A stretch of 64,000 nucleotides of DNA, from contig JAGTXX020000002.1 of assembly GCA_019044685.2 (NCBI GenBank), forward strand, positions 682,001-746,000, written 5' to 3'. This DNA is from Nannochloris sp. 'desiccata'. Its lineage: Eukaryota > Chlorophyta > Trebouxiophyceae > Chlorellales > Chlorellaceae. A program made the position numbers and the translations under genes. This document shows positions 1-64,000 of the stretch, piece after piece. Within the stretch, counting starts at the first letter, position 1. Each line of letters opens with the position of its first letter. The notes under the pieces were generated by a model. It was given only the letters and a program-made list of their open reading frames with translations, was not told the DNA's origin and made no database searches.

Positions 1-379
1 GATACCAATCGACAGTAGGGCGAGGTTTCAGAGAGCCTGTCCAGTAGGCGGTGTCTAAAAGGCCTGCTGCGTTACGTGCCCAGTCAATGCGAGCTACTGG
101 AGCGACTTCTACGTGTAAATTTTGAGTTTGTAATTGAGCTGCGAGGTTTGAGTAGTCGGCGGCATTGTTGCCTAGACCTGGAAGGATAATAACAGCCCTT
201 TCAGGTGAACTAGCAGCTGCTTTGGAGATCACACGACATCTGCGGTGATGGTGGTGGCGTGATGCACTAGGTACTCGAGTGAAGCCAACAATTTGTGAAG
301 ATTTCAACTTGCGATCGAATGATATTTTCTGCAAGAAATGACCAGTATTTGATGGCGATGATACGCTCAACACCTTCAT
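1..379 (-). CDS. Alpha/beta-hydrolase family protein, plastid-type, N-terminal part only
   Basis: Partial gene: the 3' part lies outside the window. The ATG is the complement of 377-379. The visible 126 residues begin with a basic, Ser/His-rich leader that looks like a transit peptide (RHHHHRRCRVISKAAASS). An alpha/beta-hydrolase opening follows: the strand and oxyanion turn VIILPGLGNNAADY, then VEVAPVARIDWARNAAGL and KPRPTVDWY. From memory this pattern resembles a plant and algal chloroplast hydrolase group of unknown substrate. The nucleophile elbow is not in the window, so activity cannot be judged. The gene lies downstream of, and in the same direction as, the EGY protease gene. Confidence 0.75.
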   Translation of the reverse strand, partial: MKVLSVSSPSNTGHFLQKISFDRKLKSSQIVGFTRVPSASRHHHHRRCRVISKAAASSPERAVIILPGLGNNAADYSNLAAQLQTQNLHVEVAPVARIDWARNAAGLLDTAYWTGSLKPRPTVDWY

Positions 380-697
380 GTTTAATGTATGAATATGAAA
401 TACAGATTATTTTGTTAAGAATAGCTGCTTATGGTGTGGTTTTACTAATTTGACCCAATACAATACTCCACCCTGCCCTGTTGTTGGCGCCGCTGCTGCT
501 ACTGCGGCCTCTCACCACTTCTAGCTTCTCCTTTCCTGTTTTCCATCAAAAACACCCTGCTGCACCTCTTTGAATTGACCATAAACATGTAATTTTACAT
601 TTAGAAGCCACGTTTTAAAATCAGATCTTCCCTCACATACGCAGACAACAAACCAAACCAAATTTCACATTTACCTGCTCCTCTCACAAAAATTGTT
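380..697. other. Intergenic, tandem (5' region of the hydrolase gene)
   Basis: No gene is seen in these 318 bases between the EGY stop codon and the hydrolase start. The stretch must hold the EGY 3' end and the hydrolase promoter. No clear TATA box was recognised. Confidence 0.5.
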
Positions 698-2176
698 CTA
701 GTTAATCAACTGTGGTGGCATTGAGGTCATTCCATCAAGAACAACTTCAGAAATTGGCGTAGGCGCAAACGGATACGGTAACAACACCAAAAAGGGCACT
801 ACAAGCGCTACAATCGTTGCAATTTTTAATAAACTATTTTTTGGCAACGTCGTCAGTTCCTCATCACAGGGAACGATCGGCCCTCTTTGCAGCGTTAAAA
901 CAAATAAAAGCCAAAATAAAGCCAAACTGTTAGTAAATCCACCTATTCCTATTAAAAAAAACGTAAATGCACTCATACGGCTCGCTGCAGCTCTTCCAAA
1001 TAACGATAAAAAGAGTCTACCGCCATCGAGCTCCCCTACTGGCAAGCTATTGATTGAATTGAAAATTAAGCCCGCCCAACCAGCAATAAACAATGGATTA
1101 CAATTCAGACTCTCTGCAGTGAAAACGCGGTCTCCAAATACAAGCTGGGTTAATGAACCAACGAGCAAAGACTCTTTAAAGGACGCAGAGTCCACTTCGA
1201 GCCCACCAACGCCATTTGACGTCATGACAAGACCTGTTAATAATAAAGCAAGCGAAACAGCAGCGCCGGCAAGAGGTCCAGGCGCAGTAACGGTCGCCAA
1301 AGCAATACGGTTCGGTACGGGACTAGCAATACGTGTAATCGAACCGAATGTGCCGAGTAAACCCAGTCCAGCTGGTATTGGAATAGGCGGTGCAAGTTTG
1401 AGATTTGCTTTTTTGGCGCCGAGAAAATGGCCTGCTTCATGTGCTAATAAGATTGCGAGAGCAGCTGCTGTACCAGGAATAGCAGCAGAGACAAGTTCAG
1501 GGTCGAATTTGACTGTCAATAAAGCAGCGTTGAAGAGTTCAGCGCCGTTGATATTTAAAGTCGTGGCAATTGTAATGAAACCAAGGCCGAGGGATAATAA
1601 CAATTCAACTGTGGGGCTAGCTGTTTGGAATTCAGCCGATTTTGCAGGAATAACCACCGCTGTAGGTTTTTCATCTTGATCTTGTAATAGAAACAAACGA
1701 TACGTATCACCCAGCTGTTCTTTTAATCTCAAAACGAGCTTAGCGTGAGCAGCGGCGGGATCGCCTCGAAGGTTGCCTTTAAAGAGAACGCCAGAGTTGC
1801 CGTAGTTTTCTACAGAGGTGACGAAGAGGGTATCGAGACCGAAGACTGTGTCGCGGAGCTTGCCAATGACGGATTGAGGGAGTTGAAGATCTGCGACTTC
1901 TTGTTTCAGTCGAGGGGGTGATGATTGATCATCACTACCATTGAACTGCTGTTTGTAGTTTTCCTTATCAGCTGATGGAGAGGAGCCGAGTTTGCTAGTG
2001 ATTTCAGTATTATCTTCGTCTGATTGGTCTTCAGGCATCTGAGGCTCCTCTGAGGCACGAACAAGCACTCTCCTACCACATTGCTGTAAAACAAGATCAG
2101 ATTTAGGGAAAGATATGCGAAATGTGCGCTTGGGAGCGACGAGCCTCCCTTGGAAAGCTAGTTTGAGAGCTACCAT
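698..2176 (-). CDS. EGY-type site-2 protease (chloroplast intramembrane zinc metalloprotease)
   Basis: A 492-residue single-exon gene. The N-terminus is a plausible plastid transit peptide ending near RRVLVRASEEP. An acidic linker follows, then the GNLRG segment (GVLFKGNLRGDP) typical of EGY proteins. The zinc-binding HExxH is HEAGH within LLAHEAGHFLGAKK, and the second metal-binding motif is NSLPVGELDGGR. Several hydrophobic segments surround both motifs. EGY proteins are thylakoid or plastid-envelope S2P homologues needed for chloroplast development; both catalytic motifs are intact. I cannot decide between the EGY1 and EGY2 subgroups from the sequence alone. It is intronless, unlike most neighbours. 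Confidence 0.93.
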   Translation of the reverse strand: MVALKLAFQGRLVAPKRTFRISFPKSDLVLQQCGRRVLVRASEEPQMPEDQSDEDNTEITSKLGSSPSADKENYKQQFNGSDDQSSPPRLKQEVADLQLPQSVIGKLRDTVFGLDTLFVTSVENYGNSGVLFKGNLRGDPAAAHAKLVLRLKEQLGDTYRLFLLQDQDEKPTAVVIPAKSAEFQTASPTVELLLSLGLGFITIATTLNINGAELFNAALLTVKFDPELVSAAIPGTAAALAILLAHEAGHFLGAKKANLKLAPPIPIPAGLGLLGTFGSITRIASPVPNRIALATVTAPGPLAGAAVSLALLLTGLVMTSNGVGGLEVDSASFKESLLVGSLTQLVFGDRVFTAESLNCNPLFIAGWAGLIFNSINSLPVGELDGGRLFLSLFGRAAASRMSAFTFFLIGIGGFTNSLALFWLLFVLTLQRGPIVPCDEELTTLPKNSLLKIATIVALVVPFLVLLPYPFAPTPISEVVLDGMTSMPPQLIN

Positions 2177-2540
2177 TGCAATATAAGTTCTTGATTGATA
2201 AAAAATATAGGCTTTCTGTCCGAAGCTAGGATATTTGATTGAGCGCCCTTGGCCAGGCCAGCAGGCTCACGGCACGCTGCCAACTGCAGGCATCTCTCTC
2301 CTTTCTATTTTTCAGCACAGATCTATTAGTTTCATTCAAGATTCGAAGGGTTTACAAAACCAAACAAGGAGGATATGTCAATACAAGGCTTTTAAATCTT
2401 GCAGCAATGAAAAATAATGGCAAAAATAAGCAAAAGACAAATAAACGTCTTAAATGAAACCAAAGTACCTAGTAAAAAGAGAACCCAAACAAATGCTAAC
2501 CAACAAGTCCGTCAAGTAGAATTACTAAAACGATTTAATT
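2177..2540. other. Intergenic, tandem
   Basis: 364 bases between the dihydrolipoamide dehydrogenase stop and the EGY start. Short ORFs here show no protein-like composition. It presumably carries the EGY promoter. Nothing else is seen. Confidence 0.5.
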
Positions 2541-4227
2541 TTACATATGAATAGGTTTAAAGTAAGTCGCCAAGGCAGCTTCCTTCACAGCTTCACTCAA
2601 TGTCGGATGTCCATGGCACGTCCTTGCAATATCCTCAGCACTCGCCCCATACTCCATCGCCAATACACACTCGTGAATCAATTCACCAGCATTAGCACTC
2701 ATAATATGAGCTCCCAAGATCTTATCGGTTTTGGCATCGGCAATAAATTTGACTAATCCCTCGGCATCATCGATACTTCTAGCACGTGAATTTGCCATAA
2801 ATGAGAATTTACCTGTTTTATAGTTAAGACCGGCAGCTTTAGCCTCTTCCTCAGTAATACCAACTGAAGCAACCTCAGGGTGGGTATATACAATACCGGG
2901 TACGGTATTGTAGTTCACATGGCCGGGTTTGCCCGCCAGGATCTCCGCACAGGCTACGCCATCTTCCTCGGCCTTATGGGCAAGCATAGGCCCGGGAACA
3001 GCATCACCAATGGCGTATACACTGGGGATATTTGTCCTGAAATGATCATCAACAGGGATAAATCCACGCTTATCTGTATTCACACCGATGGCTTCAAGAC
3101 CTAGTCCGGTGGTATAAGGCCTGCGTCCTGTAGAGACCAGGACAACATCGGCTTCCAACGTCTCTTCTTTACCTCCCTTTGCAGAGTCAACGTGTAATTT
3201 CACACCTGTATCTGTGACTTCAGCGCCATTGACTTTAGTGCCAAGCTTGAATTTGAATCCTTGCTTTTGCAATGACCTTTGGAATGAGCGACGTACCTCT
3301 GCATCCATGGAGGGGACAATGCCATCGGTATATTCAACAACAGTGACTTCAGCACCGAGTCTGCTCCATACACTTCCCATTTCCAATCCAATAACACCAC
3401 CGCCGATGACAATCATCGATTTCGGCACCTCCTTTAACTTTAATGCACCAGTAGAAGAGACGATTTTCTCCTCATCGATGGGCACTCCGGGTAATGGGGT
3501 TACTTCTGATCCTGTGGCAATAATAATACTCTTCGCCTTCATAGTGGTGGTAGATCCATCTGATAATGCAACTTCTACTTCATTAGAAGATTTGAATTTA
3601 CCCCATCCTTTAACGTATTCTACTTTATTCTTTTTGAATAAACCCTCAATTCCTTTGGTGAGACCATCTACCGCCTTGTCCTTTTGATCCATCATTTTAG
3701 GGATATCGACAGCGACGTTGTCTACAACGACACCGTGGGAAGCGAAACTGTGTTTGGCTTCGTGGAACATGTGGGAAGAGTGGAGGAGGGCTTTAGAAGG
3801 GATGCACCCAACGTTGAGGCATGTGCCACCGAGGGCCCCACGACCTTCAATGCAAGCTACTTTAAGACCAAGCTGAGCAGCTTTGATGGCACCGACGTAG
3901 CCACCGGGACCACCACCGATGATAATGACGTCCTGCAAGTTAGAAATAGTAGAGAAGAACGTCAAAAAACAGCTAGAGAATATTAAATAATCTTCCTCTC
4001 ACAGAGAATAATAGGATGAAGATCTAAGAGCATAACCCAGCAGAATAAGCTGATCAGGCGCATCGACAGCGCTTCAATATATCCGACGGTACATATCAAA
4101 GCAGTATTTCCTCGCTTACCTTCTCTTCGGAGGTTGCAAAACCTCTGACAGAGGCCATGTAAACTCCCTGTCGTCTGCTAGCAAGCGCAGCGCCAGCGCG
4201 GCGCTGTTGCACCAGAACGCGCAACAT
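2541..4227 (-). CDS. LPD: Dihydrolipoamide dehydrogenase, mitochondrial (E3)
   Basis: Two exons, 4120-4227 and 2541-3932, separated by a 187-nt intron (3933-4119), give 499 residues. Exon 1 encodes a mitochondrial presequence ([19 protein letters not shown]). It joins in phase to the FAD-binding [16 protein letters not shown]. The redox disulfide is [16 protein letters not shown], the NAD-binding fold is [19 protein letters not shown], and the C-terminal catalytic His-Glu is CHGHPTLSE. It is the E3 flavoprotein shared by pyruvate, 2-oxoglutarate and branched-chain dehydrogenases and the glycine cleavage system, reoxidising dihydrolipoamide with NAD+. Length and motifs are normal for the mitochondrial plant type. 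It is divergent from WDR70 across 204 bp. Confidence 0.96.
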
Positions 4228-4431
4228 GATGATTTACTTAGATTAGAACAATCTTTACTTCGTTGAGGGGTGAGAGAGATAAAAGTTTTTGAAGGCCTTG
4301 GAAGAAGGCAAGAATTTTTGATGATTGAAATTGTGAACAATGTCGAGAGATGCGTTCTATAAAAACATATACCCAACTTTTGGACTTCTTTTACCTATAT
4401 TGTAGTGCGGGCAAAAGGGCGTTAAGGAGCA
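4228..4431. promoter_or_regulatory. Divergent 5' region, LPD / WDR70
   Basis: Only 204 bases separate two start codons pointing away from each other, so both promoters and 5' UTRs must lie here. No specific motif was recognised. Confidence 0.5.
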
Positions 4432-6686
4432 ATGAGCTCCAGCGACGAAGATGAATTAGCTCAGATGCGAAGAGAACGTGCAGCTAGGCTGGGTTCTGCT
4501 GGCTTAACAGTGGTGAGTAACTGAACATTGAATTATTTGAAAATATTGAAACCATCTGACTAGGGGTTAGGCTCCAGAATTTTGAAATCTTGGAAATCCA
4601 ATCTGGATTTATTCATTTTTGCCACCGCCACAGTCTCACATATGTTTCTTCAACGCAGACTTCTTTGAGGAATAAACTCGAGCAAGGCAATCTATCCAGA
4701 CCAGCAGATGATGGAGAGGAAGAGGATATAGATAGACCTACAGTAGTAGATGCAGCAGAGCTTGGTATTGAACCCTCAGCAGCAGCAGCGGCAGATCATG
4801 ATAGTGACAATGGCGATGGGATACCTGCTGAGTTCCGTGCTCATTTCCCTGCTTCTTTTGGAGCACCACAACGCAAGCAACAAAACCCGTCTACAACAGC
4901 TTTACATCAAGATCATAGCAAGAATGTAAGAAAAGATGATGATGATGATGAATTAGACGTCGGTCCTTGTCACCCACCTACCAGCAATGATGACGAAGAT
5001 GTTGACAATGATAATGGCATCAACCCTCCTGGTCCATCTTTATATAGAGATAAAAATGCAGCATTATTTAAAGACACTGCTGATCCATGGAAACTTCCTA
5101 TAACCTCCGAAGTCATCCTTGAACCACATTCCAAAGCCGTTGTTGCTCTTGCATTAGACCACTCTGGCTCACGCTTATTGACAGGTTCTTACGATTATAC
5201 GGTCAAACTATTCGATTTTAATGGTATGAAATCAGATTGTCGTCCATTTCGTAGCTTTGAACCAACAGAAGGTCACCCAATTGTCGCTCTCAGTTGGTCC
5301 CCTTCAGGCGATGCTTTTCTTGTAGTAACGGGCTCCCCTTCACCAAAGGTCTATGATCGAGACGGGAAAGAGCAAGGAGAGTTTCCACGTGGAGATATGT
5401 ACATCCGTGATATGAAGAATACAAAGGGCCATGTCACAGCTTGTTCTGGAGGTGCCTGGCATCCTATAGACAAAGGAACAGGGCTTACCAGTTCAGAAGA
5501 CGGCACCTTGAGAGTTTGGGATTTGTGGCAATTAGAGCAAAAAACTGTAATTAAACCGACTCTAGCACGACCAGGAAGGGTATCTGTCACATGTTGTGGA
5601 TGGAGTTCTGAGGGCAAGCTTATTGGAGGTGGTCTAGCCGACGGAACATTGCAAATATGGGATGTACGGGGTAAATTTGGACAATCTGCTGCTGTTGGGG
5701 CGGTGCTTGCCCCAAAACAACAAGGTGTGAAACAACAAAATTGGAGTTTTGTATCACAAGCAGGGAATATTCTACGTAATGCACATGAAACGAGTTCAGA
5801 AATCACGTGTTTACAATTTTCTTTAGATGGTACTTCTTTGTTGACCAGAGGCGCTGACGAGACGTTGAAATTGTGGGATGTACGAAAATTCAAAACACCT
5901 GTAGCATCAGTTTCTGGTCTACCTACCTTATATAGCAACACTCAATGTTGTTTTAGCCCCGATGAGAAACTGGTTTTAACTGGTATCAGCCCAGCTACGA
6001 AGGAAAGTAGTTCTGGTGCGGTGGCAATTTTTGATAAAAACGATTTGTCTCTAGTTAAAAAATTGGGAGTTCCTGGGAGTGCTGTTGCTGTGAATTGGCA
6101 TCCAAAGATTAATCAAATCGTTGTGGGTTGCGGAGATAGAAAAGAAGGCACTACAAGGGTACTGTATGATAGTACATTTAGTACTAGAGGGGCGGTACTT
6201 TCTATTGGAAGAAGACCTAGGATAGATAATGCTGCTGACTATACAGCTGATTTCCAACCGCAAATTTATAATCCGAATGCTTTGCCGTTGTATAGAGAAG
6301 CCTGGCCCGATGGCAGCGGTAAAACTGGTGGTGGTGGTGGTGGTGGCAAAAGAAAGGGTATTCCCGTCGATGCAAGCGTCCGCACTGCAAAATCGTTTAA
6401 GCCTGATGTAGGCTCTGCTGGCGTCGCTAAAGGCGCAGGTGGCAAACTTGGGTCTACTGGTGGTACGTTACTAACTCAGTATATTATGAAAAATCAAGGC
6501 ACCTTGAAAAATCCAAACGAAGAAGATGTCAGGGCGTCTATCTTACGGCATCATGGAAAAGAGGATGAGATGAGTCGGTTCACTGCAGCATATGCAGAGA
6601 CACAGCCAAAGAAAATATATGCTGAGCCTGAAGGAGAAGAAGATGATGCGGAAGATGTCGGGCCACAGCCACCACCAGCACCATAG
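4432..6686 (+). CDS. WDR70: WD40 repeat protein, WDR70 / gastrulation-defective 1 homologue
   Basis: Two exons (4432-4512 and 4659-6686; intron 4513-4658) give 702 residues. The first exon begins MSSSDEDELAQMRRERAARL. An acidic low-complexity region (to about residue 170) precedes WD40 repeats from about residue 181 to 525, with GH/WD-type units such as SHDHSGSRLLTGSYDYTVKL-like repeats, TSSEDGTLRVWDLW, GLADGTLQIWDVRG and TRGADETLKLWDVR. The C-terminal IMKNQGTLKNPNEEDVRASI followed by a DEMSRF element matches the conserved WDR70 tail. WDR70 is a nuclear adaptor linked to CRL4 ubiquitin ligase and histone H2B ubiquitination in animals and fungi; its algal role is inferred only. A Gly run (GGGGGGG) lies between blades and tail. 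Confidence 0.92.
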
Positions 6687-6821
6687 AATAATAGAACTAT
6701 GATTGCCAAAGCATGGCATAGCAGCAGAGTGCGGCATATATTTGGTCGTTAACCTTATTTATTCAAAAAATGCATTTATAAACTACTTTTCTCACTTGCA
6801 ACAATGTTATAGAGTAATATA

Positions 6822-8069
6822 ATGAACAACCCATTTGGCGATATAGCCTGGGGCGACTCGGATGGAGAGCTAGACCTCGATGAAATGTAAGTTGGTTTGA
6901 AAGATCTGTTCTATAGTTATTTGAGCAACCACAAAATTAATAGTATTTGTGTGGATTACTGGAATGCAGAGATCGCGTTGAAAAAGACGCTCTAGCTGCC
7001 AGATCCTTGGCTCTCCTTCCCAACAGTGAGGAGCCATGTTCCGACCAAGGAAACCCTTTAGATCACAGCTACGCACCTCAAGCAATTGATAAAAATATTC
7101 AAATTGCTATTCCGAGCAGTGATTTAACAGAAAATGCGAATTGTGCGCCTAGTAGCCTCGATCAATCAGGTATGGGCTCTCCGCTTGGCCGACACCCACC
7201 ACCTGCTCCTCAAGCACCTATTCTACCCCCAAATAGAGGACCTCGTTACCCCAACACTCTTGAGGAACTCCACTACTGTATATCCAACTTTAGGCACGTG
7301 AGTAACACGCTCCCTCCGCAACGTCCTCCTTTCTCTACCTGCCCCGGCATTTACGGCCGTGGCTGTGGCGGCAATCTTGAATATATTACCTTCCATGGCT
7401 ACTCTGAAGACGAATTTCCACCCTTTTGGGGCTGTTCTAGGTTTAACGCTTCAAATAGAGGACATGGCTGTACCTTCAAGTATTATCCACCACCACGTGT
7501 TCCTCATCCTCAACTCGATGTACAAATCTGTGCACCTCATATTATAGAAGTCGTACCGCACCCTGGGGCAGAGGATGCTGTAGAAGCATGTGGTGGTATA
7601 GCACGGATTCTTTATATAGTAGGTGTCGACTTAAATAGAGCTATCAAGCCTGGGAATGAGTATTTAGTTATTTCTCCAAGGAAAATGCTTCCTCCGCCTC
7701 TAATGTCGCCTGGCGGTGGTGGTCAACCATCATCAGCACAGAAGCGGAATAGGAACAGCATTGGTATAGGTAGCAGTGGTAGTGAGCCTCAAGAACAACC
7801 AGTTTGTTTGCCTACCAATCCACCAGATGAAGAGTTTTTAAAGAGCATCACTCACTCACGTAGCAACAATAATAAGAAGAGCCAACAAGAAGGAAGCGGT
7901 GCTGGTGCTGGTGGTGAGAATAATAATAATGCCATTACCACTCCTTCTGTTTCTGATGGTTGTTGTGGCAGTGTTAGATTCCATATTGTGTACTACGATC
8001 CACTTAAAAAGATCCTTCTTAATAATCTACGTTATAAAGCACCTCCTGGAACAAGAGCAACTGCGGAAA

Positions 8070-8121
<52 letters not shown>

Positions 8122-11100
8122 CCCCTCTACCTTTGGCGGAGGGCCTACTAGTAACTACGCCACAAATAGTAACTACAATACTACTACCAATTGCAGCCTA
8201 ATCCAGCTCCTTCCTCAAGGTAAAGGCATCCCTCCAGGGACTTTAAAATTTTTCCGTCATCCTGAATCTCGTCGCTGCTCTAAAGAAGAGATCCGAGATC
8301 GCTATGCAATGATTCCTATCCATATAGAAGCTGCATTACTCCCTTTTCAACGAAAAGGGGTATTATTCGCACTGGAAAGGAATGGGAGATGTCTTATAGG
8401 GGATGAGATGGGGGTTGGTAAGACGGTGCAAGCACTGGCTCTTGCTGCTGCATACCGACAGGACGGTTGGCCTTTGCTTGTAGTTGTGCCTGCGAGTATG
8501 AGATTAGCGTGGAATGATGAAATTGAGAAATGGATGCCTGGAGTGGTTGTGCCTGGGTCGATTCATTTGATTTCTGATAAGACTGATCAGATCTTTTCTG
8601 GTACCGGTGGTGGTGGTAACGACAACCCAAGTACTCGTACTACTGATGTTAATAGTAATAATAATATTAGTACTAGTACTAGTACTAGTACGAATGGTAC
8701 CAATACGACTACTGCTACTGGTAAGTTACCAGAGGTGTGTATAATTTCCTATAGAATGCTGGAACATCTCACATGCGCCAACTGCAAAAAATCCCCTTGC
8801 AAAAAAAACAACTGGTCAACCTGGGATGACCACCGTCACTCACAACGGTGATATTAATCTTCCTTGTGAACGACCTCATGTGTGCATGGCGTCCTTAGGC
8901 TGGAAAATGATCATCGTAGACGAGTCACACACCTTACGTACCAGCTCCAGCCGTGAAGGTGTCAATAGAGGCATCGATTCTCAGCAAACCGAAGCCTTGA
9001 AAGCAACCGCACAAAAGGCCCAGAGGTTGATTTTTTTGTCGGGTACCCCTTCTCTTAATAAACCGTTTGATCTGTACACACAAGTGTCGACCTTGTGTCC
9101 TGGGCTGTTGCCGCATACCAGGAATGAGTTTGCAAAGAGTTATTGCAATAGAAGACTAGTTACGGTTCCATTTAGTAGACAAAATAATAATTATATGAAA
9201 TTTAATTTTGGTAGCGGTAGTGGTATCAATGGCGGATATGGTGATTCTCTATCAATTCCAAAACGATACGATTATTCAGGCCTGTCTCGTGCAACTGAGC
9301 TTCATCTCTTGCTTAAACAAGAAGTCATGATACGTAGATTAAAAAAAGATGTGTTGGAGCAGTTACCACCGAAAAGACGGCAAGTTGTGAGATTACCCAA
9401 ACCCCCTGCAAAAGATTGGCCATTAGTGGATGGGAGTAGCAGGCATCGAGCTGATGATAGCGATGCGTCGTCAGATGAAGATGAAGCAGAAGATGAAGTA
9501 GAAGAAGAATTAGAAATAGAGGGGAATCACGTTGCTTGTGGCGGTGGGAATAATAATAATATTAAAAATAATAATAATAATAATAATAATAATGATAATA
9601 ATAATGGTTCTGGTGTAGTAAAAAAGAAGGCGACGAGGATGAGTGCAGCACATAGAATAGGGGTAGCGAAATGTAGATTAGCTACTGAATGGTTGATGGA
9701 ACAGCTCGGAATGGAGGATGGTAGTGACATTGCTGTTGGCGCTGGTGGTGGTGGTGGTGATGGTGGTGGTGGTGGTGGTGTTGACGTCGTAGCTGCCGGT
9801 GCTGGAAATGGTTTTAATAATAATAGTGATGGTCCACCGAAGTTTATTGTCTTTGCGCATCATCGTGCTGTCATGAAGCATCTCTACCGCAAGATAGATG
9901 CAGCATTTGCTAGCTCTAATAGAAGTAGCGGTGGTGGTGGTGGTGGTGCTGGGGCTGACGGGGGTGCGGGCCCCAGCAACACTAAGAATGCTTCTTCTTC
10001 TACCTCTACTACATGTCACGGTCAAGGTCTTCAAGTCTTGTGTATAGATGGTGAAACTCCTGCAGAAGAACGTCGTCAAGTAGTAGAAAGATTCCGCAAT
10101 GACCCTTCAGTCCGGGTTGCTCTTCTGTCTGTCACAGCAGCAGGAACAGGGCTCGATTTTTCAGCAGCATCTGCTGTTATTTTCGTCGAGCTTCCTGCTG
10201 AAGTTTCTTTAGTAAGGCAAGCTGAAGATAGAGCGCATCGTCAAGGTCAACGCAGACCGGTCAACGTGTACTTTCTTTGCGCTCGAGGCACGTGTGATGA
10301 ACGTCATTGGCAGAGATTGAGTGCGAATCTTGCCAGAGTTGATTTTGTGCATGATGGACCCCAGGCAGCTGCTTTTGCGAGAGGAGGTGGGGGTGGTGGG
10401 TTGTTGGTTGATGAAGTAATGACAATAGAAGAGAAAGAAGAAGAAGAAGAAGAAGAAGAAGAAGAAGAAGAAGAAGAAGAAGAAGAAGAAGAAGAAGAAG
10501 AAGAAGAAGAAGAAGAAGAAGAAGAAGAAGAAGAAGAAGAAGAAGAAGAAGAAGAAGAAGAAGAAGCGGGTGATAAAAAGCCTAATATTGCTGCTGACAA
10601 TAATAGTGGTCTTCTCCCCGATAAAGAAGAGGACGGAGAAAAGAAGGAAACTATTATTGATTTGACTGAAGGCACGCAAGAAGAAGAAAAAGCTGAAGAG
10701 CTTGCACAAACAAAAAATCGCTCCCTTCGTTCCTCTTCTCTTTCTCCTACCATTCTACCCACCGCAACTACCGTCACCCTTAATTTACCTACCACAAACA
10801 CCTCTGCAAATCTATCTGATTCTACTTCTGTTGATGATAGGTGGTGGTTTGAAGTCTCGACTCACACCCAACGAGTCCATTTCCACGCAGCTTGTGACAG
10901 AACAAAACCACTTTTACTCAGTCTTCCTCTAGAATCTTTAGTTGTAGAAGGTGCTTCTGCTATAAGAGAAACTATTGCAGCTGTAGGGGAACAGATTAAA
11001 AACGCGGCGGAAAAAGCTGCTGCTGGTTGGGAGAACAACAAGCAGAAATTTGATGCTACCACCACGACTCCCACACGCAAACCTCCTCCTTCTTCAGCTC

Positions 11101-12638
11101 CGATCCAACGTATAGCTGTAGTTGGTGGTGTTGGTCCTATCGCAGTCGATTTATCTATTATCACCTCTATTATTGTTCTTGAAAACGCTGTAGCCGCAGC
11201 GCGTTTATTTGCCTACGAATGGAAAGAGCTCCTTGCTGCTGCTCGTTGTAGACTGACCAACACTTTATTACAAACTCCTTTAGATGATGCTGTGACTGCA
11301 GCAAACGCTGCTGCTGAAGCTGAGGGGGCCTTTGGAACCACCAAAGAGAGATTTATTGCTGCTGGTAGTAGTATTGGTAGGAAACCGTTGCCTGAGGGTG
11401 CAGAGTGGAGGAAAGTGACTGTTCATTATTCGAAATATAAAAAAGATGTGATTTATGATCAACCGATTTTGTTTGGTACAAAAAGCGATAATAATTGCTG
11501 TGGTGGTGATGGTGATGGTGAGGATGGTTTGATCGGTGGGGGTTTGATGGAGAAAAAAGAAGCTTATGAAAAGCAGGGCAGAAAGGCAGAGGGAGGATCA
11601 GAGGAACAGCAGCAGCCATTGCAGGAAATCACAGAGACCAAAGATTCCTCCACTCCTTCAGCAGCTGCTACTGCAGTACCTACTATTACCCTAAAAAGTG
11701 ATGATGAAGAAGAAAAACAAGGTGGCTCCACCAACCCTTCTTCTGCTGTTGTTCCCATAGCTCGCCTGTGTCTCAACTGCTGTGGTCAAGTTCCAGGCAG
11801 TGAGATTCTCCCAGTAGATTCCATTCTCGATTCTTCTTGGTCTCTCTTTTGCAAACCAGAATGCCAACGCAAATATTCAATAAAATCAAGTGGCAGTGCT
11901 GGAAGAAGAGCTGTATTTAAACGAGATCGCGGTGTCTGTGAAAAATGCAAAGTTGATTGCGCTGCTATGCTACGCAGATTACAATGTATCGAGCGAGGTA
12001 GTAAAAAGTGGCGCGAATATAGAAAATCTGTCCTACTACTGCACTACAAAGATTGGGTGACTAGGGCAGGTGAAAAGGCCATCGATGCTTTGGTGGAGAG
12101 AGCCACAGCAGGCAAAGCATGGCAAGCTGATCACGTGATTCCTGTCTATGGTGGTGGTGGGCAATGTGATGTTGATAATTTAAGAACTCTTTGCACTCCT
12201 TGTCATAGAGAAGTTACCACTGCACAAGCAAAAGAACGAGCTGCTGCTCGGAGGGCAACAAAGAAGAGCGCGGGTGGTGGTGGTGGTCCAAAAAGGAGGT
12301 TGAAAAGTAAGAGAGCGTATGTAGAAGAAACCGATGATGAAGATAATGGTGGTTGTGCTGGTGTTGGTGTTTCTAGGAATTATAAACGTGTTGTCGCTTC
12401 TGCTCTACTGGAGGGAAAAGAAGGCGAGTATGTCGAGGTGGCTGCTGGTGCTGCTGTTGGAGGAACAGCAAGGGGCAGAGGGAGAGGGACAGGTGGTGGT
12501 GCTGGACGCAGTATGTATCGTAGTAGAGGCGGTGGCAGAGGAAGAGGCAGAGTTGCTGGAGAAGGCAAACGTGCTGCTGTGCAGCTGAGTATAGCAGCAG
12601 CTGCTGCAGCGGCAACAGATGGCGCCTGGTTTTGCTGA
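6822..12638 (+). CDS. ZRANB3: ZRANB3-like SNF2 annealing helicase with HNH endonuclease (frame break inside)
   Basis: Exon 1 is 6822-6886, intron 6887-6969, then one long exon. The product would be about 1,910 residues if the A8 tract at 8801-8808 is read as A7. As written, the frame ending at 8851 and the frame open from about 8826 must be joined. N-terminal Cys/Trp-rich zinc segment (GCGGNLEY, FWGCSRF, GCTFKYY; about residues 145-195). SNF2 motifs: GDEMGVGKTVQ (about 498), ISYRML, IIVDESH (about 671), LSGTPSLNKP, LLKQEVMIRRLKKDV, and helicase-C with DRAHRQGQ. HNH nuclease near the C-terminus: VCEKCKVDC, WQADHVIPVYGGG, LCTPCHREV. This is the plant-type ZRANB3 layout, a fork-remodelling helicase plus structure-specific nuclease. 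Large insertions: Q16, poly-N, poly-G and E43. IIDLTEG resembles a SUMO-interacting motif. Confidence 0.88.
8072..8119 (+). repeat. (CAG)16 microsatellite, poly-Gln
   Basis: Sixteen perfect CAG units inside the ZRANB3-like coding exon, encoding Q16 followed by HPSTF. In-frame, so length changes would be tolerated. Confidence 0.95.
10437..10565 (+). repeat. (GAA)43 microsatellite, poly-Glu
   Basis: Forty-three perfect GAA units encode an uninterrupted E43 run between the helicase core and the HNH region of the ZRANB3-like protein. The antisense poly-Phe and poly-Ser ORFs across it are artefacts of the repeat. Confidence 0.97.
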
Positions 12639-13054
12639 ACAGCCACAGCAGCAGCAGCAACAACAAGACTGTGAGATGATTGATTTAACTAATACCCAGC
12701 CAGAAACATGAAAATGACGATTATAACAACAGAAAATAATCTATGCTATTATATAAACCCCTTGACTAATTTAATGAAAAAACGTTCTTTTTTGAAATTG
12801 AAACTCAACCAACACTTTTTTATTTTTTGTACTAACACTCTTTCGTGTAGTATTTGTTACTTTTTACCTGCTACAACAAATTTACTCTTTATTTGATACT
12901 TTACAGAGGAATATAATTACTTATACAACTTGATACACCCATTTAAATATCCCTTCAGAGATGGTAGAACACAACAGAAATGGGTGAGAGTGCCAGCTAG
13001 TTATAGCCAGCTAGTAATATTGTTCCTATTCTATCTTTCTTCCTGCTTCTTTTA
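12639..13054. other. Convergent 3' region, ZRANB3-like / VPS23
   Basis: 416 bases between two facing stop codons. The first 73 bases remain open in a different frame and read like a protein tail (see findings). The rest is A/T-rich and holds no gene that I can see. Confidence 0.5.
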
Positions 13055-14007
13055 TCATCGCATATTCTTTGCTGCTGCTGCTAATGGATTCAACAATACT
13101 CCACTGCCACCGTTATTCCATTGAGATGGCGGTGCAGGAGGTGCATTAGGACCAGAACCAGGTGACGGTACTAAGGGATACTGAGCAGTATCGGCATTGG
13201 GCGCAGCAGCAGTGTTGCCTCCGCCCCCTCTATTACTCATTTTTTGAGCAGCAGCAGCAGCTTGTTGTGCTGCTGCAGCCCGTTCACTTATTTGTTTACT
13301 TGTAACTTTGCTCGATAACGCTCGTGCAGTAAACTGTTTCCTACTGACAGCTCGTACAGTGTTTAAATATTCATTCAACTGTACTTTCTTGCCTTCTAGC
13401 GCCCTATCCAGTACCCCTAACGTGTCTTCCAAAGCCATATCTGATGAAAGTGCAGCTAGAGATTGTTTAGTTAGTACATCTGCAGGTATAATAGCTTCAT
13501 CAGGGTCAATTTCACCATCTACAGCTGCTCGTACGCTTTGCGCCCTGGGTTCGTTGATTTTCAACCAGGCATCGAGAGCGGCCCCAGAAGCAGCAAGTTC
13601 GTGTGCTGCTGCGTCTAAAGCTTCTCTTTCTTTTTGTAGTTTGGTGTATTCATTGTTTATAGGGACACTGCGTGATTGGAGTTCAGATTGGACTGTAAGT
13701 TGATGTTGTCTGTCGGCCATTGCTGCTGCGTCCAAGGCGCCGCCGAGTCGTGCAGAGAGTGCTGTCGTGAGTGCAAGGTGATAGGCAGCAGTACGTTGGC
13801 TCTTTAGCATTTCTTGGCGTTGACGTTGTTGTGCTTGAGCAGCTTCTTGTTGTTGTTGGCTTAGTGCACCTGCCCAGATGCTAACCCCTGCCGCAGGAGG
13901 GACAACTACTTGTGGGGGTCGTTGTTGATGTTGTTGGTGTGGTGGTGGCTGTGGTGGTCTATTACTTGCATTTGCATTCGTTCCAAAGGGATTAAACATC
14001 ACTCCAC

Positions 14008-14054
<47 letters not shown>

Positions 14055-14838
14055 GCACCAGCACCTGCAGTACTACTAGCACCTGCAGTACTACTAGGAG
14101 GTGTCTGACCAGGCTGTACTACATAGAGCGGTGGAAATTCTGCAAAAGAAATTTGTAAATCACCCACAAAATCGAGTAAATTAGAATTTGGGTAACCCCA
14201 ATTACGTATATACTCTGTTTTGATACGACCATCTCGAGTGCTGTCGACTATTTTGCATTTCGGGTTGAAGAAGAATTTACTGGGGTCTCTTTTCACGTAG
14301 GCGACTGGAGCGGAAATTGGGAATTTTAAAACAATCCAAATGAAGATTGGGACGTTGTAGGTGGACTCTCTGTAGTGGATAGGAATGACACCTTCAAGAA
14401 GAAGGAGTTTATTGTCACTGTAATGAATAGGGGAGAAGGGAAGATTAATGAAACGGCGGGGAGAGAGATTAATGGCGGGTAATGAAGTGAATAAAGTATT
14501 GTCTTGTGAAAGAATACTTACGTTCCATCGTTGGCAGTGTATTTGGCAAGCCTTAGTTTCATTCTAGGGTAGTGCTCCTGCATTGTTATGAAATAACGAG
14601 GAAGTATTCAGCAAATTTGTTGTTCAAAAAAAGTGATCAGGCAACCGTGATCTGTGACAAAGCTTCCTCTTGAAACTTATTTACTAGTGCTCACCTGAAT
14701 AAAATCTAAAACCTGCCGGCGTATATCATAGTGGTAGCTCTCTTTATACCCCAAAGGAGGCCCATTTGATTGAGAGAAAGCATCATCGAGAACAGCTTCC
14801 GCCCTCGCGAGTGCCTCATTTATTTTATAGTTAGACAT
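13055..14838 (-). CDS. VPS23: ESCRT-I subunit VPS23 / TSG101 (ELC)
   Basis: Three exons, 14695-14838, 14522-14577 and 13055-14417, give 520 residues in frame; introns are 117 and 104 nt. The N-terminal UEV (catalytically dead ubiquitin-conjugating) domain is split over all exons: EHYPRMKLRLAKYT, LLEGVIPIHYRESTYNVPIF, YVKRDPSKFFFNP, and YIRNWGYPNSNLLDFVGDL. A Pro/Asn/Gln-rich linker follows, then a coiled coil and the C-terminal steadiness box (LEDTLGVLDRALEGKKVQL and EYLNTVRAVSRKQF; about residues 393-440). It binds ubiquitinated cargo at endosomes and starts multivesicular-body sorting. The extra C-terminal Gly/Ala/Pro tail after the steadiness box is unusual. The poly-Asn run comes from an (ATT)n tract. 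Confidence 0.92.
14008..14050 (-). repeat. (TAT)n / (AAT)n microsatellite, poly-Asn
   Basis: About 14 perfect triplets inside the VPS23 linker, encoding a run of Asn on the minus strand. Confidence 0.9.
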
Positions 14839-15229
14839 AGGAATACCTTGTTCAAATCGTTCGATCAAGGAGCTGTATTTTATGCCGGTTATTCAAACAC
14901 AAGAGCAACAAATGTTACGCGTAGAAATCGAAGCTTAATCTTTAGTCTCAAAACTCGAAAACATCGGTGTTACGCACTCTGGTTGCAAGACTAGTGATAT
15001 ATAATTACGTATTTGCTTCGGTCCTTGAATATATTTTACAAATAAATGGAAAAAGTGGTGAAGGTTTCAAAATAAAATAAAAAATCTGCTGTGGACGCCG
15101 TCTCCAGTCTAGTCCTCAGACCTGGTCTAATAGCAGCAGCAGCAAAGAGGATATATCTAAGTAATGGTGCTTGAGCCAACGGTTTCAATAATTCAAATTA
15201 TATGAAAGACAATGTTCAAGATAGTGTGT
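14839..15229. other. Intergenic, tandem
   Basis: 391 bases between the start of VPS23 and the stop of the next minus-strand gene. It should contain the VPS23 promoter. No RNA gene or repeat was recognised. Confidence 0.45.
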
Positions 15230-16270
15230 TTATTTTGCAGCAACCTTTCTGGTCCTGTGCACTCTGTCAGCAGCACACCACCGCTGCACCAGTTCCACAG
15301 TTTCCTCGATCTGTGCGCGCGATCCCCAATTCTTCAAGACTATTTTCTCGCATCTCCATCCGAAAATATCTGCAAGGTATAGTGACAGCTCCAGATTCGG
15401 GATAATCATAGGTATATCAAGAGACCTTCCAAAATTTCCTTCAAACAGCAACATGAGCGGCTTTTTTCCTTTACTTTCCTCCGCTTTCTCAGGCCTGCAA
15501 AGAACCATAAAGTGGTCCGTTTGCCAATTATCGAATAACCGAACTCTACATTTAGCACCAACGAGCCCATTCTTTAAATAGTTGTAGATATCACTGCGGT
15601 CACAATCTTCCTGCACAGGCTCGTCCAGCGCCTTTCTTCTTTTGAATAAAGTAATGTTGCCTTTAGAGATTAATGGCTCCCTTAAAAGATGCCTCACTCG
15701 TACTTGATCCTCCATTGTAGGAGGAATGTTGCGAGGTACATCTGGAGGAGCTGTAGCCTCTATTTTCCAACCAGGTAAGCTGTCAAGAACGGAGACGACT
15801 GGCTGATTGTCGTCACAGCCAGGCTGGTTTTGACGTCGGTTCGTGGGATCGACCCATCTGAAGACTTTAGAAGTCACAGATATTACACCAGGATGGTCAG
15901 GCAACGGCCAAATAATCTCCCAAACTTCACCAGGGTATGCTTTTTGAGCTTCCGTGAGCATTTTTTCGGCCATTACGAGTGTTTCCGGTTTGGGACTTTT
16001 GGGGGGGAAAGTACTAGCGCAGGGTTTGAGGGCGGTTACTGCCACTTTATTATCCAGATTATACATTTTTGAGTCATTGGGAATAGCGTTCATACTGGAG
16101 AGACGTCGCAGCTCCCATTTAAGGGGAGCTGGAGGAAAAGGACGAGTACAAGGGCGGAGGCGATGAACACAGTAAAAGCTCGTTTTAAGAGCCTTGGTAG
16201 GAGGAGAAGAATGGATACCTCTATCTGGCTTATTTAAGCCAATACGTGAAGAATGAGCCAACATGATCAT
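15230..16270 (-). CDS. Unidentified protein, probably organelle-targeted (tandem partner A)
   Basis: A single-exon ORF of 346 residues; I do not recognise the family. The start is MIML; the second Met (complement of 16262-16264) aligns with the start of the neighbouring gene and is equally likely. The first 60 residues are basic and Pro/Ser-rich (HRLRPCTRPFPPAPLKWEL), like a mitochondrial or plastid leader. The body is a soluble alpha/beta mixture containing EVWEIIWPLPDHPGVISV, SLPGWKIEATAPPDVPRN and LFDNWQTDHFMVLCRPEK. The C-terminus reads RTRKVAAK. Both ends, and the upstream DNA, are clearly similar to the gene at 16864-18443, but the middles are not. No catalytic motif can be named. Confidence 0.7.
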   Translation of the reverse strand: MIMLAHSSRIGLNKPDRGIHSSPPTKALKTSFYCVHRLRPCTRPFPPAPLKWELRRLSSMNAIPNDSKMYNLDNKVAVTALKPCASTFPPKSPKPETLVMAEKMLTEAQKAYPGEVWEIIWPLPDHPGVISVTSKVFRWVDPTNRRQNQPGCDDNQPVVSVLDSLPGWKIEATAPPDVPRNIPPTMEDQVRVRHLLREPLISKGNITLFKRRKALDEPVQEDCDRSDIYNYLKNGLVGAKCRVRLFDNWQTDHFMVLCRPEKAEESKGKKPLMLLFEGNFGRSLDIPMIIPNLELSLYLADIFGWRCEKIVLKNWGSRAQIEETVELVQRWCAADRVHRTRKVAAK

Positions 16271-16863
16271 ACAATCAAGGACAATAGCTACAGATAGTCA
16301 GCGCCAGCAATATATTAACTTAAAGGTGACGGTGGTCTTGTGGCCGCTGATATTCCTCTTTTTGTAAAAATAAGTGAAATAATTTAATAGGTCTTCTTGT
16401 TTGCTCCTTTATACTGAAATAAATCGCCTTGTATTAATCCGAAAAATACTTTTATGTCAAGAATAATACTAAATAAGCCCACACAATCACAGATTTATAG
16501 TTAACATAATGTTCACAGATTTTTTGGCAACGGACGGTCACAAATTGGCTCTATGATTTCGCTCCCTGTTTTTGCTAGTTTTTTCCATACTTTTTTCTAT
16601 TAAGAAACATTTACAGCTAATTTTAATAGTTTTTACATTTAGTTATTTAATCATGCATGACTTTATTTGACTGATTGTCGCGGCCACCACCTCTATCCAT
16701 AAAGGCGCCGCCTCCAGAATGGCGGCGAGGACGGGAAGATAGCATCTGGAGTTAAACAGAAAACCCCATCTATCCCTTCTTTTCCAGATATCAATAAACA
16801 CAAAGCTTAATCCACAAAATGTGATGGCTTTGAAAGTTGAATGAATATGCTGTGCATTGATGT
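16271..16863. other. Intergenic, tandem; duplicated upstream region
   Basis: 593 bases without a gene. The part next to the start at 16270 is similar to 18444-18760 (shared pieces: ggtgacggtgg / ggcggtggg, actgaaataaat / cctgaaataaat, ataagccc, and ggcaacggacggtcaca / ggtaacagccggccaca). So the duplication includes about 300 bp of promoter. A short GC hairpin (CGCCGCC ... GGCGGCG) lies near 16705-16728. Confidence 0.6.
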
Positions 16864-18443
16864 TTATTCAGCAGCAACCTTTTTAGATCCTCTCTTTCGG
16901 CTGTCTTTGCGCGCCGTCTCTGATATCTTGAATGGGATCGCATTGCCTTGAGCCATTTCCTTCTCCCATTCTTTTTTCCATTTAGAGAAACTGTAAACTT
17001 TTCCAGCAGGATAAGTACGGGGAGGCTCAGCACCTGCAGGGAAAAGAAACTATTTTGTGGTCAAGACAGTCGACCCAATATATCCAAAAAGGTTTATTTA
17101 TTATAACGTTTGACGACAAGTTTACTAAGGAACCACTTACCTAAACCAGGTTTAACCGAACGAATTTGTGACTCAATATCCATAATCTTGTTGAAATCAC
17201 TTCTGGCCAGCACTTTGGTTTTGTTTTCAATCACCGCCCGCCGCCATATTTTGAGTACAACACAATTAAAATGATCCACCCGTGCAAAGCTAGGATATGC
17301 AGCACGCAAAGCTCGGAACTTCAATATGTTATCACCCACAGCGGCCAAATATCCTACAGGAATCTTCCTGCAATCGATCTGCGACATTTTTCTCACCATT
17401 TTGTCGGCTTCTGGCAGTGCCGCCAGCATACTGGTACCAACGTCTTTGACCAAGTCAGTGACCAGATGCAGCATATTTTGCAGGGCACCAATCGTTTCCA
17501 AAGGACCATATTTGATTCTGTAAACAACTGCATGGGACATTTGTCCCCCAAAAGAAGCATTCTTATCCAAATTTGATTCGAATCTGGGCTTTTGAAGAAG
17601 ATTGGTTAAATAGTTCTCCATTGTTGTCGGAGATGTAAACTGAAGAATAGATCGACGAAAACCCCTCGCTACCCTCTTTTTTTCAGTAGCAAAGTATCCC
17701 GAAACGTATTTGGCAATCTGTTCCTTAGAGAACTCGCAGTAATTTCCAGTGTAGAATACATTCAAGGCACCCACAGCAGCCTTGCGCTCCTTATCTGTCA
17801 TCATCTGATTTGAAAGTATCATATTAATGTGGGTTTTCAAGTTGCGAAAAAGATAGTCTCTTAATTCGCAAATTTTTTCAATGCTAGAAAATGCACGGCG
17901 AGTTTCTAAAGCATGAGATAGGACCTTGCAGCTCGACTTGCACAGCCTTGCAGCTATAGGTAGAGGGAGAGCAATAAAGGTCGTCGACGGCGTCCATTCC
18001 TTGTCCATTTCGCGAAAGGCATTCAACATCTTCAATGCAGCTTTTCTTGCATTTCCATACATGCCATACTCCATGATAAGGATATAGATATCTATGACCT
18101 CCATCACAGGGGCGTTTTTGAAGTCATCACTGCTCAAGCACCAGAGAGCCATCAGGTCCGCCTCCGCTTGTGTACACCCTTTTTTTCTGCTGTGCAAAGT
18201 TTTCGCCAGCCCATTGAAATACGCCAGCGATGCATGCTGTTGACAAACCTTGGAATATTGAGATTCAGTACCATGAGCGCGAAAGCGGAGGGAGGGGAGG
18301 CGGGCGTGACAGAGAGCTGTAGGAGGAGAACGACGAGGACAAGGACCGGGACGAGGCAGAGCAGCCAAGGTCATTTGCTTCATACAAGGCAGCAAACCTC
18401 TACCTGGCACCTTGGAGCCAATACATGTAGAATGCATCAACAT
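16864..18443 (-). CDS. Unidentified helical protein, probably organelle-targeted (tandem partner B)
   Basis: Two exons, 17141-18443 and 16864-17033, give 490 residues. The 107-nt intron (17034-17140) is near the 3' end, which is the opposite of most genes here. The leader (MLMHSTCIGSKVPGRGLL) is basic and Pro-rich. The body is mostly helical (for example ASLAYFNGLAKTL, RKAALKMLNAFREMDK and MLHLVTDLVKDVGTSML) without a motif I recognise. The last exon is Lys-rich (YSFSKWKKEWEKEMAQ) and ends GSKKVAAE. Start region, stop region and upstream DNA resemble the gene at 15230-16270. It could belong to a rapidly evolving lineage-specific organelle protein family. Confidence 0.75.
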
Positions 18444-18764
18444 TATTTGATGAAAAACGTAAAAAGAAGTGCACAGACAGTAGTATTATGGTTTATAGAT
18501 ATTGGCGGTGGGCTAATGGCCTTTCAACTTCTTTTTTTAGTAAAAATTTCCTGAAATAAATACAAAATCTCAAGGTTCTGCACCTATAGTAGTGATGTGA
18601 CCTACAGAATATTCGGCTTAAAACTCTATTTTCCTTATAGTAATACTTCATAAGCCCTGTTTTACAAAACATCACTGCTATAATATACTTGCTAAAAATG
18701 ATCTTTGGAAATTTTGGGTAACAGCCGGCCACAAGCAGAAACAATTCTAAACTCACAACTATTT
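18444..18764. other. Intergenic, tandem; duplicated upstream region
   Basis: 321 bases between partner B and the DUF866 gene. Most of it is the counterpart of the region upstream of partner A. No gene seen. Confidence 0.5.
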
Positions 18765-19458
18765 TTATTTTTTTTCTTTATGTACTCTAAATTCCCACTC
18801 TAACTCCATTATACTCACACTCTCTCCACTCTTCTCATCATAATCTACCCACTCCTTTTCGCTTAAATCAACATCTTCCCAGACGGTACCACTCGGCGCC
18901 TTGACTATAAAACCATCTTCAGGTCTCCAATCCACAGGTTCCAGTCCTCTGCATTCAAACCCAATAATAGGGACAAATTTACCGTGATCTTCTGATGTGA
19001 ATGGACGTGTAACGTTTTTTACTTCTTGTACGTTGAGGTATGATTCATGTTTGCTGTCTTTGGTCCATTTTAACGTGAAATTGGCGGTGCCACGGCTGCC
19101 TGTGAGTTCATGGGTTTCTGTGGAAGAGACGTAGACACCTTCTCTTGTATCTTCTGCAGAGCTGTGCTTCACCTGGAGAGGAAGGAAAAGAAGTAAAGTG
19201 TTCTAGTTAGTTTAGGGTGCTGCGGAAAAGAAGGCGGCGGCAGATTAATTCAAATGAGCAAAAAGACCATCTAAATCTTACTGTGAGGCAGTACTGGCAG
19301 CCTGGGGGAAGAGAAACGCTGGAAACGTTCTCAAGATCAGCCTTGATGCATAAAAGAATAAGTACCTGCAGGAAAGGTGGGTGAGATCAGGATGGGAAGT
19401 TCTAAATGAATGGATGGCAGTTGCGCATTGGAAACTAATGCAACCAGCCGCATACCAT
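18765..19458 (-). CDS. DUF866 / CXXC-motif zinc-binding protein (C1orf123 / CZIB family)
   Basis: Three coding exons give 164 residues: 19456-19458 (the ATG alone), 19282-19365 and 18765-19172. Introns are 90 and 109 nt. The start MVLILLCIKADLENV matches the family opening. The diagnostic block FECRGLEPVDWRPEDGF then EKEWVDYDEKSGESVS is unmistakable. The family is a small conserved eukaryotic protein with a likely zinc site and no settled function. Odd: the two CxxC pairs expected after the first and second beta strands are not there. VKHSSAED and LKWTKDSKHES stand in their places, and the only CxxC is CQYC, slightly upstream. It is divergent from MinE. Confidence 0.9.
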
Positions 19459-19764
19459 TGTGTTTCTAATCTCTTCAAATAAATAGTAACATGCTTGAAA
19501 TGCTCTATGTGTTCGCTTCTTCAAGAGCTTTTCCCAGCACGACAAGCTTGCCAAGTTGAGCAAATCTAATATATTCTTCAATACTGCCTTCCTACTACCT
19601 TTAATTGTTTTTTACATTCGTATATAAAGGAATTCAAGGTCCTTAGCACCGGTTTCCATCGCCTGAGACGTGGGTCTGAATATTCTGACAGCAATTTTTG
19701 AACTACAAGAGAACAATTTGTTATAGTCAGCTCGTTGAACGGATTATTTAGTGCTTTAAAAACA
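19459..19764. promoter_or_regulatory. Divergent 5' region, DUF866 gene / MinE
   Basis: 306 bases between two start codons pointing apart; it must contain both promoters. No motif was assigned. Confidence 0.45.
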
Positions 19765-21235
19765 ATGCTGAGCAGCGCTACGAAGCTGTCCCTCGCTTCT
19801 GGGCTCTCTCAGGTGCGTTTTGACCGAACTCTATGTTTCTCAATGCCCAACTGCAATATGATCTTGGCAGCAAATTCTATCATTACAGCCACCCATGCCA
19901 GCCAAACCCACAATTTTCATTACCTTTGTTTGCAGCCCTTGCCCCCTCGCCCTGCACAGACCTCACAGCGCCGTGCAGGCGCTGTTACTGTAGGTGCTAC
20001 TCGCAGCGGAACTGAAGGAGGCGCTGCTCTGGACCCAGAGGCTGTCGCTATGCTCAATGCTGCTCGCAAACGCATTGGTACCCGTCCTTCTTCTTCCACA
20101 GCCGGTGCTGCTGCCCGTCCTAGCATTGAACTCTCCCCAGATGCAGACTTTGTTGCCAAGGTGAAGGCGGCATGGCGTATCTTTTTTCCTGAAAAGCAGC
20201 GCCCACTCAGCCCTAAAGAAGAGGGCAAGAAGAGACTTCGAATGATTCTTGTTGCAGACAGGTACGCAGATTTTAATACAATTAGTAGTAGAACAAGAAA
20301 AATCTAGTATTTAGTAGCTATAAATACCAGCCAATGTTCTCTCTGTTTCCGCACACCCCACCCGTGTTTAATAATTAAGTTAGTATGTATATTTCACTTT
20401 CCCCTTTCTTTTACTACTTCTGTACTGTAGGTGCGGTATGAGTTCTGATTCTCTTGCTGGTATGCGTGAAAGCATTGTCAGGGCAATGGAATCTTTTGTT
20501 GAAGTAGAATCTGAAGAAGCAGTCGAGGTGAGATATTCTTACTTGAGAAATAAATAGACTAACCGAGCGTCCCCCCCTCCCTTTTCTTTCTTTCTCTTCT
20601 TTCTTCTTTTCCCCGCCCCCCCCTCTCCGGCCCCTTCTCCACCATAATACATTCAATCTACTACCATTGTTGGGTTCTTTCCCTTTTCCCCTGTTTCCCC
20701 CTATTTTTTGTTATAATTTTCCGTTCAAGCAGAGTCGGTCTTGGCAATCAAGCTATCGAAGCGATGCGTGATGGAATTTTGCAGGCTGTGGAGCCTTATG
20801 TGGAGGTCGAATGCACTGAAGCAGTCGAGGTGAAGAAGCAATTCTCTCTCTCTTTTCTTTTTTTCGTCTTACAAGCCCAGTTTTGCCCATTTTCCCCGCC
20901 TTTCAGCCCAATTTTGTTTTTCCATTTTCAACTCTTTTCGTGTTTAGCCTTTCTTTTTTGGGGGGCAGTAGCCATCATTTTCTATTCTCTCTCTTTTCAT
21001 CTACTATATAAAAACACTTCCTAACCTACCTCCTCCCTCATTTTCTTGCTTTCTTTCTCCCACTCTACAGGTAAATCTCTCGATGGATCCTGAAATTGGC
21101 ACCATCTACTCTGTGGCTGTCCCTGTGCGCAGAGTGAAGCCTTCTATGCGCCCTGGAATGGATGATGCTGCTGCGTTATTTGATCCTTCAGATCCTAACG
21201 CAGATCCAGCTGATCAATTCCCTTATGGAACTTGA
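19765..21235 (+). CDS. MinE: Plastid division-site regulator MinE, with mutually exclusive exons
   Basis: Exons: 1, 19765-19812; 2, 19936-20261; 3a, 20431-20527; 3b, 20733-20829; 4, 21071-21235. Using exon 3a or 3b, the product is 211 residues. Exons 1-2 give the transit peptide and the N-terminal MinD-interacting part (KAAWRIFFPEK, KKRLRMILVADR). Exon 3 supplies the following loop, helix and strand. Exon 4 supplies VNLSMDPEIGTIYSVAVPV then RRVKPS, the conserved end of the dimer domain. MinE drives MinD off membranes and places the plastid FtsZ ring at mid-plastid. Exons 3a and 3b are both 97 nt, both phase-compatible, and encode related but different peptides. Including both or neither shifts the frame. 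The C-terminal 30 residues (acidic, Asp/Pro-rich) extend beyond the usual bacterial end. Confidence 0.94.
20431..20527 (+). other. MinE: MinE alternative exon 3a
   Basis: 97 nt between ctgtactgtag and gtgagat. It encodes (R)CGMSSDSLAGMRESIVRAM followed by ESFVEVESEEAVE, close to the standard plant and algal MinE sequence. Confidence 0.92.
20733..20829 (+). other. MinE: MinE alternative exon 3b
   Basis: 97 nt between gttcaagcag and gtgaaga. It encodes (R)VGLGNQAIEAMRDGILQAV followed by EPYVEVECTEAVE. It is 14/32 identical to exon 3a, with the remaining changes largely conservative and no stop or indel, so it looks like a maintained duplicate rather than a relic. Confidence 0.9.
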
Positions 21236-21567
21236 GTTGGACGTCTATTAGATTTTGTTTTTAGAAAATTTTATCATCGTTGGATGTTTTTAATCAGATT
21301 CTTTCCGAGATTTTTCTTTAAGGTTGTTATTAAGAAAATCGTAGATATGTAGAGATCTATGGTATGACCATAATACGCGTACCGTAGCTCTAAAGTAGAA
21401 GATTGTACTGCTGTTTTTCCCTTTCGCTTTTTAATAGATTTTAAGCCTGTTTTTTTTTAAGAAAGATACTAAGAATTAGAAAATCTCTCCTGATGATATT
21501 GCAATCAGCCAACAAGAACGAATGTAAATGTACGATCGATTAATGAAAATACCAACTATCCGTGGTT
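21236..21567. other. Convergent 3' region, MinE / ankyrin gene
   Basis: 332 A/T-rich bases between facing stop codons. No gene seen. Confidence 0.5.
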
Positions 21568-22584
21568 CTACAATGCTGTTAAAGCCGCACTGAGTATTTG
21601 CATTCGAAGGGCAGCAAGATGACCACTCCCAGGCAGCACCCGATGCAACAGCAATAAAATATTCTGCATTGTAAATTTTTCTTTTGATTCAAGTCTGAAC
21701 ACTAAACAGACCAAATCTTCAGGGTGTTTTTGCCATACAGGATATAAAGCTTGGCCTATTCCAGGGCAAGGGATAGGTACTGCTTCCCAAGAACGTCCTC
21801 CAGCTGAAATCAGAGCTACAATAAGAGAAGATTTTGGAAGATTGAGAAGCTTGCAAAAATATGATTGGTTGGTTTCTAATTGTTTCAATAGTTGCATCGG
21901 GGTAAGACCCATGAGATTACGTTGCTCAGGATCAGCTCCAGCTGCGAGAAGACACTGTACAATAGCCATTCTTGTTGATTGAGGGTCGAGCTGCTGTTGA
22001 AAGGCGAGGAAAATTGCAGGATCATCAGTACTAGTACTAGTGCTGCTGCTCTTGTCGTTCTCGCTGTTCTCGTTAATATTCTTTTTCTCGTTCTTCAACT
22101 GTTCTTGATGTTGCTTCCCATGGTCTTTAGGGCTCCTAAAATTACAGAATGGCTTTCCTAGGTTTGATTTACTCACTTTCAATGCATGGAAATAGCTGGC
22201 GACAGCACAATGAAGAAGCGTGTTGCCTGTAGATTGCTCTCTTGCGTTTATTTCCAACGTATTTGAAGCTTGATGAAGTGATTTGTCAAGGGTGTTATCG
22301 CAAGGTCGATCATCTTGGTGCAAAGGAAGGCAGAACAGCAAGGCCTTCACGTCAGCAACGCAGCCTGCCTCGACTGCCACGCGTAGTCTTCTTTGCATCC
22401 TAGGAATGATTCTTAGCATGTATTTCCGCTCATTCCGCATATATAAAGTCAAAAATAAAGACAAATTCCAAGAGAAATGCACAGAGTAGCATCTATCGGT
22501 AATATTTGGCCTATTTATTGGGTGGATTGTATTGGACACCTCGTGCTGCGTCGTGTAGATTACCTCTAAAGGGGAGAAATTCAT
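21568..22584 (-). CDS. Ankyrin-repeat protein, unidentified
   Basis: A single-exon ORF of 338 residues. Ankyrin-like units are visible: RLRVAVEAGCVADVKALLF, then TGNTLLHCAVASYFHALKV, and MAIVQCLLAAGADPEQRNL with MGLTPMQLL. A Ser/Thr/Asn-rich low-complexity linker separates the last two. The C-terminal 100 residues are hydrophobic and helical (NILLLLHRVLPGSGHLAAL) and may form an additional helical or SOCS-box-like end, which I cannot confirm. The first ATG is used here. The Met at the complement of 22417-22419 (MLRIIPRMQ) is a better start, because residues before it do not look folded. Function unknown; probably a protein-binding adaptor. Confidence 0.7.
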   Translation of the reverse strand: MNFSPLEVIYTTQHEVSNTIHPINRPNITDRCYSVHFSWNLSLFLTLYMRNERKYMLRIIPRMQRRLRVAVEAGCVADVKALLFCLPLHQDDRPCDNTLDKSLHQASNTLEINAREQSTGNTLLHCAVASYFHALKVSKSNLGKPFCNFRSPKDHGKQHQEQLKNEKKNINENSENDKSSSTSTSTDDPAIFLAFQQQLDPQSTRMAIVQCLLAAGADPEQRNLMGLTPMQLLKQLETNQSYFCKLLNLPKSSLIVALISAGGRSWEAVPIPCPGIGQALYPVWQKHPEDLVCLVFRLESKEKFTMQNILLLLHRVLPGSGHLAALRMQILSAALTAL

Positions 22585-22709
22585 TTGGGGGACGGAAAAT
22601 CTAAAAATTTCTTAAATTTCCCAAACGGAGGGAAATTCTCACGCTAAAGCCAACCATTGTTGTTTCTTTATGATATTTTCCTTGTCAATTATGCTTGAGA
22701 CACATACTT

Positions 22710-23378
22710 ATGGATTTTGAAGAGTTCTTAGGCCCTCCCGATGTAGTTGTGGAGGAGTGCGAGGATGACATTGATAACATTGACTCCGGTATTAGCACTT
22801 TCGAGGATGCACCCCTTAATTGGGACATCTGCGATGTATCAATAAATGCCTCGGATAAGAAATATATCCTTGAAATGGCAAAAGAGGTATTTAAAACTTT
22901 GCGAGACGGCAACCTGACTCAAGAGCAATTGATCAACAAACATGCTGTCGGTAGCCTGGAAAGGTACAAATGGATGCTTACATTCACTTTGTTCGATTTT
23001 TATGACATGGATTTTAGCGCCAAGTTGTCCTCGATTCACAATAATGCAAGGCTGACTTGTCCATGCTGCCATGGTCCACCCGTCAGTCAGGGGCCTGTGT
23101 GGGACAGAATCCGCTGGATTTCCTCTTTAATAGGATTCCAGTTTGTCCTGATACACAAATACTGGTGTAAAGATTGCAAAGGTGCGACGCATGCACCTGG
23201 ATGCATGCGTCGCACCTTTGCATGCGAACAAGCAAATGACTTAAAACCACTACCAAATAATAAAAACAATACAGAAAAATCTCAACTTTCCTTTTGTGTA
23301 AACAAAAATGCGGGATTGCCAGGTGTCGCTCCAGCCACTCTCTCATCAACCTCACTTGCAGCAGCCATCTCCTCATAG
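22710..23378 (+). pseudogene. Cysteine-rich ORF interrupted by a palindrome, possibly transposon-derived
   Basis: The ATG at 22710 opens an ORF starting MDFEEFLGPPDVVVEE with an acidic N-terminus. A globular part follows (SDKKYILEMAKEVFKTLRD), then a zinc-ribbon-like region: LTCPCCHGPPVSQGP, IGFQFVLIHKYWCKDCKG. A perfect 20-bp inverted repeat cuts in right after CKDCKG. Beyond about 23282 the frame is only the antisense of the leucyl-tRNA synthetase gene, so the true C-terminus is missing or elsewhere. The CPxC, arginine/tryptophan, then KYWCKDCK layout resembles N-terminal zinc domains attached to transposase-like proteins, but I cannot assign a family. A truncated mobile-element relic is my best guess; a short functional gene is possible. 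Confidence 0.5.
23176..23221. repeat. Perfect inverted repeat, 20-bp arms, 6-nt loop
   Basis: Left arm 23176-23195 (gcaaaggtgcgacgcatgca), loop cctgga, right arm 23202-23221 its exact reverse complement. It would form a very stable hairpin in RNA or single-stranded DNA. It lies inside the cysteine-rich ORF, 61 bases from the 3' end of LeuRS. Confidence 0.97.
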
Positions 23379-26300
23379 CTTACACTTCTCACTGATACAC
23401 TGTCCACTTTTAACGCTCTGGTCAGATACCCCACGTTCTCTTCCAATAAAGCCGCTTCATCAAAAGGTAATTTTGTGTTCAAAGCATCGGGGCCAACTGT
23501 CAGTAACACAGCATCTACTGTTTGCTTTGCAAACGGCATAACGAATGATTTAATGCCCTTTTGACCCATAGATTGTATCTCTGGATCAGCATTCGCAGCA
23601 GCGAGAACTTTCCCCATTACATCCGATGGGAATGTACCAGTACTGGAATCGTACAAGGAAGAAAGCAAGGATAAAATCATCGCTCTCCAACCCCCAAATT
23701 CTGTAGAGACCACAATTTCAACTGCAGTGACTTTGCCAGGCGTAGGGCCAGGAGGAGTTCCTTTTTTGACCTTTGGAGGTGCTTCGCTTTTCGCTATGGC
23801 CTTTCTAATCATCACGATGGCACTTTCCACATACACAGCGGTTCGTTGTAAAAGTAAATCTGGTTTTGCCGAGACCGGCCACCCAGCCTTGATGACCAAT
23901 CCTGGTTTCTTTAAGACATTACCCCAGAGATGCTCACACCAATGTGGACATACCGGTGTCAATAATAAGGTGGACACTTCCAAATACCGTACTATTAAAC
24001 GTCTATTAAGCCCCTCAGGACCACATGCAAATCGATAGGTATCACGGGCGTTGGTCAAATCGTACCATCCCACCTTCAAAGCTTCTCTAAACATGTAGGA
24101 ATCGTATGCAGCTTTGGCACCATGAATGGCAATATTCATTTCATTGTCAAATGTTTTATCTAAGAATGAAGTTGGCTCTTCATCTCTCATGGTGTCCAAT
24201 GCAGCCATGCACTCTTCAGACCAGATGAGTTCTTTTGAAAGCTTGAGAATGGCTGCATTTGCAGTACCATGTTCAAAATTAGCATCATCCATACCATCAC
24301 CGGCATCAGCAAGACCAACACGCATCGCATCTGCTGAATATTCTTTGATTGCTTCATCGAGTGTTTTGAAATTACCTGTGGACTTACTCATTTTTTCAGC
24401 ATTGAGTAGTAAATGTCCATTTGCACGCATTCCACGTGGCCATAACTCGGGTTTATCAGACCATACGGCAGTATGGTTGTACAGACAAAAAGTCAAATGA
24501 TTTTGGATCAGATCTTTTCCAGAGACACGGAGATCAAATGGATACCAGTATTCAAATTCTTTCTTCATTTTGGTTAACGTCTCAGCAGGCACAGCACAGG
24601 TAGCAGGGTTTGGCATATCACCTTGTAAGAATACATAGTCCCAGACTTCTGTAGTCAAGTCTTCAGGTTTGATCCCGGCGGGGGCTGCTCCGGGACCACT
24701 GCAATACATATCCCCACCTTGCAAGAAATGAGCTACAGTATAATAGGCCATATATATAGTAGAGTCAGAGAGGGATTCAATAAGGTAGACAGGATCCCAT
24801 GGTAGGCGAGTACCAAGACCAAAAGAACGTGAACATGCCCATTGATTAAGCCAGTCTAAAGTTTGACCAAACGTATTTTTTGCGCTCTCATCAAAAGTTT
24901 CCATTTTTTCGAGGCAACCTAAAGTTGCTTCCTTCCATTCTTGTTCTCCATAGGTAATATACCATTGATCAGTCAAAGCAACGACGCACTCATCACCAGA
25001 ACGAGAGATAACTTGACGCTCAGGTTCGGAATAAAGTAAAGCTTCTCCACTTTCAAGCATCTCGGCTTTGATCACAGGTTTGACCTCGTTGACTTTTTTA
25101 CCAGCATGTGGTCCAATAATTAAAACACCATCAGTGAATCCTTTTAAATACACCAGTTGCTTTGCTTCAGCGAGTTTCTTTGTATCGTTTTGAGATTGGA
25201 TCTTCATGTCCTCGCACACTTTTTGAGCAGCAGCGCTACCAAAGCCTGGAATATCGATAATAGGGATTACCTCGTAGGGCATCACCATAGAATCTTCAAT
25301 TCCATACTTTTCACGCAATTTAGGTTTATTTTTCAAGTCCATCAAAGCAGCGTAGTCATCGGGAGCATCTGAAGGCACCGAAGTAACGATGCCCGTTCCT
25401 TTATTTGTTAAGATAGTAAGTAAAGGAAGCACGAAGATACGTTCATGAGGGCATCGAGGGCTTGATACGGGTGTTCCTAGTAAATCTTCACCAGTAAATG
25501 CCAACAACTTTTCAGGTTTTCCTGTTTCAGGCATCAAATCCTGATAAGACATATTCAACGCTGATCTGTCCGTCATAATGTAAACTTCATTGTTTAGACC
25601 CCGGTACGCGCCATAATTACCATCAGGTAATGCCCAGCAATTCGTTTGACCATACATTGTTTCAGGACGTAAAGTAGCAGCAAGTAAATAGACTGGGCCT
25701 TGATTCTCCAAAGCTGATAAAATGCCAGTGAGCTCGAGGACCTTCATTTTTATTAAAACATATTCTTGAGGACCCACACCTTCACCGCTTGCACGATCAT
25801 GATCAGCACAGGGTTGTTTATCTAAAGGAGAAAACACAGCGAATCTTTTATCTTTAACAATTTTACCAGCTCTGCGTAAGACTTCAAATTGCCATTTGAT
25901 GAAAGAATCATAAAAAGGGTTCACATCGGTAGTAATAAAAGCACGACGCCAATCTACACCGCATCCCATTTCTTTGATATCACGAACAGCCATTGGAGGG
26001 AAATATTGCAGCCAGTGCAGAGGGTCTGCAAATTTGGGAATCTCATCTTCAGGGATTCCGCTCATTTTTAAAATTTCCCACTGAGTCGCACCAGTGCCTT
26101 TCTTCGCCATATGCTTACTTTTCTTGGAAGTGAATTTTTTCAACATACCACGGGCAATGTTGGCTTCGGCTTCTGCTACTGCTGCATCATTCTCAGTTTT
26201 CTCAGCATTCTCAACAGCGGACGCAGCAGCATCCTCAAAGTCATCTGCCAAAGAAGAATAATTAGGAGGGCAGCCATAGGTATCAATTTCTCTCTTAAGC

Positions 26301-26605
26301 TTATCTGCGCATGCTTTGATAGGCATACCTGTGCAATGGAATCCTTGAGGGAAAAGCACATTCTTACCGCAAAGGCGGTGGTAGGCAGATGCGAACTCGA
26401 GTTTAGAGAGAGAAAACGCATGACCTAAATGGAGGAGACCGTTCATATAAGGGTAGGGGAAATTTCCAAAGAATTTGGTCTCGATAGTGCCAGGGTCATC
26501 ACCAGCATCAGCTTCAAAAGCTTTCTCTGCTTCCCATTTTGCCTGTGCCGCCTTTTGTAATTGCAATAGCAAATCACGGCGAGCAAAGCTCTGCTGAGCC
26601 TGCAT
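23282..26605 (-). CDS. LeuRS: Leucyl-tRNA synthetase, cytosolic type
   Basis: An intronless 1,107-residue class I synthetase. The HIGH-type motif is GLLHLGHAF in FFGNFPYPYMNGLLHLGHAF, and KMSKS is present as AEKMSKSTGNFKTLDE. A CP1 editing insertion with the threonine-rich and GTGIVTSVPSDAPDDY segments lies between. The tRNA-anticodon-binding helical domain and the archaeal/eukaryotic C-terminal extension (VEIVVSTEFGGWRAMILSLL) identify the cytosolic rather than the bacterial/organellar type. It charges tRNA-Leu and hydrolyses mischarged tRNA. Length is usual for the family. It is divergent from kinesin-13. Confidence 0.96.
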   Translation of the reverse strand: MQAQQSFARRDLLLQLQKAAQAKWEAEKAFEADAGDDPGTIETKFFGNFPYPYMNGLLHLGHAFSLSKLEFASAYHRLCGKNVLFPQGFHCTGMPIKACADKLKREIDTYGCPPNYSSLADDFEDAAASAVENAEKTENDAAVAEAEANIARGMLKKFTSKKSKHMAKKGTGATQWEILKMSGIPEDEIPKFADPLHWLQYFPPMAVRDIKEMGCGVDWRRAFITTDVNPFYDSFIKWQFEVLRRAGKIVKDKRFAVFSPLDKQPCADHDRASGEGVGPQEYVLIKMKVLELTGILSALENQGPVYLLAATLRPETMYGQTNCWALPDGNYGAYRGLNNEVYIMTDRSALNMSYQDLMPETGKPEKLLAFTGEDLLGTPVSSPRCPHERIFVLPLLTILTNKGTGIVTSVPSDAPDDYAALMDLKNKPKLREKYGIEDSMVMPYEVIPIIDIPGFGSAAAQKVCEDMKIQSQNDTKKLAEAKQLVYLKGFTDGVLIIGPHAGKKVNEVKPVIKAEMLESGEALLYSEPERQVISRSGDECVVALTDQWYITYGEQEWKEATLGCLEKMETFDESAKNTFGQTLDWLNQWACSRSFGLGTRLPWDPVYLIESLSDSTIYMAYYTVAHFLQGGDMYCSGPGAAPAGIKPEDLTTEVWDYVFLQGDMPNPATCAVPAETLTKMKKEFEYWYPFDLRVSGKDLIQNHLTFCLYNHTAVWSDKPELWPRGMRANGHLLLNAEKMSKSTGNFKTLDEAIKEYSADAMRVGLADAGDGMDDANFEHGTANAAILKLSKELIWSEECMAALDTMRDEEPTSFLDKTFDNEMNIAIHGAKAAYDSYMFREALKVGWYDLTNARDTYRFACGPEGLNRRLIVRYLEVSTLLLTPVCPHWCEHLWGNVLKKPGLVIKAGWPVSAKPDLLLQRTAVYVESAIVMIRKAIAKSEAPPKVKKGTPPGPTPGKVTAVEIVVSTEFGGWRAMILSLLSSLYDSSTGTFPSDVMGKVLAAANADPEIQSMGQKGIKSFVMPFAKQTVDAVLLTVGPDALNTKLPFDEAALLEENVGYLTRALKVDSVSVRSVSYEEMAAASEVDERVAGATPGNPAFLFTQKES

Positions 26606-27239
26606 AGGCGATTCAAGGATATTGGGTATTTAAGTTAGTATATTTACAAAGAGAAATAAGCGGAAAATTTGCTTCCACCACCATTTTTAAGAGGGTTTTG
26701 ATTAGCCGATTTGAGATTCAAGATGAAATAAAGAAATTAGCTAGAATGACGTCAGCTATTGATGCATCAGAAATTGTGATTCCTGATTAGATAATCTATA
26801 TGGGCATTGCAGCACATACCTCACTGGAAGTGTTCATTAAGCTCTAGTTGTTCAAGATGCAGCCGTCTTGGGCGACTAGGTAGAGGCGGCGCAGCAGTAG
26901 GGCGTACCAGTGTGTATTCGCTACACCAATCTTTGCATCTGATGCATTTCTAAACCTTCCGCTGTTGAAGTGGGTATGAAATTTTACTTTGTGTACCTTT
27001 GTGTACATCAACTCAAGAATTCAATCAATGGTCAACTAGATTCAGGAGGGCTCTTAAAGAACTCTTCATTAACTATTCTAATAAAAACAGGTGTACTAAT
27101 CTTGCCATAAGAAGCACGACAGAGTGGTGTTTCTTCGAAAAGACTTTCAACGACCTTTGGGAAATCAATCAGTTTCACCGAGTGCTTGTGCAATAGAAGA
27201 GCCAGCAGTGTATGATAGTTGCTAATTTTGTTCGCAATC
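26606..27239. promoter_or_regulatory. Divergent 5' region, LeuRS / kinesin-13
   Basis: 634 bases between two start codons pointing apart. Small ORFs here have no protein-like character. No RNA gene was recognised; both promoters and 5' UTRs must be here. Confidence 0.45.
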
Positions 27240-30234
27240 ATGTCAGTTGAAGATATATTGGTCCAGACGGGCTTGGGCCATCTGGCTCCTGCTTTTCAAG
27301 GCACTTCGATGGAACGGTTCAAGGGACTGCTCATTCAGGTGCGCTGAAAACACACTGATCTGGTTGCTTTTAGATATGCATTATGGCTCATATTGTTCAG
27401 GGCACTTTAGGTGGCTTATTCAAAAGCTGTTTGCATGACTCAAAACTGAGCAAGCCACTAAATTACGCTGTCATTGTTCTAGCTTGGCTCATTACAGATG
27501 AGCTTTATCACCTCTTATTTAAACCTTTTCCCACTATTTGACTCACATAAACACTCCTTTCAATCTTATTATGCAGGATTATGACAAGTTTGGCATTCGT
27601 GATGTTGTGGAGAAGCAAGCTTTATTCAAAGTTATCAAAGGATTAAATGCCGAAGAATTCAGTCTTAACCTCTCTCCAGAACCTTCTGCCAGCAATCTTT
27701 CTTCACAAGCCAACTCTTCTCCAGAACCTCACCCACGATTCGCTGGTTTGAATCCAGCCGTAGATGTAGATGCTGATGATTTACTTGATCTCGATGCAAG
27801 TGACGACGATGACTTTTTGCAAACTTTCAGTGACGCATTCACTAAGAACATCACACCGCAGCGCTTAGCAGGTCAATCACTCTCTACTTCTGCAGCTGCA
27901 TCTACTACAAACCCAGCTGCAGCAGCAGCAGCGGAAGCTTCAGTTGGCACCCCACTCCGCCCTTCTGCTTTAATCTCCGGCAGTGCTGGTGGCATGAGTG
28001 GAATTTTGCCTCATTTTTCTGCTGGAGGAAACGCGTCGAGTAGAGGTAATGGTAATAACTTAGACCGTACAGAAAGCACTGCCACCAGCGTTGGAATAAA
28101 TGCTTCTGGAACTAATGCATCTTCACCAGGGGCAACCATGTCTGCAGAAGATGCTGCGGCCTTGGCTGCAATTTCAGATCCTCCTCGAATTCGCGTCATT
28201 GTCCGTAAAAGACCTCTGAATCGTAGAGAAATGGATCGTGGTGACAGTGATGTCCTTCAATGCGACCCCGAGAACGCTACTCTCTACGTTCACGAACCGA
28301 AACAAAAAGTAGATTTGACAAAGTACACCGAGAGTCATGCATTCTGTTTCGACGACGTTTTCGATGAAGAAGTAGATAACGATGCTGTATACCAGCGTGC
28401 AATCCGGCCATTGATTGCTACCTTATTCCGTGCTGGTAAAGGAACCTGCTTTGCTTATGGGCAGACTGGATCAGGGAAGACCTATACCATGGGGCCGTTG
28501 CCAATAAGAGCGGCAGCTGATATCTTCTCTATAATCGAAGCAGCCCCCGAGTACAGCGCATTGTCTTTGCACGTAGCATGCTACGAGATCTACGGTGGCA
28601 AGGTCTTTGATCTATTGAATACACGGCAAAGACTTGATGTGAGGGAAGATGCCAAGAGACGTGTACAAGTTGTCGGCTTGAAAGAGGTAGAAGTAGAGTG
28701 TATTGACATATTAATGAAATTATGTGATCATGCTGCGTGTACACGGTCTACAGGATCAACTGGTGCGAACGATGAGTCTTCTCGGTCACATTCTATAATG
28801 GTCTTCTCTCTTAGAGCCCCCGCTCCGGTGGCACCCACGGGCCCAGGCATCCCACCTAGGCCTCGCGCATCAACGCTTCGGCCTGGCCAAGAAGAACCCC
28901 CTAAATTACGCAATATAGGTAAACTCACTTTTATTGATTTAGCTGGTTCTGAGCGCGGGGCTGACACATACGAAAATGACAAACAAACTCGCTTAGAGGG
29001 AGCGGAGATTAATAAAAGTTTATTAGCCTTAAAAGAATGCATCCGTGCCCTGGATGCCGAAGCCAGGCACATCCCTTTCCGCGGTAGTAAGCTTACTGAA
29101 GTGTTACGAGATTCGTTTATTGGCAAGAATGCGAGAACGGTGATGATTGCGAATGTGTCTCCGAATAGTACATCGTGTGAACATACATTGAATACATTAC
29201 GTTATGCGGATAGAGTTAAAGAGATTAAGAAAGATAATGGAGGTAGTGGTAATGGCAATGGTTTGGGAGCAGGACAGCAGCAGAGAGGGAGTGTAGCTGG
29301 AGCAAGTGCAACTGCTGCTGCTGCAGCTGCGGTGGCGGCAACGATGAGTGGAGAAGTCAATGCTGTAGCTGCTTTATTGCAGAAAATGCCCCCTCCTAGT
29401 ATTCCTGGAACTTCTCATGGTCCACCTCATATCAATACAGCAGCATTACAGAATGAACAACAACCTGTGGAATTGAAATCCGGTCTTCCATCACCACCAC
29501 CATTAGCTAGGACACCTGCTCGTGGTGGTGCTTCTGGGGTTGGAACGCTTCCTTCACCTACTAAACTACGCGCTCCTGGAGCTACGATGAACAACAACAC
29601 CAATGTGAACAACGCAGTAACTACTCCAGGAGGTCGTGGTGATGGTGGTAATGGCCCTATTAATAATAATAATAATGCCGCTGCCCCTGCTGCTCCCGCT
29701 ACCCATAATGGTTTCATCACACCTGCTAAGAATCTCCATACTACTGCTACCACTACTATGAATAAATTTGCCTCTTCTCCACCTGGTTCTAAAGACTCTG
29801 CTACTAGCTCCGCTGCTGCGAATGCTACAAACAGTCTCCGTCGTTCAGGTTCACTTGCGGCTCACCCGCTGCCTCACACGTTGTCAGATGCATCTCAATT
29901 AAGCTCTTCAAGTGCTGGTGGTGCTGCTAACGGTGGTGTTGATACTAATGATCCCGTGTTGGGTCCATTAATAGCTGCAGAAGAAGACCTCATTGCTGCA
30001 CACAGACTCCACATTGAGGGTACAATGGCCACGGTACGAGAAGAGATGGAGTTGCTATCCCAATTAGATGACTCTAGTGGTCGTGGTGCGAGCGTAGAGA
30101 CTTATATAGAAGAATTAGGGAATATTCTAGTAGAAAAGGCAGCTGGAATATCAGCATTGCAGCAACATGTGACGGCGTTTAGAAGGAAATTAAAAGCGGC
30201 TGCGACAGCAATGTCAACTGCAAATGGAAATTGA
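27240..30234 (+). CDS. Kinesin-13 (microtubule depolymerase)
   Basis: Two exons, 27240-27338 and 27577-30234 (intron 238 nt), give 918 residues. The N-terminus spliced across the intron ([19 protein letters not shown], then [19 protein letters not shown]) looks like a small SAM-type helical domain. The internal motor spans about residues 237-584: [16 protein letters not shown]-loop [12 protein letters not shown], switch [12 protein letters not shown], switch [13 protein letters not shown] [13 protein letters not shown]. The class-specific KVD loop is seen as [15 protein letters not shown] Gly/Ala/Asn-rich linker leads to a C-terminal coiled coil ([20 protein letters not shown]). Kinesin-13 proteins depolymerise microtubule ends in spindles and flagella. 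The central motor and KVD motif support the call strongly. Confidence 0.94.
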
Positions 30235-30556
30235 TTTTCAACATGTAACTTTGTTTTGGTTTCTTGGTTACGAGCGAGTTTACAGTGAAAAAGTATATAC
30301 TGTTGAAATTATATGTAAATTACTCTGATTAATACACGCTTACAAGCCTTTAGGTGGCATTTTTCTTCTTAATTTAAAAATGAGGTGCAAGGTCTCTCTA
30401 TCTATGGTGGCGGGGGATAAAAAAAGAAAACACATAAATAAATTTGTCGCTCTAAATATACATGACCTTCTTGATACGTAGATCACTGCTGGAACTACTC
30501 GCTAACTGCGTGCTATATCATATACCTAAATAGTGCTACTGTATTCATCTTTCATT
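30235..30556. other. Convergent 3' region, kinesin-13 / LC8
   Basis: 322 bases between facing stop codons. TGTAA pentamers, which serve as polyadenylation signals in many green algae, occur after the kinesin stop (atgtaact, atgtaaat). No gene seen. Confidence 0.45.
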
Positions 30557-31029
30557 TTATCCACTTCTAAAGAGCAGCACTGCCATCGAATCCAAATAAA
30601 AATAAATAAAGTGCCGAGTCTCATGTGTAACATAACTGCCAAATTTAGAACCTACAATACAGTGCCACGTAGGACCATGACGAGAGTCAAATTCTTTCTT
30701 AATGTATGCGGCAATGTCCTTTTCGACATTCCACTTTTCGAGTGCCTGGAAAGATACACAAGGGGGAGGGATATGAGAAGAGAAGGAGGCGGTGTTATGA
30801 GCGGGGGAGTAGGGAAAATAAAGAAATAGCATTATTGAGAGACATAACCTAGTATTTTTGAAGCGTTATTTAAGAATACTGTTCGTATCAAAGATGTAAC
30901 CTCATTTTTGTTTCAATCTAAAACTATTTTGTTAAAACTTACGTGTTTGGCTGTATCCACTGCTTCTACTTGCATTTCCTCAGTCATGTCTGTAGACTTA
31001 ATGACAGTCTTTTTATCTCCACGTGACAT
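30557..31029 (-). CDS. DYNLL1: Dynein light chain LC8
   Basis: Two exons, 30943-31029 and 30557-30745 (intron 197 nt), give 91 residues, the family's normal size. Exon 1 encodes [19 protein letters not shown]. Exon 2 carries the near-invariant core [32 protein letters not shown], and [20 protein letters not shown]8 is a dimeric hub that binds short linear motifs in dynein intermediate chain, radial spokes, intraflagellar transport and many other partners. Its presence does not by itself prove the organism is flagellate. Confidence 0.97.
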
Positions 31030-31493
31030 TATGAATGATATATTTAGCACTAGATCAAGTTGAGAAGAGCTGGTGAAAAAGAGGGAAGTATGTGTGTTTG
31101 AAGAGTTGGTTCAAGTTGGTTTAATGTTTTGATCGATAGTGATCAGGGCAAGCGTGACAAGATCTGGCGATAGGAACAAGCTTGACTACTTAAAATGTAT
31201 TTAAGAATGCTCCGAAGAGGAGTGTTTGAAGGGATTCTTTCAAGCGGCACAGTTTGAATTCGTGTTTTTTTCTTCCTCTTCAAGTTTTTTGGACTTGTTG
31301 GTAAGCTCACCCGGTTAAAATTGCTTGAAGTTTCGCATCATTGATCACTTTAATACAATATTGGTGTTAGATAAATAGTGCTGGTTCAGTAAATTAAGAG
31401 GACCAAGCATAAATTATAGATTTAATCCAACTGATTCTTTTGTAAATACAGAGAAGGCTTTTAATCCTTGCTACAAAATAGTCAACGATTTAG
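31030..31493. promoter_or_regulatory. Divergent 5' region, LC8 / U1-C
   Basis: 464 bases between two divergent starts, A/T-rich with many tttaa pieces. No gene or RNA recognised. Confidence 0.45.
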
Positions 31494-32161
31494 ATGCCGC
31501 GATATTATTGCGATTACTGTGATGCGTATTTAACGCACGACTCTGTAAGTTTTTCATTTATTTAATCATTCAATTTTCAATCACAAGCTTCTCTCTTATT
31601 TAAGTGAACTAAACCCGCTCTCCTCCTTTAATTTACCTGCAGCCTATAGTCCGGAGGCAACACAACACTGGATACAAACACAAATCCAACGTCAAGTCTT
31701 ATTTCTTACAATTTGATGAAGAAAATCAAGCCCGTCTCATTGCTGAACTCAACGGCTTTCCCATGCCACCTGCTGCCGGTGCTATGCCTCCTCCTCACAT
31801 GCAACACCCTGGGATGATGGGTGGTGGACCACCTAGACCAGGTATGGGTCCACCCCCGCCTCATATGCCACATCAGTATCCACCACAGCACCGTCCTGGC
31901 ATGCCACCACCGCAACATTATGGAGGCGGCCCGCCCCCAGGTAGTGCTTATGGCGGTCCTTTACCACCTAGAGGTCACCAACCTCACCAGATGCCATACC
32001 CAGGACCCCCAGGGGGCCATACTATGCATCTGAATAGACCACCACCCCAACAGCAAGGGTATGGGCTGCCCCCACCTGCAATGCCCCCACCAGGACATGC
32101 ACCACCAGGACATGCACCACCACCGCAGCATATGCAGCAAAGACCGCCTCCCAATTATTAG
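31494..32161 (+). CDS. SNRPC: U1 small nuclear ribonucleoprotein C
   Basis: Two exons, 31494-31544 and 31643-32161 (intron 98 nt), give 189 residues. The C2H2 U1-type zinc finger is intact with C6, C9, H24 and H30 (MPRYYCDYCDAYLTHDS | PIVRRQHNTGYKHKSNVK). A Pro/Gly/Met/His-rich tail follows, as in plant and animal U1-C. U1-C stabilises the pairing of U1 snRNA with the 5' splice site. The intron splits the zinc finger. It converges with WDR75 134 bases downstream. Confidence 0.96.
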
Positions 32162-32295
32162 ATAAATGTTCCTTCCTTCCAATAATTTGATATTATTTAC
32201 ATGTTTTCCTCGATTACCCCCCTTCTTACTAGCTTACTTTCCATTTTGTTCCTGGCGTGTTTACATTACTTTTTTAAAGTTGTAATGACAGTTAT

Positions 32296-35200
32296 TTACT
32301 TCTTCTCACCACCACCAGTGATCATAAATTCTAAGAATGCAGGACATAATGTACCCATAGATGGCAATGCATGGGAAGGAGCATCAAACAATGCACCCCA
32401 TTGAGACAAATTAACACTTCCCGCTTCCGCTGTAGCACCTGCCGTGTTCTTGTCCTTATTATTTTCAACTCCAACTTTAGCTGAATGACCATACATTGCT
32501 TCAAATCCAGATACAGCGGCAGATCTAGTACCATTGCCAGTATCAGCAAGTCCATTTACTCCTCCCTTGCTACCACCGGCATTTGTACTAGCACCAGTAG
32601 TACCAGTTGCTCTGGTAGCAATAGAATATTCCCTGTCTCCTGTTAGTACTATCAGAGGACTCTCTCCACGAGTAGATACTCCATTGGTCCTAACATTACC
32701 TTCAGAAGACGGATCAACAGTAGCAGCATGTAATGGAGTTCCGCTAGGTACAAATGCAAGAGCAGTACCAGCCACACTCGAGGCTGGTACTTGACTTTGA
32801 CCGGCACGGTTGACTCTCCATGCACCAACTGGGATTTCATCACCTCCGTTAAATAAAACAACACCCTGCTGTTGTGTCTTTTGGTGCGGTTTACTGGTAG
32901 AAGCCTTACCCGTACCATTAGTGGAAGGTGTGGCTAGTACTACTGCCCAATGAGACGACACGGGATCTGCAACCACAGCGCCCACTCCGGCATTAATCTG
33001 AACAGACCATTCACACCGCATAGTCAACAAATTATACACCGCTAATCCACCATGTAAACAGGCAACCAACAAGGGGGATTTATTTAAGAAAACAAGTTTC
33101 TTAGTTGACGCAGCTCCGAGGGGCACACCAACAGTGGTTGAGTTGAGTGCAGGAGGCAGTACGCCCAATAAAGCAGTTTGCGTTGCATCCCATAGACTAA
33201 TACCTCCAGTAACGGATCCCAAGGCGAGGACAGAGCCGTCAGAAGAGAAGGCAGATGCAGTTAGCGGTTCATTCTTATGAGTACCGACTGCAGCACAACG
33301 CCAAGTAGAGACGACATCTTCTACTAGCCCTTTGCCAGTACTCTCATGATGATTATTTTTAGTACTATTAGGAGATGTACGTACTATCTGTCGGGTCCAT
33401 AATTTAAATTCTCCAATATCGGAGGTAGTGGCAGCGATGTCGGCAATCGGGTGGAAGGCGAGAGATGTGATGGCGCCAAAACCGGCAGCAGACCTGTAGA
33501 AATAAGCAGAGTAGATAAAAGGAGAGAGGAATGGATTAATAATAAGATTAATACTATTCCGAGAGGGAGAGAGGGGTGTGATGAGGGATTCTAGAGGAGA
33601 AAAACAGTCCCAAATAAGAGAAAGTGACACCTTTACCCCAGTACAAATTAAAAATAAAGTAGTTAATCTCCTTACCTATGTGGTTGATCTGCCAATGTAT
33701 TCAATCTATACGGGTTTCCATATCTCGCTTGACTAGGGTTCACCCGATCCCAGAATTTTAAACTAAACTGCACTGCACCACCTCCAGCAGGATCTGGTCT
33801 TGATTCAACCGTTGCCATAGTAGCACCATTTGTAGAAAATACAACTTCAGTTGCAGCAGGTTCAGTGGGGGCGCCGTAGACGCCACTCATTGCAGCGGCA
33901 TCGCCTTCGGTGAGTGATACTATGTTGCGTTGAGATAATTGTAATTTATCCACGTGGCAATCCCGTAAGAAATCGTACCATTGTAGTACAGCATGTGGAC
34001 CAGCAATGACTGCGAGACCTGTGCCGGGCTGCATTACTAACGGTGGGGGTAATAGCATTTGTTTTTGATTTGAAATAGAAGAAGCAACGGCAGCGGCAGC
34101 GGGGGAAGACGATACAGGCGGGACCCCGGTCGTTGCTACACCAGGTCCAGAAGATCCTAGTACAGTACTATTGGCTCCATTATTACCACCACTTTTAGTA
34201 CTGCCACTTCTCCCTAAACCACTCGCGCTGGTGTCCAAATACGCTCGAGGCAGGGGTCTGAGTCCGTGCACCGAGGCCTCCACCGTCATTGCCGCTGCAT
34301 TAATAATTCTCAGGGTGTTATCTGATTGTCTAATGGCATATCTAGAAGGATCTGATGGACACACAGAGATGCCTATTATACCACCACCTAGACGGGGTAA
34401 ATAGGCTCTTCTACCGGATACTACATCCCAAATAACTAAAACAGCTTCTTGGCCTCCAGAAAGTAAGTAGGCACCGTCAGTGGAGAAGACTAAAGCACCG
34501 ACAGCGTGGGCGTGCCAATGGACAGTTGCTGCTGGCGGTTCTATTAAATCCATAGCTTCCTCTTCATCATCACTATCGAAGTTTCCAGTAGCTACAGTGC
34601 CTGCTGCTTGTTGTTGCTGGAGTTCTAATGTTCTTGCAGAGAGCGTGGCTGCGACGTCATGCCAGATAATAATTCGACCTGTATTATCACCAGCAGCGAG
34701 TTTCGCACCATCTGGGCTGATAGAAACGCAGGTGATTGCTTTGGTGTGGTGTAAAGCCAAGGGAGGAGAAGAACCGAAAGATTCTGGAGACCAAACTAGG
34801 ATGGTGTGTCGATCGTGAGTGGCGATGAGATTACCACTAGCAGAAAGAGTTAAGGGTCTAGGTTTTGATAGTTTAATACGGGATTCGCGAGCTGCTCCTT
34901 TAGAAAGGTCAAATGCTAACGCACGGCCTGCTTGGGCTTCTCTCCAAGAGCAAGTTAGAATTGCCGTTGTGTGGGAACTGCCGACAATTGCAATGCTTTC
35001 TATTGGTTGGTTGATAACGTCCCAGGATTGGACTCTAGTGCCTGATTGAAGGTCCCATAATCCGATGGTACCATCTCTAGAGGTTGAATAGATCTGAAAT
35101 AGATGATAATAGGTAAAGAAATGAAGTGAGAAGATTGAAATGGAGTTGCATGCAAGGAAATTACAGTTCATTCTCGTTGAACATAATTTGCATGACATTG

Positions 35201-35495
35201 CTGAGTGATGCAATCATCATACGCGATAAGTTTTAATATAGTTGATGCATTTTAAAAGCAGACATATTTTTTGTAAAATCATATTTTGAATCTCTTTGCA
35301 TACCTGAGTGGAGCTCTTGGGATGAAGGCACATGCACGTGACTTCATCAAGATGGCCTTGCATCTCAAAGAGAAGCTCAGCCGTCGCGGTGCTGTACACA
35401 CGAATGCTGTTGGCTCTGCAGACTAAGAGCTGTCGCCCATCGCGAGACAGCAAGTGCTGCCTGCGCGTGAGCTGTCCTCCTCCAGCAATCACCAT
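32296..35495 (-). CDS. WDR75: WD40 protein WDR75 / UTP17 (NAN1), SSU processome t-UTP subunit
   Basis: Three exons, 35304-35495, 33676-35093 and 32296-33493, sum to a 935-residue frame; introns are 210 and 182 nt. The ATG chosen (MVIAGGGQLTRRQHLL) follows a non-ATG extension. Tandem beta-propellers: VYSTATAELLFEMQGHLDEV, IYSTSRDGTIGLWDLQSG, HHTKAITCVSISPDGAKLAA, then WHAHAVGALVFSTDGAYLLS with GGQEAVLVIWDV and LPRLGGGI, the family signature. The second propeller contains FGAITSLAFHPIADIAATTS. In yeast and humans this subunit joins the t-UTP subcomplex that links rDNA transcription to early 18S processing in the nucleolus. Ser/Gly/Asn-rich insertions separate blades. Confidence 0.9.
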
Positions 35496-35812
35496 TTTAA
35501 TTGAATAGGGTAAGTTGTTGCATATGTCAGAGATCTTTGAATTGGTCTCAGATGGCGGCAATAACTTATTTCCTTTCTTAAATTAAAGACACAAGCAAGC
35601 GACACCCAACTAGTTTATAGCTCTTCAAATGCTGAATGAATTACATAAATAATTTCCAAAGAATTTTATATTGTTCATCCCAGGGTGCGAAGGGCCTAGA
35701 CTACCAATCTTACGAGAACAATATAAAACTTAATCAGATTTTTAAAATATTTAGTAGCAGTTAAAAGATATATCCACGAACGTGATATTTAGAAAGGCAA
35801 CTGTACATCACA
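35496..35812. promoter_or_regulatory. Divergent 5' region, WDR75 / SF1
   Basis: 317 bases between divergent start codons. No motif assigned. Confidence 0.45.
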
Positions 35813-38527
35813 ATGAGTGACTCTGGCGCTGTTCCTGTTGTTGATACTGGGTTGCAAGATGGAATGATTGAACAGAGACGAGGCAGGCAAGTATAATATG
35901 AGTGCTGTTTAAAGTGTTCTCTTGTTTCATCAATTTATTTACAGTCTGCCTCAGCATCTAAGGCTTGCAAACTAGTTTTATCTCTCTTCAGTTCTCATTT
36001 CTAGAATGTTGCTTTATACCGCTCCACCGGCAATTCCATTATTTCTTACCCCTCCTCTAATCCTTTTCATTCTCCTTTATTAATTTGCAGAACTCGACAT
36101 AGATGGGGTCCTATCCCTTCTGACGGGAAACCTGCACCATCTGCAGCTACTGCTGGAATTTCAGGTGGCGACGGTGCTGCTCCTGCCCTTAAAAAACGCC
36201 GTCGCTCTAGATGGGACACTGCTGGTGATACTACTAATACTGATGCAGCTAATACTACTGCTGGATCAGGGGTAGTGAACGCTGCTAATGCAAATGCGAC
36301 TCCAGCAAACGACGACAGTCGTGCTTTAATGCTCTTTCCCGGTGAGATTGTCCTATCCAATGGCATTAAAATTAATCTCCCTCCTGCCCTTACTGGCCGT
36401 CACTCTTCTGGCGATCCTGAAGTAGTTAAACTCCATAAAGAGCTCGTTGAATTAGATAGAAAAGTCCGTATGAATATTGTAGACTTGATCCCACCAGAAA
36501 GTGAACGATCTCCAAGTCCATCTCCAATTTACGATTCGAATGGCATTCGGCAAAACACCCGCGAAGTTCGCATGAAGGAAAAGATCGCACGTCAGCGTAA
36601 TATCATAATTGAAGAACTCCTGAAAAGAGACCCTACGTACCAGCCACCTGCAGATTATAAACCTGAAAAGAAATCGAGGAAATTATACATTCCTTATAAA
36701 GAATACCCCGATTACAACTTTATTGGTCTCATTATCGGTCCACGTGGCAATACACATAAACGTATGCAACAAGAAACAAACACAGTGATTGCTATTCGTG
36801 GAAAAGGCAGCGTTAAAGAAGGTGCTCGTGGTGATTACGGTGATGACGATGATCTTCATGTTTTAGTTCAAGGAGATACGCAAGATGATGTAGACAGAGC
36901 TGCAGTTATGGTAGAAAGATTATTACAACCAATGGATGAAGAGATGAATCAACATAAACAAAAACAACTTCGTGAATTAGCATTGATCAACGGAACTCTC
37001 AAAGAAGAGAATTATTGTTTCTTGTGTGGAGATGCGAGTCATCGACAAATCGAATGTCCGAAGAAAGATATGGAAGTGTACCGCTTACCTGATGCAGTAC
37101 AAGTACAAGTAGAGGAACAATATGCACGTGATTTAGCGAGATTAAACCCCGGAGAGGCTAATAAAGCTGATGAAGAATATAAGTCATTCTTAGCGGAACT
37201 TGGCGGTACAGATCCAAGAAGTAGTACTGCTGCTGCTGTATTACAGGGTGGTGTTGGTGGTGCTCCAATAGATAATCTGAAGTTGTGGGTAGGTAATTTA
37301 CCACAATCTATGGATTCTAACAGCCTTCGTACATTATTCGAACCATTCGGACAAGTGACGTTTGCTGAAGTACGATTAGATAATGATTCTGGACTGTCAC
37401 GTGGGTTTGGATTTGTCCATTACATGGAAGAAAGTCAAGCACGGGATGCTATAGATAATATCAACGGTACTCAAATTGAAGGGAAATCATTAATTGTTCG
37501 TAGAAAGGGAGAAGATGCACGAAGTGGTGGCGTGAGAGCGGGGCTTGGGAGTGGTGGGGAAAGGGGTCCACCTCCACCTCGTCCTGAAGATGATTTACCC
37601 CCCGAATGCAAAATCTACGTCGGGTCCATCCCTCCCCATGTCGACGATTTCACACTTAAACGAGAATTCGAACGATTTGGGCCCATTGTTTCAATAAGAC
37701 AAATTTTCGATAGAGAGACTCGACAACCAAAGGGTTTTGGATTTGTTGCCTATGCTGATGGCGGATCCGCTGCGAATGCTATTGCTGCGATGGATGGATA
37801 CCCGGGATTTGATCCTATGTTACGGCCTATTGTAGTGAGACAAGCAGGAGATGGAGGTAGAGATGGACCGAGGGGTGGTGGTGGTGGTGGTGGAAGGTAC
37901 CCACCTCGTGGAGGTGGTGGTGGTAGAGGTGGTCGAGTAGGTGGATATGGTCATCATGGAAGTGGTCATTATCAACAACAACAACAACACCATTACAGTC
38001 AACAGCAACACTATCCAGGAGGTGGTGCCCCTCATGGTGGTGAGTATGGTGCATACCCACCACCACCTCCGCCGAGTTATTACGGTGGTGAAGGAGGCTA
38101 TGGAGGAGCTCCAGGAGCTCCAGTTGCTGGTGGTGGGTATGATGCATCAGGGTATGATCCTTATGGATCAGGTGCAACGGATCCTTATGCTGCATATTAT
38201 GGATACGGAGGAGGAGCTGCAGCCGGAGGAGAGTCTTATGGAGCTGTACCTGGTGCTCCTATTGCAAGTGCAGGTGGTGAGTATGGGGCTGTGCCTCCTC
38301 CCCCTAGTGTGGATGTGGGTGTAGTAGGTGCTGGTATGATGCCACCATTGCCACCACCCCCACCTCCACCTGAAGAAGCAGATGGAAACTTAGGGTTGCT
38401 GCTGCCACCACCACCTCCCCCGCCGCCATCTGGTGGAGGTGAAGAAGCAGCACCTCCCCCTCCTGCTGCTCCTGCTGCAAATGAATATGAGCGCTTTATG
38501 GCTGAAATGCAGAATCAGTTGCCTTGA
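35813..38527 (+). CDS. SF1: Splicing factor 1 / branchpoint-binding protein (SF1/BBP) with two RRMs
   Basis: Two exons, 35813-35886 and 36091-38527, give 836 residues. Frame is kept only if the intron uses a GC donor (AG|GCAAGT). Order: basic, U2AF-binding-like segment with KKRRRSRWD; coiled/helical segment (RKVRMNIVDLIPPESERSPS); KH-QUA2 RNA-binding domain (about residues 220-320) with NFIGLIIGPRGNTHKRMQ; zinc knuckle YCFLCGDASHRQIEC (about 332); RRM1 (about 422-495, LWVGNLPQ, RGFGFVHY); RRM2 (about 531-609, IYVGSIPP, KGFGFVAY); Gly/Tyr- then Pro-rich tail. SF1 recognises the intron branchpoint in the early spliceosome. As far as I recall, plant SF1 carries one RRM; two are unusual. Confidence 0.94.
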
Positions 38528-39015
38528 ATCTTATAAACGGTGCCTTAAAACTACATTTTCTGAGCATTCTTCATTTTCTGGTAGAGAATGTTTTTTTTTT
38601 GATGTGCTTTTAAACATGTAGAATAAGACAAAGTAAATGACCATATCAATTTTCTTCTTCTCATCTTCGACAACAGCAGTATCGTCGATTGTCTTGGGTT
38701 CAAGGGAAGAAAGCGCAATCAGACGCGAGCAAAGAGCCCCATAGAAAAACTATCTATGAGATATATATATCAAAAAATGCAGGCGGGACTGAATATAAAA
38801 ACGAAAAAAAGCATGGACGAATGATTGAATCAGGTCAAAAGGCAACATTGCATATATATTTATTCGTTTATTAATCAGTATGTATTTATTCGTTTTGTGT
38901 TTTTAATTAATTTACTACTCTACTATCCATCTCTTATCACTACTACACTAACAAGCTGCCCCGCTCCTCCGGAAAACACTTCCTCGCTACCAAAAACTTT
39001 GCTATAAACCTAGTA
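38528..39015. other. Convergent 3' region, SF1 / ceramide kinase
   Basis: 488 A/T-rich bases between facing stop codons. A small ORF here (38689-38874) has no protein-like character. No gene seen. Confidence 0.5.
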
Positions 39016-41475
39016 CTACCCAACACTACTGCTCCTCTCTACTCCTCTCGCAAACACTTCAATAGCCCCTCTATGCGTCTCAGCAGTGATTCCAGCACAA
39101 TTCAACAACTCCCCATCAATATTCCATCGGCTTTCCTGTGTACCACCTGGCTCAACCCGCACCGCTACGGCAGGAATGACCTCAACATACCCACCATGAT
39201 GGAGACCCGGTTCGAGCCCTGTGGAAGATAATTTCAATAAAAATCGAAGATATTGTAACCGAGTACACTGTCGTACCAATACTAAATGTATATTTCCATC
39301 AGATAAATGGCCATAGCGTGCTACGCCCGCTGTGCTTTTATCCGAACGGCATGGCATGATCACCAACATCACTCCTGCGAAATCATCTTCAACTGTTTTC
39401 CAATCGCGTTGCCGGTGACTTAAAGAAAGTCTAGAATGCCGGGCAAAGGGGGAATGGTGGCGATTTGGGTTCAGGCGGGGGTGATTTTGAAAATTGGAAG
39501 GACTGTCGAGGCCGCTAAATTGCGCATTCACTTGGCCACCACCACCTAATAAACTATCAGTTGTATTATAACTACTATTTTGCTGGCGATTATGACTTCC
39601 ATTACTATAATACGTAGCTCCACCCCCATTCTTTGGTGAACTACCATTCCTAATCAAGTTTTTTAAATTACCACTACTGTGATTTCTCGTATCAGGGGAC
39701 CTTCGACCAAGACACAATTCACAATTGGCACCACAGACCCTACTAAAACTCCCTGCACTCACTGGTTCTGCAGGTAAATAAGATATTTTCGCTCTGTAAC
39801 TCCTATTTGCAGCCAACATTTTTGCACCTACAAGCTCATATCGTAAAGGACCAATCCATCGTAAGGACTCTGATTCTGACATTAGATCACCCATAAAGCC
39901 ATAACTGGCCATACATGTTGCAAATTCGGTCGTCCCATCAGCTGCATCTATTCTCAAAACATCTAATGGGACTTTATCACCGAGTGCAATACGCATTGCA
40001 GCGGAGAATGCGTTGCGTGTTCCGTTGAGAGTGCATGCGACGGCGTCTGTGGAACCAGCTGGGATGTGGCCGACACGGAGGGATGAAGAGAGCGCTGCTT
40101 TCTTGGAAGTTTCAGAATCGATATCAGTAAAAATAATGTTACTCATGGTGGTGGGTGAGGTGATAGAAGACCCATTTGCATTGCCACTAGGCGTACTATT
40201 CATAGTACTATTTTCATTAATGGTACTACCACTACTACCTTCTCTTTGCTGCTCTCCATAAATACCAGTAGCACCGTTAGCAGCATGGCTATCACTACTT
40301 TTATTCTGTAGCAACGTAGATGACAGACCATCCCCACTGCTTCCAGTCGGTGTTCTTTTCACCGCCTTTGATCTCAAACTGAGTAACCCATTCACTATTT
40401 CATGAAATAAACCATCACCACCTACCGCGACAACCCCATCATAACTGCTCAATTCACTGCTCGGCATATCTAATATAAGATTACGAGCATGGCCACTAAA
40501 TTGAGTTCTACAAACTGTTGATTTGATCCCGGCATGGTCAAATACCGGGGCCACGTGTTTATTGTAGACATCAACACCTTGTTTTTTACCTCCAAAGGGG
40601 TTGATTAATACTAATAAATGCCTAGGACGGTGGAGTTGGTGGGCAGCAGCAGCGTTGATGGATGCCACCCAGTGTTGAGACACGCCTTCTGCTGGCGTTG
40701 ATAAGATGATGCTCCGAGGTATCCAGTGGGAAGGGTTACGTGGAGATCTACGAAAGGTATGGATAGCAAATCTATAGGTTGTCTCGGGAAAAGGGTGCCA
40801 GAGCCATTGGTTGATTACTGGAGGAAGTGTTTGAGCAGATAAAATTTCAGAGAATGGCACCACTTCAAATTTTTGTGTGGGTATGCAACAACAATTTACA
40901 GATGGTTTATAGTTTATTCGTACTTCGTCTGTAGCTAGAGTGACGAATGCACGGTGCCCGTCGACTGCAAAGGGGACTTCAGAGGTAGGGGACGTAGGGG
41001 TTGTTGCTGTGGGAGAAAGGGAAAGGAGGTCGTCGACGAGGATTGTGGTCAAAGCTGACGAACCGGAACGGGAAGGAATTGCTGTGCTGTTGCAACTACA
41101 CGGTGGAACAGGTGGCCTGGAAAAAGGAAGAAGATGAGGGTAAGAGTAATTAGGAAATTATTAAAGAAAGAGAGAGAGAGAGAGAGAGACCGAGTAGGCG
41201 AGAATCAATCAGTCAATTTGTCACCGCTACCGACTAAAAAAATGAAGGTCTTTAGAACTCCACTATTCCCGTTTCTGGTGGTTAAACCTATAGTAATATA
41301 CACTAATGGACACGTACTCTGGGGATTTCGGTCGGCCAGGGACTTTCCGTGAGAGCATCCCCGAAGTTGGAGTAAAAACTACGTCAAATGGCCCTTCGTT
41401 CGCAGCCTCTTCCTGTTCACTGCTAAGGCTATACTCATAGTTGAGAGGTATAAGCGATGCTTTCTTCTTATGCAT
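39016..41475 (-). CDS. CERK: Ceramide kinase
   Basis: Two exons, 41318-41475 and 39016-41116 (intron 201 nt), give 752 residues. After a PH-like N-terminal region comes the diacylglycerol-kinase-type catalytic domain: HLLVLINPFGGKKQGVDVYN, VAVGGDGLFHEIVNGLL and VGHIPAGSTDAVACTL. The ceramide-kinase-specific CxxxCxxC is present as CGANCELC. It phosphorylates ceramide to ceramide 1-phosphate; the plant homologue ACD5 restrains programmed cell death. Two long Ser/Asn/Gly-rich insertions (around 40110-40330 and 39480-39700) are absent from compact family members. The splice joins GRPKSP(E) to PPVPPCSC. Confidence 0.93.
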
Positions 41476-42113
41476 TTTCTCTGGCTCTCAGGATGCAGGG
41501 GTGATTGATTAGTTGAACTTTTGAAATGCCAAATGTTAGAACCCTATTCTAATATTCCCAACATCCGTGGTGTAATATTGTTCAAGACATTTATTTTAAT
41601 TTATTCGGTGGAATGTTATGAGCTGCAATGGCCGGAATACTTTCCTACAAGAGGAAAACCCTTCTTTCCGTTTAATTCCGAATTAAACGAGTCGTCGCTG
41701 TGTTGTCCCGAAACGGAGCCTGCACCATCCCGACTTTTGAGGCTTTTGTCCACCCGAGCGATCCTACTTAGAAGGCCCATTTCAGCGATCTGGGCGTTCT
41801 CTTAATGCTATAGTACCATATGAGAAAATTCAGCACCAAAAATAAGCTCAAACAGATAAAAACGTATCACATTCTTGTCTCCGCCCAGCACCGTCACTTC
41901 CTCACTGCAACCCTTGCTGCACTTTCCGTTCTATAGCTGTAACCTCTACCTTTACTACATAACAAGGTAAATTGAGCCAAATTGAACATAACTATCTAAC
42001 TAATTTATGCAAATTCAAACCATATGACCTAGAAAACAACAATCTTATGTATCTTATTCCTGGCAAAAGACGGGCTGGGCCTTGCACCAAAGAGCTGTAC
42101 TGGAATAATATAT
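41476..42113. other. Intergenic, tandem (5' region of CERK, 3' region of PLAC8 gene)
   Basis: 638 bases. An ORF at 41521-41805 (+) lacks conserved features and does not start at a convincing ATG. I see no gene, RNA or repeat. Confidence 0.4.
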
Positions 42114-43580
42114 TCAATACGCTATGCTCCATGCTCTACGAGATACTTGGAACCTTGTATCACTATCAAATTCCCCTGCATGCTCTTCTTCTCCTTCTTC
42201 TTCCTCTTCCAGTTCTACTACCAACTCTTCGGAATGAATCCTCCTCAACACCACAGGCACCACCTCTACATGCCTTTGCCTTGCTCTGGTTGTTTCTCCC
42301 CCAGTATCTTCTCTATTCATTGCCTGCTGTTCAGGCGCGGCAGTAAATAAAGGCGGTTTTGCCCAGCCAAAGGTACTTTTCTCTGAAGCTGCAATACTAC
42401 TTTGCCTTGAAACTTCTACCACTGCCTGATCTTCTCCTCCAGGTCGAGGTCGAGCATTCACTTCCCTTAATTGTAAAGGTAAAATTTTCTTTCTAGAGAT
42501 AAACAGCTTTGGTGGATGCGCCAACATCTCATCCACTTCTTTCTTTCTCTTTTTCAAAACTTCCTCCGCCCCATCGACGTGTTGGAAGGAATCTGGCAGC
42601 ACATCTAGAATATGCATACCTGGTCCATCTACCCCTCTTAAAGCCATTTCTCGTATTTCTTGATGACTTGCACAATATAAGCAAAAAAAATGCACTAGAA
42701 AGTCATCTATACCAGGTGGAAGTGCAAATGCAGGAGGTAGTTGAAACCTCCTACGAAGCCTTTCTCGAGCATGGCAGCTATAACAGGCTCCGAAATTACA
42801 CCCCAAATTACCGCATAAAGAGAATATTTGACCGATGCCACAGCCAAATATACATCCCATGCTGAAATAGAGCCAACAGAGTGCTTGAATATCACTTATA
42901 TACCCATGGCGACCCACATCTTCGACAGGAAATAGGAATTCTGGGCTGATGGCACCTGCATAAGCACCACGTGCCCAGCGAGTTTGTCTGAGACCGGTGA
43001 AATAGCATTCTTTTAATGTACGGCCAAAACAAAGGCCACGCCAGTTGAGAGGATTGAGTCTGAATGAGTCCCAACAAGGAATCTGCAGATATAGAGCGGG
43101 GGAAATAAGATGTATTATTTTATCAACTTACCCACAACGAGATTATGCGCATATTATTTTAGTTTCAAATTTATTGGGAGGGTTAGTTTGGGATGAATTA
43201 TTACGCATTAAATGGATAATTTTGCTGATATCGTGTTCTTACATGGACTGCATGCTTCACCATCTTAGCTTTAGGAGCCCTGTAATATAGATAAAGAAAA
43301 AGAACAGCCTGCGGGATTATTTTTTTTCCTGAAAGTTTTTATCAAATGGCGATGTTTCTCATCTTTTTACTTACCACATGTCTAATAAACCAAGCGTCCA
43401 CTTGCCTTCTTCCGTTATATAGGGCGCATAAGCTTTCATTACGTGCTCAAAGTCATCAGGCAAGGAATCTCGAAAATCACTGTGCCTTGGAGGAAAATGT
43501 TCTCTCAGAGTTTCTTGAGGATGCCAAGCATCTTTGGAGACCCACGATGAGGTCCACATGTTATAGAGCCATTCTAACAT
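42114..43580 (-). CDS. PLAC8 (Cys-rich) family protein
   Basis: Three exons, 43375-43580, 43243-43279 and 42114-43082, give 403 residues; introns are 95 and 160 nt and the 37-nt middle exon is the smallest in the window apart from start exons. The N-terminal part reads MLEWLYNMWTSSWVSKDAW and IPCWDSFRLNPLNWRGLCF. The PLAC8 core has many Cys and hydrophobic stretches: GCIFGCGIGQIFSLCG, CYSCHARERLRRRF, then DDFLVHFFCLYCASHQEIRE. The C-terminal 170 residues are charged, with a Glu-rich run. Family members include fruit-weight regulators, cadmium-resistance and mechanosensitive calcium-uptake proteins, usually at membranes. The precise role cannot be stated. Confidence 0.85.
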
Positions 43581-43772
43581 TCTGTTAAATAGACTAAGAA
43601 ACAATAGAAATGCAAAACAAGGCTGGAAATGTAAAGAAATAGGTGCGAGAATTCAAAATCGCAGCAGCAGTGGTGACAGGAAGGTGGCCAGGTTGGGCAA
43701 TCTCTTTCAGCTTAATATTAGCATTTCAAGGTAATAAAATGCATTTTGTTCTAATTTTATAACTTCCAAGGC
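43581..43772. promoter_or_regulatory. Divergent 5' region, PLAC8 gene / small membrane protein
   Basis: 192 bases between divergent starts. A possible splice donor (tttcaag|gtaata near 43730) would allow an upstream 5' UTR exon for the plus-strand gene. Confidence 0.35.
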
Positions 43773-44405
43773 ATGTATTCACAGGAAATTCACCGGCAGA
43801 CCCTCTTCGCACCCCTCCTAGCCTTGTTTTTCCTACTAGGAGCCAACCCCTCTATATGTGCTAACGCTCAAGGCATAAACTTAGCAGTGCCTGGTTTTAA
43901 TCAAGTTTTCAACCTTGGAGGGCAAGAAGACAGAGAAATACAACACCGATGGTGGTTTTGGCTCATTATCGGGTTCATTTCAGCTTTATTTATCGTCTTA
44001 GGGTTCTTTACATGGCGAGGGGTGCTCCGCTGGAGAGCTCATAAGAAGAAAGCAGCGTCCCTAGAGCAGCAAAATGGAGGTTTAACTAATGTTGAAGCAT
44101 CTAAATCAGAGTCTCCAGATGCACTTAGATCTCATTTAGGCCCTGCAGCTAGGCAAAACGGGGACAGGGTGGTGGCTGTGGAGCTCTCAACAATTGAAGA
44201 AGGAAGAAAAACAGAAACTAAAGAAGAAGAAACTAAATTGCCAGTAGAGATAGAAAGAGATCCTTCTTGGACACCTAAATATGGTGTAAATTGGGTTGAA
44301 GTGCAAAGAAGAGCAGGACCTACTCCACAGAAACAGCAGCGACACCACCACCGCCGACACAAGACTGGCAGCAGCAGTTTTGGTGGGAGCACCGAGTTGG
44401 TTTAA
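43773..44405 (+). CDS. Small single-pass membrane protein, unidentified
   Basis: 210 residues, not recognised. A signal-peptide-like start (LFAPLLALFFLLGANPSICA, cleavage probably near NAQG) is followed by a short luminal segment. One transmembrane helix follows (WWFWLIIGFISALFIVLGFF), then a basic stop-transfer (RWRAHKKK). The cytoplasmic tail is charged and ends in a His/Arg cluster (QQRHHHRRHKTG). This predicts a type I membrane protein with about 35 extracytoplasmic residues. No domain is evident. The ATG is preceded by tattcacag, so an upstream exon with a different start cannot be excluded. Confidence 0.6.
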   Translation: MYSQEIHRQTLFAPLLALFFLLGANPSICANAQGINLAVPGFNQVFNLGGQEDREIQHRWWFWLIIGFISALFIVLGFFTWRGVLRWRAHKKKAASLEQQNGGLTNVEASKSESPDALRSHLGPAARQNGDRVVAVELSTIEEGRKTETKEEETKLPVEIERDPSWTPKYGVNWVEVQRRAGPTPQKQQRHHHRRHKTGSSSFGGSTELV

Positions 44406-44777
44406 TTTGTTTGATCTATTTTATATTATTTGCAGTGCCTGTGCTTTTACAATAGCAGTCTTAAGAAGAAGAAAAAAACAAAAAAAAAACGAAAGAACGA
44501 AGAGAAAACATGTTTTGAAAAGATTTTTATCATTATTTTTTTCAAGTGGCACCCGTCATTAAAAGGAGCAATCATAAAGGGCAGAGAAATGCTCACATTA
44601 TCTAGAGCTACCCCTTGAATCTGCTATCTCCTAATTATGGCTGGTTGTATTGTTAGTGTATACTATACGATGTATCATCATTCATAGAAAACTTTCAAGC
44701 GAACGTTCTAATTTTTCAAAACAAGCAAACGCCCGCCCAAAAACATTTTCCTCCTCCTCCTATGCATCAAATTCATT
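44406..44777. other. Convergent 3' region, membrane protein / KAS II
   Basis: 372 bases between facing stop codons with A-rich tracts. No gene seen. Confidence 0.5.
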
Positions 44778-46423
44778 TTATTCCTTAAAAGGAGCAAATG
44801 CCACGACAGAGTTATGTCCACCAAATCCGAATGAATTAGAGATACCCACGGTAATATCATGAGTAGATTTCACATTAGCACATACATCAATACCTGCAAC
44901 TTCTTCAATAGGAGTTTCATGATTAATAGTGGGGTGTACCATACCGGTCCTAATAGCTTGAATAGTAGCAATAGCCTCAACACCGGCAGCAGCACCAAGG
45001 CAATGTCCAATCATAGATTTCGTTCCGTTGATCTTCACGCCATTCAGCCCGCCAGTAAAGACTTTCTTTATAGCCTTAATTTCAGCTTTATCTCCTACCA
45101 GAGTGGAAGTAGCATGTGCGTTGATGTAATTCACTGCATCACGGTCAATTCCACCGTCTTTAAGTGCCAGCTCAATGCATGTAGAGACACCAAGACCGTC
45201 AGGGTGGGGGTCAGTCATGTGGTGAGCGTCGCATGTTAAACCGCCACCAAGGTACTCAGCAAGGATAGTAGCACCGCGCTTTTGAGCATGTTCAAGACTC
45301 TCCATAACAAGCACACCAGCACCTTCACCCATGACAAATCCATCACGGTTTTGATCCCAGGGGCGAGACGCGCGTTGAGGTTCATCACAACGAGTACTCA
45401 AAGCACGGCAGGCGACAAATCCACCAAGTCCGACGGGAATAATAGGAGCTTCAGACCCACCCGCGAGCATGACATCAACATCTCCATTACGGATATGGTT
45501 TGCAGCAGCGACGAATGCGTAGTTTGCAGTAGCGCATGCAGTGGAAATAGAATAATTAGGACCCATAAGTCCTTGATCAATCGCCACTAAAGCACCGCCC
45601 ATGTTGGTAATAGCATAAGGAATAAAGAAAGGAGTGATTTTTTTTATAGCCCTTTTCTACGAGAGCCTTCACACCATCTTGGAAAATGGTGAGTCCACCC
45701 ATGCCAGAGCCCACAAGTACACCAGTACGTGTTTTATCGAGTTTTTCGTACCCTTCAGGGTTGGCTTCTTTTTCAATTCCTGCCATCCGAAGGGCTTTCT
45801 TGGACGCCACCATAGTGTACGATAAGCAATCATCGTACCGACGAGCATTTTTCTTATCAACAAGGCCTTCATTATCAAAATCTTTGATTTGACCACCGAA
45901 ATTGGTAGGGAACTCTGAGGCATCAAAGCGGGTGATGTGATCAATGCCAGAAACACCAGCGAGGAGCTTTTCGTAGAATACTTCGGGGTCGTTGCCAAAA
46001 ACAGAGCAGACACCCATACCGGTGATGACAACACGGTTCTTAGGGTCTTTAGGATCCCTCTTGACAGCCTGGGTGGTCACGGAGACTGGACAGAAAGAAG
46101 AAGAGAGGAATTTGATTTGTTAAGCAGCGGTGGGGAGGAGGGGCGAAAATCATATAGGGATGAATCAGTTGCCAGCTTGTGGAAAATAGGTTCCGAAGGG
46201 CACCAGAATGTCATGGATGGTTTATTGTGGTACAAACGATCATTCTAAAGGGCAATGCGTGGAGCATTGAGCTTTGAAGCAATCTCATCGATGGCATGTA
46301 ATTTAAATGATTCAACTTACCACGGCCAGTTCTGTGGGTGTTCATGCCATTTCTGCGCAATGTCGATGTGTTAGACACAACATGCTTGCTGCCAGGCAAC
46401 ACTTGTCTCTGAGTGAGCTGCAT
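44778..46423 (-). CDS. FabF: 3-oxoacyl-[acyl-carrier-protein] synthase II (KAS II / FabF) with a +1 frame break
   Basis: Exon 1 is 46321-46423; exon 2 is 44778-46085 (intron 235 nt). Removing one base from the T8 run at 45638-45645 gives 469 residues; as written the frame stops early (after KGYKKNHSF...). The frame change falls inside the conserved stretch whose other half reads ITPFFIPYAITNMGGAL, so it is not an intron. Catalytic Cys (STACATANYAF), His (YINAHATST) and His (MIGHCLGAAAG) are all present. The enzyme condenses malonyl-ACP with acyl-ACP in plastid fatty-acid synthesis (16:0 to 18:0). The leader MQLTQRQVLPGSKHVV fits organelle import. Sequence error, pseudogene or slippage are the options. 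Confidence 0.9.
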
Positions 46424-46856
46424 TACGTGCCGGGAATAACTTTTTTAGCGGGCGAAAACTAGGAAATTCGAATTGATCAACTCCGACTAGGAAATAACGT
46501 AGATGCGCAATGCAAGACTCTATGCAGACTATACAATTTAATTACAATGCAGAATGGCAGATACCCGTTTCAGCCGATATCCAGGGGAAAAATAGTTTAG
46601 TTAATCAGCCCAAACTCGCTTGGGGCCCCTGTCCAAAAGACCAGGGAAAAATGGCTGCACTGGATAGGAAGTCTGCTCTATCCTAAAATAAAAAATAACA
46701 TTTCATACTTAAACCGCAGGCATTGGCTATTTCCATTGTCCTAAAAGTACCTAAGCGACCAAATCTATCTTGCTGTTTATCGTTAAATCCTCTGTTGAAG
46801 CCTCGTGGTTCCCAGAGACTAATTTCAATTCACCCCTTCAACATCGTTGTTTAGAA
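46424..46856. promoter_or_regulatory. Divergent 5' region, KAS II / LIL3
   Basis: 433 bases between divergent starts of two plastid-protein genes. No specific motif was assigned. Confidence 0.45.
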
Positions 46857-47945
46857 ATGGTGATGATTGCTAGCCTTCCCACCTCCTGTGGGATTGTCTC
46901 TGGCGCAGCAAAGCGCGTCTCCTCTGTCAGCAACAGAAGGTAAGGCCCAAGCAGCTTTTAGAGTGCATCTTGCTTTGAGCTAACCCAGGCTTGAATGACA
47001 ACCCAGGCTGTTTTTATGCTTAATTCGCATGCATTCTACGTGCTTTGGCATTAAAAGTGGTTTAAACATCTAGAGATAGTGTAATCAAGGCTGACTTCGT
47101 TCACTTGAAGCCTTTTCTCTCAGATCGCATCTTGCCATGGCCCATGCTCAATCTTACTTTTACTTCAGTTGAGCACTTTTTTCTATTGATTCCAACCGCA
47201 TTAAACTCAACCCACACCTATCAACTCCACTTTCTACTGCAGGGCTCGCGTTGCTGTTGTCCGTGCCGATTCTGACACCAACGGCGCTGGTGCTGCCACT
47301 GCCACTGCAGAGCGCAAACCCGGCCCTCTCCAACGCGGAGGCACCCTCTCCGGTGCCGCCGCTGCCGGTAAAGACGCTTCCGACAAGTTCAAAGCCATGG
47401 CCGAGGGTGCTAAATCTGCTGTTGGCCCTGTCATGATGATTACTGAGGATGGAAAATTCCGTGACTTCCGCTGGAAAAATGGCCGTTGGGATTTTTCTTT
47501 ACCCGTTTTCAAACTTGCCGATGGTGAGATGGATTGGGATGCCGTGATTGACGCTGAGATGGCACGCCGTAAGCTCCTTGAAGATACCCCTATCCCCTCT
47601 ATTAACGAAGAACCTGTTCTTTTTGACACCTCTGAGATCCCTTGGTGGGCATGGGTTCGTAGATTCCACTTGCCTGAAGCTGAGAAGCTTAATGGCCGTG
47701 CTGCTATGATGGGATACGTCCTTGCTGCTTTTGTGGACATGCTTACTGGTGCTGGTCTTGTTGATCAACAAGAATCTTTCCTTGGAAAAGTAGCACTGCA
47801 CGTGTGTGTCTTTGGAATTTTATTAATTCGGAATTCATCCGACATTCAGAAATTTAAAGGATTGATTGATGAGGCTACGTTCTATGATAAGCAGTGGGAA
47901 GCCACCTGGACAAACGTGGAGAGACCCTCAGAGACTGAAAAGTAA
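46857..47945 (+). CDS. LIL3: Light-harvesting-like protein LIL3
   Basis: Two exons, 46857-46939 and 47243-47945 (intron 303 nt), give 261 residues. Exon 1 is transit peptide (MVMIASLPTSCGIVSGAAKR). Diagnostic blocks: FRWKNGRWDFS, DWDAVIDAEMARRKLLEDTP, VLFDTSEIPWWAWVRRFHLP, and the chlorophyll-binding-type helix EAEKLNGRAAMMGYVLAAFV. A second membrane helix (LHVCVFGILLIR) and ATFYDKQWEATW close it. LIL3 sits in thylakoids and stabilises geranylgeranyl reductase and protochlorophyllide oxidoreductase, so it supports chlorophyll and tocopherol synthesis. This is one of the clearest markers of a green-lineage genome here. Confidence 0.96.
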
Positions 47946-48336
47946 AGCAGAATATTCATCGATTGATTTTGTTTTCAATAGAGTAGAAAAAAGAAAGAAG
48001 GAATAATAATTTCTAATTATCGATAAGGAGAAAGTAATGGTATGGTAAAATATACAACACATTTTATATTTTTCAGCAGCAAACTTTAGAATTGTTTCAT
48101 AGGAAGGTATAATAAATACACGAAACCTTAAATATTTCTATGTAAAAATGATGAAATATCCAAGTTAGGCAGGGCAGAAGAGAAGAGAGAGAGAAAATAT
48201 TCCACCCCGCCCCTCGGGTTTTTTTTAATCTCTTTCTTTCTTTCTTTCTTCTTTATAATAGACTCACAACACTACGTATTCTTAGTAATATTAAAAGAAG
48301 AATTAAAAATATAAACCCTAAATAAGGCATTTCGAG
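47946..48336. other. Convergent 3' region, LIL3 / ThrRS
   Basis: 391 bases between facing stop codons; contains a tttc microsatellite around 48230-48252. No gene seen. Confidence 0.5.
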
Positions 48337-50448
48337 TTAAAAATCAGATCGAGTACTAATCCCAGCCCCTACTCTATCAAGGACCTCTTGCACTGACAAT
48401 GACCCTACCTCACCGTCTTTATAAGTCCTTACCGCAAGTGTGCCAGCTTCAGCTTCTCTGGCACCTACCACACACATAACTGGAATCTTAGACGTCTCAG
48501 AATTACGGATAGCTTTGCCTACTGACATTCCTTGGATCACCTCAAGACGAGCGCCAGCAATTCTCAACTTTGCAGCGACTTCATTCACAAAAGGCAAAAC
48601 CGAATCGTTGACGGGTACTAAATGCACCTGTACGGGAGCTAACCACATGGGAAAGGCACCAGCATAGTTCTCTATCAACACTCCCATAAACCGTTCTAGC
48701 GACCCTAGAATCGCTCTGTGGATCATAATAGGCCTTTCTTTATTATTATCTGCAGAAATGTATTGCATGTCAAACCGCTCTGGTAAATTGAAATCCAGCT
48801 GTACAGTACTGCATTGCCATGATCTACCCAATGCGTCTTTAATTTTCACATCGATCTTAGGTCCATAGAATGCACCGCCACCTTCGTCGACGGTGTATGC
48901 CCATCCTTTTGCTCCTAAAGCTTCAATTAGCGCACTTTCAGCTCGGGTCCAAATATCGTCGCTGCCCACCGATTTCTCAGGTCTCGTACTTAAATTAATT
49001 TCGTATTCAGAAAACCCAAATGTACTCAGTAACTCTTCAATTAAATCCAATACACCACGGATTTCTCCAGCGATTTGATCAGGTAAACAAAAGATATGGG
49101 CATCATCCTGGGTAAAACCACGAACACGGAATAAGCCATGCATGGTACCGCTGCGTTCGTACCTATATACCGTGCCCAATTCTGCCCATCGTAATGGTAA
49201 ATCGCGGTACGAATAGTACCCTTGTTTATAGATAGCAACATGGAATGGGCAGTTCATAGGACGCAATTGATATTCTTCGTTTTCTACCTGCATTTGGTCA
49301 AACATAGATTCTTTATAAAAATCAAAATGACCAGATGTTTTCCAAAGATCTAATTTCGCAATGTGGGGAGTGTACAACAGATTGTAGCCATCCTTTAAGT
49401 GGACTTCTTTCCAATATGCTTCTAAAATGTGGCGAACCATAGCTCCTTTTGGATGCCAAAACACAAGACCACCGCCTGCAGAATCTGATAAAGAGAATAA
49501 ATCAAGCTCAGCGCCTAATTTTCTATGATCTCTCCTCGCAGCTTCCTCTTTAAGTCTCTTATACGCAGCAAGCTGATCGGGCGTTTCCCATGCTGTTCCA
49601 TACAGCCGCTGTAACTGAGCATTGGCTTCGTCGCCGCGCCAATATGCACCAGCAACGGTTTCTAAATCAATGGCGTTGGGGTCAATGGAGCCTGTTCTTT
49701 CTACATGGGGCCCAGCACAGAGGTCCCACCAAGAGCCCTTTTCACCAGGAGTACCGATATGATAGATAGTAATAGCAGCATTGGGGTCTTTGGATACAAT
49801 AGAGTCTAAGATTTCGAGCTTGTAAGGTTCTTCTGCTTCTTCAATACGGCTGCGAGCTTCGGCGGCAGAGAGCTCTTCTTTGATGAAAGGTAGGTTGCGT
49901 TTAATGATTTTTTGCATTTCTTTACGGATTTTGGGGAGGTCTTTCTCTGCAATGGGTGCAGGCATAGCGAAATCGTAGTAAAAGCCACGTTCTATCCAGG
50001 GACCGATGGTGCATTGAGCGCCCTTGTGGATTTTTTGAACTGCCATGGCCATGATGTGAGCACACGAGTGCCGGATTTTTAAAAGATTTTCAGATTGATC
50101 TGAAGTGGGTAAATCAGATAAAGTGAGTCCAGCACCAGGCACTTCAACAGTAGTGGCTTCTTCAGATGCAGGCGTAGCATCAACAGTGGCAGCAGAGGTG
50201 GTAAGCTGTCTAATTGAACCACCACCGATAAATTGTTGGCGGGAGGATGAAGATGTAAACGTATTTCTAGTAGCAAATCCAGTAGAAAGGGCAGAAATGG
50301 TTGAAGCATTTGATGCTTGGGTATAACGAGATGACGATACAGTGGAAAAGGAAGTCTGAGAACTGCAGGCTCTACGAGCCATGCGTAAGAGAGATGCACT
50401 GCAGCGGCCGATGCCCATGCTGCCGCAGTTGAGATGCTCTATTTGCAT
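48337..50448 (-). CDS. ThrRS: Threonyl-tRNA synthetase, probably organellar
   Basis: Intronless. With the ATG at the complement of 50446-50448 the product is 703 residues; a second Met at 50416-50418 (MGIGRCSASLLRMARR) is an equally good start. The first 100 residues are Ser/Thr/Arg-rich, like a dual mitochondrion/plastid leader. The editing-domain motif is IRHSCAHIMAMAVQKI. Class II motifs: LRPMNCPFHVAIYK, motif 2 GLFRVRGFTQDDAHIF and motif 3 GSLERFMGVLIENYAG. The C-terminal anticodon-binding domain follows (PVQVHLVPVND). It charges tRNA-Thr. The bacterial-like sequence and leader favour an organellar isoform; a shared cytosolic form from the inner start is possible. Confidence 0.93.
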   Translation of the reverse strand: MQIEHLNCGSMGIGRCSASLLRMARRACSSQTSFSTVSSSRYTQASNASTISALSTGFATRNTFTSSSSRQQFIGGGSIRQLTTSAATVDATPASEEATTVEVPGAGLTLSDLPTSDQSENLLKIRHSCAHIMAMAVQKIHKGAQCTIGPWIERGFYYDFAMPAPIAEKDLPKIRKEMQKIIKRNLPFIKEELSAAEARSRIEEAEEPYKLEILDSIVSKDPNAAITIYHIGTPGEKGSWWDLCAGPHVERTGSIDPNAIDLETVAGAYWRGDEANAQLQRLYGTAWETPDQLAAYKRLKEEAARRDHRKLGAELDLFSLSDSAGGGLVFWHPKGAMVRHILEAYWKEVHLKDGYNLLYTPHIAKLDLWKTSGHFDFYKESMFDQMQVENEEYQLRPMNCPFHVAIYKQGYYSYRDLPLRWAELGTVYRYERSGTMHGLFRVRGFTQDDAHIFCLPDQIAGEIRGVLDLIEELLSTFGFSEYEINLSTRPEKSVGSDDIWTRAESALIEALGAKGWAYTVDEGGGAFYGPKIDVKIKDALGRSWQCSTVQLDFNLPERFDMQYISADNNKERPIMIHRAILGSLERFMGVLIENYAGAFPMWLAPVQVHLVPVNDSVLPFVNEVAAKLRIAGARLEVIQGMSVGKAIRNSETSKIPVMCVVGAREAEAGTLAVRTYKDGEVGSLSVQEVLDRVGAGISTRSDF

Positions 50449-51000
50449 CCTATGGATTGCTATAAAGCTTCTAGATATTGTTATTATCACCACTTCTGCG
50501 TAATGATCAGGCACGAACTGAACTCAACGCTAGGTAAGGATTAGGTGCGAGTGAATGTCACCCACTAAAGCGAAGCTGTATCTCCTTGCTTGCCTAAATT
50601 TGAAAAACTGATTCCTGAAAGAACAATATTACAAATTTATGCTGGTGCATTTTGCCATTGAAGATAAAATGTGGCTCCTGAGATAGAGAGAGCAGCACTG
50701 CTTTGAATTTCACGCACAACCTGCAGCACTAAATTTGTTCTACATATGCTTTGTCTATAAGAACTTGAAAAGACTCTGCTGAATAAGTAATCTCTTTAGG
50801 GTGCGTTTCCAGACTCTCGAGGAGACCAGGCACGAGAATAGTTGGCAAGAAAGGCCAGCGGTGTTGCTCTACCGCTACCTCTCTCCACTTGAATCAAACA
50901 ATAATACACCATGCACACACAAAAAAATGAAGGATTAAACCACTACTATTCCACAAATAACATGAACATCTTAATGTAATTAATCACTATTTGTACCTTT
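50449..51000. other. Intergenic, tandem
   Basis: 552 bases between the ThrRS start and the aprataxin stop. No gene or RNA recognised; the ThrRS promoter should be here. Confidence 0.45.
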
Positions 51001-52584
51001 CTACATTCCCCCAGTACAAATTGCCACGTGTGCCTTCACATCTGGCATTCTCGATAGCACCGCCCTACATTTGGGACACACCATTGGCCCTTTAATCAAC
51101 GCTTCCTTCTCCGCTACATCATACTCTAAATACTGCTGTTGATGACTACTACCGTTACGCGCTAAACTTTCTAATTGAGCTAGTACCCAGTCAACGTCTA
51201 GAAAGAAATCAGTGGTAAACGAGTTCCAATGCTGTTTCTTTTTAAGACAAACAGAGTCGTAATCTTTAGTCAGCACATGAAGATGCAATTGACGCATACT
51301 AGGGATAGAATGAAATCCAATAGAGAATCTGTCTTCCCCACCACCACTTGCTGCTGCTGCAGAATTTGAAAGAGAAGCAGGTGCATGTTCTCTGGCCCAT
51401 TTTAAGCCAACGTCTTTCATGTGCTGTACTAATGCCAAGTCAGCACTCGTCAGATCCAATGGTCCTTGTAACCTTTGATCCCGGGCAATTACTAAGATAT
51501 GATATCGAGATTTAGGGTATTTATCCGGTACGATGATACACGTTGAATCACAATAAAGAACAGTGAGATCAGTGTCAGTGGCGGGGGTGCTGATGTTGTT
51601 GTTGCTATTGGGGAGGAGTTGTTCAGGGTTGCGGAGGTAGCGCTGAAATGCATAGAGAGTAGGCGCATAACCAAATTTGTGACGTGTTGGAGTGGGTTTT
51701 GTTGTTGCTGGTTTTCTAGTAGATGGGGAAGGGCTTTGTTGCTGTTGTTGTTGGTGTTTAGACGCTTTCATCATCATAGAGAAAGCATCATCGCCTTTCG
51801 ATGTAGTAGCAGCTGTAGTAGTAGCTGCACCAACTGCAGCATCAGCTGCAGGAATCCTTGCTCCTTCAGTACCATCATGTCTACTACCACTGATAGTATT
51901 TTTACTAAAAAAATTATCTAGCTTTTGCAGCCCACTATGTTTTCCTCCTTTCATCTTTGGTTTCATTTTTTCCCATTCTTCGTTCAAATTAAGCATTTTT
52001 GTTTCTCCATTATGAATCTGCGTAGTATATTCCACCCATAAAGCTAACGCCGCGTCTAATTCGGCGTCGTTCTGGCACTCTAAAATCGAAGCAAATCCTT
52101 CAGACAGTGAAGGCGGCTTCAACTGTTTTTGCATCATACCCACAATACCATAGGCCTTTGGGCCAAAAATACCACCTTCATGGTCTTGCCTATCTGAAGC
52201 ACGAGATCCGCATGCCTTGACAGGCAGGTTTAAGAACACACAGTGGACATGAGAAGGATCCAGGCCAGCAGCGGTTGCCGTGTCGAGAAAATATTTTCTT
52301 TGCTCTGGGGAAACGTTGGTTCTATCTATGATGACGTTGATTCCTTGACGGAGAGCAGACGTTGCAGTGTTGATGCACATATCTCTCGTACCACGCGTGC
52401 CGTTTTTAACGCTGTCTTGGTTAACTCTGGCAAAGCGTTCGGGAGATTGTTGGATGAGGGATGTAGCAAAGGTAGACTTGCCTGCTCCTGGAAGGCCAAC
52501 AAGAATAATCATTGCAGTTTTGGTGTAAACTTCCGGGTCAACTAGTTTCAGCCGCTTGGGAGAGCGAGGCTCTAAGTCGGACAT
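51001..52584 (-). CDS. APTX: Aprataxin-like protein: PNK-like kinase + HIT hydrolase + zinc finger
   Basis: Intronless, 527 residues. The N-terminal P-loop kinase domain has Walker A GLPGAGKSTFATSL, then NQDSVKNGTRGTRD and NVIIDRTNVSPEQRKYF, as in polynucleotide-kinase-like domains. A Ser/Gln/Thr-rich linker follows. The HIT domain contains HSIPSMRQLHLHVLTKDYD and KKKQHWNSFTTDFF. The C-terminal C2H-type zinc finger is CPKCRAVLSRMPDVKAHVAI. Aprataxin removes AMP from abortive DNA-ligation ends; the plant protein (often mislabelled bHLH140) also has this kinase fusion. The first His of HxHxHxx is Gln here, which I believe is also true of plant homologues; the catalytic middle His is kept. Confidence 0.92.
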   Translation of the reverse strand: MSDLEPRSPKRLKLVDPEVYTKTAMIILVGLPGAGKSTFATSLIQQSPERFARVNQDSVKNGTRGTRDMCINTATSALRQGINVIIDRTNVSPEQRKYFLDTATAAGLDPSHVHCVFLNLPVKACGSRASDRQDHEGGIFGPKAYGIVGMMQKQLKPPSLSEGFASILECQNDAELDAALALWVEYTTQIHNGETKMLNLNEEWEKMKPKMKGGKHSGLQKLDNFFSKNTISGSRHDGTEGARIPAADAAVGAATTTAATTSKGDDAFSMMMKASKHQQQQQQSPSPSTRKPATTKPTPTRHKFGYAPTLYAFQRYLRNPEQLLPNSNNNISTPATDTDLTVLYCDSTCIIVPDKYPKSRYHILVIARDQRLQGPLDLTSADLALVQHMKDVGLKWAREHAPASLSNSAAAASGGGEDRFSIGFHSIPSMRQLHLHVLTKDYDSVCLKKKQHWNSFTTDFFLDVDWVLAQLESLARNGSSHQQQYLEYDVAEKEALIKGPMVCPKCRAVLSRMPDVKAHVAICTGGM

Positions 52585-52999
52585 CTTTTAGACAAATGTC
52601 TTCATTGTCTGATCGCAGGAAATGATCTTGTTTTTCCAGCGCTAAGGAACTAGGCCCTGTTTGCTAAATGAAAATACTGCTCCGGCAACTTCATGAATAT
52701 TAGGACTTTAGGGGATGGGGAATTTTCATTTAGAAAAGTTTGCCCCAGAAAGAAACCCAGCGTGACGACAGTCCTGCTGCACCTACTCTTCACACTTCAG
52801 TCCAGCAGAATTTTAACGCACCGTTCAAATATGCAAGCAATGCATAAGATAAGCACACATATCATGCGCCTTCAAAATCGAATTCTGAGGAAAAGATACA
52901 CAATCTATCAAAATAATTCGCTTATCATACAGAATGATCAAAATAATTACAAAATATATAACAAACACTCGACCACCGCCATTTTCCAAATAAAAATAT
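52585..52999. other. Intergenic, tandem
   Basis: 415 bases between the aprataxin start and the phosphate transporter stop. Nothing recognised. Confidence 0.45.
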
Positions 53000-54960
53000 T
53001 TACAAACTCTTCTCCCTTGAATTCTCTTCCGCAATGGCATCCAACACAGCCACTGTGCTTTCCTTCTCCTTTATCTCCGCCACAGCTTGTAATTTCGCTT
53101 GTTCTCTATCAGCTACAGGATCATATGCTTTCCCATGCCCTTGCCACCGCTCAAACAAACTTAAAAATTTAGGATTCACCGCCTCTCCATGATAATTGTG
53201 AGCTTGGCCGGCTAATAAATACAAATTATATCTATCCAACTCGACTAAATCCAGTCCAGTAGTATCAGGTAAAAAAATAAGAGTCATAAGAGCGCCCACA
53301 GCTCCAGCTGCAGCAGAAACATAAAATGTATCTTGAGTTGAAATTCTTGAAAATATTTGTGTCGCCATGATTGCGCCTGCTTTGCCAGCGGCAGCTGAGA
53401 TTCCATGGAAGGATGCGCGCACATCTGTAGGAAACACTTCTCCGGCAACTAAAAATGTAACGCAATTTGGGCCCATTTGATTCCAGAAACTCGAAAAGAA
53501 ATATAAAAATTGAAATAATTGAATATAATTTGCAATGAGGGTATCGTAGGCAAGGCCGCATGCAATGAATAACACAAACATCATTCCGAAGCCAATAGCC
53601 ATCATTCTTTTTCTACCGTAATAAGGTTTATCAATAAGGAACGCAGCGGTGAAATATCCACATAAAGAAACGCCACCGTTTAATAAAGTCCATTGATATC
53701 TCACAAAAAGGGATGCTCCGGGTGAGATGACTTCGATAAAGGTTGATTGAAAGAGTTTATTTCCGTAAAAAGCGAGATCGTTAAGAATCCAGGCACCACA
53801 GGTTATCAATAATCGTGACCAGTATCTTTTAAAAATAACAGAATAGAGTTTAGATTTATGGTCGGCTTCACCTTCAATTTCCAATTCTTTATCGGCTGTC
53901 TTCCGTTCAGCTTCCCACACTTTTGATTCTTCTAAAAATAAAAATCTATACGCAGAAACAGCAGCTACAATGACTGTACCGATAATAAATTGAAGTCTCC
54001 ACGTCAACCCAGCATCTTCTGAAGATATTTCTGTGCCCGTAGCGCCCAAAATTGCCATCAAGATGATGATAACAAGCGTATTTATAAAATTTCCCCAGCC
54101 TTGTTGCGTAAAAGTAAGTACAACAACTTCTCCACGTCTTTTCCGTAGCTCAGAATCACCCTCTGCACGTTCTGCAGCAGAACTGCATGCCATAGGGTAC
54201 TCTCCACCCACTCCAAATCCAAAAATAAATAATCCACATAAGAAGACAGCCAGAAAGGCGCTTGCGCTGCCCGCAGCAGAAGAAAGTAGTATTCCTCCAA
54301 TAAGCATAATAGCCATGGTTGTTCTACTACCCCATTTCCTTCCTATCCAATCTGCCATATATCCTAATATCAGCATACCGGCTATTATTCCACAAATTTC
54401 AATGTTGGTATCATTCTGTGCAGCGGTTCTGTTGCAGTCAGCAGGTTCAGCCTTACCAAAGCAATTTGGGTAATCAATTGCCAACAGAGGGGCGATGTTT
54501 CCTATAGCAAAGATAACATACGCTTCAGAAAACATGCCCATACCTGGAAGGGCCCAACTACCCCACCATTTGAAGAATCTAATAAAAACATGTCTAGATT
54601 TTTCTTCCTTGGTTTCAGGGATGGCAAAGTCGTGGTTGTTTGAATGGAGGCGAGATATAGGTACGATATCATTGTCTTCGACAGAATTGAAGGATTTGAA
54701 AGAGTGAGCGACTTCCAGTAAGCCAATTTCTGGAGGAGGAAGTCTTTTCGAGGAAGAGGATGAGGGTAGGTCTCCGTCTGCCGATTGAGAAGATGAAGCT
54801 GCACAAGACAGACATTAGTAAGATGAGAACACAGGAGAGACATCAAGACTCTTTTTTTGAGCTGAGATGCACAGTAGAGAGCGTGATTCGCGTAGGGTGG
54901 GAGCATTTTAATTTTCTGACCTGAGATGGTTGGATTATCGTCAAGATGTTGCGACACCAT
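53000..54960 (-). CDS. Phosphate transporter, MFS/PHS family (PHO84/PHT1-like)
   Basis: Two exons, 54921-54960 and 53000-54798 (intron 122 nt), give 612 residues. Cytosolic N-terminus about 120 residues, then about 12 hydrophobic segments. The PHS signature GGEYPMACSSAAER is in TM4, GYMADWIGRKWGSR is the MFS loop motif, and FGVGGEYP is intact. The second half has LNDLAFYGNKLFQSTF and NQMGPNCVTFLVAGEVFPTD, then VRASFHGISAAAGKAGA. These match the H+/phosphate symporter family (yeast PHO84, plant PHT1). In green algae related proteins take up phosphate at the plasma membrane. Substrate is inferred from family membership. Confidence 0.9.
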
Positions 54961-55400
54961 TGCACCTTACAAACCCGTAGGTTAAATAGATAGACTCAAA
55001 TACGTATGCTTCAATGCATTGGAACCTTTTTGCTGAAATATGACTACGAATTAGCATCAAAGTTTATGCCTTTTTTCTGTTTTTAGAGGAATCTCACAAC
55101 TTTGAAGATGATTCTAGCTATCTAGGGTTTTGTGTTCAGTCTCTGTACTAATCTCAGGGTACTTTTTGAATCTAATTTACAGTGCATCATGAGGATATTC
55201 ATCATCATATTCGTGTATGTCGGCTAAGTAGTTAAATAAAGAGAGGCCCTGTGTTCTTTCGAAACCGCTGCTTGGCCCGAAAGTGTAAAAAGAGCTGACA
55301 CATGGAAATGGGGAGAGGCTGTTTAGCCCCGAAACCAAAGAGAAAATAAAAACAAGAAATGAAAATGAGCAAAAAAAAACGCAAATAACATTCCTGTAAA
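54961..55400. other. Intergenic, tandem
   Basis: 440 bases between the phosphate transporter start and the CBF5 stop. No gene seen. Confidence 0.45.
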
Positions 55401-57034
55401 TTATTCGCTGCTTTCTTTATCTTTCTTCTTCTTTTTCTTCTCCTTCTTTTCAGATTTGGGACTGCCGTCTTCAGCCTCTCTCTTCTTCTCCTTCTTTTCT
55501 TTCTTCTCCTTCTTTTTCTTTTCAGATCCAGGTGTCGCTGCCGCAGTTCCATTCGCTTCTTCTTCAGGCTCGGTCTTCACGGGTGTAGCTCCAGTTTCAG
55601 CCTTTGCAGCTAAAGCAGGAAGCGATCTAAGATACTCCTTGGGCGTCTTTTCATTAGGCCGCCCATGTTTATCCAATAAACCCTCTGCAATCAACTGCTT
55701 CTTTTTCTGAGCCATAGGACCCAGTCCCCACCTTCTAGGGTAAGTATCTCTCTCCATAATAACACGCTTAATCTTTGCTACAACTCCATGATCGCACGTA
55801 GCCAATGTAGAAGTAGTCATCTGAGCGATTCCAATGGCCACTGCTTCACCTTTTGTGGTCATGATAACCACTTCTTCATCAACCTCAATACCAGCTTCAA
55901 ATCTGAGTAAACCAGGTAACATAAGCTTTGCACCATAGCACACTGCGTTAATAGCAGAATCTTTAACTACAAGACGTTTGAAACTGGTAAGAAGTACTTC
56001 CAATGGCATTATGGCACGACGGAGGTAGGTCTCATCTTTGTGGTTATCGTAGACCCATTGAGCATCGAGAAGATCGTGCATAGTAACCATGTTATCACGC
56101 TCGCCAAGAATACCGGAACGAACACGACGAAGCTCTTGCATATGGCCACCAACTCCCAAAAGTAATCCCAAATGAACGCATAACGTTCTGACATAGGTAC
56201 CAGCCTCACAAGAAATCCAGAAAACAGCTAAATGACGGTCTTCGTCGTATTCGTGAAGTTTTGCTTTGTAAATGGTACGGATACGGAGCTGACGTTTGAC
56301 AGCAGAGATCAAAGGAGGGCGCTGAAAGAGAGCGCCGGTGAGCTGTTCGAGAGCACGACCAACCTTGGCTGCACCACCTTCAACAGCGCCGTGGAAACGA
56401 GCAATGCAGACGTATTCTTTACCTGCACCTTGTTGAGATTTTACAAGTCGTGTAGCACGGTCAACACAGACAATGAGGTTGCCTGTGACCTTGGGATCGA
56501 GAGTACCTGAGTGACCAGTCTTTTCAACACGAAGAATGCGTTTAATCCAAGCAACAACTTCGTGAGAGGAAGGGTTGGAAGGTTTATCCAAGTTGGCTAC
56601 ACCGTAGCGAACGTACTCTTGAAGGGGGCGGCGCAGAGGGGTGTGCCCGCAGGGGATAGGCGTGTAATGGCCGGTGCGAACGTGTAATTTATCGTAATTC
56701 TTAAGAAGTAAAGGCCATTTGGAGGTATCTAAGGCAGGAGTGCTTGATTGGGGCTTAATTACCAGCTCTGCATTCATATAAATTTTTAAATAAGAGTGAA
56801 CATAGGTTCTCCAGGGGGAAAAGGCATCTCAAGGTATCACGATTGGTGCAGCATGAGCAAGTTTTAGGGTGCAATTATTTCCTAAAATATCAGTTGATTG
56901 AATAACTGTAGCTGCTGCTGTTGATAACAATTAAATTGCCAAGCATGCACACCCATCATGGTAGATGGAGTCTTGCACTCACCGTCACTGGCACCATCTC
57001 CGCTCTTCTCCTTCTTCTTCTTTCCCTCGCCCAT
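55401..57034 (-). CDS. CBF5: H/ACA snoRNP pseudouridine synthase CBF5 / dyskerin (NAP57)
   Basis: Two exons, 56983-57034 and 55401-56767 (intron 215 nt), give 472 residues. Exon 1 is a basic nuclear-localisation-like start ([17 protein letters not shown]). DKCLD block: [20 protein letters not shown]. TruB-like catalytic region: [18 protein letters not shown] and [19 protein letters not shown], with the catalytic Asp in GTLDP. PUA domain: [21 protein letters not shown] Lys/Glu-rich tail ends the protein. CBF5 modifies rRNA and snRNA guided by H/ACA RNAs and is part of telomerase in animals. Highly conserved and intact. Confidence 0.96.
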
Positions 57035-58010
57035 ATTTTAATATATTCTAAGGTAAGAAGGGCTAATTCCGATTGTAAAGTTTACTGAAGTGTTGAAATC
57101 AATTTGTTTGAAAAATAACGTGGAGTCTGCGTAGGAGCAACCCTGTTAGCCCGCTAATGGGATGCAATTGGAAGTTTAAATGATTGTTAGAATGATCCAC
57201 AAATTGGGTGCAAATGCTTTTTTTGCCGCCGCTGGCTCATTTTGCTGGACTTGTTGCGCCCTGGTTCCGATTTCGCTGGGCACCCACCGATCAGCGCTTG
57301 TTATAATGCTCCTGCCTTGCTTTCGTCTTTAACTTACGCTTGCTCGCATCCTCTGGGCTGCTGGGCCTCGGCATGCTGTCTACTTGGGTGAAAAGCAAAG
57401 TTTAATTAGATCCTAGATCAGATCTTTAAAGAGTGAATTCTTAGCCTGGGCTCTCCAAGATCCTGGAATACTTATATTAAAATATATTCACGTGTTTTGT
57501 TTATAAGATGATGGCATCTGGAAGCTCCCAGGCTTCTGTTTGGAAGGAAGCACTGTTGGCGGTGGCTTGATCGCGCTGCCTGTTCTGCCAAAGACAAATG
57601 TGACTGAACGATGAGCTAGAACAGAGGTAGCTGCCCTATTATATCTATTTCTGATTTAAGTTCCCCTTATTTTGAGCTAATTTTTAGTTATTATCATAAT
57701 GCGTGGATGTAAAAGGCTGTCGTGAGTCTAGGACTACAAAATTTATTTTCGTGCCGCCAAACGAGCTGAGAATCAATCAACCTTTCTAAAATTTCCGGTT
57801 TTGTAGCCAGCTGCTTCTGAAGATGATTTTGCAATCTAGGTTATGCTGCTCTTCCTATACTATCATCCAGATACTATTCATCTGCTGTCAACATTTTTTT
57901 CCCTTGTTTGATTCCATATAACGCTGCTGCAAATTCTTTCGCGAAAAGAAGATACATCAAAATCTATAGTAAAGTTACATATCTAAGCTATTGATCCAAA
58001 GAGACATTAA
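57035..58010. other. Gene-free stretch between CBF5 and eL29
   Basis: 976 bases, the longest stretch without a recognised gene. No long ORF, tRNA or snRNA was identified. Box C-like (gatgatgg, 57507-57514) and box D-like (ctga) strings occur but do not form a convincing snoRNA. A small RNA gene or regulatory DNA is possible. Confidence 0.4.
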
Positions 58011-58400
58011 TTAAGTGACCTTCTTGTTGTGCTTCTGTGCGAACTTCTGGTTACGCAAGAACTTGGGGTCCATACTGCAGAGTAAAGACAAGAATACAGA
58101 GTCAGTCGGGCGGTAAAGTTTAATTGAAAGTTAAAGTTTGGAGCAGTGGCTTCTACAACCTCTTTCTTGGATTTTCTAGCACATTCTAAATCCAAATATT
58201 ATATTTCCCTGATAACTCACCCCTTGCGAGAGGAGTACCTCTGCTTGGTAGGCTTCTTGATGCCATTGCGATGGGCCTTGAAGGACTGGTTATGAGCAGT
58301 ATGATTCTGTAGCAAGGAAAAGAGAGTTATTTATTAGTCTATAATCCTACCATTAGGCCTGATTATAAATCCATCCCCTACATACCTTGGACTTGGCCAT
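58011..58400 (-). CDS. RPL29: 60S ribosomal protein eL29
   Basis: Three exons, 58386-58400, 58221-58306 and 58011-58074 (introns 79 and 146 nt), give 54 residues, too short to be found as one ORF. The product reads MAKSK | [49 protein letters not shown], an almost textbook eL29. All phases agree (phase 0 then phase 2). The first exon encodes just five residues, typical of ribosomal-protein genes. It is divergent from PRMT1. Confidence 0.96.
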
Positions 58401-58812
58401 TTTTCCTAGTTAAATTTCAATTGAAATTTACAAGTTGAGGGAGTTCCTTTAACTCTGGCGCCCACTCTGATGCTTAATACTAAGCTTAGAAAAGGAACCC
58501 TGCTGGAAGAACACCTCCTATTTAAAGCTTACAGAGGAGCCACCGGCAAAATAATTAATGCAGCCGACTTGACCCGGGTGAGAATTCAGTCCAAATTATT
58601 TGTCTTGGAGGCCAAATTTCAGCTTAGACCCTTTCCCAAACCTGACATATACATATATATTTTGAATTATAAATATCTAATTTTCATTTTCGAGCGGTTT
58701 CTCTCTGTTTTTCATCTCCCTCACATACAATTTTGAGCAATCACCATTTTAGATTGGCCTCTTTTCAAATAATATAACCTTTTAGGCAATTAATTAAATT
58801 AACATCATTATC
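58401..58812. promoter_or_regulatory. Divergent 5' region, eL29 / PRMT1
   Basis: 412 bases between divergent starts. An ORF at 58470-58736 (+) has no protein-like composition. Both promoters must lie here. Confidence 0.45.
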
Positions 58813-60049
<1,237 letters not shown>

Positions 60050-60530
60050 AAGAAATGCAAGGAATGAAGTAATAGGGCCCGTTTGAAGGGAAGGCGATGA
60101 AAAAAAGAAATTAAAAAAATAAGAAAGTGAAGTTTTGTCTCAGAAGAGCGAAGAAGCCCATATCGTTAAACTCTCATGAATGTTTGTCTTTTGTTTGAAC
60201 GGATACTACTATGACTGCTTAATAAAATTAATGTGTAAAAAAATGAATACTACTTTGACTATGGTGCCAGAGGGAAGGCAGCGGCTGCAACAGCAGGCAG
60301 CTGGGAGAGGTTGAAAAAGCTGAAGAGAGAAAGAAATAAAGCATGATATAACATTATTTTGAAAATCTATACGCTTTATTATATATAAATACCGCTCTCG
60401 AAACCAAAACTTTCAGTGATCACGCAAACAATTTTCAAATAATTCCTAATATCAATCCGGCACTAGATTTGAAATAAAACGTGTCGGAAATGTCGGGTAA
60501 TCATACAAATATACGCCACGACCTTGCACA
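60050..60530. other. Intergenic, tandem; possible TATA element
   Basis: 481 bases. A TGTAA (atgtgtaaaa, about 60231-60240) after PRMT1 could be a polyadenylation signal. A TATA-like string (ttatatataaatac) near 60378-60392 lies about 140 bases before the next ATG. No gene seen. Confidence 0.4.
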
Positions 60531-63500
60531 ATGAAACTCATTCCTATCCTCCAAGCTGGAGGCCTGAAGAAAGCTTTGGCTCTGGCAGGCATTGGCGTTG
60601 CCGGTGTTGCTTACAAAGGGACGCACCAAGAGGATCCTAATTCTGAGCATAATGAGTTAGATATTGCCATGAAAGACTCCATACGACTCAATTTTGTTAC
60701 GGATCAAGCCAACAGAAAGGTAAAGTAGAATAGAGTTTTCTAGATAACTAGTTTAAATGTTTCCCGCCTCCACGTATTTTTCAAATCTAATTACTCTACA
60801 AATATAATTGTCAGCAGGGTAACAGCGCAGATGAAAAAGAAGACGGCATCATCAATGGAATGCAAGCTACTGTACACAATATAGCACTCATTGTGCGCGC
60901 TATCCAATCAGCATGGGCACACTCTCCTTATGGCTCTTCCTCTCCTTCAGACAAAACCACAAGCAAAGAGGTTCCCTCTATCAACGCCACGAGTACTGAT
61001 CTATCTTCAAAAATATCAGCTGCATTAGCTAGTGTATTATCTGAACTAGCAGTGGAGAGTGATGGCACTGACTCCACCGCGTCTTCTCTACGGAAGCAGC
61101 TTTCTACTTCGTGGGTGGTCAGATGCATACTCACCGCCGCAGCAATGGCACCACCTGATTCAAAAACTTTTGCAGACGCAGCTACTTTTCTAACAGCAGT
61201 CCTCCATCACCCAGACTCTGCAGCAGAGTTATTCTCTCATTCTGGTATACCAAGCCTCGTATTAGAGATCGCAGCAGCATCCCCACAAGTCTATCAAGCT
61301 GCATTGAATGTTTTAAATCAATTACAGCACCCGCTCGCACCAACCTGTCGCGCAGACATCACGCATGTCGCTCATATAGCAGGCCAACTACAACAATCTG
61401 AACCTTTGAGAGTATTATCACTTCGTTTACTACGTATTTGGGCGGAAAGGTCTGTCTCTGCATGCGCAAATATGGCTGAAATCCAACTTGGCACCCGCCT
61501 TGGTGAGATTGCTGGATCCTGTATACCTTCTCAAGAGACCCAAGCACGTGAAGAGACCGTTTTACTTATGTGTGCCTTAGCACGTGATACCCCGGGATCT
61601 TCTCTACGTACCTTGCGTATGGAATCATGGCTGTATCCTTTATTGTGTTTTGCAGCAGATGCGGTGGGTGAAGGGCATCAGTGGTCTCTAGTGGAAGGTT
61701 CCCTTTCTGCATTTAGTGCCTGTGTTCGTCGTGGAATTGAGATTCCTCCACGGTTGTTATCCCGGTCTGTGCTACCTCTTTTACAAAGAATGGCTGATAA
61801 ATCAAGTTCCTTGCCTTTAGGAAATGAGCTTCTCGCTGTGAGAGCGCTGGTGGCAAAGACGGTACTGGCACTCGCTGAGGGCAGTGGAGTCGTTTTATCT
61901 CAGGAAGAAAGAATGTCCTGGGCTGAGGTGATGCTGCGATGGATCACACTAGACATCAATCTTAATACTAAAGATAATAGCAGAACTGAGAAAGTGTGTG
62001 TAGATGCATTGGCAGCGCTCGCTCATCCTCAAGGGGTGGCTGGATTGCAAGTAGCGCACGTGTGGTTGGCTGAAATGATTACATATCTATCAAGAGAGGT
62101 GGAGAAGGCACAAGCCCAGGCTGCAAAAGAATTAGAAATGAAGAAAAAGATGCTGAAAATTAAAAATAAGAAGAGCAGTGGTGTTGCAGCTGGAGCCCAT
62201 CAGAGTGATGGTGGTCAAGGTTTGGATAACTCTACTACTTCTGATTCTTCATTTTACTATGATTGGTATAAACCCTCATATTGGTGGGGTACTACTGCTA
62301 ATAGTAGTAGTAGTACTGCTGACGGAATTCCTGCTAGTACTACCAGTAGTACCAAGGCAAATTTAAAAGATGCAGCGACTGCTGCCTTTGCTGCTCAAGC
62401 AGCCGCCTCCCAACGCCAAAAGCAACACCAACTACCACTCATTGTATCAGAAGAGATTCTTGCAGAGGCTGAAGAGCCTGCAACCGCAGAGCCAATTGTC
62501 GTTCAACAAGCAACTGCCGTGCTTGGACCCACTGCTGCTACCGAGACAAATCATCATTATAGTTCTTCACTATCTAGCAGTAATGGAACATCTACTAATA
62601 CCTCTAGTAGTAGATGGACAGCATGGTTGCCAGCATGGACAAACACAGTGTGGTCTTCTCTTCCGACACTTGGCACGTATGGCTCTTCTACTAGTGATGC
62701 TATTAATAATAGCAGCAGCGGAGATGAAGAATCTGCAAGTGGAAGCAGTCGTTTACGTTCGGATTCAGAGCTTGCTTTGTATATCAATGCCGCTCCAGTT
62801 GGTCCCGCATTCGCTCGTGCAATCGCTCGAGAGCTCGTTGAGGCATCAGGCCGGGTAGGTCACTATTCGGAGCCACCTGCAGACGCTGAAGAAGCCCTCA
62901 GTCCAGCTGCTATGGCTGCATATTCTGCAGTTTCTGCTGCTGTCGATGTCGAAGTCGCTGATAGGGCATTAGCACAAGCACTGAAAGTGCTTAGTGCGAT
63001 GGCGCTGGGTGATGAAAAACGTCGGGGGTGGTTGGTTGGTGCTGGTTTGTTGAAAGTCTTGAGACGAGTAGCAATGGAGAGAGGGAATGATGTTGAGATA
63101 GAAGCTATTTATAGTGCAGCAGCGCAAGCTGCAGGAGAGTCTAATAGTAATGACAGTAGTAAAAGCAAATCTACAGTGGATGCTGCTGCAGCGGCTGCAG
63201 TTGCAAATTGGGAACAACAGCAACAACAAGCATCCTCCTCTTCGAGATCTTCTACGTCCTTACATGACGTTATATACAGTACCCGTTTGGGTCCTTTACG
63301 GCAAGCGATTCGTATGGTTGCACTCGTTTCCGTTGATCTCCCTGGTGCTGCAGCGGTAGCTTGTGACCCCGGTTGGCTACAAGATTTACAAGAATTAACT
63401 GGATCTGACGATTGCAAGGTATCTAGTTGTGCTGCAAAGGCATTATTAAACATAGAATCTGCAGCTGCAGTACATAAACTCATCGGTGATGATAATGAGA

Positions 63501-64000
63501 ATGCTGTGTCTGATGATATTGAAGCAGATATCAGTGCACGGCTGGCATCCGCCCGTGAACAACAACAAAGAGATCAACAACAAGAAGAAGAAGACCTTGC
63601 TTCGACTATAAAATCAGCTTCAACAGCTGCAATACATAAATTACGTCGTCAATTAAATCCTATTCTAAACTCCCTTGGTAATTCTGGCGATTCTGTTGAT
63701 GCAGAAAAATCAATCAAATCGAAACAAGAGCTGCGGTTGGTTCTTCATGACGGTATTCACTTATTTGATCCTTTAGCCCCTCATCACGAAGTATTAGCCC
63801 TTGAAGGCACTGCTACAGATAGCCCAGATGCCCCTTTACTTGATATTGTATTCGTTCATGGGATTCGCGGCGGTGCTTTTGCCACGTGGCGACGAGAAGG
63901 TGTTTTGGAAAGAGGCGCTGCGAGGGATTCTTTAGAAAAAGCAGCCTGTTGGCCAACGTCATGGCTGGTTCCTGACCTAGGACCACGTGTACGACTGATC
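60531..64000 (+). CDS. SERAC1-like alpha/beta-hydrolase with long ARM-like N-terminus, partial at 3' end
   Basis: Exon 1 is 60531-60719; exon 2 runs open from 60818 past the window end (intron 98 nt). 1,124 residues are visible. The start MKLIPILQAGGLKKALALAG is a likely organelle-membrane anchor. It is followed by about 1,000 residues of Ala/Leu-rich helices resembling ARM/HEAT repeats (LFSHSGIPSLVLEIAAA, VCVDALAALAHPQGVAGL, SSCAAKALLNIESAA). Ser/Thr/Gln-rich insertions interrupt them. Near the end, DIVFVHGIRGGAFATWRRE and ACWPTSWLVPDLGPRVRL match the start of the SERAC1 hydrolase domain. Human SERAC1 remodels phosphatidylglycerol at ER-mitochondria contacts. The catalytic Ser lies beyond the window. 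Several short plus-strand ORFs inside are out-of-frame shadows. Confidence 0.88.

Follow-up and report, generated by a model that had tools for sequence, protein, structure and literature searches.

A tandemly duplicated exon in the MinE gene of the green alga Nannochloris sp. 'desiccata' probably encodes two mutually exclusive versions of the dimer core

We report a MinE gene in which an internal exon is present in two tandem copies, 3a and 3b. The explanation that we hold to be probable as a whole is that of a single gene from which one copy of the exon is spliced into each mRNA, with version A as the default and version B used conditionally, in which the two copies are kept apart by the position of a branch site, and in which the choice exchanges the dimer core of the protein. 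MinE helps to place the division site of the chloroplast. The gene lies in the window, the whole 64,000-nt stretch of DNA that was analyzed, from Nannochloris sp. 'desiccata', a green alga of the Trebouxiophyceae (PMC11892635).

Results

Structure of the MinE gene and its two reading frames

The exon boundaries were rechecked from the DNA, and GT..AG was found at all four intron pairs of the MinE gene (Table 1). Exons 3a and 3b are entered in identical phase (after VAD, the split codon reads AG|G or AG|A), and both end in frame before VNLSMDPEIG, which bore out the initial, sequence-only reading of two exons of exactly 97 nt sharing one phase between these flanks. Splicing of exons 1, 2, and 4 with either 3a or 3b gave open reading frames of 636 nt and 211 aa each, and the two MinE isoforms that had been predicted thus hold at the level of sequence. 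When 3a and 3b were joined, the frame stopped after 169 aa, and when both were skipped, it stopped after 125 aa; the claim that the frame forces the use of exactly one of them was therefore correct. The two exons are adjacent and homologous, have GT/AG sites and equal phase, and are unproductive when jointly included or jointly skipped, all of which characterizes a mutually exclusive pair. Exon 1 probably encodes the start of a chloroplast transit peptide.

Table 1. Features of the MinE gene, with positions counted from the first letter of the window
Feature	Positions	Strand	Size, sequence and basis
MinE exon 1	19765..19812	+	48 nt; translation, same as P0001
MinE exon 2, constitutive, with MinD-contact motif KKRLRMILVADR	19936..20261	+	326 nt; translation and 3r9j (E. 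coli MinE) alignment
Exon 3a, A-type (RCGM...), encoding the dimer-core segment of loop, main helix and first part of the following strand	20431..20527	+	97 nt; donor GTGAGA
Intron between 3a and 3b	20528..20732	+	205 nt; 73% pyrimidine
Candidate distant branch site CTAAC, with its A at 20562	20559..20563	+	inferred from motif
Exon 3b, B-type (RVGLGNQAIEAMR...), alternative form of the exon 3a segment	20733..20829	+	97 nt; donor GTGAAG
Intron between 3b and exon 4, with CTAAC at 21021, 46 nt upstream of the acceptor	20830..21070	+	sequence
MinE exon 4, constitutive: remaining dimer core and C-terminus, stop TGA	21071..21235	+	165 nt; translation

Isoform A was identical over 211/211 aa to P0001, the annotated MinE protein of this species. 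Exon 3a is present both in P0001 and in P0002, a translation from a 1,073-nt contig in which isoform A is seen spliced; this contig is tagged lgn, which we took to denote a Logan assembly of reads. Among the 120 listed of 186 matches, isoform A appeared twice (P0001 and P0002) and isoform B of this species was not found. Read assemblies of this kind may drop minor isoforms, and the absence of isoform B is thus weak evidence. The donor of 3a is presumably nearer to the usual consensus than that of 3b, and given that 3a is also the sole form seen spliced, it is probably the default exon. Splicing would then yield isoform A by default and isoform B under some condition, for which light, cell cycle, or plastid type had initially been suggested, while stray splice products would be eliminated as mRNAs with premature stops.

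Candidate mechanisms preventing the joining of 3a to 3b

The A of the CTAAC motif is separated by 35 nt from the 3a donor and by 170 nt from the 3b acceptor downstream. Only two YTNAY sites were present in the intron between the exons, CTTAC at +14 and this CTAAC at +35, and the 166 nt after CTAAC contained none, compared with 4.06 in shuffles (P = 0.003, in a test chosen post hoc). The stretch from 165 nt to 3 nt upstream of the 3b acceptor AG was free of AG, ending at the acceptor's own AAGCAG; the AG count in this tract (2 vs 1.51 expected) matched base composition. In 254 kb, an AG-free run of at least 160 nt followed 1 of 221 CTAAC sites and no site of 11 other pentamers, and the spacing of pentamers in the same 254 kb gave no clear branch-consensus signal for this genome. 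The intron between 3b and exon 4 was as pyrimidine-rich (73%) as that between 3a and 3b.

This layout resembles that of human OGDH exons 4a and 4b, whose branch adenines are placed 25–41 nt from the upstream donor and precede a large pyrimidine tract (PMC7969005). The same source proposes a steric limit of approximately 50 nt between donor and branch site and also names tropomyosin and actinin (PMC7969005). OGDH is a vertebrate gene with mapped branch points, whereas the branch point of MinE is a predicted one. By analogy, a branch site for 3b only 35 nt from the 3a donor would be too near to it, and the joining of 3a to 3b would be prevented. Such a steric block is possible but not proven, and we give it about even odds.

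Equally balanced, in our estimate, is the view that the exons are kept apart by the reading frame together with mRNA decay, or by regulatory proteins alone, with no distant branch point. This view gains from the comparison with eight introns inferred, by rough scoring, in carrier genes elsewhere in the genome, whose best AG-free lengths were 22, 84, 74, 18, 16, 89, 98, and 108 nt: the tract reached 74–108 nt in five of the eight, and CTAAC occurred in one. It gains also from two weaker sites closer to 3b, ATAAT at 20647 and at 20716, which could serve this exon without steric block, and from the agreement of the AG-free tract with base composition. It is opposed by the lack of YTNAY sites after CTAAC where about four were expected and by the OGDH-like arrangement (PMC7969005).

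An RNA switch made of competing hairpins was also considered and was rejected: the 809-nt region folded with z = +2.0, and 20/20 shuffles folded at least as well. The region 19700–21300 contained just two weak pairs of inverted repeats, and the search of the window with Rfam at gathering scores returned no matches.

Conservation of exon 3b in a related alga

A third protein search, with a 74-aa query that spanned 3b together with the end of exon 2 and the beginning of exon 4, yielded 23 matches. One of these, P0133 (115 aa), is an open reading frame that runs from one intron through 3b into the next, seemingly in another, related alga. Its exon part was identical to 3b at 31 of 33 residues, whereas the flanks read from intron matched at just 4/30 and 9/52 positions; both splice-edge residues were kept (SS, read from the acceptor, and VKK, read from the donor). 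P0133 was the only 3b open reading frame among the 23 matches. The retention of exon and edges while the intron-read flanks diverged indicates that 3b is probably not a decayed copy, and the suggestion to look for both exons in related species was in this way answered for 3b. P0015 is an exon 2 open reading frame of a relative, identical to exon 2 of the window at 97/108 residues. P0133 and P0015 may lie on one contig, as judged from the equal listed length (46,679 nt) of the longest contig of each, although their source tags differ (jgi vs lgn and ena). Coding conservation of the pair was thus observed exon by exon in separate sequences, for 3b in P0133 and for 3a as a similar segment in the majority of the MinE proteins retrieved. 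Conservation in another genome is, in terms of sequence, the strongest evidence for 3b, which is probably a working component of the switch.

B-type segments in other algae and the origin of the duplication

We compared 122 fetched MinE proteins with 3a and 3b by BLOSUM points. In six of them the fit to 3b exceeded that to 3a by 14 or 15 points: those of Chlorella vulgaris (P0089), Micractinium conductrix (P0053), and Micractinium tetrahymenae (P0090), and three more proteins. These B-like segments read like RVGMNEVTMEAMRERIIGAVSPYVEIE and have the hallmarks RVG, EAMR, and AV.PYVE. Five others scored low and favored 3b by 2–10 points; they were pieces of exon 2 lacking the exon 3 segment. The A-type was found in Picochlorum (P0017), Auxenochlorella (P0032), and Parachlorella (P0035). 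The segment started with RC in 110 of the 126 motif-bearing proteins, the remaining 16 being the six B-like proteins (RV), P0129 (RI), and nine that run into intron. The MinE of P0129 reads RIGLNTGAITEMK where nearly all others have RCG, and it fell outside the 3b group in the tree described below. On some genomic contigs, exons 2–4 or 3–4 were contained in one frame (P0024, contig of 121,472 nt; P0124, 8,903 nt); the introns needed for a switch therefore seem to be gone there.

In a tree of the exon built from 78 distinct segments and 33 columns, 3b, P0133, and three distinct B-like versions formed one group with support of 99/93. If this likeness reflects homology, as is likely, the B-type core functions in the MinE of a second lineage. 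A grouping of 3a with 3b and P0133 was 4.92 log-likelihood units lower, with a p-AU of 0.345, and the tree carries a warning of long branches meeting. A second tree, without exon 3 (33 rows, 58 columns), had too few columns for a firm placement of Nannochloris.

We tentatively propose that an ancient duplication of the exon gave rise to A and B cores around Chlorella. Some lineages would have kept A, partly in intron-free form (P0024), Chlorella and Micractinium would have kept or would mainly use B, and Nannochloris would keep both, as a switch that is locked by a distant branch point and retunes a reaction-diffusion system via the dimerization module. We accord the same limited credence to the opposite history, in which 3b arose more recently, by duplication within the Nannochloris lineage, and its likeness to Chlorella and Micractinium is due to convergence or long-branch attraction. 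The p-AU of the 3a, 3b, and P0133 group, which is compatible with the data, and the long-branch warning favor this history, whereas the 99/93 grouping and the features common to 3b, P0133, and the B-like rows (Val at the Cys site, EAM, and PYVE) speak against it.

Divergence between 3a and 3b

The encoded segments were identical at 15/33 residues with the split Arg codon and at 14/32 without it, with nine further conservative changes, in agreement with the earlier count of 14/32; at the nucleotide level, 38 of 97 positions differed. Against the Pfam MinE family (PF03776; curated cut-off, 25 bits), isoform A scored 44.0 bits and isoform B 45.6 bits, which places both in the family. With a profile of 77 distinct relatives, from which the six B-like proteins were left out, A (124.4) scored above B (102.8).

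We simulated neutral change by mutating 5000 copies of 3a to 38 differences, after which 2014 were free of stops. None of these 2014 reached the MinE-profile score of isoform B, and 73 of them kept an amino acid identity to 3a as high as that of 3b. When fewer changes were assumed, many stop-free copies reached the score of B (879/1136 at 12 changes, 513/1035 at 15, 187/966 at 19, 18/830 at 25, and 3/774 at 30), and the simulation of profile scores is therefore not decisive alone. A comparison of synonymous and non-synonymous rates between 3a and 3b gave a pN/pS of 0.54, compared with a neutral mean of 0.97; a value as low occurred in 39/1140 simulated values. The case for 3b as a real exon from within the window is good but not final.

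That 3b might be a decaying copy of 3a, spliced in rarely or never, appears improbable. It would account for the lack of an isoform B transcript or annotation among the matches listed, for the donor of 3b being further from consensus, and for the 187/966 neutral copies that score as well at 19 changes, but it is hard to reconcile with the 31/33 identity in another genome, where the boundaries are kept and the introns have diverged, with the B-like segment in six MinE proteins, or with the pN/pS. We consider it similarly improbable that 3b is a poison exon, whose joining to 3a or misuse would lower MinE dosage through a premature stop: joint inclusion and joint skipping do truncate the frame at 169 and 125 aa, but a MinE-like coding sequence, as seen in isoform B (45.6 bits) and in P0133 (31/33), would not be required of a poison exon.

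Part of MinE exchanged by the two exons

A profile of 38 MinE proteins matched 14 sequences of the PDB at E up to 10, comprising six solved MinE chains (best E = 0.043, a weak match) and eight unrelated ones (E of 0.51 and above); the search with a single sequence returned no PDB matches. Both isoforms thus resemble bacterial and plastid MinE in exceeding the family cut-off and in a family profile that finds solved MinE chains. The R of VADR, where exon 3 starts, aligned to the R of VAER in E. coli MinE (3r9j), which we take to be residue 29 if the 3r9j chain begins at residue 12. The minimal peptide that binds and activates MinD comprises residues 13–31 of E. coli MinE (PMC6922632). Since exon 3 begins near the end of this peptide, the peptide is almost wholly encoded by the constitutive exon 2. 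The exchanged part would lie in the dimer core and comprise the loop and main helix together with the beginning of the strand that follows. The sequence-only reading was right that the dimer-core helix is exchanged, but not that the exchanged part faces MinD, the peptide for MinD being nearly all in exon 2.

On activation of MinE, beta1 leaves the dimer interface and beta2 takes its place, and alpha2 touches lipid bicelles (PMC10031476). In vitro, the bare MinD-activating peptide does not form patterns unless a means of dimerization or of membrane binding is supplied (PMC6922632). The exchange would therefore spare the MinD-activating motif of exon 2 and replace the main helix and the start of the interface-replacing strand. 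Both isoforms have the same net charge (−5), and at 12 of the 18 positions where they differ, A has a polar, charged, or small residue. The change of Cys126 to Val is common to 3b, P0133, and the six B-like proteins. The choice of exon may thus retune the dimer module: A and B would differ in dimer stability, in switching, or in membrane contact, and mixed dimers would be possible. The effect of the Min pattern on the chloroplast division ring could in turn change in its place or its strength.

Genomic context and Min partners

The assembly that holds the window comprises 21.55 Mb in 18 contigs. With the 74-aa query at E up to 10, the sole three matches in this genome were exons 3b, 4, and 3a of the MinE gene, and no second MinE locus was found with this query. 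A Pfam search of the genome exon by exon gave no MinE matches at E 0.001, and a search for MinE relatives in viral contigs gave 38 pattern-matching stretches, none of which was confirmed. In the nuclear contigs, no MinD exceeded the cut-off, with six matches below it. The gene minD is listed in 5/5 compared algal plastids (PMC4023601). The partner proteins of the Min system may therefore originate from two compartments. Plastid minE is listed in one of these five plastids, by the text that of Chlorella vulgaris C-27 (PMC4023601). Chlorella vulgaris, so listed, also has a B-type nuclear MinE (P0089).

Genes of this genome are often without introns, as 12 of 14 chaperonin matches ran near full length in one frame. 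The neighbors of MinE in the window include a CXXC zinc-binding protein (PF05907; 18765–19202, minus strand) and a class I tRNA synthetase of 1115 aa in one open frame (23285–26629, minus strand). At G000:C6:72023-83631, four protein kinase matches of 131.1 bits each lie approximately 3.56 kb apart, and their equal scores indicate that nearly identical kinase genes are probably arranged in tandem there. Many paired or tripled matches with equal or nearly equal scores, often on opposite strands, were found on C15 (e.g., C15:740214 and C15:518238), C6/C13, and C9/C17, a pattern that points to large duplications, retention of haplotypes, or effects of assembly.

Discussion

To our knowledge, no MinE gene with alternative dimer-core exons has been described. 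Among the papers listed for MinE with plastid division and splicing, we found no report of mutually exclusive exons in a Min gene, in line with the initial statement that none is known for a plastid division gene. For the cyclophilin-type isomerase gene cyn23 of Volvox carteri, mutually exclusive exons are reported with RT-PCR for each variant (PMC4378016). Like the MinE pair, those of cyn23 are two adjacent exons of equal length in a green alga (106 nt, likewise not a multiple of 3); unlike it, they belong to another gene and are verified by RT-PCR in Volvox, whereas the MinE pair is known from sequence, and the available text on cyn23 describes no branch-point mechanism. Mutually exclusive exons are thus already known in green algae, and MinE is an unexpected gene for them.

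Few biological pattern-forming systems have been studied as thoroughly as the Min proteins. In a gene set that is often intron-less, the MinE gene of Nannochloris appears to exchange its dimer module by splicing while keeping the MinD-activating peptide. It is perhaps, by analogy, a unicellular instance of the splicing lock described in vertebrate genes. Isoforms A and B would constitute a natural pair for testing how the properties of the dimer set the pattern and place the chloroplast division ring.
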